Of a DNA stretch of 64,000 nt, positions 1 to 64,000 are shown piece after piece. The number at the start of each line of letters is the position of its first letter. Position 1 is the stretch's first letter. The notes beneath the pieces are model-generated. The model searched no databases, was not told where the DNA came from, and saw nothing but the letters and a program-made list of their open reading frames with translations. Location of the stretch: assembly GCA_021776135.1 (NCBI GenBank), contig JAJFGL010000053.1:1-64000 (forward strand). The letters run 5' to 3'. This stretch comes from Kiloniellaceae bacterium. GTDB taxonomy: Bacteria > Pseudomonadota > Alphaproteobacteria > Kiloniellales > J153. The translations under genes and the position numbers were made by a program.

Positions 1-65
1 GGCTTATTCGGCAATAATGGCTGGATCACAGACCACTCAAAATCCGTCAAATCGAAACGCGCCAT
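1..65 (-). mobile_element. IS5-family transposase, N-terminal fragment (runs off the window)
   Basis: Reading leftwards from an ATG at 65, the first residues are MARFDLTDFEWSVIQPLLPN, the usual opening of IS5-family (IS1031/IS427-like) transposases, with a GGGAG ribosome site just upstream. Only about 21 codons lie in the window, so the catalytic DDE domain cannot be seen. The element end should lie between this start and the stop of the next gene at 137, but I could not fix the terminal inverted repeat or target duplication without the other end. Family assignment rests on the N-terminal sequence alone. Confidence 0.75.
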
Positions 66-136
66 GATAATCTCCCTTCAAGGAAGCTTGAATCACATCG
101 CGCGCCGAAATGGAATCCCCTTTATGGGTATGTGAC

Positions 137-418
137 CTAGGGCGCGTCCAGATAGGGCGCCAAGGCCTCGGCCGTCTCCTTGCCGGGGACCACGGGGATG
201 AACTCGAAGCTCACCAGATCGCGCCAGTTCGCGGCCCAGATTTGCAGCAGACGCGGGTCTTCACACGCCATGATCTGAAAACAGCGGTCGCAGTTGGCCT
301 CGACCCAAGAGCCGTGGAAGGCCAGGCCCTCGGGCATCATGCGGCCACGGTCGCGGAAACGGCGGTAAACGGCCAGGGCGTCGCGGTCCTTGAAGCGTTC
401 GATGGTCATATAAAGCAT
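137..418 (-). CDS. DUF3303 domain protein
   Basis: A 93-residue protein starting MLYMTIERFKDRDALAVYRR, with the conserved run PEGLAFHGSWVEANCDRCFQ, matching the DUF3303 family of small cytoplasmic proteins that resemble dimeric alpha-beta barrel folds. The family has no established function. The ATG at 418 lies one base past the stop of the JmjC-type gene, so the two are probably co-transcribed and translationally coupled; a longer frame upstream exists but lies inside the JmjC gene. It is the last gene before the IS5-type element. Family call is good, role unknown. Confidence 0.8.
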   Translation of the reverse strand: MLYMTIERFKDRDALAVYRRFRDRGRMMPEGLAFHGSWVEANCDRCFQIMACEDPRLLQIWAANWRDLVSFEFIPVVPGKETAEALAPYLDAP

Positions 419-419
419 T

Positions 420-1352
420 CTACATTTCCGGCAGTTTGAAGGTGCTGCGCTTAAGCGCCAGACTCTGGCGCAGGTCCTTCGCCGCCGCGAGTCCCTGGTC
501 ATCCAGGGCCATGTGCCGGAATCGCTCCACAAGATCTTGCAGGTGCGCGCGCAACTCGGCCTCCCCCTGGGGCAGGTCCGCGCGGTAGGCCGAGTCGGTG
601 AGCGCCCTTTCCCAGAGGCGGGTCAGCCAATCTAGTCCGCTGGGCTCGCTACACCCGAATGTCAGGTGCAGGGACGCCTCGCTGCTGGCCAGGGCGTCGT
701 GGAATTGCCCGCGCGGTAAATACAGTAGATCGCCGGGCCGCATGGTGAGCTTTGCCCCTACCCGCCCCTTCATGCGGTCGCATTCGGCCTGGGATTCGCC
801 ATAGAAGGCCGGGTGTTCGATCGGGTTGTCCATGCGCCCTTCGTAGATGTTCCAAGCCTTTTCGCCCGCGATTTGCAGAACGTAAACGTCGTGGCGGTCG
901 TAGTGGGAATCGAACGCCGGCTGCGCCTGCCAGGAACAATACACGTTCGCCGACACCTTGGCGCCGAAGCGAAGGGCGATCGCCTCCGCCGCCGCCAAGA
1001 CGCCGCCATGAAGGGTTTCGACGTTATTGAGCACCAGGGATGCGCCGCGCCGCAGCAGGGCCAAAACCTTTTCCGAATCCGGCTGCATGATCTGGCGCTT
1101 TCCGCGGTTGACCGCGGTGCGGGAATAGGCCGCCGCCGGCACCCGCTGGCGGTCGAGAACCAGTTGCAGGGTGTTGGGATCCCAAGCGTCCATGGCCAGC
1201 AGGCCGTTGAGGGCCTCCCAGGAAAATGTCGCCGCGATCTTGTCCGGCGTTCCCGGCACATGCAGGGGCCGGCGATGATAAGTCCCAGTTAAAAATTCAT
1301 CTTCGCTCAGCGGCGCTAGAAGCCGCGCGAAGTCGGAAAGCTTGGCATCCAT
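420..1352 (-). CDS. JmjC/cupin-4 family 2-oxoglutarate-Fe(II) oxygenase (RoxA/YcfD-like)
   Basis: A 310-residue protein of the cupin_4/JmjC family, whose studied bacterial members hydroxylate arginine on ribosomal protein L16. The iron-binding facial triad is visible: His150-x-Asp152 in FDSHYDRHDVYVLQIAG and the distal His218 in YLPRGQFHDAL. The helical C-terminal part after about residue 235 fits a dimerisation/winged-helix region. It is somewhat shorter than E. coli YcfD, and the ribosomal substrate is inferred only by family; other substrates are possible. It follows hdaA after a 17-bp tandem duplication and abuts the DUF3303 gene. The ATG at 1352 is preceded by GAGAGG. Confidence 0.8.
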   Translation of the reverse strand: MDAKLSDFARLLAPLSEDEFLTGTYHRRPLHVPGTPDKIAATFSWEALNGLLAMDAWDPNTLQLVLDRQRVPAAAYSRTAVNRGKRQIMQPDSEKVLALLRRGASLVLNNVETLHGGVLAAAEAIALRFGAKVSANVYCSWQAQPAFDSHYDRHDVYVLQIAGEKAWNIYEGRMDNPIEHPAFYGESQAECDRMKGRVGAKLTMRPGDLLYLPRGQFHDALASSEASLHLTFGCSEPSGLDWLTRLWERALTDSAYRADLPQGEAELRAHLQDLVERFRHMALDDQGLAAAKDLRQSLALKRSTFKLPEM

Positions 1353-1362
1353 TTTTGCCTCT

Positions 1363-1395
1363 CGTGGCGGTGGTTATCGCGTGGCGGTGGTTATC
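1363..1395. repeat. 17-bp tandem duplication between hdaA and the JmjC gene
   Basis: CGTGGCGGTGGTTATC occurs at 1363-1378 and again at 1380-1395, a head-to-tail duplication with a 17-bp period. It overlaps the last codons and stop of hdaA and lies just upstream of the ribosome site of the JmjC gene. It looks like a slippage duplication; no regulatory role can be shown. Confidence 0.8.
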
Positions 1396-2092
1396 TCGTG
1401 CCGGTTTTATCCAGATCGGCCATGACGGCGCGCGCCAAGGGTATGGTGATTTCCCTGCGCTTCGCCAGTGCGGCGCTGTCCAGCGCCTCGACCAGGGCCC
1501 GCGCGGCGGCGAAGGAACGCTCCATGCGCGGCAATAAAAAGCGCACGACATCGCCGGCGACGCGCAACTGCCGGTCGGCGAACAGCTTCACCAAGACCGT
1601 CTCGATCAAGCTATCGTCCGGGGCGGTCAGCTCGATCGCCGGCACCGAGGCCAGGCGGGTCGCCAGATCGCGCGACGCCACGGACCAGCGCGCGGGCGCG
1701 TGGCGGCCAATGAAGAGCATATGGCCGCCACGCGCCACGATCATGTTGTAAAGGTGAAGCAATTTTTTAGCGCTGCCGCCGTCTTCGCCAAGCGCGTCTT
1801 CGATGTTATCGAGGGCGTAAGTCCTGGCCTGGCCTAGAAGCGCCGGCGGTTCCGCCGCCGCCAGCATGGCGCCATCGACAAGCACGGCGCCGCTGGCGGC
1901 GCGCCAAACCTGACACAGGTGGCTTTTACCGCAAGCGGCGGGACCGTGAAGCGCCAGGGCGGCCCCCGGCCAGGCCGGCCAGCGGTCGATCCAGGCGACC
2001 GCGGTCTCGTTGCTGGGGGCGACCAGGAAATCTTCCCGGCCCAAGGCCGGGCGGTGGCTGAGGTCGAAAGCAAGCTGTGCCGTGCCGCTCAT
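1391..2092 (-). CDS. hdaA: DnaA regulatory inactivator HdaA (Hda)
   Basis: A 233-residue DnaA-like AAA+ protein without the DnaA DNA-binding domain. Hda proteins bind the sliding clamp and stimulate ATP hydrolysis by DnaA, preventing re-initiation of replication. The N-terminus carries a clear clamp-binding motif, QLAFDL, at residues 6-11, followed by a Walker A-like LHGPAACGKSHLCQVW. The ATG at 2092 overlaps the stop of perM (ATGA), so the two genes are coupled. The perM-hdaA order is a common alphaproteobacterial arrangement. Confidence 0.9.
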   Translation of the reverse strand: MSGTAQLAFDLSHRPALGREDFLVAPSNETAVAWIDRWPAWPGAALALHGPAACGKSHLCQVWRAASGAVLVDGAMLAAAEPPALLGQARTYALDNIEDALGEDGGSAKKLLHLYNMIVARGGHMLFIGRHAPARWSVASRDLATRLASVPAIELTAPDDSLIETVLVKLFADRQLRVAGDVVRFLLPRMERSFAAARALVEALDSAALAKRREITIPLARAVMADLDKTGTR

Positions 2093-3171
2093 GGCCCGGC
2101 CGCCGTTTCATCGCCACCGCCGCCGCGATAGATGCGGCTGTCCTTGTAGCGGTCGAGGGCGAAACGCACGCCGACCCCGATTATGGCCGTGGCCGGCACG
2201 GCCAGAAGCAGACCGACAAAGCCGAACACCGCGCCCCCTGCCAGGAGCCCGAACATGATCCATACCGGATGCAGGCCCACCCGTTCCCCGATCAAGCGCG
2301 GCGTCAGGACGTTGCCCTCGGCGATTTGCCCGAAGACGAAAATGCCCGCGATAATGGCGATGCGCACCCAGTCGTCGAATTGCACCAGGGCCAACCCGAC
2401 GGACAGCAACAAGCCGATGATCGCCCCGGCGAAGGGGATGAAGGACGCCAAGCCGGCGATCAAGCCGACGATCAGGCCGAACTGCAAATCGGCCAGAGAC
2501 AGGGCGATGGCGTAGAATATCCCCAGGGTCAGGCAAACCAGCCCTTGTCCGCGCATGAACCCGGCAAGACGCTCGTCGACCTCGCCCGCCAGGCGGCGGA
2601 TCGTGGCGGCGTGATCGCGCGGCAGCCAGGACCCTATCGCCGCGACGATCCGGTCCCAGTCGCGCAGCAAATAGAAGGCCACAACCGGGGTGATAATCAG
2701 CAAGGACAGGAGATTGACCAGCGCCACGCCGCCGCTGATCAAGCCGCCAAGCAGACCGGCCGCCCATTCGGCCAGGCGCTCGGCCGAACCGGCCAAGGCG
2801 CCCTGCAATTTCGCTATCGTGTCCGGATCGACCCGCGCTTCGATGACCACGAAGGCCTTGGTCGCGGCGGCCCGCAAGGTCTCGGCGTAGGCCGGCGCGT
2901 TCTCAATCAAGGCGACTAACTGGCCGGCGAGGGCGGGCGCCAGGAGCAAGGCCGCGCTTATAGTCACGAGCAAGAACATCGCGGTCAAGACCGCAGTCGC
3001 CAGGGTGCGCGACAAGCCCCAGGATTCCAGCCGGTCGCAGATCGGATCGAGCAAATAGGCGATCGCCATGCCGGCGACGAAGGGCAGCAAAACATCGCGC
3101 AGGAAAAACAGGCCGAGCGCGAAAACCGCGAAGCCGATCAGCCAAAACCGGATTTGCCGTTCAATCGTCAT
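2089..3171 (-). CDS. AI-2E family transporter / PerM-like membrane protein
   Basis: A 360-residue inner-membrane protein of the AI-2E transporter (UPF0118, PerM) family. It has several hydrophobic segments, including one near the start (FWLIGFAVFALGLFFL), a central pair and a long C-terminal hydrophobic region with the family-typical GNVLTPRLIGERVGLHPVW. The substrate is unknown; family members have been linked to quorum-signal export, permease function and Na+/H+ exchange. I chose the ATG at 3171 (MTIERQIRFW); an in-frame TTG at 3201, three bases after the upstream stop, would add 10 residues. It overlaps hdaA by 4 bases. Confidence 0.85.
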   Translation of the reverse strand: MTIERQIRFWLIGFAVFALGLFFLRDVLLPFVAGMAIAYLLDPICDRLESWGLSRTLATAVLTAMFLLVTISAALLLAPALAGQLVALIENAPAYAETLRAAATKAFVVIEARVDPDTIAKLQGALAGSAERLAEWAAGLLGGLISGGVALVNLLSLLIITPVVAFYLLRDWDRIVAAIGSWLPRDHAATIRRLAGEVDERLAGFMRGQGLVCLTLGIFYAIALSLADLQFGLIVGLIAGLASFIPFAGAIIGLLLSVGLALVQFDDWVRIAIIAGIFVFGQIAEGNVLTPRLIGERVGLHPVWIMFGLLAGGAVFGFVGLLLAVPATAIIGVGVRFALDRYKDSRIYRGGGGDETAAGP

Positions 3172-3205
3172 GCCTGCATCCCGCGAGCGCGTCTGGGTCA
3201 AGAAG

Positions 3206-3772
3206 CTATTTCTCCCGTTCCATCAGGACCGCCATCCAGCCCCATTTAATGACATAGGCGGCGCCCGACAGAAAGGTCGTCGCCCCGACTAAAATCGTGA
3301 GCGCCAGGGTCGCCTCCGCCGCCTGCCAGCCGGACGCCAGTTGCGCCAGAACCGTGCAGGCCAGGACGATCTGCGCCGCGGTGTTGATCTTACTGATATA
3401 GAGCGGGTTCACCTCAAGCGATTGGGTCAGGGTCTGGAACAGAATCGCGCCGCCGATAATCAGAAGATCGCGGAAGACGATCAGGATCACCAGCCACATG
3501 GCGACGCGGTCGAGATAGCCCAGCGTAATAAAGACACTGACCAGTAGCGCCTTGTCGGCCAGGGGGTCGAGAAACTCGCCGATCACGCTCACAGCCTTAA
3601 GGCGCTTGGCGAGAAAACCGTCGAGGGCATCCGATATCCCGGCAGCGACGAACAGCCAGAACGCGGGCACGAATTCACCTAGTAAAATCAGATAGACGGT
3701 GACCGGGACCGCGAGCAAGCGCGCCAGGGTGATGATGTTGGGCAGCAGCGAGAGCGCCCCGCGCGCGGTCAC
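3206..3772 (-). CDS. CDP-alcohol phosphatidyltransferase family protein
   Basis: A 188-residue membrane enzyme with the full family signature: SDALDGFLAKRLKAV then GEFLDPLADK, i.e. D-x2-DG-x2-AK-x8-G-x3-D-x3-D. Such enzymes join a CDP-activated lipid to an alcohol, for example glycerol-3-phosphate in PgsA. This is the second, PgsA-like copy often found between PerM and DUF2066 in alphaproteobacteria; the alcohol acceptor cannot be told from sequence. The likely start is GTG at 3772, which overlaps the stop of the DUF2066 gene (GTGA); the longer in-frame ATG at 3823 would overlap that gene by 55 bases and is less likely. Confidence 0.87.
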   Translation of the reverse strand: MTARGALSLLPNIITLARLLAVPVTVYLILLGEFVPAFWLFVAAGISDALDGFLAKRLKAVSVIGEFLDPLADKALLVSVFITLGYLDRVAMWLVILIVFRDLLIIGGAILFQTLTQSLEVNPLYISKINTAAQIVLACTVLAQLASGWQAAEATLALTILVGATTFLSGAAYVIKWGWMAVLMEREK

Positions 3773-4893
3773 TCGCTGGCCGGGGTACTGGCCGCCGGCG
3801 CGCCGGCGATGCGCAGCAACCACCCTACCGCTTCGTCGTAGGTTAAATCGAGGTCGTTTTGCGACATGGCGAGGGCGAGTTGCTGCTCGTCCCCGACAAA
3901 GCTGATGTCAAGCTCGCCCCGGCCGCGCGACAGGGTCACGATCTCGCTGCGCGCGACGCCCGCGACCCTGCCCAAGCGGCGCCGAATTTTCAGCCAGTCA
4001 GACAGGCCGCTCACAGGCACCGCGACGGTGATGCGCAGCGCCTGGCCGGGGCGCAGGAGATTACGCTGCTTCCAATCCTCCCGCACGCCTTGGGCCACGA
4101 TCCCAATGGCCCGGGCATAGAGGGCCGGCAGGTCTTCCTCCGCCCCCTGGATGAAGGTTTCTATGGTCGTGTTTTGCTGGCGCCGTCCGAAGCGGCTGGT
4201 GCCAATTTGCAGGGAAACCGGGCCCAGTGCGGGGTCGCCGTTTAAGATGGCCTGGGTAATCAGCACATCGTCGGCGCCGTAACGGCGCGCCAGATCGCTC
4301 AGCGCCGCCATCTCGCCATTCAGGGCCTGCTCCGCGTTGATCCCGGCAATGTCGTCCAGATCGCCGAGAGGAACGATCAAGGGGACCAAGGCGCCATCCG
4401 GCGGCCGGGTGGCCCAGGCCGCCCACCAGGGATTGCCTTGCTCCCACAAGCGGGCCTCGTGGGCGGCGCCGAAGATCGGCACCACGGCCACCGGCTTACT
4501 GAGGGTTTCGGCATGGGCGAGGCCGTTGTTGGCGAGGAAGCGGCGGACCGCGCCGGGGTTGAAGCGGACCGTGATATCGGCCAGGTAGCGTACATCCGAG
4601 GTGCGCTCGTTCGCGACCTCGAAATCGGTGACGAATTCCACCACTTGGCGGGGTTCGACCGCCGCCACGGCGGCCATCTCGCCCAGCGGCAGGAGGCGCG
4701 CCATGAGGCGCTGAAAGGCTTCCAACTGTACTTGGGCATGGGCGGCATCGCGGGCCGCGGCGGCGGCATCGGCGGTCACGTCGACCTGAATTCCGCGCAC
4801 GATGAAGGCCTCGGGCGCGCCGAGCGCGCCCCGGGCGGCGGTTATCAGAAGAAGTCCGAACAGTGCCGCGAAAGCGGCGTGGTGAAAGCGCAT
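3769..4893 (-). CDS. DUF2066 domain-containing exported protein
   Basis: A 374-residue protein beginning with a typical signal peptide ([20 protein letters not shown], cleavage probably after the following GALGA), so it is likely periplasmic or envelope-attached. The rest matches DUF2066, a proteobacterial family of unknown function found next to purM and the hda/perM genes. The ATG at 4893 is chosen because it starts the signal peptide; an ATG at 4926 would add 11 residues. It is transcribed divergently from purM, with 69 bases between the two starts to hold both promoters. Confidence 0.8.
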
Positions 4894-4962
4894 TGCAAAG
4901 CGCCCCTTATGAAGTATCTTCGCCACCCCTGGCGCACGGCCGGGCCACGGCTTTCATACCCC

Positions 4963-6051
4963 ATGTGGCGGGAGGATGCCATATCTAGCGGAAACGGCCT
5001 GACCTACAAAGACTCCGGGGTCGATATCGAGGCCGGAAATGCCCTGGTCGAGGAGATCAAGCCCCTGGCCCGGGCGACCGCGCGGCCCGGCGCCGAGCCG
5101 GCCCTGGGCGGTTTCGGCGGGTTTTTCGACCTCAAGGCGGCGGGCTACAAGGACCCGCTCCTGGTCGCCGCCAACGACGGGGTGGGCACCAAGGTCAAGC
5201 TCGCGATCGAGGCCGGCAAGCACGATACGGTCGGTATCGACCTGGTCGCCATGTGCGTCAATGATCTGGTGGTTCAGGGTGCGGAACCGCTGTTTTTCCT
5301 GGATTACTACGCCACCGCCAAGCTGGAGCTCGGCGCCGCGCGGGCGGTCGTGGCCGGTATCGCCGCCGCCTGCCGGGAATCGAACTGCGCCCTGATCGGC
5401 GGCGAAACGGCGGAAATGCCGGGCCTCTATGCCCCCGGCGACTACGACCTGGCGGGCTTCGCGGTCGGCGCGGTCGAGCGCGGCGAGGGCCTGACCGGCG
5501 AGAACGTCACCGCCGGCGATGTGGTGCTCGGCCTTGCCTCCAGCGGCTTGCATTCGAATGGGTTTTCCCTGGTCCGCAGAATCGTCGCCAATCTGAATCT
5601 AAAGCTTTCCGATCCGGCGCCTTTCGATCCGTCGCAAAGCCTGGGCGCCGCGCTTTTGACCCCGACCCGGCTTTATGTGGCGTCTTGCCTGGCCGCCTGC
5701 CGCGCCGGGCAGGTCAAGGCCCTGGCCCATATCACCGGCGGCGGCTTGATCGAGAACCTGCCGCGGGTTCTGCCCGCCGGAACCGCAGCCCGGATCGACG
5801 CCCGCTCCTGGCCCCGTCCGGCGGTCTTTCCCTGGCTGGCGCGCAGCGGCGGCGTGACGGCGGCGGATATGGCGCTGACCTTCAACTGCGGCCTCGGGAT
5901 GGCGGTCATTTGCGCGCCCGAGGCGGCGGAAGGGGCAATCGAGACGCTCACGAAACATGGGGAGACAGTGTACCGGATCGGCCGGGTAACCGTCCGCGCT
6001 CCGGGGGCGCCGGCGGTCGAAATCGACGGGCTGGAGACCCTGGGCGGGTGA
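4963..6051 (+). CDS. purM: phosphoribosylformylglycinamidine cyclo-ligase
   Basis: AIR synthetase, the fifth step of de novo purine synthesis: it closes the imidazole ring of FGAM using ATP. The 362-residue length is normal for the family. Visible motifs are [16 protein letters not shown] (residues 15-30), GGFGGFFDL (49-57), [19 protein letters not shown] (71-89) and [12 protein letters not shown]. The start is ATG at 4963; the frame is open well upstream, but homology begins only at LTYKDSGV. The gene overlaps purN by 4 bases and is divergent from the DUF2066 gene. Confidence 0.95.
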
Positions 6052-6656
6052 ATACCGAAGCGCGTTTGCCTGTCGGGGTTATGATCTCGGGCCGGGGCAG
6101 CAACCTTCAGGCCTTGCTCGATGCCTGCAAGGGCGCGGATTTTCCGGCCCGCATCGTTCTCGTGATTTCCGACCGGGCCGGGGCCTTGGGGCTTGAGCGG
6201 GCGCGCGATGCGGGCGTTGACGCCAAGACTTATCCGCGCGGGGACTTCGCCAGCCGCGAAGCCTTTGAAAATGCCATAACCGGGGCCTTCGAGGCCGCCG
6301 GGGTCGAGTTCATTTGCCTGGCTGGCTTCATGCGTCTTCTCTCGGCCGATTTCGTCGCCCACTGGCGCGACCGCCTGATCAATATTCACCCCTCGCTTCT
6401 GCCGGCCTTCAAGGGCCTCGATACCCATGAACGGGCCCTGGCCGCCGGGGTCAAGGAGCATGGCTGCAGCGTCCACTACGTCCGTCCCGAAATGGACAGC
6501 GGGCCCATTCTCGGCCAGGCCGCCGTGCCGGTCTTGCCGGGCGATAGCGCCGAGAGCCTGGCGGCACGGGTGCTGGCGGCCGAGCACGAGTTGTATCCCC
6601 GCTGCCTGCGTCAGATCGCCGAGGGCTCTAGTTCCGCGCCGGCAAGCCTTGGATAA
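6048..6656 (+). CDS. purN: phosphoribosylglycinamide formyltransferase
   Basis: GAR transformylase, the third step of purine synthesis, moving a formyl group from 10-formyl-tetrahydrofolate to GAR. The 202-residue protein starts at a GTG overlapping the purM stop (GTGA). It shows [13 protein letters not shown] (residues 15-27), the catalytic Asn-His in [13 protein letters not shown] and the Asp of the [14 protein letters not shown] block. Its last 29 bases overlap the 3' end of the convergent esterase gene at 6628. Confidence 0.95.
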
Positions 6657-7500
6657 AGGCGTGGGCTTCCGCCATGACCGGCGCCATGCTCTCGAAGCTT
6701 GAGGCCAGGGCCAGGAGAACGCCGGGGTGGCCGACATCGGGAAGGGGCAGGAAACGAACCGCCGCGCCCCGGTCCCGCAAGGCCCTGGTCAGGTCTAGGG
6801 AATTGCGTACCTGGACCGTGGAATCATCAAGACCGTGAATAAGCAGCATGGGCGGTGCATCGGCGCGCGCGAAGGCGGCCGGCCGGGCGTCGTCCGCGCG
6901 CCGCGCGGTGGCGAAAATATCCTTGGTTGTCGGAAAGGTGGTGGGATCGAAGCTGTAGGGCCCGGCCAGGCCGACAAAGCCCAGGATCGCTTTTTCCGGC
7001 ACCCCGGCGGTTTCCAGGTAGCGCCGATCGAGCGCCACCAAGGCGGCGGAATGGGCGCCCGCCGAATGGCCGGCCAGGACCAGCCGCGCCGGATCGCCGC
7101 CGAAGCCGCTCACGTTCCGGTGCACCCAGGCCAGCGCCAGGGCCGCGTCCTCGACGAAGGCGGGAAAGCGGACTTGAGGATACAGGCGGTAGTCGGGAAC
7201 CACGGTGACATAGCCGCGCGCGGCGAAGGCCTCGGCGGCGAAGCGATAGTCTTGCCGGGCGCCGCTTTTCCAGGCGCCGCCGTAGAAGAACACCACGACC
7301 GTCCGCCGCGCATCGGGCTCCCTGGGCCGGTAGATATCCAGCTTGTGCCTTTCGCCGGGGCCGTAGGCAATATCCGCGCTGCGCTCGAAGCCGCCGTTGG
7401 GGACCAGGAAATCGACGGCCTCAAGTGGCGAGCACGCGGATAAAATCGCGGCAAGCGTCAGTATCGCGGCCTTGAGTGCATAGGGGCGGATCATCGCCAT
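6628..7500 (-). CDS. alpha/beta hydrolase lipoprotein (esterase-like)
   Basis: A 290-residue alpha/beta hydrolase with an N-terminal lipoprotein signal: hydrophobic ALKAAILTLAAILSAC with the lipid-accepting cysteine at about residue 23. The oxyanion-hole segment FFYGGAWKSG (71-80), nucleophile elbow GHSAG (Ser146) and a C-terminal Asp and His (LIHGLDDSTVQ, DVGHPGVLLA) complete the triad. It resembles small carboxylesterases of the BD-FAE/HSL-like group; the natural substrate is unknown. The start is ATG at 7500 or 7494. The frame extends further upstream without homology or signal character. Confidence 0.82.
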   Translation of the reverse strand: MAMIRPYALKAAILTLAAILSACSPLEAVDFLVPNGGFERSADIAYGPGERHKLDIYRPREPDARRTVVVFFYGGAWKSGARQDYRFAAEAFAARGYVTVVPDYRLYPQVRFPAFVEDAALALAWVHRNVSGFGGDPARLVLAGHSAGAHSAALVALDRRYLETAGVPEKAILGFVGLAGPYSFDPTTFPTTKDIFATARRADDARPAAFARADAPPMLLIHGLDDSTVQVRNSLDLTRALRDRGAAVRFLPLPDVGHPGVLLALASSFESMAPVMAEAHAFIQGLPARN

Positions 7501-7718
7501 CACTACGCCCGTTTTCCGGGCTGGGATGCAAGCGGCCTTGTCTTCGCCGCCGAGGCGCGGCTTGCCGGGACTATCGCATGGAAGGTTTGGAAGGACGCAA
7601 CGGTGGAACTGCGGCGTTAAATGCGATTGTCCTGCGCGGCTTGCCCGCTGCCCGGTCAATCGAGTATGAGAAGGCGCGGTTGCGCGCGCCGCCGCCACAC
7701 TAGGGAGAGATAAACGCC

Positions 7719-7841
7719 ATGGCCGACGACCAGATGCTCCAAGAACACCGCCAACAATGGCTCGGCTTCGTAAAGCTGATGACCTGGTCGGTGGTTTTGA
7801 CGATCACGGTCCTGGCGGGAATGGCGATCTTCCTGCTCTAA
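7719..7841 (+). CDS. aa3-type cytochrome c oxidase subunit IV (small)
   Basis: A 40-residue protein starting MADDQMLQEHRQQWLGFVKL and ending in one membrane helix (residues 20-40). Short N-terminal polar stretches with a HxxxWxGFxK(L/M) core followed by a single helix are diagnostic of the bacterial aa3-type oxidase subunit IV family (PF07835), a small alphaproteobacterial respiratory subunit. GGGAGA lies 10-15 bases before the ATG. It sits convergent to ndk, 7 bases from its stop, and away from other oxidase genes, as is usual for this family. Confidence 0.85.
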   Translation: MADDQMLQEHRQQWLGFVKLMTWSVVLTITVLAGMAIFLL

Positions 7842-7848
7842 GAGCGAA

Positions 7849-8271
7849 TTAACCCACGATATCGACCTGGGCGAAGAAGTAGGCGATCTCGATCGCCGCG
7901 TTCTCTGCTGAGTCCGATCCATGGGCCGAGTTGGCTTCGATGGATTCGGCGAACTCGGCGCGTATGGTGCCCGGCGCCGCCTTGGCCGGGTCGGTCGCGC
8001 CCATGGCCTCGCGGTTTTTCTCGATCGCGTTTTCGCCCTCCAAGACCTGGATCACGACTGGGCCCGAGGTCATGAACTCGCACAGGCTGGAAAAGAACGG
8101 CCGCTCCCGGTGCACGCCGTAAAAACCTTCGGCCTGGGCCCGGGTCATGAGAATCCGGCGTTGGGCGACCACGCGCAGGCCCGCTTCCTCCAGGCGCGCG
8201 ACGATCTTGCCGGTAAGGTTACGCCGGGTCGCGTCCGGTTTGATGATCGAAAAAGTTCTTGTGATCGCCAT
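7849..8271 (-). CDS. ndk: nucleoside diphosphate kinase
   Basis: A 140-residue NDP kinase that equalises NTP and dNTP pools by a phospho-histidine ping-pong mechanism. The catalytic His117 is in the classic NSAHGSDS motif; the N-terminal [14 protein letters not shown] is the nucleotide-binding start. Length and sequence are ordinary. It has its own likely promoter upstream (8325-8353). Confidence 0.96.
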
Positions 8272-8324
8272 GGCGGGAAGTCTCCTTTAGGCATGGGTAC
8301 ATGCCGGTTCTGGGATTTGGCCGC

Positions 8325-8353
8325 GTTATAGCGGCCAGCCAGGGTTCCGACAA
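8325..8353 (-). promoter_or_regulatory. sigma-70-type promoter of ndk
   Basis: On the minus strand TTGTCG (8353-8348) and TATAAC (8330-8325) are separated by exactly 17 bases, a good match to the housekeeping consensus, 54 bases before the ndk ATG. The leader also holds a small palindrome, GCATGGGTACATGC. Confidence 0.6.
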
Positions 8354-8370
8354 CCGCAGGGGAGAGGGGT

Positions 8371-9564
8371 TCAGCGCGCCGTTTCGGCGCTGGCCAGGGC
8401 TTTCGCCATCCAGCGGTGAAAGCAGTGGGTCGGGGCTTCGAACACCGGGGTGAAGACGCCGCCCTGAAAGGCCGGCGAGGCGCGGCCGCGTTGCATCTCC
8501 TCGACCACGTTCACATCCTCGCTAAAGACGGTGCGCCAGGTCCGGGCGTTTTCCGCCCTCACCGCGGCGAAATCGGGGCCCAGGGGGGCCTCGCCGACAT
8601 AGTAAATTTCGAAGTGCTCCAGGGTCCGGTCCGGGCCCAGGGGTTCGAGACGCACCGCGTAAAAATGGTCGCAATGCATGCCCAGGAGGACATTGGGAAA
8701 CAGGGCGATATATTCCGCCGCCTGGTCCCATGACGCCGGCAGCTTGGGGAAGCGGGGCAGGTCTGGGCCGGCGTTCGATGTCTGGGGCTTGTAGACGGTC
8801 GTGCCTTGGCCGGCGAAGAGGCCGTCTTCGGCGATGTTGTAGTGGTCCTCCAGGCGCGAATAGCTATTCAGCCCAGGGTGGATCCAAGGCAGATGATACG
8901 CCTCGCAGTAATTCTCGACCGCCAGCTTCCAATTGCAGGCGATATCGAAACGCAGAGACGAGTCCGGGCCGCCGTGGCGGATCAGGCTCAAATCGAAAGC
9001 CGCCCAGCGCGCGGTCAAGGGGGCGATGTGATCCTCGAAGGCCGGGGCGCCGCCCGACAGGTTTATGAATATCTGATCCAGCCACACGGTGGAACGCACC
9101 TCGTGCAAGCCGTGGCGGGACTTGTCGAAACCCTCAATCCGGTTCTTGCCGGTCCCGCCGACCGAGGGGGTGGCGCGCAGGCGGCCCTCGAAATCGTAGG
9201 CCCAGGAATGATAGGGGCAGCGCAGCACGGTCAGGCTTTTGCACGGCGCGGCGATCAGGCGGTGGCCGCGATGGCTGCACACGTTATGGAACACCCGCAC
9301 CTTGCCGTCGCGCCCGCGCACGCTCATGAGCGGCAGGCCCACAAGCTCGGCCGGCATGGCGTCGCCCGGACCGGGGATGGCGCTGGCGGTGCCGATGCAG
9401 GTCCAACTCCGCGCCAGAACCTGGTCGCGTTCGTGGATGGCGAAGGCCGATCCGGTGTAGGCCAGATTGGGCAAGCCCTTGGCTTGTTCAATAGGCCGGT
9501 CAACGCCGGTTAAAACCTCGGCCCAGGAAGTCCCCTGGGGGCCGGTATCCATATCCTGTGTCAT
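8371..9564 (-). CDS. aromatic-ring-hydroxylating-type Rieske oxygenase, alpha subunit
   Basis: A 397-residue non-haem iron oxygenase. The Rieske [2Fe-2S] ligands are Cys96-x-His98 (CSHRGH) and Cys116-x2-His119 (CPYHSW). The mononuclear iron site follows in ENYCEAYHLPWIH with His224 and His229. The family includes ring-hydroxylating dioxygenases and the demethylating oxygenases for glycine betaine, carnitine and related compounds, and the wide-range group cannot be narrowed from this sequence. No reductase or ferredoxin gene adjoins it, so its electron partner is elsewhere; a ferredoxin-NADP reductase at 20467-21477 is one candidate by inference only. The start may be Met1 or Met5. Confidence 0.87.
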   Translation of the reverse strand: MTQDMDTGPQGTSWAEVLTGVDRPIEQAKGLPNLAYTGSAFAIHERDQVLARSWTCIGTASAIPGPGDAMPAELVGLPLMSVRGRDGKVRVFHNVCSHRGHRLIAAPCKSLTVLRCPYHSWAYDFEGRLRATPSVGGTGKNRIEGFDKSRHGLHEVRSTVWLDQIFINLSGGAPAFEDHIAPLTARWAAFDLSLIRHGGPDSSLRFDIACNWKLAVENYCEAYHLPWIHPGLNSYSRLEDHYNIAEDGLFAGQGTTVYKPQTSNAGPDLPRFPKLPASWDQAAEYIALFPNVLLGMHCDHFYAVRLEPLGPDRTLEHFEIYYVGEAPLGPDFAAVRAENARTWRTVFSEDVNVVEEMQRGRASPAFQGGVFTPVFEAPTHCFHRWMAKALASAETAR

Positions 9565-9669
9565 GTGCGGTCTCCTTGCCGTTTTCTAAGTTATGACAGG
9601 CCGCTATGCCCGCGAAATCGCGCCAAGTTCCTGTCGCGGATTAGCGAAAATCCCCGTGAATGCCCCAGA

Positions 9670-9688
9670 AGCGCCATAGTTTGGCGCT
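9670..9688. promoter_or_regulatory. perfect 7-bp inverted repeat between the Rieske gene and chvI
   Basis: AGCGCCA and TGGCGCT face each other around a TAGTT loop. The site lies in the 226-bp gap between two divergently transcribed genes, about 100 bases from either start. It could be an operator or a hairpin; no T-run follows, so a terminator is unlikely. Confidence 0.4.
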
Positions 9689-9790
9689 AACAAACACCCG
9701 CCCTCGGCCGCCGCCCGGACTTAAGGGGTTCTGGCTCCAGTCCCATGGGTCGTGGTATTTTTTTAGCGGCCTGGAATTAGGAGGGCGGAC

Positions 9791-10492
9791 TTGCAGCACA
9801 CCATCGCGCTGGTTGACGACGACCGGAACATTCTCACCTCGGTCTCCATCGCCCTGGAGGCGGAAGGTTTTAGGGTGCGGACCTACACGGACGGCGCGGA
9901 GGCCTTGCGCGGCCTTTCGGCGACCCCGGCCGATGTCGCGATCCTGGATATCAAGATGCCGCGCATGGATGGGATGGAGCTGCTTGGCCGCATCCGCAAC
10001 TCCTCGAACATGCCGGTGATTTTCCTGACCTCGAAGGACGACGAGGTGGATGAGGTTCTGGGCTTGCGCATGGGCGCCGACGACTACATCACCAAGCCGT
10101 TTTCCCAGCGCCTTTTGATCGAACGAATCCGCGCTCTGCTGCGCCGCGAAGATGCCGCCGCCGGCGATTCAAACACCGGTTCCGGCGAAAAGCCCATGCT
10201 GCGGGGCGACCTGGTGCTCGACCCGGCGCGCCACCTCTGCACCTGGAAGGGCCAGGCGGTCAATTTGACGGTGACCGAGTTCTTGATTCTCAAGGCCCTG
10301 GCGGCGCGGCTGGGTCATGTGAAAAGCCGCGATCAGCTGATGGATTCGGCCTACGGCGAATCGATCTATGTGGACGACCGCACCATCGACAGCCACATCA
10401 AGCGCCTGCGCAAGAAATTCAAGGATATCGACAGCGGCTTCAACGAGATCGAAACCCTTTACGGTGTCGGTTATCGCTATAAGGACCGATAA
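9791..10492 (+). CDS. chvI: two-component response regulator ChvI
   Basis: A 233-residue OmpR-class regulator: receiver domain with phosphorylated Asp53 ([15 protein letters not shown]) and acidic pair DDD at 9-11, then a winged-helix domain ending [13 protein letters not shown] and [11 protein letters not shown]. Together with the next gene it forms the ChvG-ChvI system, which in alphaproteobacteria responds to acid and envelope stress. The start is TTG at 9791, preceded by a good ribosome site (AGGAGGG). The chvI-chvG-hprK-PTS gene order supports the assignment. Confidence 0.9.
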
Positions 10493-12089
10493 CGGGAAAC
10501 GAAGGGCGCCGCGGGCCGCCGGGGCGCGGCGCGGGCTCCGTTCGCCGCTGATCCGGCGGATATTACTTCTCAATGTCCTGGTTCTCGCGATCCCCGTCTT
10601 TGGGCTGTTGCACCTCGACCAATACCGTCATTCGCTGATCGCCTCCGAGCTCGACAGCCTGCGTATTCAGGCGCGGACCTTCGCCTTGACCCTGGGCAGC
10701 GCCGCCGTGGTCGGCACCCCGCGCGGCGAGGAACGCCTGATGGCGGAGACGGCGCGCCACTTGATGCGCGTCCTGCTTTACGATACCGGCGTGCGGGCGC
10801 GTATATTCGATCGCGGCGGCGCGCTTGTGGCCGATAGTTTCGTCCTGATCGGGCCCGGCGGTTTGGTTCAGGTGGTGGAGCTTCCGGCGGCCGGCGAAAG
10901 CCGTTTGCTCGCGGTCCTGGAGCGCTGGTACGACAAGCTCTCGGCCTGGCTGCCGTCAAACGGCGAACTTCCTCTCTACACGGAATCCTTGACCCAAAGC
11001 GCGGCCGATTACGAAGAGGTCCAGCGGGCCCTGTTCGGCGAGGCGCTCGGCGCGGCGCGGGTCGACCGCCGGGGCCGCCTGGTCCTTTCCGTCGCGGTGC
11101 CGGTTCAACGTTACCGCCAAGTGCTGGGGGCGCTCATGGCCTCCAAGGGCGGGGCCGAGATCGACGCCGCCGTGAGCGCCCGGCGCTTGGATATCCTGCT
11201 GGTCTTCGCCATCGCCCTGGCGGTGACGGTGCTGCTGTCTTTGTATCTGGCCGGTACCATCGCCCGGCCGATCCGGCGCTTGGCCCTGGCCGCCGATCAG
11301 GTGCGCCACGGTCAGGGCCGCCAGCATGAAATTCCCGATTTTTCCAAGCGGGGCGACGAGATCGGCGATCTTTCCGCGTCCCTGCGCGACATGACCACCG
11401 CCCTATGGGCCCGGCTCGACGCCATAGAAGGTTTCGCCGCCGATGTCGCCCATGAAATCAAGAACCCCCTGACCTCCTTGCGCAGCGCGGTTGAAACCGT
11501 GGTCCGGGTCGAGGATTCGGAACAGCAAAAACGCCTGATGTCGATCATCCTCGACGACGTGCAGCGCCTGGACCGCCTGATTAGCGATATATCCGGGGCG
11601 TCGCGCCTCGACGCCGAATTGTCGCGGGCAGAAAGCGCGCCCGTGGACATCGCCCATTTGCTCAAAACCCTGATCGAGGCCTACGAGGCCACGGCGCCGG
11701 CCGGGGGCCCGCGTTTCCGCTTGGACCTGCATTCCGGCCAGGACTTGACGGTTCTGGGCATGGAAGACCGGCTAGGCCAGGTGTTGCGCAATCTCTTGAG
11801 CAATGCGATTACCTTTTCACCGCCCGGTGGCGAGATCGTGCTGTCCGGCCGCCGCGACGGAACCTGGGTGGTCATGACGGTTACGGATCGGGGGCCGGGG
11901 ATTCCCGAAACCAAGCTCGAGGCGGTTTTCGACCGCTTCTATACCGAACGGCCCAGGGACGAGAAATTCGGCACCCATTCGGGGCTGGGCTTGAGCATCT
12001 CGAAACAGATCGTCGAGGCCCACGGCGGCACCATCGCGGCGTCGAACCGGGACGGTGCGGTATTTACCATTCGCTTACCGGCGGCGTAA
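10464..12089 (+). CDS. chvG: sensor histidine kinase ChvG
   Basis: The partner kinase of ChvI. It has an N-terminal membrane helix ([19 protein letters not shown]), a periplasmic domain of about 200 residues, a second helix ([20 protein letters not shown]), a HAMP linker, the phospho-acceptor box [20 protein letters not shown], and ATPase motifs [23 protein letters not shown] and [17 protein letters not shown]. The start is uncertain. No ATG precedes the first helix after the chvI stop; the GTG at 10464 overlaps chvI by 29 bases and gives 541 residues. The frame lies open throughout, so coupled translation is likely. Confidence 0.85.
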
Positions 12090-12105
12090 TACCAAGGAAG
12101 CGGAT

Positions 12106-13464
12106 ATGGAAGCACAGACAATTCATGCGACCTGTGTGGTGCTCGATGGGGCCTCGGGCCCCTGCGGCGTTCTGTTGCGCGGCCCTTCGGGGGCCGGCAA
12201 GTCCGATCTGGCGCTGCGCCTGATCGATCAGGGCGCCCGCCTGGTCGCGGACGATCGATGCGACCTCAGCCTGGACCGCGCGGCGCCAAGCGCCGGTCCC
12301 CGGGTGATGGCGCGCGCGCCGGCCGCCCTGGCCGGGCGCATGGAGGCTCGTGGTTTGGGTATTGTCGAGGCGCCACGCGCGGCCGAGGCGCCGGTGGTCT
12401 TGATCGTCGATCTGGTGTCCGGCGAGGCGATTGAGCGCCTGCCGGAACCCGCCCGCGAGGATCTGCTGGGCGTAAGCCTGCCGTGCCTGGCCCTCGATCC
12501 CTTCGAGGTTTCGGCGCCGGCCAAGCTGCGTCTGGCCCTGCGGTTCTTGGTGGCGAAGCCGGGCGGCGGGGATAATGCCGCGGTCAAGCGCCGGCGCGTG
12601 GTTCTGGTCACGGGCATGTCCGGCGCCGGGCATTCGACGGCCCTGAAGGTACTCGAAGACGCCGGCTACGAATCCATCGACAACCTGCCGCTCAACCTGC
12701 TCGACGCGGTTTTGTTCGAACCCGATACGCCCCGGCCCTTGGCGGTTGGCGTGGATACCCGGACCCGCCGTTTTACCGCCGAGGCCGTGGTCGAGCGCCT
12801 GCGCGATCTTTCCACCCAAACCGGCTTGGCGGTAACCCTGGTGTTTCTCGATTGCCGGGACGACGTTCTGGCGCGCCGCTTCACGGAAACCCGCCGCCGC
12901 CATCCCCTGGCCCGCGACCGCCCCGTGGCCGACGGCATCGCGGCCGAACGCCGGCTGATCGCCCCGCTCAAGACCCATGCCGATTTGATGCTCGATACCT
13001 CGGAATATTCTCCCGGTGAGTTGGGGCGGGTTCTCACCGGGAATCTCGGCCTGGGGGCGGAGGGGGCCATGGCGGTCTTCGTGACCTCGTTTTCCTACCG
13101 CCACGGCTTACCGCGCGAGGCCGATCTGGTTTTCGACGTGCGGTTCCTAGCCAATCCCCACTACGACCCGGCCCTGCGGCCCCTCGACGGGCGCGATTCC
13201 AAGGTCGCCGCCTATATCGAAAAAGACCCGGAATTCGCCCATTTCATAGCCCGTCTGACCGGTATTCTGGCGCCTTTACTGCCGCGTTATGTGCGCGAGG
13301 GGAAGAGCTATTTGACCATTGCGCTCGGTTGTACCGGCGGCCGCCACCGCTCGGTCCTGGTCGCGGAGCGCCTGGGCGCCTGGTTCCGGGACCAGGGCTG
13401 GCCGGTGGAGACGAGCCACCGCGATCTCGCCGCCGGGGGTGATTCGCGTGCCGATTTGGGGTAA
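12106..13464 (+). CDS. hprK-rapZ: fused HPr kinase/phosphorylase - RapZ nucleotide-binding protein
   Basis: One open frame of 452 residues joins two proteins normally encoded by neighbouring genes. Residues 1 to about 155 are the short alphaproteobacterial HPr kinase: P-loop GPSGAGKSDLALRLI at 26-40, then LVADDRCDL and the GRMEARGLGI signature. After a linker of about 10 residues (AKPGGGDNAAVK) the RapZ/YvcJ protein follows from about 168: GMSGAGHSTALKVLEDAGYE, LDCRDDVLARRFTETRRRHP, FVTSFSYRHGLPREADLVFD and GCTGGRHRSV. HprK phosphorylates HPr on serine; RapZ binds nucleotides and, in enterobacteria, guides RNase E to a small RNA. His176 replaces the usual P-loop lysine in the RapZ half. The start is ATG at 12106. 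A lost stop codon or sequencing frameshift must be excluded. Confidence 0.82.
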   Translation: MEAQTIHATCVVLDGASGPCGVLLRGPSGAGKSDLALRLIDQGARLVADDRCDLSLDRAAPSAGPRVMARAPAALAGRMEARGLGIVEAPRAAEAPVVLIVDLVSGEAIERLPEPAREDLLGVSLPCLALDPFEVSAPAKLRLALRFLVAKPGGGDNAAVKRRRVVLVTGMSGAGHSTALKVLEDAGYESIDNLPLNLLDAVLFEPDTPRPLAVGVDTRTRRFTAEAVVERLRDLSTQTGLAVTLVFLDCRDDVLARRFTETRRRHPLARDRPVADGIAAERRLIAPLKTHADLMLDTSEYSPGELGRVLTGNLGLGAEGAMAVFVTSFSYRHGLPREADLVFDVRFLANPHYDPALRPLDGRDSKVAAYIEKDPEFAHFIARLTGILAPLLPRYVREGKSYLTIALGCTGGRHRSVLVAERLGAWFRDQGWPVETSHRDLAAGGDSRADLG

Positions 13465-13497
13465 AACCCGGCGGTTCGCACATCAAAGGATCGCGCA

Positions 13498-13902
13498 ATG
13501 ATCGGAATGGTGCTGGTCACCCACGGACGGCTCGCCTTGGAATTCGCGGCAGCGCTGGAACATGTGGTGGGGCCGCAGAAGAATATCGCCACCGTTTGCA
13601 TCGGTCCCGACGACGATATGGAGCAGCGCCGCCGCGAGATTATCGAGAGCGTGGAGAGCGCGGACGATGGCCGGGGGGTCGTGCTCTTGACCGATATGTT
13701 CGGGGGCACCCCCTCCAATCTGGCCATATCCGTGCTCGACCAGGGCCGGGTCGAGGTCATCGCCGGGGTCAATCTGCCCATGCTCATCAAGCTGGCCAGC
13801 CTGCGCGAGAGCGAGACTCTAGCCTCCGCCGTGGCTCAGGCGCAGGAGGCGGGCCGTAAATATATCAATGTCGCGTCGCAGTTACTGGCCGGCAAGACCT
13901 GA
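13498..13902 (+). CDS. PTS EIIA domain, mannose/fructose type
   Basis: A 134-residue EIIA(Man)-type protein. The phospho-accepting His9 is in MVLVTHGRLALEF, and DMFGGTPSNLA is the other family signature. No EIIB, EIIC or EIID gene is near, so it probably acts as a regulatory output of the PTS rather than in sugar uptake. It lies 33 bases after hprK-rapZ and 14 bases before HPr, in one operon. Confidence 0.9.
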   Translation: MIGMVLVTHGRLALEFAAALEHVVGPQKNIATVCIGPDDDMEQRRREIIESVESADDGRGVVLLTDMFGGTPSNLAISVLDQGRVEVIAGVNLPMLIKLASLRESETLASAVAQAQEAGRKYINVASQLLAGKT

Positions 13903-13916
13903 AGGCAAGGGAGACC

Positions 13917-14192
13917 ATGTCCGCCACGGCTACGATCCGCGCGACCATTAGCAACCGGCGGGGGTTGCATGCCCGGGCGGCGGCGAAATTCGTGAAACTG
14001 GCCGGCACCTTCGACGCGGAGATCACGGTACGGGCCAATGGCACCGAGGTGCCCGGCTTGTCGATCATGGGACTGATGATGCTCGCTGCCGCGAATGGCT
14101 GCGAAGTGTTGCTGTCCGCCCAAGGCCCGGATGCCCGCGCCGCCGTCGAAGCCCTGGCGGTGCTGGTTGGAAAGAAATTCGATGAAGACTGA
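13917..14192 (+). CDS. ptsH: HPr phosphocarrier protein
   Basis: A 91-residue HPr. The Enzyme I-phosphorylated His18 is in NRRGLHARAAAKFVK, and the regulatory serine region is GLSIMGLMMLAAANG (Ser49), the target expected for the HPr kinase encoded upstream. Both sites are present, so the protein could be controlled by histidine and serine phosphorylation. It overlaps the Enzyme I gene by 11 bases. Confidence 0.93.
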   Translation: MSATATIRATISNRRGLHARAAAKFVKLAGTFDAEITVRANGTEVPGLSIMGLMMLAAANGCEVLLSAQGPDARAAVEALAVLVGKKFDED

Positions 14193-16041
14193 AAAGCCCG
14201 GCAAAAAGACCAAGCGCGCGAAGACCAAGGCCCCAGCGGCCACGCCGCGCGGACAACCGGCGGCCACGCCGCGCGGACAACCGCCGCCGCCGCGCGGGCA
14301 AGATGTCTTCGAAGGCCTTGGCGTTTCCCCGGGAATCGCGATCGGCCCCGCCCATCTGCGCGACGGCGGCGACGTACAGGTGATCGAGCGCCGGATCGCC
14401 AAGCGCGAGGCCGAGGGCGAACTGAAACGCTTCCGGGACGCGATCGCGCAATCCTTGCGCCAGGTCGCCAAGCTCAAGAACAAGGCCAAGACATTTCATG
14501 GCACGGCGGCGGAAGAATTGGGCTATCTCCTGGACGCCCACGCCCACATGCTCAAGAGCCGCAGCCTGGTCGGCGGTATCGAGAAAAACATCCAAGAACG
14601 GCTGTGCAACGCCGAAGCGGCGGTCATGGACGAGATCGGCGGTATCGCCCGGAATTTCGCCGAAATGGACGATGCCTACCTGCGCTTGCGCGGCCAAGAA
14701 GTGCGCGAGGTTGGCCTGCGGATCGTGCGCAATCTAACCAAGGCCTCGTTCAGCAGCTTCGACCGCCTGGATCCGGGCAGCATTGTTATCGCGGAAGAGG
14801 TTACCCCGGCCGACACGGCGCTCATGGACCCGCGCATCGTCGGCGGCTTCGCCTGCGCCATCGGCGGCGCGGAGGGGCACACCGCGATCATGGCCCGCTC
14901 CCTCGGCCTGCCGGCGGTTCTGGGTGTTGGCGCTTTAATCGGCGGCGTGCGTAACGGCGATATCGTCATTATCGACGGCTCCAACGGCGTCGTCGTGATC
15001 AATCCCACCGCCGCTTGCCGGAGCGGTTACGAACGCCGGCGCAAGGTCCTGGCGCGCGAGACCCAGGCCTTGAGCCGCTTGCGCAACGTCGAACCGGTCA
15101 CCCGCGACGGCATCCGCGTTACCTTACAGGCCAACCTGGAATTGCCGCGCGAAATCGGCCAGGCGGTGGCGGCCGGGGCGGAGGGAATCGGCCTTCTGCG
15201 CACCGAATTCCTGTTCATGAATCGCGACGACCTGCCGGGCGAGGACGAGCAGACCGCGGCGCTCAGCGAGATTATCGAGGCCATGCCAGGGCGTCCGGTG
15301 ACTGTGCGCACCCTGGATATCGGCGGCGAGAAGCTGACCTCGTCCCTGGGCGCGCATTTCACCGAAACCTCGAACCCGGCCCTGGGCTTGCGCGCCATAC
15401 GCCTGTCCCTGAAGGAGCCCAAGCTGCTGGAAACCCAGCTTGCCGCCATGCTGCGGGCCGGCGCCAAGGGCAATCTGCGCATTCTCCTGCCCATGATCTC
15501 GGCCGTCGCGGAGGTCAAGGAAGTCCGTAAGATACTGGCCAAGGTCGCGGCCCGGCTAAAGCGCCGGGGCGTGCGGATCGCCGACCCCTTGCCGCCGCTG
15601 GGCGTTATGATCGAGATTCCGGGCGCCGCGCTGACCGCCGACGCCCTGGCCCAGGCGGCGGATTTTTTCGCCATCGGCAGTAACGATCTGACCATGTACA
15701 CCCTGGCGATCGACCGCGGCGAGGAAAGCGTGGCCCATCTCTATAATCCATTGCATCCCAGCGTCCTCAGGCTCATGCAATTCGCCATAGAGGCGGCGCT
15801 GCGGGCGCGCATCCCGGTTTCCATCTGCGGCGAGATCGCAGGCGACGTACGTTTCACGGCCTTGAACCTGGGCCTCGGCGTGCGCGAATTGTCCATGGGC
15901 GCCAATGCCTTGCCGCGTATTAAAAGCCGGATTCTGAACCTGGACATGCAAGCCGCGACCCAGCGCGCGCAGATGATAATGGATCAACACGATACCGGCA
16001 GAATCGCGGCCCTGCTCGACGATTTCAACGATGTTAGCTAG
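14182..16041 (+). CDS. ptsI: phosphoenolpyruvate-protein phosphotransferase (Enzyme I)
   Basis: A 619-residue Enzyme I that moves phosphate from PEP to HPr. The active His233 is in GGAEGHTAIMARSLGLPAVL; PEP-binding motifs LLRTEFLFMNR, VRTLDIGGEK, the catalytic-Cys block VSICGEIAGD and FFAIGSNDLTMYTLAIDR are intact. There is no GAF domain, so it is the classical form and not the GAF-containing PtsP of the nitrogen PTS. The first 45 residues are an unusual Lys/Pro-rich tail with a duplicated AATPRGQP unit; homology begins at FEGLGVSPGIAIGPA. The ATG at 14182 overlaps ptsH. Confidence 0.92.
   Translation: MKTEKPGKKTKRAKTKAPAATPRGQPAATPRGQPPPPRGQDVFEGLGVSPGIAIGPAHLRDGGDVQVIERRIAKREAEGELKRFRDAIAQSLRQVAKLKNKAKTFHGTAAEELGYLLDAHAHMLKSRSLVGGIEKNIQERLCNAEAAVMDEIGGIARNFAEMDDAYLRLRGQEVREVGLRIVRNLTKASFSSFDRLDPGSIVIAEEVTPADTALMDPRIVGGFACAIGGAEGHTAIMARSLGLPAVLGVGALIGGVRNGDIVIIDGSNGVVVINPTAACRSGYERRRKVLARETQALSRLRNVEPVTRDGIRVTLQANLELPREIGQAVAAGAEGIGLLRTEFLFMNRDDLPGEDEQTAALSEIIEAMPGRPVTVRTLDIGGEKLTSSLGAHFTETSNPALGLRAIRLSLKEPKLLETQLAAMLRAGAKGNLRILLPMISAVAEVKEVRKILAKVAARLKRRGVRIADPLPPLGVMIEIPGAALTADALAQAADFFAIGSNDLTMYTLAIDRGEESVAHLYNPLHPSVLRLMQFAIEAALRARIPVSICGEIAGDVRFTALNLGLGVRELSMGANALPRIKSRILNLDMQAATQRAQMIMDQHDTGRIAALLDDFNDVS
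14236..14283 (+). repeat. 24-bp in-frame tandem duplication in ptsI
   Basis: Two identical copies (14236-14259 and 14260-14283) encode AATPRGQP twice, residues 19-34 of Enzyme I, followed by a degenerate third copy (PPPRGQ). The unit lies in the disordered N-terminal tail, ahead of the conserved domain. Confidence 0.9.
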
Positions 16042-16062
16042 TTGTTAGCTAGTTGTTAGCTG
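16033..16062 (+). repeat. 11-bp tandem repeat over the ptsI stop codon
   Basis: GTTAGCTAGTT occurs at 16033-16043 and 16044-16054, and GTTAGCTG begins a third copy. The ptsI stop TAG (16039-16041) lies in the first copy, so extra copies do not change the protein. It looks like replication slippage. Confidence 0.85.
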
Positions 16063-16143
16063 GCGGCCGCGCATAACTTGCCGTCGCCGCGCGGGGCTGA
16101 TAAACGACCGCGAATATTCCCTTCTAAAAGGATGCTGACCCCC

Positions 16144-17544
16144 ATGGCCGACTTCACCGATTTCGCGATCAAGGATATTTCACTGGCAGATTGGGGCCGC
16201 AAGGAACTCGATATCGCCGAATCCGAGATGCCGGGCCTGATGGCCCTGCGCGAGGAGTTTGGGGCCGCGCAACCGCTCAAGGGCGCGCGCATCGCCGGCT
16301 CCCTGCACATGACCATCCAGACGGCGGTTCTGATCGAAACGCTCAAGGATCTGGGCGCGGACCTTCGTTGGGTGTCTTGCAACATCTACTCGACCCAGGA
16401 CCATGCCGCCGCCTCGATCGCCAAGGCCGGGATTCCTGTCTTCGCCTACAAGGGCGAAACCCTCGAAGAATATTGGGACTATACCCACCGCCTGTTCGAA
16501 TGGAGCGACGGCGGCGCCCCCAACATGATCCTGGACGACGGCGGCGACGCGACCTTGCTGGTACACCTGGGGATGCGCGCGGAAAAGGATATCTCGGTGG
16601 TGTCCAAACCGGGAAGCGAAGAAGAAGAATTCATGTACGCCGCCATCGTGAAGCGCCTGAAAGACCAGCCCGGCTGGTACACGAAGATGGGCAAGGACAT
16701 TCGCGGCGTTACCGAGGAAACCACCACCGGCGTGAACCGTCTCTATCAGATGGAGCGGGCGGGCAGCCTTCTGTTCCCCGCCATCAACGTCAACGATTCG
16801 GTCACCAAGTCGAAGTTCGATAACCTCTACGGTTGCCGTGAAAGCCTGGTTGACGGCATTCGCCGGGCCACCGACGTGATGATGTCGGGCAAGGTCGGGG
16901 TGGTCGCCGGCTACGGCGATGTCGGCAAGGGCTCCGCCGCTTCCCTGCGCAACGCCGGGTGCCGGGTGCTGGTCACTGAGATCGACCCGATCTGCGCCCT
17001 GCAAGCGGCCATGGAAGGTTACGAGGTCGTGACCATGGAGGAGGCGGCGCCGCGCGGCGATATTTTCGTCACCACGACCGGTAACTTCGACGTCATCACC
17101 ATCGACCACATGCGGGCCATGAAGGACCGCGCGATCGTCTGCAACATCGGTCATTTCGATAACGAGATACAAGTCGGCGCCCTGAAGAATTTCAAGTGGA
17201 CCAACATCAAGCCGCAGGTCGACGAGATCACCTTCAGCGACGACAAGCGGATCATCCTGCTGGCCGAAGGGCGTCTGGTGAACCTGGGCTGCGCGACCGG
17301 CCATCCCAGCTTCGTCATGAGCGCCTCCTTCACCAACCAGGTCTTGGCGCAAATAGAGCTCTGGACCAAGCCGGATGCCTACGGCAAGAAAGTCTATGTC
17401 CTGCCCAAGAACCTGGATGAAAAGGTCGCGGCGCTGCATCTGGCCAAGGTCGGCGCGAACTTGAGCAAGTTGAGCCAGAAGCAGGCCGATTATATCGGCG
17501 TTTCGGTTAAGGGGCCTTTCAAGCCGGATCAGTATCGCTACTAA
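16144..17544 (+). CDS. ahcY: adenosylhomocysteinase
   Basis: S-adenosylhomocysteine hydrolase, which splits SAH to adenosine and homocysteine and so relieves product inhibition of methyltransferases. The 466-residue protein shows [17 protein letters not shown], the NAD-binding [20 protein letters not shown] and the C-terminal PFKPDQYRY ending. The ATG at 16144 ([11 protein letters not shown]) is the homologous start. It follows the PTS operon after a 102-bp gap. I looked for an SAH riboswitch in this leader and could not recognise one. Confidence 0.96.
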
Positions 17545-17702
17545 CCGCGCGGTATCTTGCCGGTGCGGTTTGAAAGACCTAGACTCGTAACCGCTTGCCG
17601 ATTCGGCGGATCGCCGGCCCAACGGGGGGGCCGGGCCGCCGCGAAGCATTCCATGGCCCCGCAGGGAATCGCGTCGCACCAATGCCGTCGGGCATAGCCG
17701 TT

Positions 17703-20087
17703 ATGGATTTGCTGGTACAATACGGCGTTTGGGCCGGGGCGGTTCTGTGCGCCGTTTTCGCCGGCCTCGCCTTGCTGTACCGCGCCCGCTGGCGCCGCGC
17801 CGAAGAGGCGTTGCCGCCGGTTGAAATCCGGGCGGATTCAGCCGAGCTTGCCTTAGCGGCGGCGCCCATGGGCTGCTTGGCGTTTTCCCACCTGGACGGA
17901 ACCATTCAGGCCTCGCCGCGCCTGATCGAAACCCTGGGGTTAAGCGAGGGCCAACCCAGCGTCGCCCTGTCGGGCGTGTTAAGCGCGTTCGAGGACGCGA
18001 GCGCCCGAAAACTCTCGATCGCGCTCGAAGCCTTGTTGGCTCAGGGCGCTGGGTTTTCGCACCGGTTACGCGCCGCGGACGGCGACCGCTGCTTCGAGGT
18101 TGCTGGGACTCGCTCTCACGACGCCACGGGCGAGGCGGCGGTAGATTACGTTTGGTTCCAGGATATCACCGACAGCGACGGCGCCTTGGCCCAAGCCAAG
18201 GCCGGGCATGACTCGCTGGCCGCTATTCTGGATAGCCTGCCCCTGCCGGTGTGGCGGCGCGATGCGGATCTGAAGCTGATTTATTGCAACGCCGCCTATG
18301 CCCGGGCGGTGGACGCCGCGCCGCCCGAGGTCTTGAGCCAAGCGATCGAACTCCTGGGCAAGACCAAGTCGGAGGCCGCCCAGGCCCTCGCGCGCCGGGC
18401 GCTGGAAAAACAAGCGGCGGCGGCGGATTTCCATCATGTGGTGGTCGAAGGCGCCCGGCGCATGTTGGAAATCGGCGAAACTCCCCTGGGCGATGGCACT
18501 CTGGCCGGTCATGCGGTGGACCGAACCGACGCCGAGGACTTGGCTCGTGAGCTAAAGCGCCACGTCGGGGCCCACGACGATGTGCTTGAAAATCTGGGCA
18601 GCGCCATCGCCATCTTCGGCAAGGATTTCCGGCTGCGGTTTTTCAACACCGCCTATGCCCGCCTATGGCGCCTGGAAGAATCCTTCCTGAGCACGGAGCC
18701 GTCGCTGGACGACATTCTGGAAACCTTACGCGAACAGCGGCGGCTTCCCGAGCAACCCAACTTCCCCGAATACAAGCGCAACTATATCCGCAACCTGCGG
18801 ACCATGATCGACACCACGGAAGAATTGGTTCACCTGCCGGATGGAACGGCCTTGCGCAGCTTGGCCAGCCCGCATCCCTTTGGCGGTGTGTTGTTTGTCT
18901 ACGAGGACGTGACCGACCGCCTGACGCTGGAACGCTCCTTCAACACCTTGATCGACGTGCAGCGCGAGACCCTGGACAATCTTTACGAAGGCATCGCGGT
19001 TTTCGGCGCCGACGGCAGACTGAAACTCTTCAACCCCGCCTACGCGCGTATATGGAACCTGTCGGCGGAGCTGCTGGACCAGAAGCCGCATGTGCGGGAG
19101 TTGTTGGATCAAGGGCGCGGCTATTTCGAAGACGGCGCCATATCCTGGGACGATTACGTCGACTCCCGGGCGGCGCGCGCGACCGAAGCGGAGCCGCGCA
19201 ACGGCCGGCGCGCCCGCTCGGACGAATCGGTTATCGACTGGGCGCAGGTGCCCTTGCCGGACGGCGCCTCCCTATTCACCTTCCTGGACGTAACCGATTC
19301 GAACCGGGTCGAGCGGGCTTTGCGCGACCGCAACGATGCGCTGGAAACGGCCGACCGTTTGAAATCGGAATTCGTGGCCAATATTTCCTACGAGTTGCGC
19401 ACGCCTCTGAACGCCATCGTCGGTTTCGCCGAAATTCTGGAGAACCAGTTCTTCGGCGCCTTGAACGAAAGGCAGCTGGAATACAGCCGCGGCATTGTCG
19501 AGGCCTCGCAGCGCCTGATTGCCCTGATCAACGATATCCTCGACCTGGCTACGATCGAGGCGGGTTACATGGAACTCGATCTCACGCCGGTAGATGTAAA
19601 GGGCGTTCTGGAGAGTATCCAAACCCTGGGCCACGAACGCGCGCGCAACCGGAATATTTCCCTGCGTGTGGAATGCCCCGACGATATCGGCACGACGATC
19701 GCCGACGGGCGGCGTTTGCGGCAAGCCTTGTTCAACCTCTTGTCCAACGCCTTCAAGTTCACCCCGGACGGTGGCTCGGTCACGGTAACGGCCTTGCGTA
19801 CCGACAGCGAAATTCAATTCGCCGTGTCCGATAGCGGCGTGGGAATGAGCGAAGCGGACCTGGGCCGGGTCTTCGGTAAATTCGAACGCGGCACGCTCCA
19901 GTCCGGACTTGGAGGGCAGAGCGGCGCCGGCCTGGGCCTGTCCCTGGTGAAAAGCTTGATCGAGCTGCACGGCGGCCAGGTCGATTTACGCTCCACGCCG
20001 CAAAAAGGAACCCAGGTGGTTTGCCATGTCCCCCTGCGGGCGGCGGGCGAGGCGGCGGAATCCTCGACGCAACCGCTCAGCGCTTGA
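17703..20087 (+). CDS. divL: DivL-type PAS sensor kinase with tyrosine in the H-box
   Basis: A 794-residue protein with one N-terminal membrane helix (LLVQYGVWAGAVLCAVFAGL), several PAS-like domains between about 60 and 530, a dimerisation helix and a HATPase domain (LFNLLSNAFKFTPDGG, DSGVGMSEADLG, GAGLGLSLVKSLIELHGG). The expected phospho-acceptor histidine is a tyrosine: NISYELRTPLNAIVGF, Tyr563 (codon 19389-19391). This substitution is the hallmark of DivL, the Caulobacter cell-cycle protein that controls the CckA-CtrA relay and reads the state of DivK. The neighbourhood (tsaE, amgK, murU, addAB downstream) is typical for alphaproteobacteria. The start is ATG 17703 or 17682; neither has a strong ribosome site. 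Confidence 0.87.
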   Translation: MDLLVQYGVWAGAVLCAVFAGLALLYRARWRRAEEALPPVEIRADSAELALAAAPMGCLAFSHLDGTIQASPRLIETLGLSEGQPSVALSGVLSAFEDASARKLSIALEALLAQGAGFSHRLRAADGDRCFEVAGTRSHDATGEAAVDYVWFQDITDSDGALAQAKAGHDSLAAILDSLPLPVWRRDADLKLIYCNAAYARAVDAAPPEVLSQAIELLGKTKSEAAQALARRALEKQAAAADFHHVVVEGARRMLEIGETPLGDGTLAGHAVDRTDAEDLARELKRHVGAHDDVLENLGSAIAIFGKDFRLRFFNTAYARLWRLEESFLSTEPSLDDILETLREQRRLPEQPNFPEYKRNYIRNLRTMIDTTEELVHLPDGTALRSLASPHPFGGVLFVYEDVTDRLTLERSFNTLIDVQRETLDNLYEGIAVFGADGRLKLFNPAYARIWNLSAELLDQKPHVRELLDQGRGYFEDGAISWDDYVDSRAARATEAEPRNGRRARSDESVIDWAQVPLPDGASLFTFLDVTDSNRVERALRDRNDALETADRLKSEFVANISYELRTPLNAIVGFAEILENQFFGALNERQLEYSRGIVEASQRLIALINDILDLATIEAGYMELDLTPVDVKGVLESIQTLGHERARNRNISLRVECPDDIGTTIADGRRLRQALFNLLSNAFKFTPDGGSVTVTALRTDSEIQFAVSDSGVGMSEADLGRVFGKFERGTLQSGLGGQSGAGLGLSLVKSLIELHGGQVDLRSTPQKGTQVVCHVPLRAAGEAAESSTQPLSA

Positions 20088-20114
20088 CCGGGGCGTGTCC
20101 GCCATGGCGGTGCA

Positions 20115-20261
20115 ATGAAAGACAAGGTTATGGATACCGGCCTGATCGGCACGGCAATCGCCGCCGTATGCTATTTTACGCCGGCCTTGGTAATCGTCTT
20201 GGGCGTGCTGGGGCTGACGCTTTATACCTTCGTTATCCGCAACAGGCGGAGGCCGCAATGA
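20115..20261 (+). CDS. MerF-like small membrane protein
   Basis: A 48-residue protein with GTAIAAVCYFTPALVIVLGV followed by LGLTLYTFVIRNRRRPQ. The CCFTP(A/V)LVxLLG core of MerF mercury transporters is recognisable, but the first of the paired cysteines is valine and the second is followed by tyrosine, leaving a single cysteine, and the second helix of MerF is reduced. Mercury transport is therefore doubtful; a role in metal or thiol chemistry is a guess from the family. Its stop overlaps the start of the GDCCVxC gene (ATGA), so the two are made together. Confidence 0.7.
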   Translation: MKDKVMDTGLIGTAIAAVCYFTPALVIVLGVLGLTLYTFVIRNRRRPQ

Positions 20262-20470
20262 GCGTGGTCGTCACGGAATCCCTGCTGACTTGTCCGTCCT
20301 GCGGCCACCGGCAAGTCATGTGCATGCCGCAAGACGCTTGCCTGTACTTCCACGAATGCGCGGGCTGCAACGCGATGCTGAAACCCAAGCCGGGCGACTG
20401 CTGCGTGTTCTGTTCCTACGGCAGCGTGCCTTGCCCGCCGGTGCAACTGCACGGCAAGGGCTGTTGTTAG
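20258..20470 (+). CDS. GDCCVxC domain protein
   Basis: A 70-residue, cysteine-rich protein: CPSCGH near the start, HECAGCNAMLKPKPGDCCVFC, then CPP and a C-terminal GCC. It matches the GDCCVxC family, in which some members carry selenocysteine at one of these positions; here all are standard codons with no in-frame TGA. The paired CxxC motifs suggest metal or thiol binding. It is coupled to the MerF-like gene, a pairing seen elsewhere for the family. Its 3' end overlaps the convergent reductase gene by 4 bases. Confidence 0.82.
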   Translation: MSVVVTESLLTCPSCGHRQVMCMPQDACLYFHECAGCNAMLKPKPGDCCVFCSYGSVPCPPVQLHGKGCC

Positions 20471-21477
20471 CCCGGCACGCCCTTGGTAGTCGAGTATTCC
20501 CAATGCAGGGCCTGGCCGGGGAAAACCAAACCGTGGATGGCGTGCGCCGCCATGGCGGCTTCGGAAAAGCCGCAGAGAATAAGCTTTAGCTTGCCCGGAT
20601 AGGCCGCGATATCGCCGATGGCGAAGACGCCCGGGGCGCTGCTTTGCAGGGTTTTCGGATCGACGGCGATAAGATTGCGGTCGAGATCCAAGCCCCAGTC
20701 CGCGATCGGACCCAGGTTCATGGACAGGCCGAAGAAGGGCAGGAGAACATCGGCCTCCAGGCGCCGGGTTTCGCCGTCCAGTGTTTTCACGGCGACGGCC
20801 TCCAGACGGCCGTCTTGTCCCTCCAGCCCGTCCAGTTGATAAGGCACGACCAGCTCGACAACATCCCCGTCTTTCGCCAGGGCGTGCAGGCGGGCGACGC
20901 TTTCCGGCGCGCCGCGAAACTTGGGCCGGCGGTGCACCACGTAGATTTTCCGCGCCACTTCCGCCAGCGACAGCACCCAATCGAGGGCCGAGTCGCCGCC
21001 GCCGGCGATGACGATGCGCTTGCCGCGAAAATCTTCCCGCCGCTTGACCAGATAGAATACGCTGCTGCCCTCGAACTCGCTCAGGCGCGCCAAGGGAGGG
21101 CGATTGGGGCCGAAGGCGCCGCCGCCCGCCGCGACCATCACCGCGCGGGCGTCGATGCGGGCGCCGGCCGAGGTTTCGACCAGCCAACGCTCACCTTGCG
21201 GGGTCAGGGCCGTGACCTGCTGGTCCAGATGATAGACCGGATCGAAGGGCGCCGCCTGTTCGCTCAGGCGCGCGACCATGTCCTCAGCCTGAATGACGGG
21301 GTATCCGGGGATATCGAAAATCGGCTTTTCCGGATACAGCGCGGCGCATTGCCCGCCCACGGCCTCCAGGGTGTCGATAACATGGCAGCGCATTTTCAGC
21401 ATGCCGCATTCGAAGATGGCGAAAAGGCCAACCGGGCCGGCGCCGATAATGGCGATGTCAGTCGTGTGTGCGCTCAT
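20467..21477 (-). CDS. ferredoxin--NADP+ reductase, thioredoxin reductase-like type
   Basis: A 336-residue FAD/NAD(P) enzyme: FAD-binding IIGAGPVGLFAIFECGM at the N-terminus, YPEKPIFDIPGYP, the NADPH-binding GGGDSALDWVLSLAE and the closing FAIGDIAAYPGKLKLI. There is no CxxC redox pair between the two nucleotide folds, so it is not a thioredoxin reductase but the YumC-type ferredoxin-NADP reductase. It should pass electrons between NADPH and ferredoxin. The ATG at 21477 fits the homologous start (MSAHTTDIAII); the frame is open far upstream, on top of tsaE on the other strand. Confidence 0.9.
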   Translation of the reverse strand: MSAHTTDIAIIGAGPVGLFAIFECGMLKMRCHVIDTLEAVGGQCAALYPEKPIFDIPGYPVIQAEDMVARLSEQAAPFDPVYHLDQQVTALTPQGERWLVETSAGARIDARAVMVAAGGGAFGPNRPPLARLSEFEGSSVFYLVKRREDFRGKRIVIAGGGDSALDWVLSLAEVARKIYVVHRRPKFRGAPESVARLHALAKDGDVVELVVPYQLDGLEGQDGRLEAVAVKTLDGETRRLEADVLLPFFGLSMNLGPIADWGLDLDRNLIAVDPKTLQSSAPGVFAIGDIAAYPGKLKLILCGFSEAAMAAHAIHGLVFPGQALHWEYSTTKGVPG

Positions 21478-21588
21478 AGGGCCTCCGCTGTGGGCCGCCG
21501 CTGTTTCGCCAAGCAGAACCATGGGCGGCGTTATTTTGCAAGCTTCCCCGGTTGCCGCCTCACCCGGCGCCCGGTAAAAACCTGGGCT

Positions 21589-22077
21589 ATGTCCGCGCCG
21601 CTTCCGCGCCCCCAAAGTTTTAGCCTGGACCTGTCCCATGAGGCGGCGACCGCCGCCCTGGCGCAAGCCGTGGCCGGGTGCGCGCGCCGGGGCGATGTCA
21701 TTGCCTTGTCCGGCGATCTGGGCGCCGGCAAGACGGCCTTCGCGCGCGCCTTCATCCAGGCCCTGTCCGGGGGCGCGGCGGAAACCGTGCCCAGCCCCAC
21801 TTTCACCCTGGTGCAGGTTTACGAGCGCGCGCCCGCGCCGGTGTGGCATTTCGATCTCTACCGCCTGGAGCGCCCTGAAGAGGTTTATGAACTGGGCTTC
21901 GAGGACGCCTTGGCCCAGGGCATATCCCTGATCGAGTGGCCGGAGCGCCTTGGGCCCCTGTTGCCGCGCGAGCGTCTGGATATCGCGCTGGCCTTCGCCG
22001 CCGATCCAAATGCCCGCCGGGCGGCGTTGCGCGGCCATGGGTCTTGGGAGAAACGATGCGGGGATTTGATGCCATGA
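21589..22077 (+). CDS. tsaE: tRNA threonylcarbamoyladenosine biosynthesis ATPase TsaE
   Basis: A 162-residue P-loop protein needed with TsaB, TsaC and TsaD to make the t6A base of tRNAs reading ANN codons. It shows GDLGAGKTAFARAFIQAL and the family blocks VPSPTFTLVQVYE, HFDLYRLERPEEVYELGFED and LIEWPERLG. It overlaps the start of amgK by 22 bases, so tsaE, amgK, murU, addB and addA form one run of overlapping genes. Confidence 0.94.
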   Translation: MSAPLPRPQSFSLDLSHEAATAALAQAVAGCARRGDVIALSGDLGAGKTAFARAFIQALSGGAAETVPSPTFTLVQVYERAPAPVWHFDLYRLERPEEVYELGFEDALAQGISLIEWPERLGPLLPRERLDIALAFAADPNARRAALRGHGSWEKRCGDLMP

Positions 22078-23081
22078 CCGCGATCGGCGACGACACCATC
22101 GAGGCCTTTCTCGCCGCCGCCGGGTGGTCCGGCGCCGCGCGCCGCCTCCTGGCCGCCGATGCGTCATTCCGCCACTACGACCGGGTCACGCTCGGGGACG
22201 CCCGCGCGGTCCTCATGGTCGCCCCGCCGCCCAAGGAAAGCGTGGCGCCTTTCCTGCGGGTCGCTGCGCGGCTGATCGATATGGGCTTCAGCGCCCCACG
22301 GCCCCTGCATGTTGATGAGCCCACCGGCTTGCTGCTGCTGGAAGATTTGGGCGACCGCACCTTCACCCGCGCCCTGGCGGAGGGGGCCGCGGAAGCCGCG
22401 CTTTACGAGCTGGCGATAGATACTCTCATTGCCCTGCATCGGTCCTGGCGGGCAGGCGCGCAAGACCGCGCGGACTTACCGCCCTACGACGAGGCCCGCC
22501 TGCTTGGGGAAGCGGCGTTGCTGACCGAGTGCTTTTTGCCGGCGGTGCGCGGCGGCCGGGAAACGTCCGGCGCACTCACGGACACTTACCTGGAGGCCTG
22601 GCGGGCGGTATTGCCGGGCGCGCGGGGGGTGCCCGAGACCCTGGTCTTGCGCGACTATCACGTCGATAATCTCATGCTGCTTGAGGGCCGCGCGGGAACC
22701 GCGGCCTGCGGCTTGCTCGATTTTCAGGACTCGGTCATCGGCCCGGTGTCTTACGATGTCGTCTCCTTGTTGGAAGATGCCCGGCGCGATGTTTCGCCTA
22801 CTACGGTGGAGGCCATGCTGACCCGCTATCTCGATGCCTTTCCCGATCTGAACCGGGCCGCGTTCAGGGACTCTTACGCCATCTTGGGGGCGCAGCGAAC
22901 GGCCAAGATCATCGGTATTTTCACACGCCTGGCGCGGCGCGACGGCAAGACGGCGTACCTGCGCCACATGCCGCGCCTCTGGCGCTTGCTCGAGGCGGGA
23001 TTGAAGGCGCCGGCCCTGGCCCCGGTCGCGGCCTGGTTCGAGCGCGAAATCCCGGCCGAAGAACGCATCGTGCCGTCATGA
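22056..23081 (+). CDS. amgK: cell-wall amino-sugar kinase AmgK (phosphotransferase family)
   Basis: A 341-residue aminoglycoside phosphotransferase-fold kinase. The catalytic block is LRDYHVDNLMLLEG and the metal-binding block LLDFQDSVIGPVSYDVVSLLED. Followed at once by a MurU-type nucleotidyltransferase, it fits AmgK, which phosphorylates N-acetylmuramate and N-acetylglucosamine at the anomeric position in cell-wall recycling. The ATG at 22056 has GGGAG 6 bases upstream and is preferred over the ATG at 22074. Confidence 0.87.
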   Translation: MRGFDAMTAIGDDTIEAFLAAAGWSGAARRLLAADASFRHYDRVTLGDARAVLMVAPPPKESVAPFLRVAARLIDMGFSAPRPLHVDEPTGLLLLEDLGDRTFTRALAEGAAEAALYELAIDTLIALHRSWRAGAQDRADLPPYDEARLLGEAALLTECFLPAVRGGRETSGALTDTYLEAWRAVLPGARGVPETLVLRDYHVDNLMLLEGRAGTAACGLLDFQDSVIGPVSYDVVSLLEDARRDVSPTTVEAMLTRYLDAFPDLNRAAFRDSYAILGAQRTAKIIGIFTRLARRDGKTAYLRHMPRLWRLLEAGLKAPALAPVAAWFEREIPAEERIVPS

Positions 23082-23812
23082 CGGTCATGCCAAAGCGGGC
23101 CATGATTCTGGCCGCCGGTTTGGGCGAGCGTATGCGGCCCCTGACCAAAACCCGGCCGAAACCGATGATTGAAGTGCGCGGGCGTCCGATGATCGATACC
23201 CTTCTCGACCGTCTGCATGCGGCCGGGGTGCGCGAGGCGGTGGTCAACCTGCACTACCTGGGTCCTATGATCGAGGCGCATTTGAAGGGCCGGGCGCGGC
23301 CAAAGGTTTTGTTTTCGTTCGAGGCGGAGCGCTTGGAAACCGGCGGCGGCGTGCGCAAGGCCCTGCCACTGCTCGGCAAGAAAGCGTTTTTCGTCATCAA
23401 CGGCGATATTTGCTGGCTGGATGGGTGCAGCCCGGCCTTGCGCCGCCTGGCCGCCGCCTGGGACGAAGATGTCATGGATGCGCTGCTTCTGGTCCATCCC
23501 ATGGCTTACGCGATCGGTTACGAAGGGCGCGGCGATTTCGTTCTGCGCCCCGAGGGCCGCCTGCGCCGGCGGCGGGAGCGCGAAGTCGCCCCCTTCGTTT
23601 TCGCCGGCATGCAAATACTCCACCCGCGCTTGTTCGAGGGTGCGCCGGAGGGCTCTTTTTCACTGAATTGTTGCTACGATAAGGCGGCCGAGAACGAGCG
23701 CCTCTGGGGTCTGCGTCACGACGGCGAATGGTTTCACGTCGGCACGCCCGAAGACCTCCGCGAAGTCGAGGATGAGCTGCATTATCTGAGCTCCCGCGCG
23801 GTGCAGCGGTGA
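23078..23812 (+). CDS. murU: N-acetylmuramate-1-phosphate uridylyltransferase
   Basis: A 244-residue sugar-1-phosphate nucleotidyltransferase with the signature LAAGLGERMRPLTKTRPKPM, the NGDICW metal-binding segment and a short C-terminus without extra domains. Next to amgK it fits MurU, which makes UDP-MurNAc from MurNAc-1-phosphate and bypasses early peptidoglycan precursor synthesis, a route linked to intrinsic fosfomycin tolerance. It overlaps amgK (ATGA) and addB (GTGA) by 4 bases. Confidence 0.88.
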   Translation: MTVMPKRAMILAAGLGERMRPLTKTRPKPMIEVRGRPMIDTLLDRLHAAGVREAVVNLHYLGPMIEAHLKGRARPKVLFSFEAERLETGGGVRKALPLLGKKAFFVINGDICWLDGCSPALRRLAAAWDEDVMDALLLVHPMAYAIGYEGRGDFVLRPEGRLRRRREREVAPFVFAGMQILHPRLFEGAPEGSFSLNCCYDKAAENERLWGLRHDGEWFHVGTPEDLREVEDELHYLSSRAVQR

Positions 23813-26800
23813 GCCACGAGGCGGCCCCGCCCGGCAAGGACACACCGGCCCTCTATACCATCGCGCCCAATGTTTCCTTCGCCGACGCTCTCGCGCGCGG
23901 CCTCTTGGCGCGCGGCGGCGGCGATCCCCTGGCCCTGGCCAGGCACATGGTTCTCTTGCCCACCCGGCGCGCCTGCCGTGCCGTGCAGGAGGCTTTCCTG
24001 CGCGCCGGCGGCGGCCGGCCGCTGCTGCTGCCGCGGCTTGTTCCCCTGGGCGATATCGATGCCGAGGAATTGATTCTGGCCGGCGGCGATGGCGGCTTCG
24101 ACGGGCCCGGCGCCCTGGATTTGCCCCCGGCCATCCCGGCCTTGCGGCGACAGCTTCTGTTGGCGCGCTTGATCCAGCGTATGGACCAGGCGCGCGGCCA
24201 GGCGGCGAGCGAGGATCTGGCCGTGCGCCTGGCCGCGGAACTGGCCCGGCTGCTCGATCAGGTCGAGACCGAGGGCCTCGATTTTACCGGCCTGGAGGAC
24301 TTGGCGCCCGCCGATTACGCCGGTCACTGGCAGATCACCCTGCGCTTCCTGGTTATTCTGACCGAACGCTGGCCCGAGGTTCAGGCCGAGCTGGGATGTA
24401 TCGGCGCCGCCGAGCGGCGCCGGCGCTTGCTGGAACTGCAAGCCGGGGCCTGGTCCAGCGCCCCGCCCGATTTCCCGGTTATTGCCGCCGGCTCGACCGG
24501 CAGCATCCCGGCGACCGCCGCTTTACTCGCCACGGTCGCGCGCTTGCCCCAGGGCGCCGTGGTTCTGCCCGGCCTGGACCGTGAGAGCGGCGCGGCGGCC
24601 TGGCAAGAAATTCAAGACGATCCCGCCCATCCGCAACATGGCTTGGCGGTGCTGCTGGCCCGTCTGGAGGCGCCCCGCGAGGCGGTGCGCGACTGGCCCA
24701 GCGATGAAGCGCCCGGCGCCTCCCATAACCGGATCCGGGTCATCGCCCACGCCCTGGCCCCGGCCGCCGCCACGGCCCAGTGGCATGAGGAGAGCACGGC
24801 CCTCGCGCCCAAGGAACTCGCGGCGGCCTTGGCCGACGTGCGGCGCATCGATTGTCCCGGCGCGGGGGAGGAGGCGGAGGTTGTCGCCTGCCTTCTGCGC
24901 GAGGCGCTGGAGACTCCGGGCCGCCGGGCCGCCCTGGTGACTCCCGACCGGGGCTTGGCGCGCCGGGTCGCCGCCGTCCTGGGCCGCTGGGGCATCGCGG
25001 TTGACGATTCCGCCGGCACCCCCTTGGCCGACACGCCCCTGGGCGCCTTCCTGCGTTTGACGGCGGAGACCCTGGCCGAGGGCTTGAGCCCCCTGGGTTT
25101 GCTCGCCGCGCTCAAGCATCCGCTCGCCGCCGGGGGCTTGGCGCCGGTGGAATTCCGCCGCCGGGTCCGGGCGCTCGAACGCCTGGTCCTGCGCGGGGCG
25201 CGGCCGGCGCCGGGTTTCGCCGGCTTGAAAGCGGCCCTGCGCGCCGCGTGCGCAGACAAGAAAGGGCGCGCGGCGGGCGCGGATAAGGCCTTACGCGCGG
25301 CGGGCGCGGATAAGGCCTTACGTGCCTGGTTGAAGAATTTAGAAACTCTCTGCGCGCCCCTGGTCAAGGCCTTGGGGGGCGCGCGATCCCTGGGCGAGAC
25401 GATCGACGCCCATATCGCGGTCTTGGAAGCCCTGGCGGCGACCCATGAAGAAACCGGGCCGGAACGCCTCTGGGCCGGAGACGCGGGCGAGGCCATGGCC
25501 GCGTTTCTGGCCGAGTTGCGCGATGCGGCGGCGGCGGCGCCCGGCCTGGCCGGCAAAACCATGGGGGCGCGCTATCCGGCCTTGTTGTCGGCCTTGCTCG
25601 AGGGGCAGGCGGTGCGTCCGCGTTATGGCCGCCACCCGCGCCTGGCCATCTGGGGGCCGCTGGAAGCGCGCTTGCAGCACGCCGATCTGATCGTACTGGG
25701 CGGATTGAACGAAGGCGCCTGGCCGGCCGAGGTTGACCCCGGCCCCTGGCTCAGCCGGCCTATGCGCGCCGCCTTCGGCCTGCCCGCGCCGGAGCGGCGT
25801 ATCGGTCTGGCCGCCCACGATTTCGCCCAGGCGTTTTGCGCGCCGAGCGTGGTCTTGACCCGCGCGATCCGGGTCGATGGCACGCCCACGGTGCCGTCGC
25901 GCTGGCTGCTCCGGCTCGAAGCGTTTCTCGGCACTTTCGCGCAGCGGCCGAACTTGAGCGCCGATGCGCGCTCCCCGCTCGCCTGGGCCGAGGCTCTTGA
26001 CCGGCCCGTGCGCCCGATCGAAACCGGGCCCCCGGCGCCGCGCCCGCCGCTTAGCGCCCGCCCGCGCCGGCTTTCGGTCACGGCGGTCGAGACCTGGATG
26101 CGCGATCCTTACGATCTCTATGCCCGGCGCATCCTGGAGCTCAAGGCGCTCGATCCCATCGATGCCGATCCGGGCGCCGCGCAACTGGGGACGCTCGTCC
26201 ATGGGGCGCTCGAATCCTATCTTCGCGCCTATCCGGACGGGCCGCCGGACGATCCCGAAGCGGCCTTGATCGCCTGCGGCCGCGCCATTTTCGAGGCCGA
26301 GGCCACGCCGCCCGGTATTCGCGCCTTCTGGTGGCCGCGCTATAAGCGCATCGCATCCTGGTTCGCGGCCCGGGAGCGCGGCACTACCGGCGCCGGGCGC
26401 CGTTTCGCCGAGGTCGTGGGGCGTCTGACCATGGCCGCGCCCGGCGGCGAGTTCGTCTTGACCGCCAAGGCCGACCGCATGGACCTGGACGGCGGCGGCT
26501 TGACGATCCTCGACTACAAGACCGGCGTTTTGCCCAAGGCCAAAGAAATCGATTTCGGGTTTTCGCCGCAACTGCCGCTCGAAGCCGCGATCGCGGCGGC
26601 GGGGGGCTTCGAGGCCGTGCCCGCTGGGCCCGTGGCGCGCTTGGAATATTGGCGTCTGACCGGCGCCGAGCCGCCGGGCATCGTGAAGCCCCTAAGCGGC
26701 GATCCCGTTACCCGGGCGGACGACGCCCTGGCGGGCCTGGCGTGCCTGATCGCCAAGTTCGACGACCCCGAAACCCCTTACCTGGCGCGGCCCCGGCCAA

Positions 26801-26883
26801 GATGGGCCGGGCGCTACAGCGACTACGAACACTTGGCGCGGCTCAAAGAATGGACCTCCAGCGACGATGGCGGGGCGCCGTGA
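23809..26883 (+). CDS. addB: double-strand break repair protein AddB
   Basis: The 1024-residue AddB subunit of the AddAB helicase-nuclease, the alphaproteobacterial counterpart of RecBCD. The N-terminal part is an inactive helicase-like domain (HMVLLPTRRACRAVQEAFL); the C-terminal nuclease domain carries AKADRMDLDGGGLTILDYKT with the catalytic Asp and DYK. LNEGAWPAEVDPGPWLSRPM is a family block. It starts at a GTG overlapping murU. A 9-residue unit is tandemly duplicated near residue 487. Confidence 0.92.
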   Translation: MSHEAAPPGKDTPALYTIAPNVSFADALARGLLARGGGDPLALARHMVLLPTRRACRAVQEAFLRAGGGRPLLLPRLVPLGDIDAEELILAGGDGGFDGPGALDLPPAIPALRRQLLLARLIQRMDQARGQAASEDLAVRLAAELARLLDQVETEGLDFTGLEDLAPADYAGHWQITLRFLVILTERWPEVQAELGCIGAAERRRRLLELQAGAWSSAPPDFPVIAAGSTGSIPATAALLATVARLPQGAVVLPGLDRESGAAAWQEIQDDPAHPQHGLAVLLARLEAPREAVRDWPSDEAPGASHNRIRVIAHALAPAAATAQWHEESTALAPKELAAALADVRRIDCPGAGEEAEVVACLLREALETPGRRAALVTPDRGLARRVAAVLGRWGIAVDDSAGTPLADTPLGAFLRLTAETLAEGLSPLGLLAALKHPLAAGGLAPVEFRRRVRALERLVLRGARPAPGFAGLKAALRAACADKKGRAAGADKALRAAGADKALRAWLKNLETLCAPLVKALGGARSLGETIDAHIAVLEALAATHEETGPERLWAGDAGEAMAAFLAELRDAAAAAPGLAGKTMGARYPALLSALLEGQAVRPRYGRHPRLAIWGPLEARLQHADLIVLGGLNEGAWPAEVDPGPWLSRPMRAAFGLPAPERRIGLAAHDFAQAFCAPSVVLTRAIRVDGTPTVPSRWLLRLEAFLGTFAQRPNLSADARSPLAWAEALDRPVRPIETGPPAPRPPLSARPRRLSVTAVETWMRDPYDLYARRILELKALDPIDADPGAAQLGTLVHGALESYLRAYPDGPPDDPEAALIACGRAIFEAEATPPGIRAFWWPRYKRIASWFAARERGTTGAGRRFAEVVGRLTMAAPGGEFVLTAKADRMDLDGGGLTILDYKTGVLPKAKEIDFGFSPQLPLEAAIAAAGGFEAVPAGPVARLEYWRLTGAEPPGIVKPLSGDPVTRADDALAGLACLIAKFDDPETPYLARPRPRWAGRYSDYEHLARLKEWTSSDDGGAP
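25267..25320 (+). repeat. 27-bp in-frame tandem duplication in addB
   Basis: Two identical 27-bp copies (25267-25293, 25294-25320) encode RAAGADKAL twice, residues 487-504, and a related GADK-containing piece sits just before them. It lies in a charged linker between conserved AddB blocks. Confidence 0.9.
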
Positions 26884-29800
26884 GCGCCGCAGCGCAAACC
26901 GCCAAACTGGCGGCCTCGGCCCGGCAACGCCCGGCGGCGGATCCGGCGGCCTCGGTCTGGGTCGGCGCCTCGGCCGGCACCGGCAAAACCAAGGTGCTGA
27001 CCGACCGGGTGCTTAGCCTCATGCTTCACGGCTCGGCGCCGGGGCGCATTCTGTGCCTGACCTTCACCAAGGCGGCGGCGGCGGAAATGTCCAACCGCCT
27101 GGCCGGCCGCCTGTCGCGTTGGACCGCCCATAGCGACGACGCCCTTGATCTGGAGTTATCCGAACTGCTCGGCGCGGCGCCGGACGGCGGCATGCGCGCC
27201 CGCGCCCGGCAGTTATTCGCCCGTGTCCTCGATGCGCCGGGGGGCATGAAAATTCAAACCATTCACGCCTTCTGCCAATCGCTTCTCGGCCGTTTTCCCC
27301 TGGAGGCCGGTATCGCGCCCCACTTTCAGATTCTGGACGAACGCTCGGCCGCGGTCATGTTGCGCGCCGCGCGGGAAGAAATCCTGATCGATCCGGCATT
27401 CGCCGCCGATATCGCCGAGGTCGCGGTTCATGTGCAGGAGCAAAGTTTCTCCGATCTTTTGGACGAACTGGCGCGCGAGCGCGGCCGGGTTGAGCGGCTG
27501 CGCGCCCGGCCCGGCGGCATCGAGGCCGCCGAGGACGCGCTATACCGCGTGCTGGAAATTGACCCGGAGGAAACGCCCGAAGGGGTGCTGGAATCGGCTT
27601 GCGTGGATACCGCTTTCGACCTGGCCGGGCTACAGCGTGCCGCGCAAGCGATGCTGGGCCAGGATGGCAAGACAGATCGTACCCACGGCGCGGCGATCGC
27701 GTCATGGCTGGAAAGTCCAGCAGACCGGGCCGAGAACTTCGATTCATACCTATGTGCTTTTTTCACCAAGGGCGGCATGGGCGATGCCTTCAAGGATTTG
27801 GTCCACAAGCCGGCGCTCGCCGCCGCGCCGGGGATCGATCTGGTGCTCGAAGCCGAAGCGCAACGGCTCGACATGGTTCGCGCCAAGCTCAATGCCCTGA
27901 TCGTGGCCGGGGCGAGCGCGGCCATGCTGCGTCTGGGCGCCGCGATCCTGGCGGTTTATGGGCGCCATAAAACCCGGCGCGCCTTGCTCGACTACGACGA
28001 CTTGATTTTGAAAGCCCGCGATTTGCTGGTGCAACAGGGCGCGGCGTCCTGGGTTTTGTTCAAGCTCGACGGCGGCCTTGATCACATCCTGATCGACGAG
28101 GCCCAGGACACCAATCCCGAACAATGGGACGTGATCGAGTGTCTGAGCGCGGAGTTTTTCACCGGCGCGGGGGCGCGCGCGGGGCCGCGCACGGTCTTCG
28201 CGGTCGGCGACGCCAAGCAGTCGATCTATAGTTTTCAACGGGCCGACCCGGCGGCCTTCGGGCGCATGCAGTCCTACTTCGCGGCCAAGGCCAGGGACGC
28301 GGAACAGCGCTGGGCCAAGATCGATCTGGCCCATTCCTTCCGGTCTTGCCCGGCGATCCTGCGCACGGTCGATGCGGTCTTCGCCCAAGGGCCGGCGCGC
28401 GACGGCGTGCTATTCGAGGAGGCCGCCCTTTCCCACGCCGCCGTGCGCCTGGGTCAAGCGGGCCTGGTCGAGCTGTGGCCGCCGACGCCCGCCGAGACGG
28501 CTAGCGACCCGGCCCCCTGGGAGGCCCCCACGGACCGGCACGGCGCGGCGCCCGCCCGCGCCCGCCTGGCCCGCCTGATCGCGCGCAAGATATACGATTG
28601 GACCCGCGCGCCGGTCCCTAAGGGTGTCTTGGGCCAGGGGCACGAGGCCTGGCTGGAGCCCAAGGGGCGGCGCCTGAGGCCCGGCGATATTCTGGTGCTG
28701 GTGCGCCGCCGCAACGCCTTCGTGGAAGAGTTGGTGCGCGAACTGAAACGCCTCGACGTGCCTGTAGCCGGGGTCGATCGCATGATCTTGCGCGATCAAC
28801 TCGCGGTCATGGACCTGGCCGCGCTTGGCCGCTTCATGTTGTTGCCCGAAGACGACTTGACCCTGGCCACTATCTTGAAGGGACCTTTGATCGGCCTCAG
28901 CGAAGACCAGTTGTTCGATATCGCCCACGGCCGCCAAAATCAGACCTTGTGGCAAGCCCTCACCGCCCGCGCGGCCGAGGATCCAGCCTATGGGACCGCG
29001 CGCGCTCATCTGGCCGGGTTGCTCGCGCGCGCCGACTTCATGCCGCCCTATGAGTTTTTCGCCCATGTTCTGACCCGCGACTGGGACGGCGCCTCGGGCC
29101 GCGCCCGGTTGTTGGCCCGCCTGGGCCCCGATGCCAAGGATCCGATTGAGGAGTTCATCTCCCTCGCCCTGACTTATGAGCGCGAACATGCGCCCTCTCT
29201 GGAAGGCTTTCTCCACTGGCTCGACGCCGGGGCGCAAATGGTCAAGCGCGACATGGATATGGGCCAGGACACCGTGCGCATCATGACCGTTCACGGCGCC
29301 AAGGGCTTGCAGGCGCCGGTGGTTTTCCTGCCCGATACCCTGCAAACGCCGCAGCCGCGCAAGGGTCTCTTGTGGTTGGAGAATGAATCGGAAGATGGCG
29401 GCGAGGGGCAGGTGCTGTGGCCGGTGCGTAAAGCCTTGGACGGCGCTGTGGCGAAGCGCGCGCGGGCCCAGGCCCAGGGGGTGCAGGAACGCGAATACCG
29501 GCGCCTGTTGTATGTCGCCCTGACCCGGGCGGAGGACCGGTTGTATGTTTGCGGTTGGGCCATGCAGAAGACCCCGCCGGCCGAGTGCTGGCACGCCCTG
29601 GTGGAAAGCGCCTTGTCCCGGCTGGGCGAGGCCAAGGATTTTGTTTTGGGCGATGCCGGAACCGGCGGCTGGACCGGGCCCGGATGGCGCCTGGCGGATG
29701 CTCAGACCGCCCGGCCGGATCAGGCCGAGGCCGCGCCCTACCCGGATGCGCAAGTCCTGCCCCTGCCGGCCTGGGCGCGCCGCGCGCCGCCGTCAGAAGA

Positions 29801-30389
29801 AGCGCCGCCGCGTCCCCTGGCGCCGTCCCGCCCAAGGCTCGCGGAACCCGCCGTGGTCTCCCCGCTTGGCGCCGCGCAAGGCCGGCGGTTTCTGCGTGGC
29901 CGCCTTATTCACCGCCTGCTGCAAAGCCTGCCTGATTTGCCGCCCCCTGGCCGCCGCGATGCCGCCGCGCGCTTTCTTTCCACCGGCGACCATGGCTTGA
30001 GCGATGCGCAGCAAGCCGAAATCGCGGACGTCACCCTGGCCATCCTCGAAGACGCGCGCTTCGCGCCCCTCTTCGGTCCCGGCAGCCGGGCCGAGGTGCC
30101 CCTGGCCGGGGTTATCGGTCAGGGCGCCACGGCGGAAGTCGTTTCGGGCCAGGTTGACCGCCTGCTGGTGGAAGCCGGGCGGGTCGCTATCGTGGACTTC
30201 AAAACCTCGCGCCCGGCCCCGCTACGGGAATCCGAGGTCGCGCCGCTCTACCTGCGGCAGATGGTTATCTACCGCCTTGTTTTGGCTAAGATTTACCCGG
30301 AACACCGGATCGACTGCTATTTACTGTGGAGCGATGGGCCGCGCCTTATGCACCTAAGTAATGCGTCGTTAGCCGCTCACGCGCCTTGA
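26880..30389 (+). CDS. addA: double-strand break repair helicase AddA
   Basis: The 1169-residue UvrD-like helicase and nuclease subunit of AddAB. Walker A is [17 protein letters not shown] near residue 30; other helicase motifs include [80 protein letters not shown] and [15 protein letters not shown]. The C-terminal nuclease motif is [11 protein letters not shown]. It starts at a GTG overlapping the addB stop (GTGA). Together with addB it completes the exonuclease that prepares broken ends for RecA. Confidence 0.95.
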
Positions 30390-30415
30390 CGCTCGCGGGT
30401 GTGCATTCCACATTA
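30386..30415 (+). promoter_or_regulatory. possible promoter of trxA
   Basis: TTGACG at 30386-30391 (over the addA stop codon) and ACATTA at 30410-30415 are spaced by 18 bases. The -35 element is good, the -10 weak. It would give trxA its own transcription apart from the addAB run. Confidence 0.35.
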
Positions 30416-30483
30416 GGGGCATCGATAGGCCGTTCCCGCGCCGCATGTGCGCGGGCGGTCTGAATCCCATTCAGAGGTTGTGC

Positions 30484-30804
30484 ATGTCTACCGTCCCCGT
30501 AAGCGACGCTTCCTTCGATGCCGATGTACTCAAGGCCGAAGGCGCCGTTTTGGTCGATTTCTGGGCCGAGTGGTGTGGACCCTGCAAGGTCATCGCCCCC
30601 GCGCTCGAAGATATCGCCAAGGAGATGGACGGCCGGGTAACGGTCGCCAAGGTCAACATCGACGACAACCCCCTGACCCCACAAAAATACGGGGTGCGCG
30701 GTATCCCGACCCTGATGCTGTTCAAGGATGGGCAGGTCGCCGCCACAAAGGTTGGTGCCCTAGCCAAGAACCAGCTTCAGGAATGGGTCGAATCGGTGCT
30801 CTAA
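30484..30804 (+). CDS. trxA: thioredoxin
   Basis: A 106-residue thioredoxin with the redox site WAEWCGPCK (Cys31, Cys34), the cis-proline loop GIPTLMLF and normal length. It reduces disulfides in the cytoplasm, including ribonucleotide reductase. The ATG at 30484 is the homologous start; a 13-residue upstream extension is not conserved in type. It ends 27 bases before a strong terminator shared with folC. Confidence 0.96.
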
Positions 30805-30831
30805 CCGCTTCGCCCCAGAATCCAACGAGCT

Positions 30832-30859
30832 AAAGCCCCGCCGGTTTGGCGGGGCTTTT
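30832..30859 (+). terminator. Rho-independent terminator of trxA, possibly bidirectional
   Basis: Perfect 11-bp stem AAAGCCCCGCC / GGCGGGGCTTT around a GGTTT loop, followed by T residues. The AAA at the left foot gives a short T-run on the other strand, so it may also end the folC transcript arriving from the right. Confidence 0.88.
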
Positions 30860-30864
30860 CGCGT

Positions 30865-32169
30865 TTAGTTCTGGGCCAAGACGGCGCCGGCCAGATACAG
30901 CGATCCGCATATCAGGATACGGGCCGGTTGCGTGGCTTGCGAAACGATGCCGCGAATCGCAGTCTCGGCATTGGGGCTGATCTTGGCATGAATTCCGGCG
31001 CTCTCGGCCGCCGCCGCCGCATCCTTGGCGGTAAGCGATGCCTCGACGCCGGGAATGGCGATGGCATGAAGCGATTGCGCAAAGGGCGCCAGGGGGCGAA
31101 TGAAATCGCGGGCCGCCTTGGTATTGAGCATGCCGTAAATCAGGTGCAGCGGCCGCCCGGCCCAGGAGGCCGCGATATCCGCCAGGGCCGCGCCGGCGGC
31201 GGCGTTGTGGCCGCCGTCGAGCCATAGCTCCCAGTCTTGAGGCAGGGCCGCGGCCAGGGGCCCGTCTTGTAAGCGTTGAAGACGGCCGGGCCAGCGCGCG
31301 CCGGCGATACCCTCGGCGCGGGCCTCGTGGCTCAGACCATACTCAGCCAGTTGCGCGGCGCAGGCTAGGGCGAGCCCAGCGTTCTCGATCTGAAAGGCGC
31401 CGGGCAGGCCGGGTAAGGGATAGTCCCGGACGCCCTCCGCGCTCTCGAACCGCAAGGCGCCGCCGGTGGCGCGTGCGTGCCATTCCTCGCCGAAACGAAA
31501 CAGCGGCGCGCCGATATCCCGGGCACGGGTTTCGATGACGGCGCGCGCCAAGACGGGTTGCGGCCCGACCACGGCCGGCACGCCGGGCTTGAGAATACCG
31601 GCTTTCTCGGCGGCGATGGCCTCGATGGTATCGCCCAGATACTGCACATGATCGATGGACACCGGCGCGATGGCCGTAAGCCGGGGCCGGGCGATGACGT
31701 TGGTGGCGTCCAGGCGCCCACCCAGGCCGGTTTCGAGCAGGAGAATATCGGCGTCTTCACGCGCGAAGGCCACAAACGCGGCGGCGGTCGTGATTTCGAA
31801 AAAGGTGATCGGCTCCGGCCCATTGGCATCCTCGCAGGTTTCCAGAAGCGCGATCAGGGCATCCTCATCGATGAGGCCGCCGGTCAGGCGGATGCGCTCG
31901 TGAAAGCGCACCAGGTGCGGCGAAGTATAGACCTGCGCGCGCTTGCCGGCGGCACGCAACATGGCATGGAGAAACGCGATGGAGGAGCCCTTGCCGTTGG
32001 TGCCGGCCATATGCACGACCGGCGGCAAGCGCCGCTCGGGACGATCGAGGCGCGCTAACAGGCGCTCGATCCGGCCCAGGGACAGATCGATGATTTTGGG
32101 GTGCAGCCGGTTCAGCCGCGCGAGAACCGCGTCACTTTTGGGCGGGGGCGGGGTCTTCACCGGACTCAC
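30865..32169 (-). CDS. folC: bifunctional dihydrofolate synthase / folylpolyglutamate synthase
   Basis: A 434-residue Mur ligase-like enzyme that adds glutamate to dihydropteroate and to tetrahydrofolate. It shows the ATP-binding HMAGTNGKGSSIAFLHAML, FFEITTAAAFVAFAR, LLETGLGGRLDATNVI and WLDGGHNAAAGAALA. The start is GTG at 32169, overlapping accD by 38 bases; a second in-frame GTG at 32160 is also possible. It is the last gene of the trp-accD-folC run. Confidence 0.93.
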   Translation of the reverse strand: MSPVKTPPPPKSDAVLARLNRLHPKIIDLSLGRIERLLARLDRPERRLPPVVHMAGTNGKGSSIAFLHAMLRAAGKRAQVYTSPHLVRFHERIRLTGGLIDEDALIALLETCEDANGPEPITFFEITTAAAFVAFAREDADILLLETGLGGRLDATNVIARPRLTAIAPVSIDHVQYLGDTIEAIAAEKAGILKPGVPAVVGPQPVLARAVIETRARDIGAPLFRFGEEWHARATGGALRFESAEGVRDYPLPGLPGAFQIENAGLALACAAQLAEYGLSHEARAEGIAGARWPGRLQRLQDGPLAAALPQDWELWLDGGHNAAAGAALADIAASWAGRPLHLIYGMLNTKAARDFIRPLAPFAQSLHAIAIPGVEASLTAKDAAAAAESAGIHAKISPNAETAIRGIVSQATQPARILICGSLYLAGAVLAQN

Positions 32170-33082
32170 CGCTTGGGGCGGACTCCAGGGCCGAAGCGCT
32201 TTCGCCCGTGGCCAGGTCGATCACTTCGGCCACGGGGCCTTTATCGCGCAGCAAGCGCAGCAGGCGAATCAGGCTTGGGCGAAGGTCGTGGCGGTGCACG
32301 ACCATGTCGATCATGCCGTGCTCCAAGAGGTACTCGGCCCGTTGAAATTCTTCGGGCAGGGTTTCGCGGATGGTTTCTTCGATCACCCTTTGCCCGGCGA
32401 AGCCGATGACCGCCCCCGGTTCGGCGATGGCGATGTCACCGAGCATGGCGAAGGACGCCGTTACCCCGCCGGTCGTGGGATCGGTCAGGAGGACGATGTA
32501 GGGCAGGCCCGCCCTCTTCACATCCTCAATGGCGATAACGGTGCGCGGCAGTTGCATGAGCGACAGGACGCCTTCCTGCATACGCGCGCCGCCCGAGGCC
32601 GGAACCACGATGAGCGCGGCTTCCTGCAGGATAGCCAATTGCGCGGCCGCGATCAGGCCCTCGCCGACCGCGACCCCCATGGAACCGCCCATGAAGCTGA
32701 AATCGAAGGCGGCTATGACCGTCGCCATGCCGCCGAGCTTGCCGTGGGCGACCAGGATCGCTTCCTTGCTCGCGCCGCTCGCCTTCGCGTCCTTCAGGCG
32801 GTCGATATAGCGTTTGCGGTCGCGGAATTTCAGCGGATCGATCGGTGTCTCGGGCAGTTCGATGGGGCTGAACTCGCCGTCGTCGAACAGGAGCGACAAG
32901 CGCTTGCGCGCGCCGATGCGCATGTGATGGCCGCAGTGGGGACAGACCTGATTTTTTGCTTCCAATTCGCGGTGAAAAATCATCTGCGCGCAGGACGGGC
33001 ACTTGCGCCAGAGGTTCTCCGGGACATCGCGGTTGACCAGGGCCCGGATCTTGGGGCGGACGAAATTCGCGATCCAATTCAT
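32132..33082 (-). CDS. accD: acetyl-CoA carboxylase carboxyltransferase subunit beta
   Basis: A 316-residue subunit of the enzyme that makes malonyl-CoA for fatty acid synthesis. The N-terminal zinc ribbon is CPSCAQM and CPHCGHH, followed by the crotonase-like domain with GGSMGVAVGEGL and ASGGARMQEGVLSLMQL. The C-terminus is short and acidic. It sits between trpA and folC, a common alphaproteobacterial order. Confidence 0.95.
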   Translation of the reverse strand: MNWIANFVRPKIRALVNRDVPENLWRKCPSCAQMIFHRELEAKNQVCPHCGHHMRIGARKRLSLLFDDGEFSPIELPETPIDPLKFRDRKRYIDRLKDAKASGASKEAILVAHGKLGGMATVIAAFDFSFMGGSMGVAVGEGLIAAAQLAILQEAALIVVPASGGARMQEGVLSLMQLPRTVIAIEDVKRAGLPYIVLLTDPTTGGVTASFAMLGDIAIAEPGAVIGFAGQRVIEETIRETLPEEFQRAEYLLEHGMIDMVVHRHDLRPSLIRLLRLLRDKGPVAEVIDLATGESASALESAPSGESGEDPAPAQK

Positions 33083-33101
33083 CTATCCACCCCCATGGCT
33101 G

Positions 33102-33935
33102 TCAGTCCCGCGCCGCGCGCACGCCCGTGGCCAGCGAACCCACGAAGTCCAGAACATCGGACACCATGCCGGGACGCGGCCGGCCCTCGGCGTCCAGACC
33201 ATCCTTAATCCGCTCGACGATGGCGGAGCCGACCACGGCCGCGTCCGCGACGCGCGCGATATCGGCCGCCTGTTCCGGCGTTTTGATCCCGAAACCGACC
33301 GCGACCGGTAGCTCGGTATGGCGTTTCAGGCGCTCGACCGCCACCCGCACCGCATCGGCTTGAACGGCGCGGGTTCCGGTAATGCCCATGATCGAGACGT
33401 AGTAGAGGAAGCCGCCGGTATTGGCGAGGACCGCCGGCAGCCGCCGGTCGCCGGTGGTCGGCGTGGCCAGGCGTATCCAGTGGATATCCGCCTTCAGGGC
33501 CGGCAGGCACAGCTCGGCGTCTTCCTCGGGCGGCAGGTCGACCACGATCAGGCCATCGACCCCGGCCCCTTTCGCATCCGCCAAGAAGGCCTCGACGCCA
33601 TAGCTGTAGATCGGATTGTAATAGCCCATGAGGACGATCGGCGTCGCGCTGTCCCGCTCGCGAAAGCGGCGCACCAAGTCCAGGGTCTTGGCCAGGGTCA
33701 TGCCCGCTCCAAGGGCGCGCAGGCTCGATGCCTGGATGGCCGGGCCGTCGGCCATGGGGTCGGAAAACGGCATCCCCAGTTCGATCACGTCGACCCCCGC
33801 CCCGGGCAGGCCCCGGACCAGGTCGAGCGAGGCTTCGAAGCATGGGTCGCCGGCGGTTATGAAGGTAACCAGTCCGCCACGGCCTTGGGCCTTTAGCTCG
33901 GCAAAGCGCTGCTCCAGCCGGCTTTTCGAACTCAT
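33102..33935 (-). CDS. trpA: tryptophan synthase alpha chain
   Basis: A 277-residue TIM-barrel enzyme that cleaves indole-3-glycerol phosphate. The catalytic Glu is in [19 protein letters not shown] and Asp in [11 protein letters not shown]; the phosphate-binding loop is [11 protein letters not shown]. The ATG at 33935 overlaps the trpB stop (ATGA), consistent with equal production of the two subunits. Confidence 0.96.
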
Positions 33936-35143
33936 ATCTCGGTTCCCAGGGCCTCGGCGACCGCGAAGACATCCTTATCGCCGCGCCCGCAAAGGTTCAT
34001 GACCAGGAGATGATCCTTGGGCAGGCTCGGCGCCAACTTGGTGACGAAAGCCAGGGCGTGGGCGGGCTCCAGGGCGGGCAGAATGCCTTCCAACCGCGAA
34101 CATAACTGGAAGGCCACCAGGGCCTCGGCGTCGGTGGCCGAGACATAGTCAACCCGGCCCGATTCCTTCAGCCAGGAATGTTCGGGCCCAATGCCCGGGT
34201 AATCCAGGCCGGCCGAGATCGAGTGGGCCTCCTGAATCTGCCCGTCGTCGTTTTGCAGTAAATAGGTCCGGTTGCCGTGCAGCACACCGGGCCGCCCGCC
34301 GGTCAGGGAGGCCGCGTGCTGGTCCGTATCCAGGCCCAGGCCCGCGGCCTCGACCCCGTAAATGCGCACGTCCTTGTCGTCGAGGAAGGGGTGGAACAGG
34401 CCGATGGCGTTCGAGCCGCCGCCAATGCAGGCGACCAGGGAATCCGGGCCGCGTCCTTCCGCTTCGGCGATCTGTTCGCGCACCTCGTTACCAATCACGC
34501 ACTGGAAGTCACGCACCATGGCCGGATAGGGGTGGGGACCGGCCGCCGTGCCGATGATGTAGAAGGTGTCCTCGACATTGGCGACCCAATCGCGCAGGGC
34601 CTCGTTCATGGCGTCCTTCAAGGTCCGGCTGCCGCTGGTCACGGGCACGACCTCTGCGCCCAGGAGTTTCATGCGGAAGACATTGGGCTTTTGACGCTCG
34701 ATATCCTCGACACCCATGTAAACGACGCAGGGCAGATTGAAGCGCGCGCACACGGTGGCGGTGGCGACACCATGCTGGCCGGCGCCGGTTTCGGCGATGA
34801 TCCGCTTCTTGCCCATGCGCCGGGCAAGCAGGATTTGGCCCATGCAGTTATTGATCTTGTGGGCGCCGGTATGATTGAGCTCGTCGCGTTTGAAATATAT
34901 CTTCGCGCCGTCCAGGTGCTCGCTCAGACGCTCCGCGTGATAGAGCGGGCTTGGCCGGCCGACATAGTGCTTGGCGAAGTAGTCGATCTCGTCCTGGAAC
35001 GCGGGGTCTGCCTTGGCCGCCGTATAGGCGCTTTCGACCTCCAGGATCAAGGGCATCAGGGTTTCGGCCACGAAACGGCCACCGAAGAGGCCGAAATGGC
35101 CGCCTTCGTCGGGTCCGCCGCGATAGGTGTTCAGTGAGGACAT
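33932..35143 (-). CDS. trpB: tryptophan synthase beta chain
   Basis: A 403-residue PLP enzyme that joins indole and serine. The PLP lysine is in [15 protein letters not shown], and the [14 protein letters not shown] phosphate loop is intact. I chose the ATG at 35143 ([20 protein letters not shown]); an ATG at 35167 would add eight residues. It lies 76 bases after trpF and overlaps trpA. Confidence 0.96.
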
Positions 35144-35218
35144 GATGCCATGATTGCTCGCTTGCACGCGGGCGCACTGTGCCCGAAATTGCCCGGCATC
35201 GCAATGCCGCGCGGCCCG

Positions 35219-35866
35219 CTAGAGGGCCCTGGCGGCGTCCAGAAAGGCTTGAATCTTGGCCGGGTTTTTGACCCCCGGCTTATCCTCGACGCCGGAGGCT
35301 ACATCGACGGCCCGGGCGTGCGAAGCGTGCACGGCGGCCGCCAAGTTGCCCGCGTGCAAGCCGCCCGCCAGCATCCAAGGGACCGGCCAGGACCGCCCCG
35401 CCAAAAGCGTCCAGTCGAAGACCAGGGCATTGCCGCCGGGCAGCGCGCCCTTCATGCTGCTGGGGGCCTTGGCGTCGAAAAGAAGCCGGTCCGCGATGAG
35501 CCCATAGGCTTGGGCGGCGTTGATATCCCCGGCATCGGCGACCTTGACGGTCTTCATGACCGGAAGACCGAAGAGGGCCTTGATCCGCGCCACCCGCTCC
35601 GGGCTTTCGTTGCCGTGAAGCTGCAGCAGATCGAGCGGGACCGCCGCGCAAATTTCGCCCAGGGTCGCGTCGTCCGCGTCGACCACGAGCGCGACCTTCT
35701 TGACCCGCGCCGGTATCTGGGCGGCCAGGGCATGGGCCTGTTTGGGGCTGAGCGCGCGTGGGCTGTGCGGATAAAAATTCAAGCCGATATAATCCGCGCC
35801 GCCGTTCACCGCCGCCGCCGCCGCCTGGGCGGTCTTGATGCCGCATATCTTGACTTCGATGGTCAT
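35219..35866 (-). CDS. trpF: phosphoribosylanthranilate isomerase
   Basis: A 215-residue TIM-barrel isomerase of tryptophan synthesis. The catalytic Cys is in EVKICGIKT and the Asp in FDWTLLAG; LQLHGNESPE and LAGGLHAGN are family blocks. The ATG at 35866 overlaps the stop of the membrane protein gene (ATGA). trpC, trpD and trpE are not in this window. Confidence 0.94.
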   Translation of the reverse strand: MTIEVKICGIKTAQAAAAAVNGGADYIGLNFYPHSPRALSPKQAHALAAQIPARVKKVALVVDADDATLGEICAAVPLDLLQLHGNESPERVARIKALFGLPVMKTVKVADAGDINAAQAYGLIADRLLFDAKAPSSMKGALPGGNALVFDWTLLAGRSWPVPWMLAGGLHAGNLAAAVHASHARAVDVASGVEDKPGVKNPAKIQAFLDAARAL

Positions 35867-36738
35867 GGCCGCGCAACCGGCGGCGGCGCCGCCGCCGGCA
35901 CCCAGCCGGTGCTTAGACGAAAGGCGATCGATATGGCCGAGACCATGAGCGCCATGACGACATAGTTCACTGCGGCAAGCGCCAGTTGCGCGATAAAGAA
36001 AGCCGCCGAGTTATCGGCTATGGCTTGGCGAAAGGCGCTTTCCGGGCTCATGTCCGCATCCTGGGTAGAGGTAACGATATCGGGCAGCAGAAGCATACCC
36101 AGCAGCGAGCTTATGGCCCAGATCACGGCCAGCATGGGCAGGGCGGTGACGAACAGCGTCGCCAGCAATCTGAATCCCTGGCCCTTGGTGTGGGCCCAGG
36201 CATTGGCCAGGGAATACTTCTCATCCACCGCCGCCGCCGGGAAAACGAAGCTGATCCGCATCATCACATAAGGCATCAAGGGGATCGCCACCGCCGCCAG
36301 CAAAATAAATAGCAGAGCCGGGCCCTGGGCACCGCTTTCCTTAATCCGCGTCCCAACGATAATGAACGGCAGCGAGACGAGATAAATAGCGCCGGTCATG
36401 CTGGCGACATAGCTTAGAAACCGCCAGTGCCGCCGGTGCCAGGAGGGAAAGATGATCGGTGTTGCTTCGCCTGGGCCGAGCAGAGTCAGGCGATGCCAGG
36501 CGACCCCAAACAGGGTGTAGGGCACGAAGCCGGCAAACGTCAGAACCAGGGACAGGAAGGCGTTCAGTTGCGTTGTCAGGGAAAGCCCGACGATGGCGAG
36601 CGATAAAAAGAACGGCAAGGCCGCAGCCTTGAGCAAGAGACCGAGCGATCCGAAGACGGCGCCATAGGCCGCGCGCATGGTTTGTCCGATCGGCACGCGC
36701 CGAACCGCCAAGGGGGGCGGGCTGCTATCTTGGCTCAC
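35863..36738 (-). CDS. multi-pass membrane protein of unknown function
   Basis: A 291-residue protein with about six hydrophobic segments: two near 35-75, then LYLVSLPFIIV-like, LLFILLAAVAIPLMPYVMM, LLATLFVTALPMLAVIWAI and a last one near 260. No enzymatic or transport motif is recognisable and I cannot name the family. The likely start is GTG at 36738, which overlaps the pyrF stop (GTGA); its stop overlaps trpF. It is therefore translated between pyrF and trpF, although nothing in it suggests nucleotide or tryptophan chemistry. Confidence 0.75.
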   Translation of the reverse strand: MSQDSSPPPLAVRRVPIGQTMRAAYGAVFGSLGLLLKAAALPFFLSLAIVGLSLTTQLNAFLSLVLTFAGFVPYTLFGVAWHRLTLLGPGEATPIIFPSWHRRHWRFLSYVASMTGAIYLVSLPFIIVGTRIKESGAQGPALLFILLAAVAIPLMPYVMMRISFVFPAAAVDEKYSLANAWAHTKGQGFRLLATLFVTALPMLAVIWAISSLLGMLLLPDIVTSTQDADMSPESAFRQAIADNSAAFFIAQLALAAVNYVVMALMVSAISIAFRLSTGWVPAAAPPPVARP

Positions 36739-37487
36739 GATCCGGCCCCGCTTGCGGCCGCGATTTCTTCGGCGATTTTGCGTGCCGCCGCGCGCGGGTC
36801 GGCCTGGCCCGTGATCGGCCTGCCGATGACAAGATAGTCGGCGCCGGCGGCGACCGCCTCGCTTGGCGCCATGACCCGCTTTTGATCGCCCGTGGCGGCC
36901 CAGGCCGGGCGGATGCCGGGAACCACCAGGAGAAAGTCCGGGCCGCAGAGCGAGCGCAAGGCTTCGATCTCGTGGGGGCTGCATACAACCCCGTCCATGC
37001 CACTGTCCCGGGCCAGGGCGGCCAGGCGCTTGACTTGATCCCGCACCGGCCCGCGCTGGCCGATGGCTTCCAGATCGCTCTCGTCCAGGCTGGTCAACAG
37101 GGTGATGGCAAGCAGGCGCGGCGCTTGCGTCCCGGCGTCTTCCGCCGCCTCGCGCGCGGCCTCGGCCGCCGCTTGCATCATGGCGCGCCCGCCGGCGGCG
37201 TGAAGGGTCAGCAGGTAGGGCCGCAGGTGCACGGCGGCGCGCACCGCGCCGGCCACGGTGTTCGGGATGTCGTGGAACTTCAGATCCAGGAACAGGCGCT
37301 CACCGCCGCTAATCGCGCGCACGCCGTCGGGACCTTGGGCGGTGAACATCTCCTTGCCCAGCTTGATACCGCCGACCGCGCCCTTCAAGGCGCGCGCCAG
37401 GCGCGCGGCCTGGGCCAGGTCAGGCGTGTCCAGGGCGGCGAAGATGCGCTCTTCGGGGGCGCGGTCTAGGGGCGGCGATTGCGGCAT
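36735..37487 (-). CDS. pyrF: orotidine-5'-phosphate decarboxylase
   Basis: A 250-residue TIM-barrel enzyme making UMP. The catalytic Asp-Lys-Asp set is in FLDLKFHDIPNTV, and the phosphate-binding PGIRP and VIGRPITGQADP motifs are intact. It heads the pyrF - membrane protein - trpF run. Confidence 0.95.
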   Translation of the reverse strand: MPQSPPLDRAPEERIFAALDTPDLAQAARLARALKGAVGGIKLGKEMFTAQGPDGVRAISGGERLFLDLKFHDIPNTVAGAVRAAVHLRPYLLTLHAAGGRAMMQAAAEAAREAAEDAGTQAPRLLAITLLTSLDESDLEAIGQRGPVRDQVKRLAALARDSGMDGVVCSPHEIEALRSLCGPDFLLVVPGIRPAWAATGDQKRVMAPSEAVAAGADYLVIGRPITGQADPRAAARKIAEEIAAASGAGS

Positions 37488-37526
37488 GGCCCGGATATAG
37501 CAGAGGGGCAGGGAGCGGTCACGGGA

Positions 37527-38444
37527 TCACAGATCGCGGCTCCAGGTTTGTCCGATCAGATCCTTGCCGAAGCTGCGGTGCGGGTTTTCTTCGACCAGGC
37601 GGAATCCCGCCGCCTGGTAAATCCGCCGCGCGGCATGAAGGATATCGTTGGTCCAGAGCGTGACCTGGCTGTAACCGGCGCGCTTGGCGAAGGCGAGGCA
37701 TTCCTCGACCAGCCGCCCGCCGATGCCCAGGCCGCGTGCGCTCGGCTCGACCAGAACCAGGCGTATGCGCGCCGTTTCGGCGGAATCCTTGACCAGCATG
37801 GCGGAACCGATAATCGCGCCGCCGCGCTCGGCGATCCAGCAGTATTCCTTGGCCGGATCGAAGTCGCGCAGGAACTTGGCGGCGATCTCCGCGACCAAGG
37901 CCTCGAAGCTCTCGTCCCAACCGTATTCCTGGGTATAGAAAGTGGCGTGGCGCTGAACGATCCCGCCCATGTCGCCGGGCCGGTGCGGCCGCAGCAGGTA
38001 GGCGGCGCTTTTGGGCGGCGTGGCGCCGAGAAGTTCTTCGATCTTATCCATGGCCTCGATCAAGCTTTCGCCTTGTGGGGCCGAGAGGGTTTTCAGCATG
38101 GCCGCGGTACGGTCGTGGGAGCTTCTATCCAGCACCGCGAAAGCGGCTTGCCCAGCGGGTGTTAGGTGCAGGTCGCGGCGCCGGCCGTCGCTGCCGGAAG
38201 GGCGTTTTTCGATCAGGCCGCGCCGCGCCAAACCGCTCAGCAAGCGGCTAAGATACCCGGTGTCGAGTTGCAGCAGGACGCCCAGGGCCGCCGCCGAGGT
38301 GTTCTCCCGCCGCGATATTTCATAGAGCACCCGCGCCTCGCTGAGCGAAAAGGGGCTATGGAGCAGCTTTCTCTCCAGAACCCCCATGTGCTGGGTATAG
38401 AAGCGCGTGAAGCGCCGCACCGCCTCGACCTCGCGGTTTCCCAA
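37527..38444 (-). CDS. MarR-type regulator fused to a GNAT acetyltransferase
   Basis: A 305-residue two-domain protein. Residues 1-140 are a MarR winged helix (HSPFSLSEARVLYEIS, LDTGYLSRLLSGLARRGLIE). Residues 150-305 are a GNAT acetyltransferase with the acetyl-CoA loop VEPSARGLGIGGRLVEECLAFA and LWTNDILHAARRIYQAAGFR. Such MarR-GNAT fusions are known in proteobacteria; their acetyl acceptor is mostly unknown. Translation begins at TTG 38444, preceded by GAGGAG. Its promoter overlaps an inverted repeat, suggesting self-repression. Confidence 0.9.
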   Translation of the reverse strand: MGNREVEAVRRFTRFYTQHMGVLERKLLHSPFSLSEARVLYEISRRENTSAAALGVLLQLDTGYLSRLLSGLARRGLIEKRPSGSDGRRRDLHLTPAGQAAFAVLDRSSHDRTAAMLKTLSAPQGESLIEAMDKIEELLGATPPKSAAYLLRPHRPGDMGGIVQRHATFYTQEYGWDESFEALVAEIAAKFLRDFDPAKEYCWIAERGGAIIGSAMLVKDSAETARIRLVLVEPSARGLGIGGRLVEECLAFAKRAGYSQVTLWTNDILHAARRIYQAAGFRLVEENPHRSFGKDLIGQTWSRDL

Positions 38445-38477
38445 GGCTGGTCTCCTCTGGAGGTTTTCTCGATTCAG

Positions 38478-38511
38478 TTGCCATTATCAAATATATTACT
38501 GTTTTAGGCAA
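38478..38511 (-). promoter_or_regulatory. promoter and inverted-repeat operator of the MarR-GNAT gene
   Basis: On the minus strand TTGCCT (38511-38506) and GATAAT (38488-38483) are spaced by 17 AT-rich bases, an excellent sigma-70 match. The promoter is bracketed by TTGCC (from 38511) and GGCAA (ending 38478), which are inverted copies. A MarR dimer bound there would cover the promoter. Confidence 0.65.
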
Positions 38512-38559
38512 TTAAATGCTCAAAATGCCACCCGCGATGTGCCCTTAAATCGAAGCGGA

Positions 38560-39495
38560 CTAGGCGCGCTCGAGGGTCAATTGCGCGGCGGCCAGATCCT
38601 CGATGGCGGTCCCGACCGATTTGAACAAGGTGATCTCGCCGGCGGCTTGTCGCCCCGGCTTTTCGCCGCGGGTGAGCTGGAAGAAGTCGGCGGCGATATC
38701 CTCGGGGGCGAGGATGCCCGATTCGAGGGGTTGGACGATATCTCCGGCTTCCGCCGTGGTTCCCCCCCGGGTATCGACGAAAACCCGCGCCCGCCGGATT
38801 GCGTCGTCGTCGGCCTCGCGCATGTCGGGGCGAAAACCGCCGACCAGGTCGATATGCTGTCCCGCCCGCAGCCACGCCCCGCGAACCAGGGGCTCCTTGG
38901 ACAAGGTTGCGCAAGAGACGATATCGGCGCCCCGCACGGCGTCCTCCAGATCGGTGGTGTGGGTGACCCGGAAGCCGCCGCGGTTTAGGGCCTTGGCCAG
39001 CTTGGCCGCCTTGTCCGCGTTCCGGCCCCAGATGACGGTGTCGCGGATCGGCCGGACGGCGGCATGGGCCTGGATCAGGTGCGGCGCCAACTCGCCGGTT
39101 CCGACCATGAGCAGGCGGGCGCTATCGGCGCGGGAAAGATAGTCCGAGGCGAGCGCCGAGGCCGCCGCCGTCCGGCGCACCGTCAGCTTGGGCCCATCGA
39201 TAAACGCCAGGGGCGAACCGGATTGGCCGTCCAAGAGCATATAGCCGGCCATGACCGCGGGTAACCCGCGCTCGACATTGTCGGGAAAGACCGTGACCGT
39301 CTTGATCCCGATGTGCCGGCCCTCTTGCCAGGCCGGCATGAGCAGCAGGGCCGCGTCCGCCCCGCCGGTGGTTTTTACGGTGTGATGATGGCGCAAGGGC
39401 GCTTCGGTATCGCGGCGGAAGGCTTGACGCAAACACTCGACAAGGCTGCCGAAATCCAAGGCGGACTCGACCTCGACGGCGGAAATAATGCGCAT
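38560..39495 (-). CDS. ornithine cyclodeaminase / mu-crystallin family protein
   Basis: A 311-residue NAD(P)-dependent enzyme of the ornithine cyclodeaminase family, with the Rossmann segment LLMVGTGELAPHLIQAHAAV, the N-terminal GIKTVTVFPDN and DGPKLTVRRTAAASALA, and VGGFRPDMREADD. Members deaminate ornithine to proline, reduce cyclic imino acids or act on related amino acids; the substrate here is not decided by sequence. It lies 3 bases from the LapA gene on the same strand. Confidence 0.85.
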   Translation of the reverse strand: MRIISAVEVESALDFGSLVECLRQAFRRDTEAPLRHHHTVKTTGGADAALLLMPAWQEGRHIGIKTVTVFPDNVERGLPAVMAGYMLLDGQSGSPLAFIDGPKLTVRRTAAASALASDYLSRADSARLLMVGTGELAPHLIQAHAAVRPIRDTVIWGRNADKAAKLAKALNRGGFRVTHTTDLEDAVRGADIVSCATLSKEPLVRGAWLRAGQHIDLVGGFRPDMREADDDAIRRARVFVDTRGGTTAEAGDIVQPLESGILAPEDIAADFFQLTRGEKPGRQAAGEITLFKSVGTAIEDLAAAQLTLERA

Positions 39496-39498
39496 CTT

Positions 39499-39894
39499 CT
39501 AGGAGCGGGCGGCCGGTAGCCGAGTTGGTCCAGGCGTTGCGCCCAGGGGGGCGCCGTTTGCCGGGGCTCCGCTTGCCGCGCCGCGCGGCGCCGTGGGTGC
39601 GCGGCTCTCACGCTCGATCTTTTGGCGCAGGAAGGCCAAGTCGCGCTCCGCCGCTTCCGCTCTTCGTACCGCCGCGCGCCGGCGTTGGCGTGTCGTGCCG
39701 GCGGAAAGCCAGGCGATAAAGCCGCCGGTTATCAGGCCGACCAGGGCACTGCCCAGGACCAGGATGAATAACGGCGCCTCCACTGAGATGCCGAGCGGCC
39801 AGATATTCAAGTTCACGCCTTCCCGATTGGAGATCGCGAACACCACCGCGACGATCGCCAGGGGAAGTGTCAAAATCCAGGAAATGTACTTCAC
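39499..39894 (-). CDS. lapA: LapA domain (DUF1049) membrane protein
   Basis: A 131-residue protein with two membrane helices (ISWILTLPLAIVAVVFAIS and LFILVLGSALVGLITGGFIAW) followed by a basic coiled-coil region. This is the LapA/YciS family; in E. coli LapA and LapB tune LPS synthesis through LpxC turnover. The C-terminal 30 residues are Ala/Pro-rich and poorly conserved. It follows ihfB by 14 bases. Confidence 0.8.
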   Translation of the reverse strand: MKYISWILTLPLAIVAVVFAISNREGVNLNIWPLGISVEAPLFILVLGSALVGLITGGFIAWLSAGTTRQRRRAAVRRAEAAERDLAFLRQKIERESRAPTAPRGAASGAPANGAPLGATPGPTRLPAARS

Positions 39895-39908
39895 GGGATG
39901 GTCATGTT

Positions 39909-40193
39909 TTAGGAGCCGGAGTTGAGTCGATCGCGCAATAACTTGCCGGTTTTAAAGAAAGGGATGTGTTTTTCGTCGACCTCGACCGCTTCGCCGGTTC
40001 GTGGGTTGCGGCCAATGCGTGCATCGCGTTGCTTGACCGAAAACGCCCCAAATCCACGCAGTTCCACCCGGTCGCCGCGCGACAGGGCGCCGCCGATTTC
40101 TTCGAAAATGGTCGAGACGATTCGCTCGACATCGCGGTGATAAAGGTGCGGGTTCAATTCCGCGATACGCTGAATTAATTCGGACTTGGTCAT
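39909..40193 (-). CDS. ihfB: integration host factor subunit beta
   Basis: A 94-residue DNA-bending protein of the HU/IHF family; it forms a heterodimer with IhfA. The start [17 protein letters not shown] and the DNA-binding arm [15 protein letters not shown] are typical of the beta subunit. It is separated from rpsA by the rpsA terminator. A TTGACG hexamer at 40311-40306 is a plausible -35 element, but no convincing -10 follows. Confidence 0.93.
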
Positions 40194-40384
40194 GGTGCCC
40201 CTTCCCCCACGATCACGGCCAGCGCGATCTGAAACCAGCCGCCTATCGGGTTCGCCCGGTAGTGCCTGTGCGCAAGCTCATTAACCTGCCAAAGTTGCTG
40301 CGCGGCGTCAAGTGTAAGTCGTTCAGAACAATGAGCTTTTTAAGGGCTCTGGCAAAGCCGATTTCACGGGGCGTCTGGGGGCGA

Positions 40385-40416
40385 AGAAAAACGGCCCGGC
40401 GCCAGGCGCCGGACCG
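40385..40416 (-). terminator. Rho-independent terminator of rpsA
   Basis: On the minus strand CGGTCCGGCGCC and GGCGCCGGGCCG form a 12-bp stem with one mismatch and a minimal loop, followed by TTTTTC. It lies 44 bases after the rpsA stop. Confidence 0.85.
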
Positions 40417-40459
40417 CATGTATTGCCGCAATGTTTGGGCCTGCAAAGGCCCGCGCGGC

Positions 40460-42334
<1,875 letters not shown>

Positions 42335-42434
42335 GTCTTAGGTTCCTTTCAAAAATTACAATTTACAGGCCGTCCGGTTGTCTCCGGCGGTCTTCCTGAG
42401 ATTCGTCCCAGGCGCGTTTCGGTTACGTAACGCC

Positions 42435-42500
42435 GGGCCTCGCGGCCCGTTCTTCAAATCGGCCTTGCGGCCCGTTCTCCTATTCAGCCTTACGGCTTTC
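42435..42500. repeat. short GGCC-palindrome repeats between cmk and rpsA
   Basis: Near-copies with a period of about 25 bases: GGGCCTCGCGGCCCGTTCTT from 42435, CGGCCTTGCGGCCCGTTCTC from 42460, and a decayed third copy, CAGCCTTACGGC, from 42485 that overlaps the cmk stop. Each copy holds a small palindrome (GGCC..GCGGCC). They fill the leader region of rpsA. Confidence 0.7.
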
Positions 42501-43149
42501 GCGCGGGGGATGAGGGCCGGTGGGCCGCGACGATCTTCATGGCGGCCGCGAAAGCCGCGTCGGCGTCCAGCGCGCTGGTGTCTAGGACAAATGCCCCAGG
42601 CGCTGGCTTCATGGGCGCCGCGCCGCGAGTGCTGTCACGGGCGTCCCGTGCCTCCATATCCTGCACAACGCGCGCGTATATACTCGCCTCGCCCCGATCT
42701 AGCAACTCTTTATGGCGCCGCGCCGCCCGGGCTTCGGGGCTGGCGGTGACGAATATCTTAATGTCCGCTTGCGGACACACCACGGTTCCGATGTCCCGCC
42801 CGTCCAGGACGGCGCCTTTTTTGCCCTCGGGCGGCCGACTGGCAAAGTCCCGCTGCAAATCCAGAAGCGCGGCCCGCACCGATGGGATGGTGGCGATCTG
42901 GGAGGCGGCTTGGCTGATGTTTTCCTCGCGCAAGCCCGGGCGTGAAAGCTCGGCCAAGACCAGGGCGCGCGCGGCCTGGCCGGCGGCCTCCGCGTCCCTG
43001 CCAGGATCCGCGCCGGCGTCAAGCATCTTGGCGGCGGCGGCCCGGTAGATCGTTCCGGTGTCGAGATAGGCCAGGTCGAGCGCGGCGGCGAGCTTGCGCG
43101 CCAGGGTGCCTTTTCCAGCGGCGCTGGGGCCGTCGATGGCAATGATCAT
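42490..43149 (-). CDS. cmk: (d)CMP kinase
   Basis: A 219-residue cytidylate kinase: P-loop [19 protein letters not shown] at the start, [32 protein letters not shown] and the lid arginines of [13 protein letters not shown]. It phosphorylates CMP and dCMP. Its ATG overlaps the aroA stop (ATGA). Confidence 0.95.
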
Positions 43150-44525
43150 GGGGCGGTCAAGACCGCGCCCAGCCCGGCCATGGTCTCGGCGAAGCCGGGA
43201 AAGCTGGTCTCGATCGGACCCGCGTCGTCGATGGTGACCGGGCGTTCGGCGGCCAGCCCCAGGATCAGGAAGCTCATGGCGATGCGGTGGTCCAGGGCGG
43301 CCTCGATGGCCGCGCCGCCGGGCACGCGCCCGCCCTGGCCGTGGACGGTCAGGGAATCCGGGCCTTCCTCGACCTCTATGCCGCAGGCGGTCAGGCCGCG
43401 CGCCACGGCACTCAAGCGGTCGCTTTCCTTGACCCGCAGTTCGGCCAGGCCGCGCATGACCGTCGCGCCTTGGGCGCAGGCCGCCGCGACCGCCAGGATC
43501 GGGTATTCGTCGATCATGCTGGGGGCCCGCCCGGCGGGAACCTCGATACCGTGCAAGGGGGCCGCCTGGATCGAGATATCCGCGACCGGCTCCCCGGCTT
43601 CCTCGCGCCGGTTTTCAATCGTGATGCCGGCGCCCATTTCCTGGAGGCAGTCGAGCAGCCCCGTGCGGTGCGGGTTCATGCCGACGCCCTCTAGCTTCAG
43701 GCGCGAGCCGGGCAATATCGCCGCCGCGACTAGGGGGAAGGCCGCCGAAGACGGATCGCCGGGCACCCGCAGGGTCTGGCCCTTGAGTTCCGGTTGACCC
43801 TGGAGCGTGACCATGCGGCCCACCGCGTCCTGGGTCGCATGGATGTTGGCCCCGAAGGTGCGCAGCATCCGCTCCGTGTGATCGCGGGTCGGCGCCGGCT
43901 CTATCACGCGCGTCTCCCCGGGGGCGTTCAGGCCGGCGAGGAGAACCGCCGATTTTACCTGGGCGGAGGCGACCGGAAGGGTATAGGAAATCGGTGCGGC
44001 ATCGCCCGTGCCGACCACGGTTAGTGGCAGGCGGCACCCCTCGCGGGCGATAAACCGGGCGCCCATGTCCGCCAAGGGCGCGGTGACCCGCGCCATGGGC
44101 CGGCCGCGAAGACTGTCGTCTCCGGTCAAAACCGCCGTCAGGGGATGGCTGGCCAGGATGCCCAGAAGCAAGCGCGCGCCGGTTCCCGAGTTGCCCATAT
44201 CCAGCACCCCGCCGGGTTCGGTTAAGCCGCCAAGGCCGCGGCCCCAAACCCGCCAAGGCCCGCCGGATTCGCGCTCGATATCCGCGCCCAAGGCTTCCAT
44301 GGCGGCGGCGGTGCGCAGGACGTCCTCGCCTTCCAACAAGCCATGGATGGTGGTTTGGCCCGTGGCCAGGGCGGCGATCATCAGGGCGCGATGCGATATC
44401 GACTTATCGCCGGGCACGCGCAAGCAGCCTTCCATGGCTTCGCTCGGGTTGGCGGTTAAGGGTCGCACGCTGGCCGGTCTTTCCAAAATTCGTGGCGCCG
44501 CGACGTTCCTAACACACTCACTCAA
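43146..44525 (-). CDS. aroA: 3-phosphoshikimate 1-carboxyvinyltransferase (EPSP synthase)
   Basis: The sixth step of the shikimate pathway, joining PEP and shikimate-3-phosphate. Motifs: [50 protein letters not shown] and [17 protein letters not shown]. The 459-residue frame starts at TTG 44525; GTG at 44468 ([14 protein letters not shown]) would give the more usual length and is a good alternative. Confidence 0.93.
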
Positions 44526-44621
44526 GCGCGAGCCAGCGCGGCCGCGCGAATAATCTTTTGACAGGGGCCGTGGTTCATGGCAATTGCCTCGCCCGTTACC
44601 GCCCTGCCATGACCGGAAGGA

Positions 44622-45011
44622 ATGCCCGTGACCAAGGAAGATTGGGGAACCAAGCGGCTATGCCAGTCGTGCGCGACAAAATTCTACGATTTCAGCCGCA
44701 CGCCCATCGTGTGCCCGAAGTGCGCGGCGACGATCGATCCCGAATCCTTGTTGAAATCGCGCCGCAGCCGGCCAAGCGCAAGTAAGGCGGCAAAAACGCC
44801 GAAACCGGTGCTGGTCCCAAAACCCGCGAAAAGCGATAGCGACGACGCCGGTAATGAAGCCGCTGCGGCGGAAGACGAGGATATCGACGCCCTGGACGAA
44901 AATGACGACGATGACGATTCGGTGCTGCAAGATGCCTCCGATCTGGGTGGGGACGATGTCAAGGAGGTCGTGGGCGATACCAGCAAGGGCGCCAGCAGCG
45001 ACGACCGCTGA
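44622..45011 (+). CDS. TIGR02300 family zinc-ribbon/acidic protein
   Basis: A 129-residue protein with a treble-cysteine N-terminus ([22 protein letters not shown]) that may bind zinc, a basic middle and a very acidic C-terminal half (runs of D and E). This is the FYDLN-acid (TIGR02300) family, confined largely to alphaproteobacteria and without known function. It is divergent from aroA and lies upstream of tRNA-Ala. Confidence 0.87.
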
Positions 45012-45087
45012 AGGCGGAAATTACCCTTCCCAGGCCGCCGGGCGATTTTTTCCCTTGCGCGGTTTGGGGGCGCTTTCTAGTTTCCCC

Positions 45088-45131
45088 CGGCGCATCGCGC
45101 CAAACTATCCCTCCGGCGCGACGCGCCAAAC
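45088..45131. repeat. 19-bp direct repeat upstream of tRNA-Ala
   Basis: CCGGCGCATCGCGCCAAAC (45088-45106) and CCGGCGCGACGCGCCAAAC (45113-45131) match at 17 of 19 positions with a 25-bp period; each holds a GGCGC..GCGCC palindrome. A third, weaker GGCGCGCCGCG follows. It lies 27-70 bases before the tRNA and could be part of its promoter region or a remnant of decay. Confidence 0.65.
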
Positions 45132-45157
45132 GGCGCGCCGCGTCAAATTATCTATCT

Positions 45158-45233
<76 letters not shown>

Positions 45234-45714
45234 AGATTTCAGAAGGTTCTTAACCAAGTTTCGAAGATAGAGATCCATCAGGATACCGGCGCGCCGCCGC
45301 GCGCTGACATTCACAAATAATAATTGCATATCAATATGTTAATCTAAATGTCGTCGGTCAGACAAGGCCGTCGCGCACTTGGATTGGAAGCCGCGGGTAT
45401 TCGCCGCGCGGCGGGATGTAACGGCTCGGTCTTGGCCTTTCCAGGCCAACTCGAATATCGCGAATACTCGAAAATTGGCGGCCGGGAAGTCAAGCCGCGC
45501 GTCCCGGGCCGGGTATTGGCCAGTCCGCATTACTCAATAATCAGACCGCCGCCTCAACGCCAACTTGGCTTGCCATATGCCGGTCTTGCGAGGTCTATCC
45601 GAGAGCTAAAACTACTGCATCGCGGTAACTCTTTATTAATCGTGAACCGTTAAATCTTTCAGTAGCGGTGATGTCATCGCTATTCATTTTGCTAGCTAAG
45701 TGAGGAAATCTAAA
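45234..45714. other. AT-rich intergenic region between tRNA-Ala and the H1-like gene
   Basis: 481 bases without a gene I can support. Parts are far richer in A+T than the surroundings (around 45305-45350 and 45600-45714). Overlapping 100-residue and 74-residue frames on the two strands have no recognisable features. It probably contains the H1-like promoter; no element is clear enough to place. No RNA family was recognised. Confidence 0.6.
45664..45681. promoter_or_regulatory. inverted repeat in the leader of the H1-like gene
   Basis: AGCGGTGA and TCATCGCT form 8-bp arms with one mismatch around TG, 34 bases before the ATG. It could be an operator or an mRNA hairpin. Confidence 0.35.
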
Positions 45715-46197
45715 ATGGCTACCATCAAAAGAAAACGGAAGTCGACGAAGGCTAAGTCTCCCAAGCAGTGGGCCGCTTCGGTCAAGGCTGCCACGAAGGC
45801 TCTTCGTGCTTCCGAGAAGAAGATCACGGCGGCGCGCCGTGCGGTTAAGAAGGCGATGGCCGCTAAGAAGGCTGCCGCCAAGAAGCTCGCCACCATGAAG
45901 AAGGCGTTCGTCATGGCCAAGGCCAAGGCGCTGAAGGCAAAGAAGCTTGCCGCGAAGAAGGCCGCTGCCGCGAAGAAGCGGAAGGCGACCACGGCCAAGC
46001 GCCGCACCACGGCCAAGCGCCGTGCCGCGCCGAAGCGCCGTGCCGCGCCGAAGCGTAAGGTCGCGAAGAAGCGTAAGGTCGCTAAGAAGCGCGCCGCGCC
46101 GAAGCGCAAGACCGCGAAGCGTAAGGTCGCCCGTCGCCGGGTTGCCGTCGCGCGTCCGGTCAGCGCTTGGCGCAATGGCGCCGTGGCGAGCATGTAA
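45715..46197 (+). CDS. histone H1-like, lysine/alanine-rich DNA-binding protein
   Basis: A 160-residue, extremely basic protein made of Lys, Ala and Arg, with an N-terminal KSPKQWAASVKAATKALRAS stretch, a long helical AKKAAAKKLA region, and a C-terminal tail of repeated KRRAAP and RKVAKK units. It resembles histone H1-like proteins (Hc1/HctB, AlgP type) that compact DNA by charge. No acidic or structured domain is seen. The ATG at 45715 has TGAGGA 8 bases upstream; it has its own terminator. The DNA target and condition of expression are unknown. Confidence 0.83.
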   Translation: MATIKRKRKSTKAKSPKQWAASVKAATKALRASEKKITAARRAVKKAMAAKKAAAKKLATMKKAFVMAKAKALKAKKLAAKKAAAAKKRKATTAKRRTTAKRRAAPKRRAAPKRKVAKKRKVAKKRAAPKRKTAKRKVARRRVAVARPVSAWRNGAVASM

Positions 46198-46221
46198 GCC
46201 ACGCGCATATGTTTTGCGAAG

Positions 46222-46252
46222 AAGACGGGGGCTTCCGGCTCCCGTCTTTTTT
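46222..46252 (+). terminator. Rho-independent terminator of the H1-like gene
   Basis: AAGACGGGGGC pairs with GCTCCCGTCTT (one G-T pair) around TTCCG and runs into six T residues, 25 bases after the stop codon. Confidence 0.9.
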
Positions 46253-46416
46253 GTGCCCGGCGGCCATGATCAGAGCGCTTGATCCTGGAAACAGGGCACA
46301 CCACATAGTGTAATAGCGGCGCCGCATAAGCGGGCCGTGGAGCGTTTCGGTGCCGATCTCGAGGGCCGGAAGGCTCCCTTTTCAGCCCTTGCTCACCGTG
46401 AGGAGGAAGCTGAGTT

Positions 46417-46848
46417 ATGACGCGCGTATCACTATTCAACAGCCCGCTTCTCTTGGGTTTCGAACCCTTCGAAGAGGCCTTGGAACGTATTGCCGAGGCA
46501 TCGGCCGACGGCTATCCGCCCTATAACGTGGTCCAGTTGGACCGCGACCGTCTGCGGATCACTCTCGCGGTCGCGGGCTTTGCCCCCGGCGATCTGGAGA
46601 TTCAGGTTCAAGACAATCAGCTGGTCATCGGGGGCCGGCGGAGCGAGGACAAATCGGCGGTTTATTTGCATCGTGGCATCGCGGCCCGGAAATTCCAGCG
46701 CAGCTTCGTCCTGGCCGAAGGTATCGAGGTGACCGGCGCGGCCATGGAAAACGGATTACTGCATCTGGACTTAGAGCGGCCGGTCAACGAACCGCGCATA
46801 CGCAAGATCGCGATCGCCGTGGATAACAAGGCGGTACCAGTCACATGA
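46417..46848 (+). CDS. Hsp20 small heat-shock protein (IbpA-like)
   Basis: A 143-residue alpha-crystallin-domain chaperone. N-terminal FEEALERIAEASADGYPPYNV is the class A/IbpA opening; the core includes LRITLAVAGFAPGDLEIQVQ, QLVIGGRR, LHRGIAARKFQRSFVL and NGLLHLDLERPV, and a C-terminal RIRKIAI serves as the I-x-I anchor region. It holds unfolding proteins for refolding by DnaK. GAGGAGGAAG precedes the ATG. It overlaps the DUF1150 gene (ATGA). Confidence 0.93.
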   Translation: MTRVSLFNSPLLLGFEPFEEALERIAEASADGYPPYNVVQLDRDRLRITLAVAGFAPGDLEIQVQDNQLVIGGRRSEDKSAVYLHRGIAARKFQRSFVLAEGIEVTGAAMENGLLHLDLERPVNEPRIRKIAIAVDNKAVPVT

Positions 46849-47060
46849 ATGAGATCGTTCGAGTTGGCGCGTTCACGCCGCAAGACCTCATGGTCTTGGG
46901 CCTGGAGCGGATCGCCTACATCAGACCCATTGAATACCAGGGCGAATCCGCCTTCTCCGTTCACGCGGCCGACGGTACCCAGATCGCGATCGCCGAGAGC
47001 CGGGAGCTAGCGGCGGCCGCCATCAGGCATCACGAGATGGAAGCGCTGAGCGTCCACTAG
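46845..47060 (+). CDS. DUF1150 family protein
   Basis: A 71-residue protein with FTPQDLMVLGLERIAYIRPI and the closing AAAAIRHHEMEALSVH, matching DUF1150, a small alphaproteobacterial family regularly found directly after Hsp20. Its function is unknown; a link to the heat response is inferred from position and the 4-base overlap. A palindromic repeat overlaps its stop codon. Confidence 0.88.
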   Translation: MNEIVRVGAFTPQDLMVLGLERIAYIRPIEYQGESAFSVHAADGTQIAIAESRELAAAAIRHHEMEALSVH

Positions 47061-47105
47061 AGCATGTTCCGGTCAAATGGCTCAATATGAATGGAACAGG
47101 CTCTA
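47058..47105. repeat. imperfect palindromic repeat overlapping the DUF1150 stop
   Basis: TAGAGCATGTTCC (47058-47070) and GGAACAGGCTCTA (47093-47105) are inverted 13-base arms with one mismatch around a 22-base centre. Many alphaproteobacteria carry dispersed palindromes beginning TAGAGCATG; this may be one. No T-run follows, so it is not a classical terminator. Confidence 0.65.
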
Positions 47106-47135
47106 AAGGCTTAGAGGCCGCCGGCGGAGAGGGAT

Positions 47136-47600
47136 CTAAGCCGCGTGGCTGGTGGCCGATTCGCTGATCAAGGCGTGGATCGCCTCGGCGCTATCGGCGC
47201 CGCGCAATTTCTCGCAAACGGCGCCGTCGCGCAGCAGGCGCGACACCCGGGCCAGGGCTTTCAAATGATCCGCCCCCGCGGTCTCAGGGGCCAGCAGCAC
47301 GCAAATCAGATCGACCGGCTGTTCGTCGATGGCGTCGAAGTCGATCGGCGTTTCCAGGCGTGCGAAGAGGGCGTGGAGGCGTTCCAATTCCGGCAGCTTG
47401 CCGTGGGGTATGGCGATGCCGTGGCCAACGCCCGTGGTGCCCAGGCGCTCGCGCTCGACCAGCACGTTGAAGATTGTGCGTTCGGGCTGCCCGGTCAGGC
47501 GCGCGGCCCGCTTGGCCAGTTCCTGAAGGGCCTGCTTTTTGCCCGACACCTTCAAGTTCGCGACAATGCTCTGTGGGTTCAAAAGTTCAACAACGTCCAT
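47136..47600 (-). CDS. ptsN: nitrogen-regulatory PTS EIIA protein PtsN
   Basis: A 154-residue EIIA(Ntr). The phosphorylated His66 is in GVGHGIAIPHGKLPELERL. It is the terminal acceptor of the PTSNtr chain and controls potassium transport and other targets in proteobacteria. The donors HPr and Enzyme I are probably those at 13.9-16.0 kb. It is downstream of rpoN and hpf. Confidence 0.94.
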   Translation of the reverse strand: MDVVELLNPQSIVANLKVSGKKQALQELAKRAARLTGQPERTIFNVLVERERLGTTGVGHGIAIPHGKLPELERLHALFARLETPIDFDAIDEQPVDLICVLLAPETAGADHLKALARVSRLLRDGAVCEKLRGADSAEAIHALISESATSHAA

Positions 47601-47641
47601 GGTATTCTCGTCAGCAATCTTGAGGGCAATCTTGTGGATAA

Positions 47642-48232
47642 CTAAGTTTTTTCGCTGCGGTTCCCGCGTGGATCGACCCAGCCGATTTGTCCATCGGCGC
47701 GCCGGTAAATCATATTCAAGCCGCCGTGCGCGGCGTTGCGGAACATCAGCGCGGGCGCATCCGCCAGGTCCATCCTCATCACCGCCCGCTCGACCGTCAG
47801 GTTCGCTATCTCGGTCGTCATTTCCGCGATCACGGCCGGTTTACCCAGGGCGCCGCCGTCTTCCGCTTCCTCGCCGCCGGGATCGGCGAGCACATATTGC
47901 TGCGCCGTCAAGTTGCCGGCCTCCGCCGTCTGGTCGTTACGGTGATCGCGCAGCCGCCGTTTATGGCGGCGCAGCCGTTTCGCCAGGTGCTCGGCCGCGC
48001 TGTCGAAGGCGGGATAGGGGTCCGGCGCTTCGCCGTGCGCGCGAACCTGAATACCCCGGCCGACATGGGCGGTTATCTGGGCCCGAAAACCGTTACCCTC
48101 TTTGGCCAATGTCACCCCGACCTCAATCGCATCGCCGAAGTATTTGCTCAATATACGCGACAGGCTGTCCCCGACATGGGCGCGTAAGGCGTCCCCGACG
48201 TCGAGCTGCTTTCCCTTAACGGATAGCTGCAT
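47642..48232 (-). CDS. hpf: ribosome hibernation promoting factor, long form
   Basis: A 196-residue long HPF. The N-terminal ribosome-binding domain starts MQLSVKGKQLDVGDALRAHV; after a linker the C-terminal domain (ALMFRNAAHGGLNMIYRRAD) mediates 100S ribosome dimers. It protects idle ribosomes in stationary phase. It follows rpoN after 204 bases, and a sigma-54-like promoter lies in that gap, so the rpoN product may control it. Confidence 0.93.
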   Translation of the reverse strand: MQLSVKGKQLDVGDALRAHVGDSLSRILSKYFGDAIEVGVTLAKEGNGFRAQITAHVGRGIQVRAHGEAPDPYPAFDSAAEHLAKRLRRHKRRLRDHRNDQTAEAGNLTAQQYVLADPGGEEAEDGGALGKPAVIAEMTTEIANLTVERAVMRMDLADAPALMFRNAAHGGLNMIYRRADGQIGWVDPRGNRSEKT

Positions 48233-48361
48233 TTTATGACTTTTCCGGCAATTCCGACAGGCTAACCCAGCGTCTCACCCGCCAGATCTTTATGGCCGGG
48301 GGGCTCTAGACCCGGGTGGCCGACGGCGGCGCCACCATATGAGCGGGCCCTGGGCGAGTCA

Positions 48362-48377
48362 AGCAAACCTGGAGCCA
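48362..48377 (-). promoter_or_regulatory. sigma-54-type (-24/-12) promoter candidate for hpf
   Basis: On the minus strand TGGCTCCAGGTTTGCT carries the GG and GC doublets with the required 10-base spacing and matches the TGGCAC-N5-TTGCW consensus except for two less conserved positions. Transcription would start near 48351, giving a leader of about 120 bases before hpf. No enhancer site was identified. Confidence 0.5.
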
Positions 48378-48436
48378 AAATCCGCCCAGGTTTTGGCGCC
48401 GAATGAACCGCGCTTGGCGGCTATTTGGGGCCAATT

Positions 48437-49939
48437 TCAGGCGGACAGGGCCTTTTCGCGCCGCCGTTGCACGGAGGACGGTATTTTCATGCCCTCGCGG
48501 TACTTGGCGACGGTCCGGCGGGCGATTTCGATACCTTCGCGGCGCAACCGCTCCACGATCGAATCGTCCGAAAGGATCGTGTCCTTGGTTTCCGCGTCGA
48601 TCAGGATTTTGATCCTATAGCGGACGGCTTCGGCGGAATGTGTCGTTCCACCGTGACCGGCGATGCTGGGTGTGAAGAAGTATTTCAATTCGAAAATACC
48701 GCGATGGGTGGCGATATATTTGTTGGAGGTAACGCGGCTCACGGTCGATTCGTGCATCTCGATGGCTTCGGCGATATCGCGTAGTATCAAGGGGCGCAGA
48801 TGCTGTACGCCTTTACGAAAAAAGGCGTCTTGCCGGCGGACAACTTCGCCCGCGACCTTGAGGATCGTTGTCGCCCTCTGGTGCAGGGCGCGCACCAGCC
48901 AGTTGGCCGACTGGTACTGTTCGCTGAGGTAGTCGCGATCCTCCTTGGTGCGCAGGCGCGCGGAAACCTTGGCATGGTAGTGGGTATTCACCAGAACCCT
49001 GGGCAGGGTCGCGCCGTTTAACTCAATAAGCCATGTGCCGTCCGGGCCGGGCCGCATCAGAACGTCAGGCACGATGGGCTCCGCCGGTTCGAAATCGAAG
49101 GCGTGGGCCGGCTTGGGGTTCAGGCGGCGGATTTCAGCGGTCATCTCCGCCAGGTCTTCGTCGTCCACGCCGCAAATCTTGCCCAGGGCCGCGAAGTCGC
49201 GCTGGGCGATGAGATGAAGGTTATCCAACATGGCCGCCATGGCGGGGTCCAGGCGGTCGCGCTCGGCCAACTGGAGGGCGAGGCACTCGCCCAGGGAGCG
49301 GGCGAAGATGCCGGTCGGATCGAAGCCTTGAAGCTTTTTCAACACCGCCTCAACCGCGGTGGGCGGGCAGCCCAGGGTTTCGGCCAGCTCTTGGAGGTCG
49401 CCTTTCAAGTACCCGGAATCGTCCAGCATCTCGATCAGGTGGGTCCCAATCAGGCGTTCCGCCGGGTCGCGCAGGTCCAGGGTCAACTGGTCGTGCAGGT
49501 GCTGGCGCAGGGTTTCGGGTTCCGACGGGCGCTGTTCCACGGATGGGTCCGCGCCATCCCAATTTTGCGTCCCCCCGCTTTGCGAGAACGCGGAGTCTTG
49601 CGTGCTCCAATCGTCGGCCGGGCTGGTGTCGTAGACGTTCTCGAAATCGGTGTCGAGGGGCACATCCTGCTCGCCCATCATAGTCTCGGCGCCGGTCAGC
49701 GTCGCGGTGTCGGGGGCTTCGCCGTGTTCTTGGTCCGGGCCGGTTTCCGGCTCCGGGGGCGCCTCGCCGCCCTCATCGTGCTCATCGTGCTCGAGCAGCG
49801 GATTGCGCTCGATTTCCTGTTCTATATAGCTGGCGAGTTCGATGTTGGAGAGTTGCAGCAGCTTGATCGCCTGCTGCAGCTGCGGCGTCATTACAAGGGA
49901 TTGGGTCTGGCGCAGGTCCAGCCGTTGCAACACCGCCAT
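48437..49939 (-). CDS. rpoN: RNA polymerase sigma-54 factor
   Basis: A 500-residue sigma-54. It has the Gln/Leu-rich activator-interaction region (RQTQSLVMTPQLQQAIKLLQ), an acidic linker of about 100 residues, the core-binding domain, the helix-turn-helix region (HESTVSRVTSNKYIATHRG) and the diagnostic RpoN box ARRTVAKYRE near the C-terminus. It lies 11 bases after lptB in the conserved lptB-rpoN-hpf-ptsN order. Confidence 0.97.
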   Translation of the reverse strand: MAVLQRLDLRQTQSLVMTPQLQQAIKLLQLSNIELASYIEQEIERNPLLEHDEHDEGGEAPPEPETGPDQEHGEAPDTATLTGAETMMGEQDVPLDTDFENVYDTSPADDWSTQDSAFSQSGGTQNWDGADPSVEQRPSEPETLRQHLHDQLTLDLRDPAERLIGTHLIEMLDDSGYLKGDLQELAETLGCPPTAVEAVLKKLQGFDPTGIFARSLGECLALQLAERDRLDPAMAAMLDNLHLIAQRDFAALGKICGVDDEDLAEMTAEIRRLNPKPAHAFDFEPAEPIVPDVLMRPGPDGTWLIELNGATLPRVLVNTHYHAKVSARLRTKEDRDYLSEQYQSANWLVRALHQRATTILKVAGEVVRRQDAFFRKGVQHLRPLILRDIAEAIEMHESTVSRVTSNKYIATHRGIFELKYFFTPSIAGHGGTTHSAEAVRYRIKILIDAETKDTILSDDSIVERLRREGIEIARRTVAKYREGMKIPSSVQRRREKALSA

Positions 49940-49950
49940 GGGCCTGAATC

Positions 49951-50754
49951 CTAAAGACTAAATCTTTCGCCCAGGTAAACGCGGCGAACGTCCTCGTGCG
50001 CCACGATCTCGGCCGGTTCGCCCTCCATGAGCACGATACCATCGTGAATAATGTAGGCACGATCGACCACATCGAGGGTTTCGCGCACATTGTGATCGGT
50101 AATCAAGACTCCCAAACCCCGGTCCTTGAGATGCGAAACCAGGTCGCGGATATCGTTGACGGCGATCGGATCGATACCGGCCAGGGGCTCGTCCAGCAGG
50201 ATGAAGTTCGGTTGCGAGGCCAAGGCCCTGGCGATCTCGACCCGCCGGCGCTCCCCGCCCGACAAGGCGAGCGAGGGCGTGCGCCGCAAATGGGTGATGG
50301 AGAATTCGGCCAGCAGATCGTTCAGCACGGCCTCGCGCTTTTCGCGTACGGGCTCGATCACTTCGAGGACGCCGCGAATGTTCTGCTCCACGGTCAAGCC
50401 GCGGAATATACTGGCTTCTTGCGGTAAATAGCCGATTCCCAGGCGCGCCCGCCGGTACATGGGCATATCCGTAATGTCGTGCCCGTCCAAGGTGATCCAG
50501 CCGTAGTCCGGAGCTATCAGGCCCGTGATGATGTAAAAGCAGGTCGTCTTGCCGGCGCCATTTGGACCCAGAAGGCCGACCGCCTCGCCGCGCTGCACGT
50601 TCAAATTGATGCCGCGCAGGACCGGCCGTTTCTTGAAGCTCTTGCCGATATTGACCGCGGTGATGCCGTCGTTCTCGGCCACCAAGCGCGGTTCTGCGCG
50701 CGAGGCCGAAGCGGGCGGAGGAGCGGCGCGCTTAATTACGGCCTTGCGGGTCAT
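49951..50754 (-). CDS. lptB: LPS export ABC transporter ATP-binding protein LptB
   Basis: A 267-residue ATPase that powers LPS extraction from the inner membrane with LptF and LptG. Walker A GLLGPNGAGKTTCFYIITG, signature LALSGGERRRVEIARAL and Walker B FILLDEPLAGIDP are intact; the 25-residue N-terminal extension is basic and not conserved. Its ATG overlaps the lptA stop (ATGA). Confidence 0.96.
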   Translation of the reverse strand: MTRKAVIKRAAPPPASASRAEPRLVAENDGITAVNIGKSFKKRPVLRGINLNVQRGEAVGLLGPNGAGKTTCFYIITGLIAPDYGWITLDGHDITDMPMYRRARLGIGYLPQEASIFRGLTVEQNIRGVLEVIEPVREKREAVLNDLLAEFSITHLRRTPSLALSGGERRRVEIARALASQPNFILLDEPLAGIDPIAVNDIRDLVSHLKDRGLGVLITDHNVRETLDVVDRAYIIHDGIVLMEGEPAEIVAHEDVRRVYLGERFSL

Positions 50755-51605
50755 GACTCGCTTCCCGGCGCGGGCTTGCGCTTGGGCACCAGCAGACCGC
50801 GCACCCGGCCGGTATTGGCGCTGCCGGGCGGGCCCGCCAGCAGCCGGCTGATTCCGGTCTTCAAGTTCACTTCCGCATATTCGCCGTTCAACTGATTGTC
50901 CTCTCGGGTAATCTTAACGTCGCCGTCGAGCGTGGCCAATTCGCGCGCCACATAATACATACCGTGACTGCCCTGTGCATATTCACCGGGCGTGACGATA
51001 CGGACATTGCCGAAGGCCTCGATGCGATTCAATTCGAGACCGTTGCCGGCTCCAGGTTCGAAATAGGCGGTCAAGACATCGGCCTTGATGCGCTTGTCCT
51101 CGCGCACGGCCTCCGCGTTCCCGCGCGCCACGGCGATTTTTTTCTGGTCCCAGTACTCCAGGCTGTCGCGCGCGGTGATGGTGTCGTGTTCTCCGATCAG
51201 ACGCAGATTATCGCCGACCAGAACCAAAATCCCGTTAATTACATCGTAGGCGCCGCGGTCGCCGTAAACCGTCTCCGTGGGCGAAACGATGCGGACATTG
51301 CCCAAGACATCGATCTTGTCGACTTCCGTTCCGGCGCCCTTAATTTCGCGGTAGTGGGCGCGCATCTCGTCGGCGTAAATGGAGATATCGCCCCGTACCG
51401 CCAGGGCGTTGCCGCGCGCGATATAGACTTGCTCGTCGCGGCGCCACTCGATCCCTTCGTCGGCGTCGATTTCGAGTACTTCGTTGCCGCCTTGCAAACC
51501 CCGCAGCGCTTGCGCGGCGCCCGGCGCCGCCGTGGCGGCCAGCAGCACGGCGGCCAGCAGGGCAGGGACCGGGTTGAAGGACAGGGACAGTAAACGCCCG
51601 GTCAC
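50751..51605 (-). CDS. lptA: LPS transport periplasmic protein LptA
   Basis: A 284-residue exported protein with an N-terminal signal (LSLSFNPVPALLAAVLLAAT ending in PGAAQA) and two OstA/LptA-type beta-jellyroll stretches (EWRRDEQVYIARGNALAVRG, GVAY-like repeats up to about 260). It forms the periplasmic bridge for LPS. Longer than E. coli LptA (about 185) because of a second repeat, as in other alphaproteobacteria. Overlaps lptC by 4 bases. Confidence 0.88.
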   Translation of the reverse strand: MTGRLLSLSFNPVPALLAAVLLAATAAPGAAQALRGLQGGNEVLEIDADEGIEWRRDEQVYIARGNALAVRGDISIYADEMRAHYREIKGAGTEVDKIDVLGNVRIVSPTETVYGDRGAYDVINGILVLVGDNLRLIGEHDTITARDSLEYWDQKKIAVARGNAEAVREDKRIKADVLTAYFEPGAGNGLELNRIEAFGNVRIVTPGEYAQGSHGMYYVARELATLDGDVKITREDNQLNGEYAEVNLKTGISRLLAGPPGSANTGRVRGLLVPKRKPAPGSES

Positions 51606-52294
51606 TGTAAAGTCTCCCGGCCCTCAGGCAGCAGGGTCAGATGGCTACGTCCCGTGAAGAGGATGCGCTGGCCGCGGTCGAGGATCGTGAAACCCTCGGC
51701 TTTTATGGCCCCGGCGGCGCCATGGCCTTCGACGGGCCGGTCGCCCTCGGCGATAGACTTGCCCAAATCGATTGTCGCGGCGCTGGTTTGCATCTCGAAG
51801 CCCCGGTCGTGAAACAGGCTCACGGCGCCGGATAAAAACAGGCGCTGGGCTTCGCGGTCGTATTCGCCGGTGCGGGCGGTCATGGCCAACCAGGTTCCGT
51901 CGGTCATGGTCATATCCGCCTTGGGCAGCTCCAACTCAATCGTATTTTCACTCTCGCGCGATTGCGTGGCGACGTCGGCGGTGAGCGAGAACGGCTGGTC
52001 CTGCTCGTCGACGCCGTCGAAGCGCGCATTCAACATGCTCAAGGTTTCCAACTGATCGGTTCCCAGATCGGCGAGGCCAAGACGAAACTTCTTCTCTTCG
52101 CCGGTGAATTGCGGCCAGGCCACAATCAGCAGAACCAAGGCGGCGGCCAGGGCCGGCAGCAGCATCTTCATGGTGCCGACGAACATGGAATAGCGGTCGC
52201 GCAAAGACAGACGCGGCGGCGCGGGGGACATCGAAGAGGCCGCGTTGGTTTTTACGTCGTGCGGCGTCTTGGCGGTTCTTGCTGTCTGTGCCAT
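51602..52294 (-). CDS. lptC: LPS export protein LptC
   Basis: A 230-residue protein with a cytoplasmic N-terminus, one membrane helix (MKMLLPALAAALVLLIVAWP, residues 42-61) and a periplasmic LptC domain. It hands LPS from LptBFG to LptA. The order kdsD-lptC-lptA-lptB is conserved. It starts 7 bases after the kdsD stop. Confidence 0.87.
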   Translation of the reverse strand: MAQTARTAKTPHDVKTNAASSMSPAPPRLSLRDRYSMFVGTMKMLLPALAAALVLLIVAWPQFTGEEKKFRLGLADLGTDQLETLSMLNARFDGVDEQDQPFSLTADVATQSRESENTIELELPKADMTMTDGTWLAMTARTGEYDREAQRLFLSGAVSLFHDRGFEMQTSAATIDLGKSIAEGDRPVEGHGAAGAIKAEGFTILDRGQRILFTGRSHLTLLPEGRETLQ

Positions 52295-52300
52295 GTGGTT

Positions 52301-53308
52301 TTAAGCGACGCCGGCCCTGAGGCAGTCGTGAATATGCAGAATCCCGATCGGCCGGTCGTCCTCGATCACGAACAGGCTGGTGACCGGCGCTTCCTTGCGC
52401 ACGCCGTTCATAATGCCCAAGGCTTCTGCGGCCAGGGCTTGCGGGCGCACGGTGCGCGGTTGCCCGGTCATGACCTCGCCCGCCGTCATGCTCAGCAGGC
52501 CCGTGGCCATGTGGCGGCGTAAATCGCCGTCGGTGATGATGCCGGACAGGACGCCGTTCCTGCCCGTCACCCCGACACAGCCGAAGCGGCGTTCGGTCAT
52601 GATCAGGATCGCCTCGGCCATGACCGTTTCGGGGCCGCACAGGGGTAATTCCGGCGCTACGTGCATGATATCGGCAACCCGCAGCAAGGAACTGCCGAGG
52701 GCCCCGCCGGGGTGCAGAACTTGAAAATCCTGGGAGGTGAAACCCTTGCGTTCCAGCAAAGCGACCGCGATGGCGTCGCCCAGGGCCAGCATCATGGTGG
52801 TCGAGGTGGTCGGCGCCAGGCCCATGGGGCAGGCCTCCGGCGCCTCCGGCAGGACCAGCGCCACATTGGCAGCCTCGGTCAGGACACTGCCGCGCCGCCG
52901 GGTCATGGCGATCAAGGGCACCGCGAAACGGCGGCAATAGGCGATGGTGTCGCTTAGCTCCGCGGTGCCGCCGGAATTCGACAAGGCGATGACGGCGTCG
53001 TCCGGCGCGATCATGCCAAGGTCGCCGTGGCTGGCCTCGCCCGGATGGACGAAAAGCGCCGGGGTGCCGGTCGATGCCAGGGTCGACGCCAGTTTGCGCG
53101 CGACGTGCCCCGACTTGCCCATCCCGGTCACGACGATGCGCCCGGTGACGGCGGCCAGCACCGCGACCGCCTGTCCGAAACTGCCGTCAAGGGCTTGGGA
53201 GAGGGCGCCGAGCGCCTCCGCCTCCCGGTCGATGACACGCCGGCCCGCCTCCAAGTCCTGCTTGGCGGCGTCCGGTGTGTGGTCCGGCGCTCGATTGGTG
53301 GCGGTCAT
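52301..53308 (-). CDS. kdsD: arabinose-5-phosphate isomerase (KpsF/GutQ family)
   Basis: A 335-residue isomerase making arabinose-5-phosphate, the first precursor of Kdo for LPS. A SIS domain (GRIVVTGMGKSGHVARKLAST, FVHPGEASHGDLGM, LALSNSGGTAEL) is followed by two CBS domains. The ATG at 53308 (MTATNRAPDH) is chosen; a longer start at 53347 has no support. It leads directly into lptC, linking Kdo supply with LPS export. Confidence 0.94.
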   Translation of the reverse strand: MTATNRAPDHTPDAAKQDLEAGRRVIDREAEALGALSQALDGSFGQAVAVLAAVTGRIVVTGMGKSGHVARKLASTLASTGTPALFVHPGEASHGDLGMIAPDDAVIALSNSGGTAELSDTIAYCRRFAVPLIAMTRRRGSVLTEAANVALVLPEAPEACPMGLAPTTSTTMMLALGDAIAVALLERKGFTSQDFQVLHPGGALGSSLLRVADIMHVAPELPLCGPETVMAEAILIMTERRFGCVGVTGRNGVLSGIITDGDLRRHMATGLLSMTAGEVMTGQPRTVRPQALAAEALGIMNGVRKEAPVTSLFVIEDDRPIGILHIHDCLRAGVA

Positions 53309-53430
53309 GTCAAAATTTCCTTGGCGTTTCCTGGTAATATAACCCAAGCCCCAGGTAAAGGCACATGTCTTGCATAAGATTCGGTTAGTAAGCTTTTACA
53401 CGGCATACCCTAGGGCGGCGCCGGCCGGCG

Positions 53431-54045
53431 TCAATGATGCGCGAAGATGTCGATTCCGGCCCAGCCGCGCAGGTCGAGGGCCGCGCGCATGGGCAGGAAA
53501 TCGAAACAGGCCGCCGCCAGGTCGCCGCGGCCTTCGCGCGCCAGCATAACGTCCAGGGCCTCCTTCAAGCGATGCAGGTGCAAGACGTCGCTGGCGGCGT
53601 AGCGCTGCTGTTGGCCGCTCAATTCGGCGGCGCCCCAATCCGAAGACTGCATCTGCTTGGAGATATCGACGCCCAAAAGATCGTGGCACAGGTCTTTCAA
53701 GCCGTGCTTGTCGGTAAAGGTGCGTACCAGGCGCGAGGCGATCTTGGTGCAATACACGGGGCCGGCGGTCACCCCCAAGTGCCGCTGGATCACCGCCAGG
53801 TCGAAGCGTGCGAAATGATAAAGCTTCAGTACCTTCGGATCGCACAGCAGCGTCTTCAGCCGGGGGGCGCTGTAATCGCCATCGCGGAACTGCACCAGGT
53901 GGCATTCGTCGTCCCCGGCGGAGAGTTGAATCACGCACAGCCGGTCCCGGGCCAGTTCCAAGCCCATGGTTTCGGTGTCGATGGCGACCGACTGGCCGAA
54001 GTCGAGGCCGGCCGGCAAGTCGTCTCGATGGAAGTGCAATTTCAC
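53431..54045 (-). CDS. rnd: ribonuclease D (short, exonuclease domain only)
   Basis: A 204-residue DEDD-family 3'-5' exoribonuclease: Exo I SVAIDTETMGLEL, Exo II HFARFDLAVIQRHLG and Exo III QQRYAASDVLHLHRL. The HRDC domains of E. coli RNase D are absent, the usual alphaproteobacterial form. It trims tRNA and other RNA 3' ends. It lies upstream of kdsD on the same strand and is divergent from the NDUFA9-like gene. Confidence 0.92.
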   Translation of the reverse strand: MKLHFHRDDLPAGLDFGQSVAIDTETMGLELARDRLCVIQLSAGDDECHLVQFRDGDYSAPRLKTLLCDPKVLKLYHFARFDLAVIQRHLGVTAGPVYCTKIASRLVRTFTDKHGLKDLCHDLLGVDISKQMQSSDWGAAELSGQQQRYAASDVLHLHRLKEALDVMLAREGRGDLAAACFDFLPMRAALDLRGWAGIDIFAHH

Positions 54046-54194
54046 GTACGGCTCTTTCTGGTTTCGTTATCGGCGCGGATTCTATCAAGGGTCCTTATGG
54101 TCGGAAAGGATTCTAATTGCCGCTGTCACGACACGCGCCTGATGAGTATACAAGGGACGGAGGAGACGATGCAGAAGCAGAAGCGGAGGCAGTC

Positions 54195-55142
54195 ATGGCC
54201 AGAGGCTTGATCACGGTTTTCGGGAGCTCGGGTTTTCTCGGCCGCCATTTGGTGCGCCGCTTGACCAAGCAGGGCTGGACCGTCCGGGCCGCGGTACGCC
54301 GGCCTTCCGCCGCGACCTTCCTCAAGCCCATGGGCGATGTCGGCCAGATCACGCCCATACGGGCGCCGGTCCAGGACCGGGACGCGGTCGCCGCCGCGGT
54401 CGAGGGCGCGCGCGCCGTGATCAACCTGGTTGGCATTCTCTACGAAAAAGGCGACCGTAATTTCGCCGCTATTCACGCTCAGGGCGCCCAAAACGTCGCC
54501 GCCGCCGCGGCCCAGGCGGGGGTTGAGCGGCTGGTCCATGTCTCGGCCATAGGCGCGGATTCGCGCGCCGAGTCGGATTACGCGCGCTCGAAGGCCGCTG
54601 GCGAGGCGGCGGTGAAGACCGCTTTTCCCGGTGCCTCGATTTTGCGGCCCAGTGTGGTCTTCGGGCCGGAAGACGACTTTTTCAACCGCTTCGCGGCCAT
54701 GGCCACGCTCTCGCCGGTCCTGCCGCTCCTGGGCGGCGGCGCGACCAAGTTTCAGCCGGTCTATGTCGGCGACGTGGCCGAGGCCATCGCCGCCTGCCTG
54801 GCCGATCCCGCGGCCCAGGGCAAGACCTATGAACTAGGCGGGCCGCGCGTCTATAGCTTCAAGGAACTCATGGTGCTGATGCTGGACCAGATCGGCCGTC
54901 AAAGATTGTTGGTTCCCTGGCCCTTCGCGCTCGCCGATCTTCAGGCCGCATTTCTGGAAAAACTGCCGGTGCCGCCGCTCACCCGCGACCAGGTCAAGCT
55001 GCTGCGCCGCGACAACGTGGTCTCGAAGGGCGCCTTGACCTTGGCCGACCTGAACATCGCGCCGGCGGCGCCGGAATCGATCCTGCCCTTGTATCTGGAC
55101 CGCTACCGCAAGGCGGGCCGTTTCCACCGGGCGGTCCCGTAG
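54195..55142 (+). CDS. NDUFA9-like NAD(P)-binding protein (complex I-associated)
   Basis: A 315-residue atypical short-chain dehydrogenase: VFGSSGFLGRHLVRRLTKQG at the N-terminus, VINLVGILYEKG, the active-site region SAIGADSRAESDYARSKAAGE, and a C-terminal substrate-like domain. It matches the mitochondrial complex I subunit NDUFA9 family present in alphaproteobacteria, which may sense NADPH or stabilise complex I rather than catalyse a known reaction. The ATG at 54195 follows GGAGG at 54186 and is the homologous start. Confidence 0.88.
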   Translation: MARGLITVFGSSGFLGRHLVRRLTKQGWTVRAAVRRPSAATFLKPMGDVGQITPIRAPVQDRDAVAAAVEGARAVINLVGILYEKGDRNFAAIHAQGAQNVAAAAAQAGVERLVHVSAIGADSRAESDYARSKAAGEAAVKTAFPGASILRPSVVFGPEDDFFNRFAAMATLSPVLPLLGGGATKFQPVYVGDVAEAIAACLADPAAQGKTYELGGPRVYSFKELMVLMLDQIGRQRLLVPWPFALADLQAAFLEKLPVPPLTRDQVKLLRRDNVVSKGALTLADLNIAPAAPESILPLYLDRYRKAGRFHRAVP

Positions 55143-55155
55143 TAAAATTATACTG

Positions 55156-55980
55156 CTAGGCGGCCCAAAACAGGATCGCGGCGCCCAGGGCGATGCGGTA
55201 AATCACGAAGGGCATGAAGCCGGCATGGCGCAGCCAGCGCAGCATCAGTGCGATGGCGAGCAGGGCCGCCGCGAAAGCTATGGCCGCGCCGATCAAGGCT
55301 TCGTATTGCAAGTCCAGATTACCGGCTTCGCGAAGCTCCAGCCCGGCCAGGGTGCCCGCGCCCAGGATCGCCGGAATCGATAGCAGCAGGGAAAAGCGCG
55401 CCGCCTCGGCCCGCTCGTAGCCGAAAAACCGGGCCGCGGTCATGGTGATGCCGGAGCGGCTGGTCCCTGGAATCAAGGCCAGAACCTGCGACGCGCCGAT
55501 GATCAGCGCCTGGAACACCGTGATGTGTTCGACCCGGCGCACGGTCATGCCCAGGCGGTCCGCGGCCAGGAGTAAAACCCCGAAGCCGATGGTGGTCCAG
55601 GCTACGACGGTCACGCTGTCATGCAGGGTGTTTGTGATGAAATCCTTGAACAACAACCCGGCGGCGACAACCGGCAGGGTCGCCAAGACAACCAGCAGCG
55701 CCAAGCGCGCGCCCGGCGTCCACTGGCCGGTCAAGAGCTTGGCCAGGCCCTGGGTCATGAACCAAAGGTCGCGCCAGAAATACACGCACACGGCCGCCAG
55801 GGTGCCGACATGGACCGCTATGTCCACGATCAGGCGGTCGCCGCCGCTTTGCTGAATGACCTGCCAGCCGGCGCGGTCGAAATAGTCCCAGGCCAGGACC
55901 AAGTGCCCCGACGAGCTGACCGGCAGGAATTCCGTGATGCCCTGGACGAGAGCGAGGATCAGTATGTGCAGGAGCGGCAA
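55156..55980 (-). CDS. uppP: undecaprenyl-diphosphate phosphatase
   Basis: A 274-residue multi-pass membrane enzyme (BacA/UppP) that regenerates the lipid carrier for peptidoglycan and O-antigen and gives bacitracin resistance. The catalytic motifs are GITEFLPVSSSGHLVL near the start and IPGTSRSGITMTAARFFG. It is convergent with the NDUFA9-like gene. Confidence 0.95.
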   Translation of the reverse strand: MPLLHILILALVQGITEFLPVSSSGHLVLAWDYFDRAGWQVIQQSGGDRLIVDIAVHVGTLAAVCVYFWRDLWFMTQGLAKLLTGQWTPGARLALLVVLATLPVVAAGLLFKDFITNTLHDSVTVVAWTTIGFGVLLLAADRLGMTVRRVEHITVFQALIIGASQVLALIPGTSRSGITMTAARFFGYERAEAARFSLLLSIPAILGAGTLAGLELREAGNLDLQYEALIGAAIAFAAALLAIALMLRWLRHAGFMPFVIYRIALGAAILFWAA

Positions 55981-56312
55981 GGCGGTCTACTCGGGCCAGG
56001 CTCGGGTCGCCGCTTATAACATCCGGGAGGGGGATTCGCGCAAGCGGCGAATATTTTCGTCCCGCAAGAGCATATAGTCCTGTTATGAGACTAAAAATCA
56101 CGTGTTTTGGGAGGCGCTTAGGGTTGCAGGTTAATAAATTGTTAAATTAAGACAGCATGCTTGTCTTATATGGTTCAATTCGCGTGCGTGACCTTGGGTT
56201 CCATGGTATATGTTACTGCTATAAGGGGGTGTCGATTGCGTGCCAAGCGCCGGACAGGGCTTGAAGAACGCACACCTCATGCAGATTCCGCGGCTAGGAG
56301 TGAGTTGGGCCC
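55981..56312. other. divergent regulatory region between uppP and gltD
   Basis: 332 bases with no gene. The middle part (56102-56240) is unusually AT-rich for this genome and carries a TTAA-N7-TTAA site at 56131-56145. -10-like hexamers TATATG and TATAAG occur near 56167 and 56220, but with no well-placed -35 partner, so I do not call a promoter. Confidence 0.6.
56131..56145 (+). promoter_or_regulatory. CtrA-type site (TTAA-N7-TTAA) upstream of gltD
   Basis: TTAA at 56131-56134 and 56142-56145 are separated by exactly seven bases, the spacing bound by the cell-cycle regulator CtrA. A further TTAA starts at 56147. It is 168 bases before the gltD start and 151 bases before uppP. The local AT-richness raises the odds of a chance match. 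Confidence 0.4.
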
Positions 56313-57770
56313 GTGAGCGGTAAAATGTTGAAATTTCTTGAGTTGGGTGAGCGGCGGCCGGAAAAGCGCGCGCCCGAAGCCCGTCAGGAAGATTTCGCCG
56401 AAATATACCGGGACTTCGACCCCGACGCCGCCGCCGGCCAGGCGGGGCGCTGCTCCCAATGCGGGGTGCCCTTTTGCCAGGTCCATTGCCCCCTGCACAA
56501 CAACATCCCCGATTGGCTGATGCTGACCGCCGAGGGGCGGCTGGAAGAAGCCTACGTCATGGCCAGCGCGACCAACACATTTCCCGAGATATGCGGGCGT
56601 ATTTGCCCCCAGGACCGGTTATGCGAAGGCAATTGCGTGATCGAACAGGCCGGGCACGGCACGGTAACCATCGGCTCGATCGAGTCCTACATCGTCGATA
56701 CGGCCTGGGAACGCGGCTGGGTCAAGCCGGTTCAACCGCGCCAGGAGCGCGGCGAGTCCGTGGCCATCGTCGGCGCCGGCCCCGCCGGCCTGGCGGCGGC
56801 CGAGGCCCTGCGCCACCACGGATACAAGGTCCATGTCCATGACCGCCACGACCGGGCCGGCGGCTTGCTTGTCTACGGCATCCCGAATTTCAAGCTCGAT
56901 AAGGAAATCGTCGCCCGGCGGGCCGAACTGCTGCGCGACTCCGGGATCGTCTTCCACCTGGAGAGCGAGATCGGCAAGGACATCTCCCTGGCGGAGTTGC
57001 GCGCGCGCCACGACGCGGTTCTCATCGCCACCGGGGTTTACCGGGCGCGCGATATCAAGCTGCCGGGCGCCGGCTTGGATAACGTCATTCCGGCCCTCGA
57101 TTTCCTGATCGCGTCCAACCGCAAGGGTCTTGGCGATACGGTTCCAGGTTTCGAGGACGGCTCCCTCGATGCCGCCGGTAAAAACGTCGTGGTTATCGGC
57201 GGCGGCGATACCGCCATGGATTGCGTACGCACCGCCGTACGCCAGGGGGCCATCTCGGTTAAGTGCCTGTACCGGCGCGACCACGCGAACATGCCCGGTT
57301 CCCTGCGCGAGGTCAGCCACGCCGAGGAAGAGGGGGTCGATTTCGTATGGCTGTCGGCGCCCCAGGCCTTTCTAGGCGACGGCGCGGTTAGCGGCGTGCG
57401 CGCGCAGCGGGTTCATCTGGGCGTCCCCGACGCCACCGGCCGCCAGGTGCCGCAGATTATCGAGGGCTCGAACTTCTCTCTCGATGCCGATCTGGTCATC
57501 AAGGCCCTCGGTTTCGACCCCGACGATATGCCGGCCGCCTTCGCGGAACCCGATCTCGCGGTCACCCGCTGGGGCACGCTGGCGATCGACCGTCGCGACA
57601 TGGCGACCTCCCTGAAGGGCGTCTTCGCCGCTGGCGATATCGTGCGCGGCGCCTCTCTGGTGGTCTGGGCGATCCGCGACGGCCGCGACGCCGCCGAACG
57701 CATACACGCATATATCTCGGCCCAAGAGGCCACGGGCACGGACCGGCACGCGTCCGTCGCGGCGGAATGA
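56313..57770 (+). CDS. gltD: glutamate synthase (NADPH) small subunit
   Basis: A 485-residue flavoprotein that feeds electrons from NADPH to the large subunit. Cysteine clusters for [4Fe-4S] centres: CSQCGVPFCQVHCPLHNN and CGRICPQDRLCEGNC. FAD motif VAIVGAGPAGLAAAEALRHHG and NADPH motif VVIGGGDTAMDCVRTAVRQG. The start is GTG 56313 or ATG 56325. The small-subunit gene comes first and overlaps gltB (ATGA), the reverse of the E. coli order. Confidence 0.96.
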   Translation: MSGKMLKFLELGERRPEKRAPEARQEDFAEIYRDFDPDAAAGQAGRCSQCGVPFCQVHCPLHNNIPDWLMLTAEGRLEEAYVMASATNTFPEICGRICPQDRLCEGNCVIEQAGHGTVTIGSIESYIVDTAWERGWVKPVQPRQERGESVAIVGAGPAGLAAAEALRHHGYKVHVHDRHDRAGGLLVYGIPNFKLDKEIVARRAELLRDSGIVFHLESEIGKDISLAELRARHDAVLIATGVYRARDIKLPGAGLDNVIPALDFLIASNRKGLGDTVPGFEDGSLDAAGKNVVVIGGGDTAMDCVRTAVRQGAISVKCLYRRDHANMPGSLREVSHAEEEGVDFVWLSAPQAFLGDGAVSGVRAQRVHLGVPDATGRQVPQIIEGSNFSLDADLVIKALGFDPDDMPAAFAEPDLAVTRWGTLAIDRRDMATSLKGVFAAGDIVRGASLVVWAIRDGRDAAERIHAYISAQEATGTDRHASVAAE

Positions 57771-60700
57771 TAATTGATGAGGCGACGGAAATGAGTTCGA
57801 GCGAAAGTATCACCGGCCAAACCGAATCCGCCGCCAGCTTCATCCAGACCTGGCGCGACAATGCGGCGCGCTTGGCGCGTGAGGGTCTCTATTATCCCGA
57901 GGCGGAGCACGATGCCTGCGGCGTCGGCCTGGTCGCCGCCATCGACGGCAAGCCGCGCCGCGCGGTGGTCGAGGCCGGAATCGCGGCCCTGAAGGCGGTT
58001 TGGCACCGGGGCGCGGTCGATGCCGACGGCAAGACCGGCGACGGCGCCGGCATCCACGTTCAAATCCCCCAGGACTTCTTCCGCGAACATGTCACGCGCA
58101 CCGGCCACGCGCCGGGTTCGGGGCGTATCGCGGTCGGCATGATCTTTCTGCCGCGCACCGATTTTTCGGCGCAGGAGCGCTGCCGGGTTCTGGTCGAGCG
58201 CGAGATCCTGAATTACGGCTATACCATTCACGGCTGGCGCCAGGTGCCGGTGGATACCCGGGTCACCGGGGAGAAGGCCGAGATCACCCGGCCCGAGATC
58301 GAACAGATCATGATCGCCAACAGCCGCGGCACCGACGACCGCCAGTTCGAGATCGACCTCTATATCATCCGGCGCCGGATCGAACGGGCGGCCGAGACGG
58401 AATCGATCAAGGACTTCTACATCTGCTCCCTGTCCTGCCGCTCTATAATTTACAAAGGCATGTTCCTGGCCGAGCAGCTCGATGTATTTTATCCCGATCT
58501 GCGCGATCCGCGTTTCGAGTCCGCTTTCGCGATCTTCCATCAACGCTATTCGACCAACACCTTCCCGACCTGGCGCTTGGCGCAACCCTTCCGGGTCCTC
58601 GCCCATAACGGCGAAATCAATACCGTGAAGGGAAACCAAAACTGGATGCGGGCGCACGAATGCCGCTTAGCCGCGCCCGCCTTCGGAGAGCGCATCGAAG
58701 ACCTTAAGCCCATCGTGCAGCCCGGCGGATCGGATTCGGCGACCCTGGACGCGGTTTTCGAACTCTTGGTCCGCGCCGGGCGCGACCTGCCCCTGGCCAA
58801 GTCCATGCTGATCCCCGAAGCCTGGCGCGACGACAGTCCTATTCCCGAGGCGCACAAACGTTTCTACAGCTACTGCAACGCGGTCATGGAACCCTGGGAC
58901 GGACCGGCGGCGGTCTGCGCCTATGGCGGCCGCTGGGCCATTGCTGGCATGGACCGCAACGGTCTGCGCCCCTTGCGCTTTTCAATTACCGGGGACGGCT
59001 TGCTGTTCGCCGGGTCGGAAACCGGCATGGTGCGCCTAGAGGAATCCTCGATTATCGAGAAAGGCCGCCTGGGGCCGGGCCAGATGATCGCGGTCGATCT
59101 TCAGGACGGTAAGCTCTACCGCGACGCAGAGATCAAGGATCTCATGGCGGCGCAAAAGCCCTACGGCGACTGGACCGGCCACATAAAGCGTATCGACGAT
59201 CTGATCCGCCCCGATCATGGCGAGCCCGGCGCCCCCGACCGCGACCATCTGCGGCGCGGGCAGTTGACCGCCGGGCTGACCATGGAGGACATGGAGTTGA
59301 TTCTCCATCCCATGGTCGAGGACGCCAAGGAGGCCCTGGGCTCCATGGGCGACGACACGCCGCTTGCCGTGCTCTCGGGCTTCAATCGCGGCCTGCACCA
59401 TTTCTTCCGCCAGAACTTTTCTCAGGTGACAAACCCGCCCATCGACTCCCTGCGCGAACGCCGGGTCATGACCCTCAAAACCAGGCTGGGGAATCTGGGT
59501 AACATTCTGGCCGAAGACGAAACCCAATGCAGCCTGCTCCAACTCGACTCGCCAGTGCTCTCGAGCGCGGAATTCGAGGCCATGCGCGGCTACATGGGCG
59601 CGACCGCCTTCAGTATCGACTGCACCTTCGAGGCCACCGGCGGCGAGGCCGCCATGAAAGAGGCGCTTGAGCGTATCCGCCGCGAGGCCGAGGACGCGGT
59701 GCGCGGCGGCTGCGAGCATATTATTCTAAGCGACGAAAATACCGGGGCCGAGCGGGCGCCGATTCCCATGATCCTGGCGACCGGCGCCACGCATTCGCAT
59801 CTGATGCGACGGAACCTGCGCACCTTCACCTCCATCAACGTGCGCGCGGGCGATTGCCTGGACGTCCACAATTTCGCGGTTCTGATCGGCATTGGCGCGA
59901 CCACGGTCAATGCCTATCTGGCGCAGGAGTCAATCGCCGACCGCCATCGCCGGGGCCTGTTCGGCGACTTGAGCCTGGAAACCTGCGTGCGGCGCTACAA
60001 GCGCGCGGTCGACGACGGTTTGTTGAAGATCATGTCCAAGATGGGCATCTCGGTCCTGTCCTCCTATCGCGGCGGTTATAATTTCGAAGCGGTCGGTTTG
60101 TCGCGCACCTTGGTCGATGAGTATTTTCCTTCCATGCCCAGCCGCTTATCAGGCATCGGTCTGACCGGCATTCAGCAAAACGTGTCGGAACGCCATGCGG
60201 CGGCCTGGTCGAGCGACGCCGTGGCCTTGCCGGTCGGCGGATTTTTCCGTTACCGGCGCGGCGGCGAGACCCATGCCTGGGAAGCCAACCTCATCCACAC
60301 CCTGCAAGCCGCGGTCGCGACCGATTCCTATTCGACCTATAAAAAATATAGCGACGCGGCTGCCAAGCTGCCGCCGATCACCTTGCGCGACTTGCTGGAC
60401 TTCAAGCGCGACGGTATCGAGCCGGTCTCGATCGAGGAGGTCGAATCGATCACCTCCCTGCGCCAACGCTTCGTCACCCCCGGCATGTCCCTGGGCGCCC
60501 TGGGGCCGGAGGCGCACGGGACCTTGAATATCGCCATGAACCGGATCGGCGCGAAATCTGATTCGGGCGAGGGCGGCGAGGATCCGGCGCGCTTCGTCCC
60601 GCGCCCCAACGGCGACAACGAGAATTCCGCGATCAAGCAAATCGCCTCCGGGCGTTTCGGCGTCACCGCCGAATACCTAAATAAATGCCGCGAGATTGAG

Positions 60701-62356
60701 ATCAAAGTCGCCCAAGGCGCCAAGCCCGGCGAGGGCGGACAATTGCCCGGCTTCAAGGTCACGGAGACGATCGCCAAGCTGCGTCACTCGACCCCTGGGG
60801 TCATGCTGATATCGCCGCCGCCCCATCACGATATCTATTCCATCGAAGACCTGGCGCAGCTCATTTACGATTTAAAGCAGATCAATCCCGACGCCCGGGT
60901 GTGCGTGAAACTGGTCGCCAGCTCCGGCATCGGCACCATCGCCGCCGGCGTGGCCAAGGCCAAGGCGGACGTAATCCTTATCTCCGGTCACTCCGGCGGC
61001 ACCGGCGCCAGCCCGCAAACCTCGATCAAGTACGCGGGCGCGCCCTGGGAGATGGGCCTGTCCGAGGTGCATCAGGTTCTGACCCTCAACCGCCTGCGCC
61101 AGAACGTGATCCTGCGCACCGACGGCGGCATCAAGACCGGGCGCGACGTGGTGACCGCGGCCCTGCTCGGCGCCGAGGAGTTCGGCGTCGGCACCGCGTC
61201 CCTGGTCGCCATGGGCTGCATCCTGGTTCGTCAGTGCCACTCCAACACCTGCCCCGTCGGCATCTGTACCCAAAACGAGGCTTTACGCGAAAAGTTCGCC
61301 GGCACGCCGGAAAAAGTCGTCAACCTCTTCAGCTTCATGGCCGAGGAAGTGCGTGAGATTCTGGCCTCCCTCGGCGCCCGTTCCCTCAACGATGTGGTCG
61401 GGCGCACCGATCTTCTGGCCCAGGTCAGCCGCGGCGCGGCGCACTTGGACGACTTGGACCTCAACCCCCTGCTGACCAAGGCCGAGGCCTCGGACCAGCC
61501 GGTTCATTGCACTCTCAAGGGCCGTAACGAGGTGCCCGAAACCCTGGACGCCCAGATGATCGCCGACGCCAAGCCGCTGTTCGACCTGGGCGAGAAGATG
61601 CAGCTCCAATACACGATCCGTAACACCCACCGGGCCATTGGGACCAAGCTGTCGTCCAAGATCACCCGCCGCTTCGGCATGTTCGGACTGAACCCCGGCC
61701 ATGTCACGGTTCGCCTGCGCGGCTCCGCCGGGCAATCCCTGGGGGCCTTCGCCGTGCAGGGCCTCAAGCTGGAAGTCTTCGGCGACGCCAACGACTATGT
61801 CGGCAAGGGGCTGTCGGGGGGCACTATCGTGATCCGGCCGCTTACCTCCAGTCCCCTGGCCACTAACGAGAACACCATCATCGGCAATACCGTGTTGTAT
61901 GGCGCCACCGCCGGGCGCTTGTTCGCCGCCGGCCAGGTGGGCGAGCGCTTCTGCGTGCGCAATTCCGACGCGGTCGCCGTGGTCGAGGGCTGCGGCTCCA
62001 ACGGCTGCGAATATATGACTGGCGGCACCGTCGTTATTCTGGGCCCGGCCGGCGACAACTTCGCCGCCGGCATGACCGGGGGCATGGCTTTCGTCTACGA
62101 CCCGGAAGAGACGCTGCCGGAGCGGATCAATCCCGATAGCGTCATGTATCAACGCATAGAAACCAACCACTGGGACGCCGTGGTGCGGGGGCTGATACGC
62201 GAACACGTTCGCGAAACCCAGTCCCGTTACGCGGAACGCCTACTGGTCGATTGGCGTAACGAGAAGGCGAGCTTCTGGCAGGTCGTGCCCCTGGAAATGC
62301 TCGATCGTCTGGAACACCCGGTGCGCGCCGAAGAGGCCGGCGAACAGCGCGCCTAA
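57767..62356 (+). CDS. gltB: glutamate synthase (NADPH) large subunit
   Basis: A 1529-residue enzyme making two glutamates from glutamine and 2-oxoglutarate. The N-terminal Cys-amidotransferase nucleophile is the Cys of EHDACGVGLVAAIDGK at about residue 46, so a propeptide is expected to be cut off. The central region is followed by the FMN-binding barrel (GAKPGEGGQLPGFKVTETIA, LISGHSGGTGASPQTS) and the 3Fe-4S motif CILVRQCHSNTCPVGICTQ; the C-terminal beta-helix has repeated Gly motifs (GGTVVILGPAGDNFAAGMTG). The start may be the ATG at 57767, overlapping gltD, or 57791. Confidence 0.96.
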   Translation: MIIDEATEMSSSESITGQTESAASFIQTWRDNAARLAREGLYYPEAEHDACGVGLVAAIDGKPRRAVVEAGIAALKAVWHRGAVDADGKTGDGAGIHVQIPQDFFREHVTRTGHAPGSGRIAVGMIFLPRTDFSAQERCRVLVEREILNYGYTIHGWRQVPVDTRVTGEKAEITRPEIEQIMIANSRGTDDRQFEIDLYIIRRRIERAAETESIKDFYICSLSCRSIIYKGMFLAEQLDVFYPDLRDPRFESAFAIFHQRYSTNTFPTWRLAQPFRVLAHNGEINTVKGNQNWMRAHECRLAAPAFGERIEDLKPIVQPGGSDSATLDAVFELLVRAGRDLPLAKSMLIPEAWRDDSPIPEAHKRFYSYCNAVMEPWDGPAAVCAYGGRWAIAGMDRNGLRPLRFSITGDGLLFAGSETGMVRLEESSIIEKGRLGPGQMIAVDLQDGKLYRDAEIKDLMAAQKPYGDWTGHIKRIDDLIRPDHGEPGAPDRDHLRRGQLTAGLTMEDMELILHPMVEDAKEALGSMGDDTPLAVLSGFNRGLHHFFRQNFSQVTNPPIDSLRERRVMTLKTRLGNLGNILAEDETQCSLLQLDSPVLSSAEFEAMRGYMGATAFSIDCTFEATGGEAAMKEALERIRREAEDAVRGGCEHIILSDENTGAERAPIPMILATGATHSHLMRRNLRTFTSINVRAGDCLDVHNFAVLIGIGATTVNAYLAQESIADRHRRGLFGDLSLETCVRRYKRAVDDGLLKIMSKMGISVLSSYRGGYNFEAVGLSRTLVDEYFPSMPSRLSGIGLTGIQQNVSERHAAAWSSDAVALPVGGFFRYRRGGETHAWEANLIHTLQAAVATDSYSTYKKYSDAAAKLPPITLRDLLDFKRDGIEPVSIEEVESITSLRQRFVTPGMSLGALGPEAHGTLNIAMNRIGAKSDSGEGGEDPARFVPRPNGDNENSAIKQIASGRFGVTAEYLNKCREIEIKVAQGAKPGEGGQLPGFKVTETIAKLRHSTPGVMLISPPPHHDIYSIEDLAQLIYDLKQINPDARVCVKLVASSGIGTIAAGVAKAKADVILISGHSGGTGASPQTSIKYAGAPWEMGLSEVHQVLTLNRLRQNVILRTDGGIKTGRDVVTAALLGAEEFGVGTASLVAMGCILVRQCHSNTCPVGICTQNEALREKFAGTPEKVVNLFSFMAEEVREILASLGARSLNDVVGRTDLLAQVSRGAAHLDDLDLNPLLTKAEASDQPVHCTLKGRNEVPETLDAQMIADAKPLFDLGEKMQLQYTIRNTHRAIGTKLSSKITRRFGMFGLNPGHVTVRLRGSAGQSLGAFAVQGLKLEVFGDANDYVGKGLSGGTIVIRPLTSSPLATNENTIIGNTVLYGATAGRLFAAGQVGERFCVRNSDAVAVVEGCGSNGCEYMTGGTVVILGPAGDNFAAGMTGGMAFVYDPEETLPERINPDSVMYQRIETNHWDAVVRGLIREHVRETQSRYAERLLVDWRNEKASFWQVVPLEMLDRLEHPVRAEEAGEQRA

Positions 62357-62417
62357 AATACCGCGCCCAAAAACGGACACTCCCAAGCGCGGAGCGGGTC
62401 CGCTATAGTCGCGCGCC

Positions 62418-63086
62418 ATGAGAACCCTTTTTCACCTGCCGCTCGATCCCGATTGCCGGCAAATCCGTATCATGCTGGGCGAGAAGCGCCTGGATTTCGC
62501 CCTCAAGACCGAACAGATCTGGCAAAGGCGCGAGGGTTTCCTGGAACTCAACCCGGCCGGCGAGGTGCCGGTCCTGCTGGAGGACGACGGCACCACCATC
62601 GCCGGGGCGCCGGTCATCGCCGAGTATCTGGACGAGGCTTACCCCGACCCGTCGCTGATCGGCTCCGACCCCTTGGACCGGGCCGAGGTCCGCCGCCTGG
62701 CCCAGTGGTTCGCGGTCAAGTTCGCGCGCGAGGTCAGCGGCAAGCTGATCGAGGAAAAAATCAACAAGCGCTTTCTCAAGCTGGGGCAGCCCAATGCCTC
62801 GGCGATCCGCGCCGGCCTCGCCAACACTCATTACCATCTGGATTACATCGCCTGGCTGTGCGACCGGCGCCGCTGGCTGGCCGGGGAGGATTATTCCCTG
62901 GCCGATGTGACGGCGGCGGCTCACATCTCGGCGGTGGACTACCTGGGCGACCTGACCTGGGACAAGCATCCCGGCGCCAAGGATTGGTACGCCCGGGTCA
63001 AATCGCGCCCCGCCATGCGCGCCATCCTGGCCGACCACATCGCCGGCGCCTCCCCCCCCGCGCACTACGCCGACTTGGATTTTTAG
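62418..63086 (+). CDS. glutathione S-transferase family protein
   Basis: A 222-residue thioredoxin-fold plus helical protein: N-terminal FHLPLDPDCRQIRIMLGEKR, the glutathione-binding NPAGEVPVLLEDDG and the C-terminal helical block YSLADVTAAAHISAVDYLG. The DCR position resembles the serine/cysteine-type active site of bacterial beta or related classes. The substrate is unknown. It follows gltB by 61 bases and its stop overlaps that of the convergent TPR gene. Confidence 0.88.
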   Translation: MRTLFHLPLDPDCRQIRIMLGEKRLDFALKTEQIWQRREGFLELNPAGEVPVLLEDDGTTIAGAPVIAEYLDEAYPDPSLIGSDPLDRAEVRRLAQWFAVKFAREVSGKLIEEKINKRFLKLGQPNASAIRAGLANTHYHLDYIAWLCDRRRWLAGEDYSLADVTAAAHISAVDYLGDLTWDKHPGAKDWYARVKSRPAMRAILADHIAGASPPAHYADLDF

Positions 63087-63856
63087 TTCGCGGCGCTTTC
63101 CAGGCCCGCCAGGTTGTTGCGGGCGGCGGCGGCGGCGGCGGAGTCGGGGGCGGCTTCGACGATCCGGGTCCAGTCGGCGCGCGCGCCGGGGGCGTCGCCC
63201 GCCAGGCTGCGCATGATTCCGCGCTCTAACAAGCCGTCGGGATTGCCGGGGTCCAGGGCCAGAGCCCGGGAAAGATCGTCGTTCGCCAGATCCCATGCCT
63301 CCAGGGACCGGTAGGCGCTGGCCCGCAGGATCAGAACATCGGCCCGTTCCGGCGCGAGGTCGCTGGCCGCGTTGAGGTCGTCCGCCGCCTCCCAATACTG
63401 CCCCGAGGTGGCCCAGGCGATACTGCGGTCGATCAGCAGCTCGATGTCGCCGGGGGTCAGCGCCAGGGCTTGGCTCAAGGCTTGCTGCGCCCGCGCGCCG
63501 TCCCCGGCCAGCAGCCAGGCCTGGCCGGCTTGGGCCAGCACCCGGGCGCGGGGGCCGGTGGCATCGAGGGCCATGGCGCCGGAGAGTTGCTCCAGACGCC
63601 CGGCGGCCTCGCTGTGGCGGCCCAGGCCGAACAGGGATATGGCGGCGCAGTGCCGGGCCGACTTGCCGCCGCCTTGCACGGCCCAAGTCTCCGCCTCCTC
63701 GAAGGCGCGCTGCGGATCGGCTTGGGCCAAGGCCATGCAGGCCGCGTAACCCGCGACCGCTTTCCGGTCCGTGGTTTGCGCGCCCGCGCCTTGGGAGAAG
63801 GCCGCCAGGACGCCGGCCAAGCATCCGGCGGCGATGCGTTGTCGGAGCTTTCGCAT
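63083..63856 (-). CDS. exported tetratricopeptide-repeat protein
   Basis: A 257-residue protein with a signal peptide (LAGVLAAFSQGAGAQ) and several TPR-like helical repeats, for example DGARAQQALSQALALTPGDIE, DLNAASDLAPERADVLILRA and DDLSRALALDPGNPDGLLER. TPR arrays bind partner proteins; no partner is known. The ATG at 63856 starts the signal peptide. It runs convergent to the glutathione transferase and is divergent from the gene at the right edge. Confidence 0.85.
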   Translation of the reverse strand: MRKLRQRIAAGCLAGVLAAFSQGAGAQTTDRKAVAGYAACMALAQADPQRAFEEAETWAVQGGGKSARHCAAISLFGLGRHSEAAGRLEQLSGAMALDATGPRARVLAQAGQAWLLAGDGARAQQALSQALALTPGDIELLIDRSIAWATSGQYWEAADDLNAASDLAPERADVLILRASAYRSLEAWDLANDDLSRALALDPGNPDGLLERGIMRSLAGDAPGARADWTRIVEAAPDSAAAAAARNNLAGLESAAN

Positions 63857-63901
63857 GGCCCTAAAATGCGCCCCGCGCGGCCCGGCTTGCAAGGGCGGCC
63901 C

Positions 63902-64000
63902 ATGAAGATTTTGGAGGATACCTTGGCCGAAGACCGCCTGTTTTGTTTTGGACTTGGTTATAGCGCCCTGGTTCTCGCCCGCCGCCTGATGGCGCGGGGC
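63902..64000 (+). CDS. NAD-dependent epimerase/SDR (YeeZ-like), N-terminal fragment
   Basis: The first 33 codons, open to the end of the window: after a short lead, RLFCFGLGYSALVLARRLMA is a Rossmann dinucleotide-binding start of the YeeZ-type SDR family. Only this segment is visible, so the function is not resolved. Confidence 0.65.
   Translation, partial: MKILEDTLAEDRLFCFGLGYSALVLARRLMARG

Follow-up and report, generated by a model that had tools for sequence, protein, structure and literature searches.

The fused gene

The window, that is, the whole stretch of 64,000 nucleotides of a Kiloniellaceae genome analysed here, carries at 12106..13464 on the forward strand a single open frame of 452 codons, which runs from the ATG at 12106 to the TAA at 13464 without internal stops and encodes an HPr kinase (HprK) followed by a RapZ protein. 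The start codon is preceded, about 6 nt upstream, by the sequence AAGGAAG. The HprK half takes up approximately residues 1-150, with the kinase domain, of the short alphaproteobacterial form, at residues 1-148 (12106..12549, +), where Hpr_kinase_C (PF07475) matches residues 4-89 with 55.1 bits against a gathering cut-off of 33.3. After a linker of 13-15 residues (around residues 149-163; 12550..12594, +), a complete RapZ extends over residues ~164-441, consisting of an N-terminal P-loop domain at residues 164-311 (12595..13038, +; RapZ-like_N, PF03668, at 165-310, 130 bits) and a C-terminal domain (CTD) at residues 322-441 (13069..13428, +; RapZ_C, PF22740, at 322-441, 158 bits). The NCBIfam RapZ equivalog NF003828 covers residues 165-441 over its entire profile (1-278 of 278), with 323.7 bits against a cut-off of 244. 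Frame reading and the Pfam and NCBIfam matches thus bear out the original prediction of an uninterrupted 452-codon frame with the whole short kinase and the whole RapZ. Regarding the domain limits, the predicted P-loop was found, its Walker A motif lying at residues 26-33, while RapZ begins at about residue 164 instead of 168, and the linker is longer than the 10 residues first proposed. That hprK and rapZ are joined in one protein, with Pfam and NCBIfam matches to both families and a single frame conserved across the order (Kiloniellales), is an observation that we regard as practically certain.

The host genome is a draft of 3.96 Mb in 70 contigs, 97.9% complete. A whole-genome search found no second match to the fused protein, and neither a separate hprK nor a separate rapZ. 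Since the only HprK and the only RapZ of this genome are therefore parts of the same protein, the fused protein must do both jobs. The AlphaFold model shows confidently predicted domains (mean pLDDT 91.4) without a fixed orientation to each other (pTM 0.53), connected by a linker that is predicted to be disordered, with a pLDDT of around 50 for the block 151-160 and below 50 at residues 154-158.

Operon and PTS context

The fused gene is flanked by genes for a two-component system on one side and for phosphotransferase system (PTS) proteins on the other, a gene order that is kept in its fused relatives. The first gene of this apparent operon encodes a ChvI-like response regulator (9791..10492, +), with Response_reg and Trans_reg_C domains, and the second one a ChvG-like sensor histidine kinase (10368..12089, +), with Stimulus_sens_1, HAMP and HisKA domains; these last coordinates are the limits of the open reading frame, and the true start is probably located downstream. 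ChvG NF058527 is the best NCBIfam match for this protein, with 464 bits, yet it stays below its cut-off of 740. Downstream of the fused gene lie an EIIA of the mannose family (ptsM/manX-like; 13498..13902, +; PF03610), HPr (13917..14192, +; PF00381) and enzyme I (ptsI; 14095..16041, +; TIGR01417 at residues 73-641). The enzyme I domain starts at about 14311, the listed start of the frame being too early, and the segment 14190-14310, ahead of the first domain, encodes N-terminal low-complexity repeats (TPRGQPAATPRGQPPPPRGQ). A promoter scan found nothing.

HPr, with its His site GLHARAA and its Ser site SIMGLM, would be the likely substrate of the kinase, judging from its sequence and from the relatives. 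A further PTS output, EIIANtr (ptsN; PF00359, E 3e-32), is encoded at 47160..47585 on the reverse strand, approximately 34 kb away from the fused gene, and no permease of the PF02378 type was found in the genome. From the presence of both sites in HPr, the presence of EIIANtr and the failure to find a permease of this type, it follows that this PTS is probably regulatory only, as has been described for Brucella (PMC2937029). The chvIG-hprK operon of Caulobacter, in turn, responds to cell-wall stress (PMC9731502). The adjacent hprK-rapZ pair of Azospirillum brasilense, where both genes overlap by 4 nt, has a gene order and an operon context identical in type to those of the window; however, in this and other separate alphaproteobacterial pairs a stop codon and a separate start stand between the genes.

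The HPr kinase half

The kinase half contains the Walker A motif GPSGAGKS (residues 26-33), the Asp pair D49-D50 and the signature EARGLGI (residues 80-86; E-x-R-G-x-G), all of them conserved in relatives, and K32, S33, D49 and D50 are conserved in all the aligned fused loci of the order. Foldseek matches its fold to the HprK proteins of L. casei and Coxiella. The TIGR00679 model for the bifunctional HPr kinase/phosphorylase scores 58.5 bits, below its cut-off of 240, and the PF07475 match spans positions 7-83 of the 171 in the profile, which leaves the greater part of the profile's C-terminal half without a counterpart in the protein. A C-terminal region important for the phosphorylase activity of the firmicute enzymes has been reported as absent from alphaproteobacteria, and in Brucella the short enzyme actively phosphorylates NPr on serine while its phosphorylase activity is next to nil (PMC2937029). 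The HprK of Brucella melitensis (PMC2937029) is the same truncated kinase, in which the Walker A motif, the two Asp residues and the signature region are conserved, and its gene lies in an operon of the same type, alongside those for the ChvGI/BvrRS two-component system, EIIA-man and HPr/NPr. Contrary to this free-standing protein, the kinase described here runs on at its C-terminus into RapZ.

The RapZ half

The alignment of the RapZ half to RapZ from E. coli (5o5o/5o5q/5o5s) covers its full length, and both domains are complete, with 38-40% identity to this RapZ/YvcJ protein of E. coli (PDB 5o5o, 8b0i). In the crystal structure of the E. coli protein, a metabolite pocket is formed by H190, T248, G249, H252 and R253 (PMC5737377); these residues correspond to H352, T410, G411, H414 and R415 of the fused protein, the proposed GlcN6P pocket, and are nearly invariant in its relatives. 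The CTD of E. coli RapZ binds GlcN6P by itself, and this site is reported to be conserved in diverse bacteria, while only Enterobacteriaceae have the RNA-binding part (PMC7073468). By its pocket residues, the RapZ half would be expected to bind GlcN6P or a similar sugar phosphate.

Other features set it apart from E. coli RapZ, besides the kinase fused to its N-terminus. The basic RNA-binding tail, which in E. coli places Lys or Arg at eight of the last 19 residues (PMC5737377), is missing, and the protein ends in HRDLAAGGDSRADLG instead. Moreover, a search of its own genome for GlmZ (RF00083) gave no match, while the E. coli control was positive. Even though the RapZ fold is complete, it is thus very improbable that this half, tied to PTS status, binds RNA or serves RNase E as an adapter in the way its E. 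coli counterpart does, and the earlier suggestion that it may read RNA finds no support. A sensor coupling between the PTS and RapZ, which had also been suggested, would still seem plausible.

The Walker A lysine of the RapZ P-loop (12631-12633) is replaced by His176. Within the genus the residue is His, all members of the order, fused or split, have either Arg or His, and outside the order Arg occupies this position in approximately 40% of the split loci. This makes the nucleotide binding initially attributed to RapZ doubtful, and the RapZ P-loop has probably lost its normal nucleotide use in many alphaproteobacteria, to judge from these replacements. We also considered whether the loss of the lysine was tied to the fusion, an idea that was rejected because the split members of the order, and that same fraction of split loci beyond it, have Arg as well.

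The junction

Two other readings of the junction have to be weighed. According to the first one, an assembly or sequencing error would have removed a stop codon or shifted the frame, for which the draft state of the window's genome would leave room. However, the same structure is present in independently assembled genomes, including that of the named strain Pelagibius marinus NBU2595 and single-contig genomes such as G012. Three congeners carry the fusion (75-81% identity), and in the 40 distinct fused loci of the order the linker holds no stop in frame 0 (40/40), while stops occur in frame +1 in 23 of them and in frame +2 in 15; the codon-position GC of these linkers (0.77/0.64/0.80) keeps a coding pattern. 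A junction that is open in the congeners and in 40 loci of the order excludes a local sequencing error, so that the lost stop or frameshift, whose verification had been proposed from the start, was ruled out and its probability is practically nil. The proposed comparison with close relatives also agreed with a genuine fusion, as an intervening stop is absent in the genus and in the family and appears only farther away.

According to the second reading, one frame would give two products, with an internal start in the linker yielding free RapZ beside the fusion. An ATG or GTG with a fair Shine-Dalgarno match is indeed kept in the linker of several fused loci (e.g., L138, L139, L141 and L122). 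In the window, on the other hand, the only in-frame candidates are two weak GTGs with an anti-SD energy of -2.4 kcal/mol, against -4.9 kcal/mol for the gene's own start, which agrees with the initial remark that there is no obvious ribosome site before RapZ: there is no strong one. Furthermore, at least seven fused loci (L002, L094, L095, L100, L106, L110 and L118) have no in-frame ATG, GTG or TTG in the linker, which makes re-initiation there an unlikely source of RapZ, at least in those loci. We consider this dual output improbable overall.

Distribution within the order

The fusion is not an oddity of one genome, as it might have seemed from the window, but a real, covalent and order-wide trait. 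Six relatives within the family have an intact locus, and each of them reads as one frame. Among the 61 genomes of the order that were searched, whose junctions were classified by direct reading of the DNA, 42 are fused, 18 split and one incomplete (42/60 of the classifiable ones fused); by genera, these figures are 22, five and one (22/27 classifiable genera fused), with fused members in all 8 families. Kiloniellaceae and Pelagibius are named members of this fused order. In L128 and L144 the contig ends before any stop, with the frame open through the junction. Linker length ranges from 14 to 67 residues over the 40 distinct fused loci. In the gene tree, one fusion plus four fissions (five changes) and up to six fusions (gains only) both fit within the order; L165, which falls within the order's clade via a very long branch, was treated as misplaced. 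The trait has either persisted throughout the 8 families, with occasional re-splitting, or, about equally parsimoniously, arisen in a few parallel fusions. Presumably, the split genes of the other 18 of the 60 genomes work too.

Among the split members, those of genus f6g18 (L119-L121) show the hprK stop TGA followed directly by an open rapZ frame, as in the junction of L120, GGCGGTTGAGGCGTGCAG. The likely rapZ start is a GTG three bases past the TGA (SD score -7.1), and there is no ATG before the RapZ domain. Judging from the sequence, such a junction could have arisen by re-splitting through a single stop, or it may represent a minimal coupling.

Distribution outside the order

In a sample of 40 loci from the rest of the class, which included those with the longest RapZ frames, HprK lies directly upstream in 38, and the two genes are split in all 38 of these. 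Among the GTDB loci from a protein scan holding both parts, 10 are fused and 58 split; nine of the 10 fused loci match genomes of the order. In Pseudomonadota outside the class, long-frame candidates were fetched, and their upstream frames contained no in-frame HprK.

The tenth fused GTDB locus, L027 (SHVR01000001.1), comes from a Lake Baikal MAG. The gene tree places it outside the order, and a topology constrained to include it is weakly rejected (AU p = 0.044). These two results make a second origin probable, though not proven, and L027 probably represents an independent second fusion. Its RapZ Walker A lysine is apparently kept.

Regarding the replicons, the hprK-rapZ-PTS operon of Azospirillum (L090 and others) lies on large secondary replicons of 0.75-1.9 Mb recorded as plasmids, and the hprK-rapZ genes of Sphingomonas (L091) and Paracoccus are also found on records of plasmid-type secondary replicons.

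Possible function of the fusion

The two components were already known, as were their adjacency and the operon, and what is new is their covalent joining as an order-wide trait; searches of open-access papers turned up no description of a protein that fuses HprK to RapZ. The adjacency of hprK and rapZ throughout the class, the order-wide fusion and the probable second fusion together provide gene-fusion evidence that HprK and RapZ act together. This evidence matters mainly for RapZ outside enterobacteria, which would work with HprK there, and the fusion supplies one purifiable protein for testing the cooperation between both partners. Work in E. coli suggests that metabolite-driven signalling predates RNA binding in RapZ (PMC7073468).

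As an overall explanation we favour, as somewhat probable, a conserved fusion that forms a two-module regulator. The ancestral operon neighbours hprK and rapZ became one gene in this alphaproteobacterial order. The N-terminal short kinase would phosphorylate the serine of the SIMGLM site of HPr, encoded two genes downstream, and so throttle a PTS of purely regulatory role, while the C-terminal RapZ module would use the conserved CTD pocket to sense GlcN6P, or some similar sugar phosphate, as a precursor of the envelope. The flexible tether would fix the stoichiometry between sensor and kinase at 1:1, the self-association of RapZ may force a particular oligomer on the kinase, and the supply of precursor would modulate HPr-Ser phosphorylation or the access to HPr-Ser; a function as RNase adapter would not be expected of the fused protein. 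That the tethered RapZ acts as a metabolite sensor influencing HPr-Ser phosphorylation is a tentative proposal, which we consider less likely than not. The more specific version, a single-chain metabolic switch whose RapZ module, on binding GlcN6P or another envelope precursor related to it, would gate the phosphorylation of HPr on serine, is speculative and, on the whole, unlikely. If true, such gating would link the supply of cell-wall precursors directly to PTS signalling and reveal a role of RapZ for bacteria without GlmY/GlmZ.

Since AlphaFold gives no fixed orientation of the domains, the fusion need not mean allosteric coupling. The stop between two translationally linked genes may simply have been lost in an ancestor, the joined protein being tolerated and its domains working independently, as in the split relatives. 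The general adjacency of hprK and rapZ in the class, the disordered linkers of variable length and the five split genera, which would fit an easy loss or gain, make this passive fusion a serious alternative, quite possible even if we place it somewhat below an even chance. However, the retention of the fusion in 22 of 27 genera and 8 families, together with the probable second fusion in L027, suggests that the joined protein is, at a minimum, compatible with function and perhaps favoured by it.
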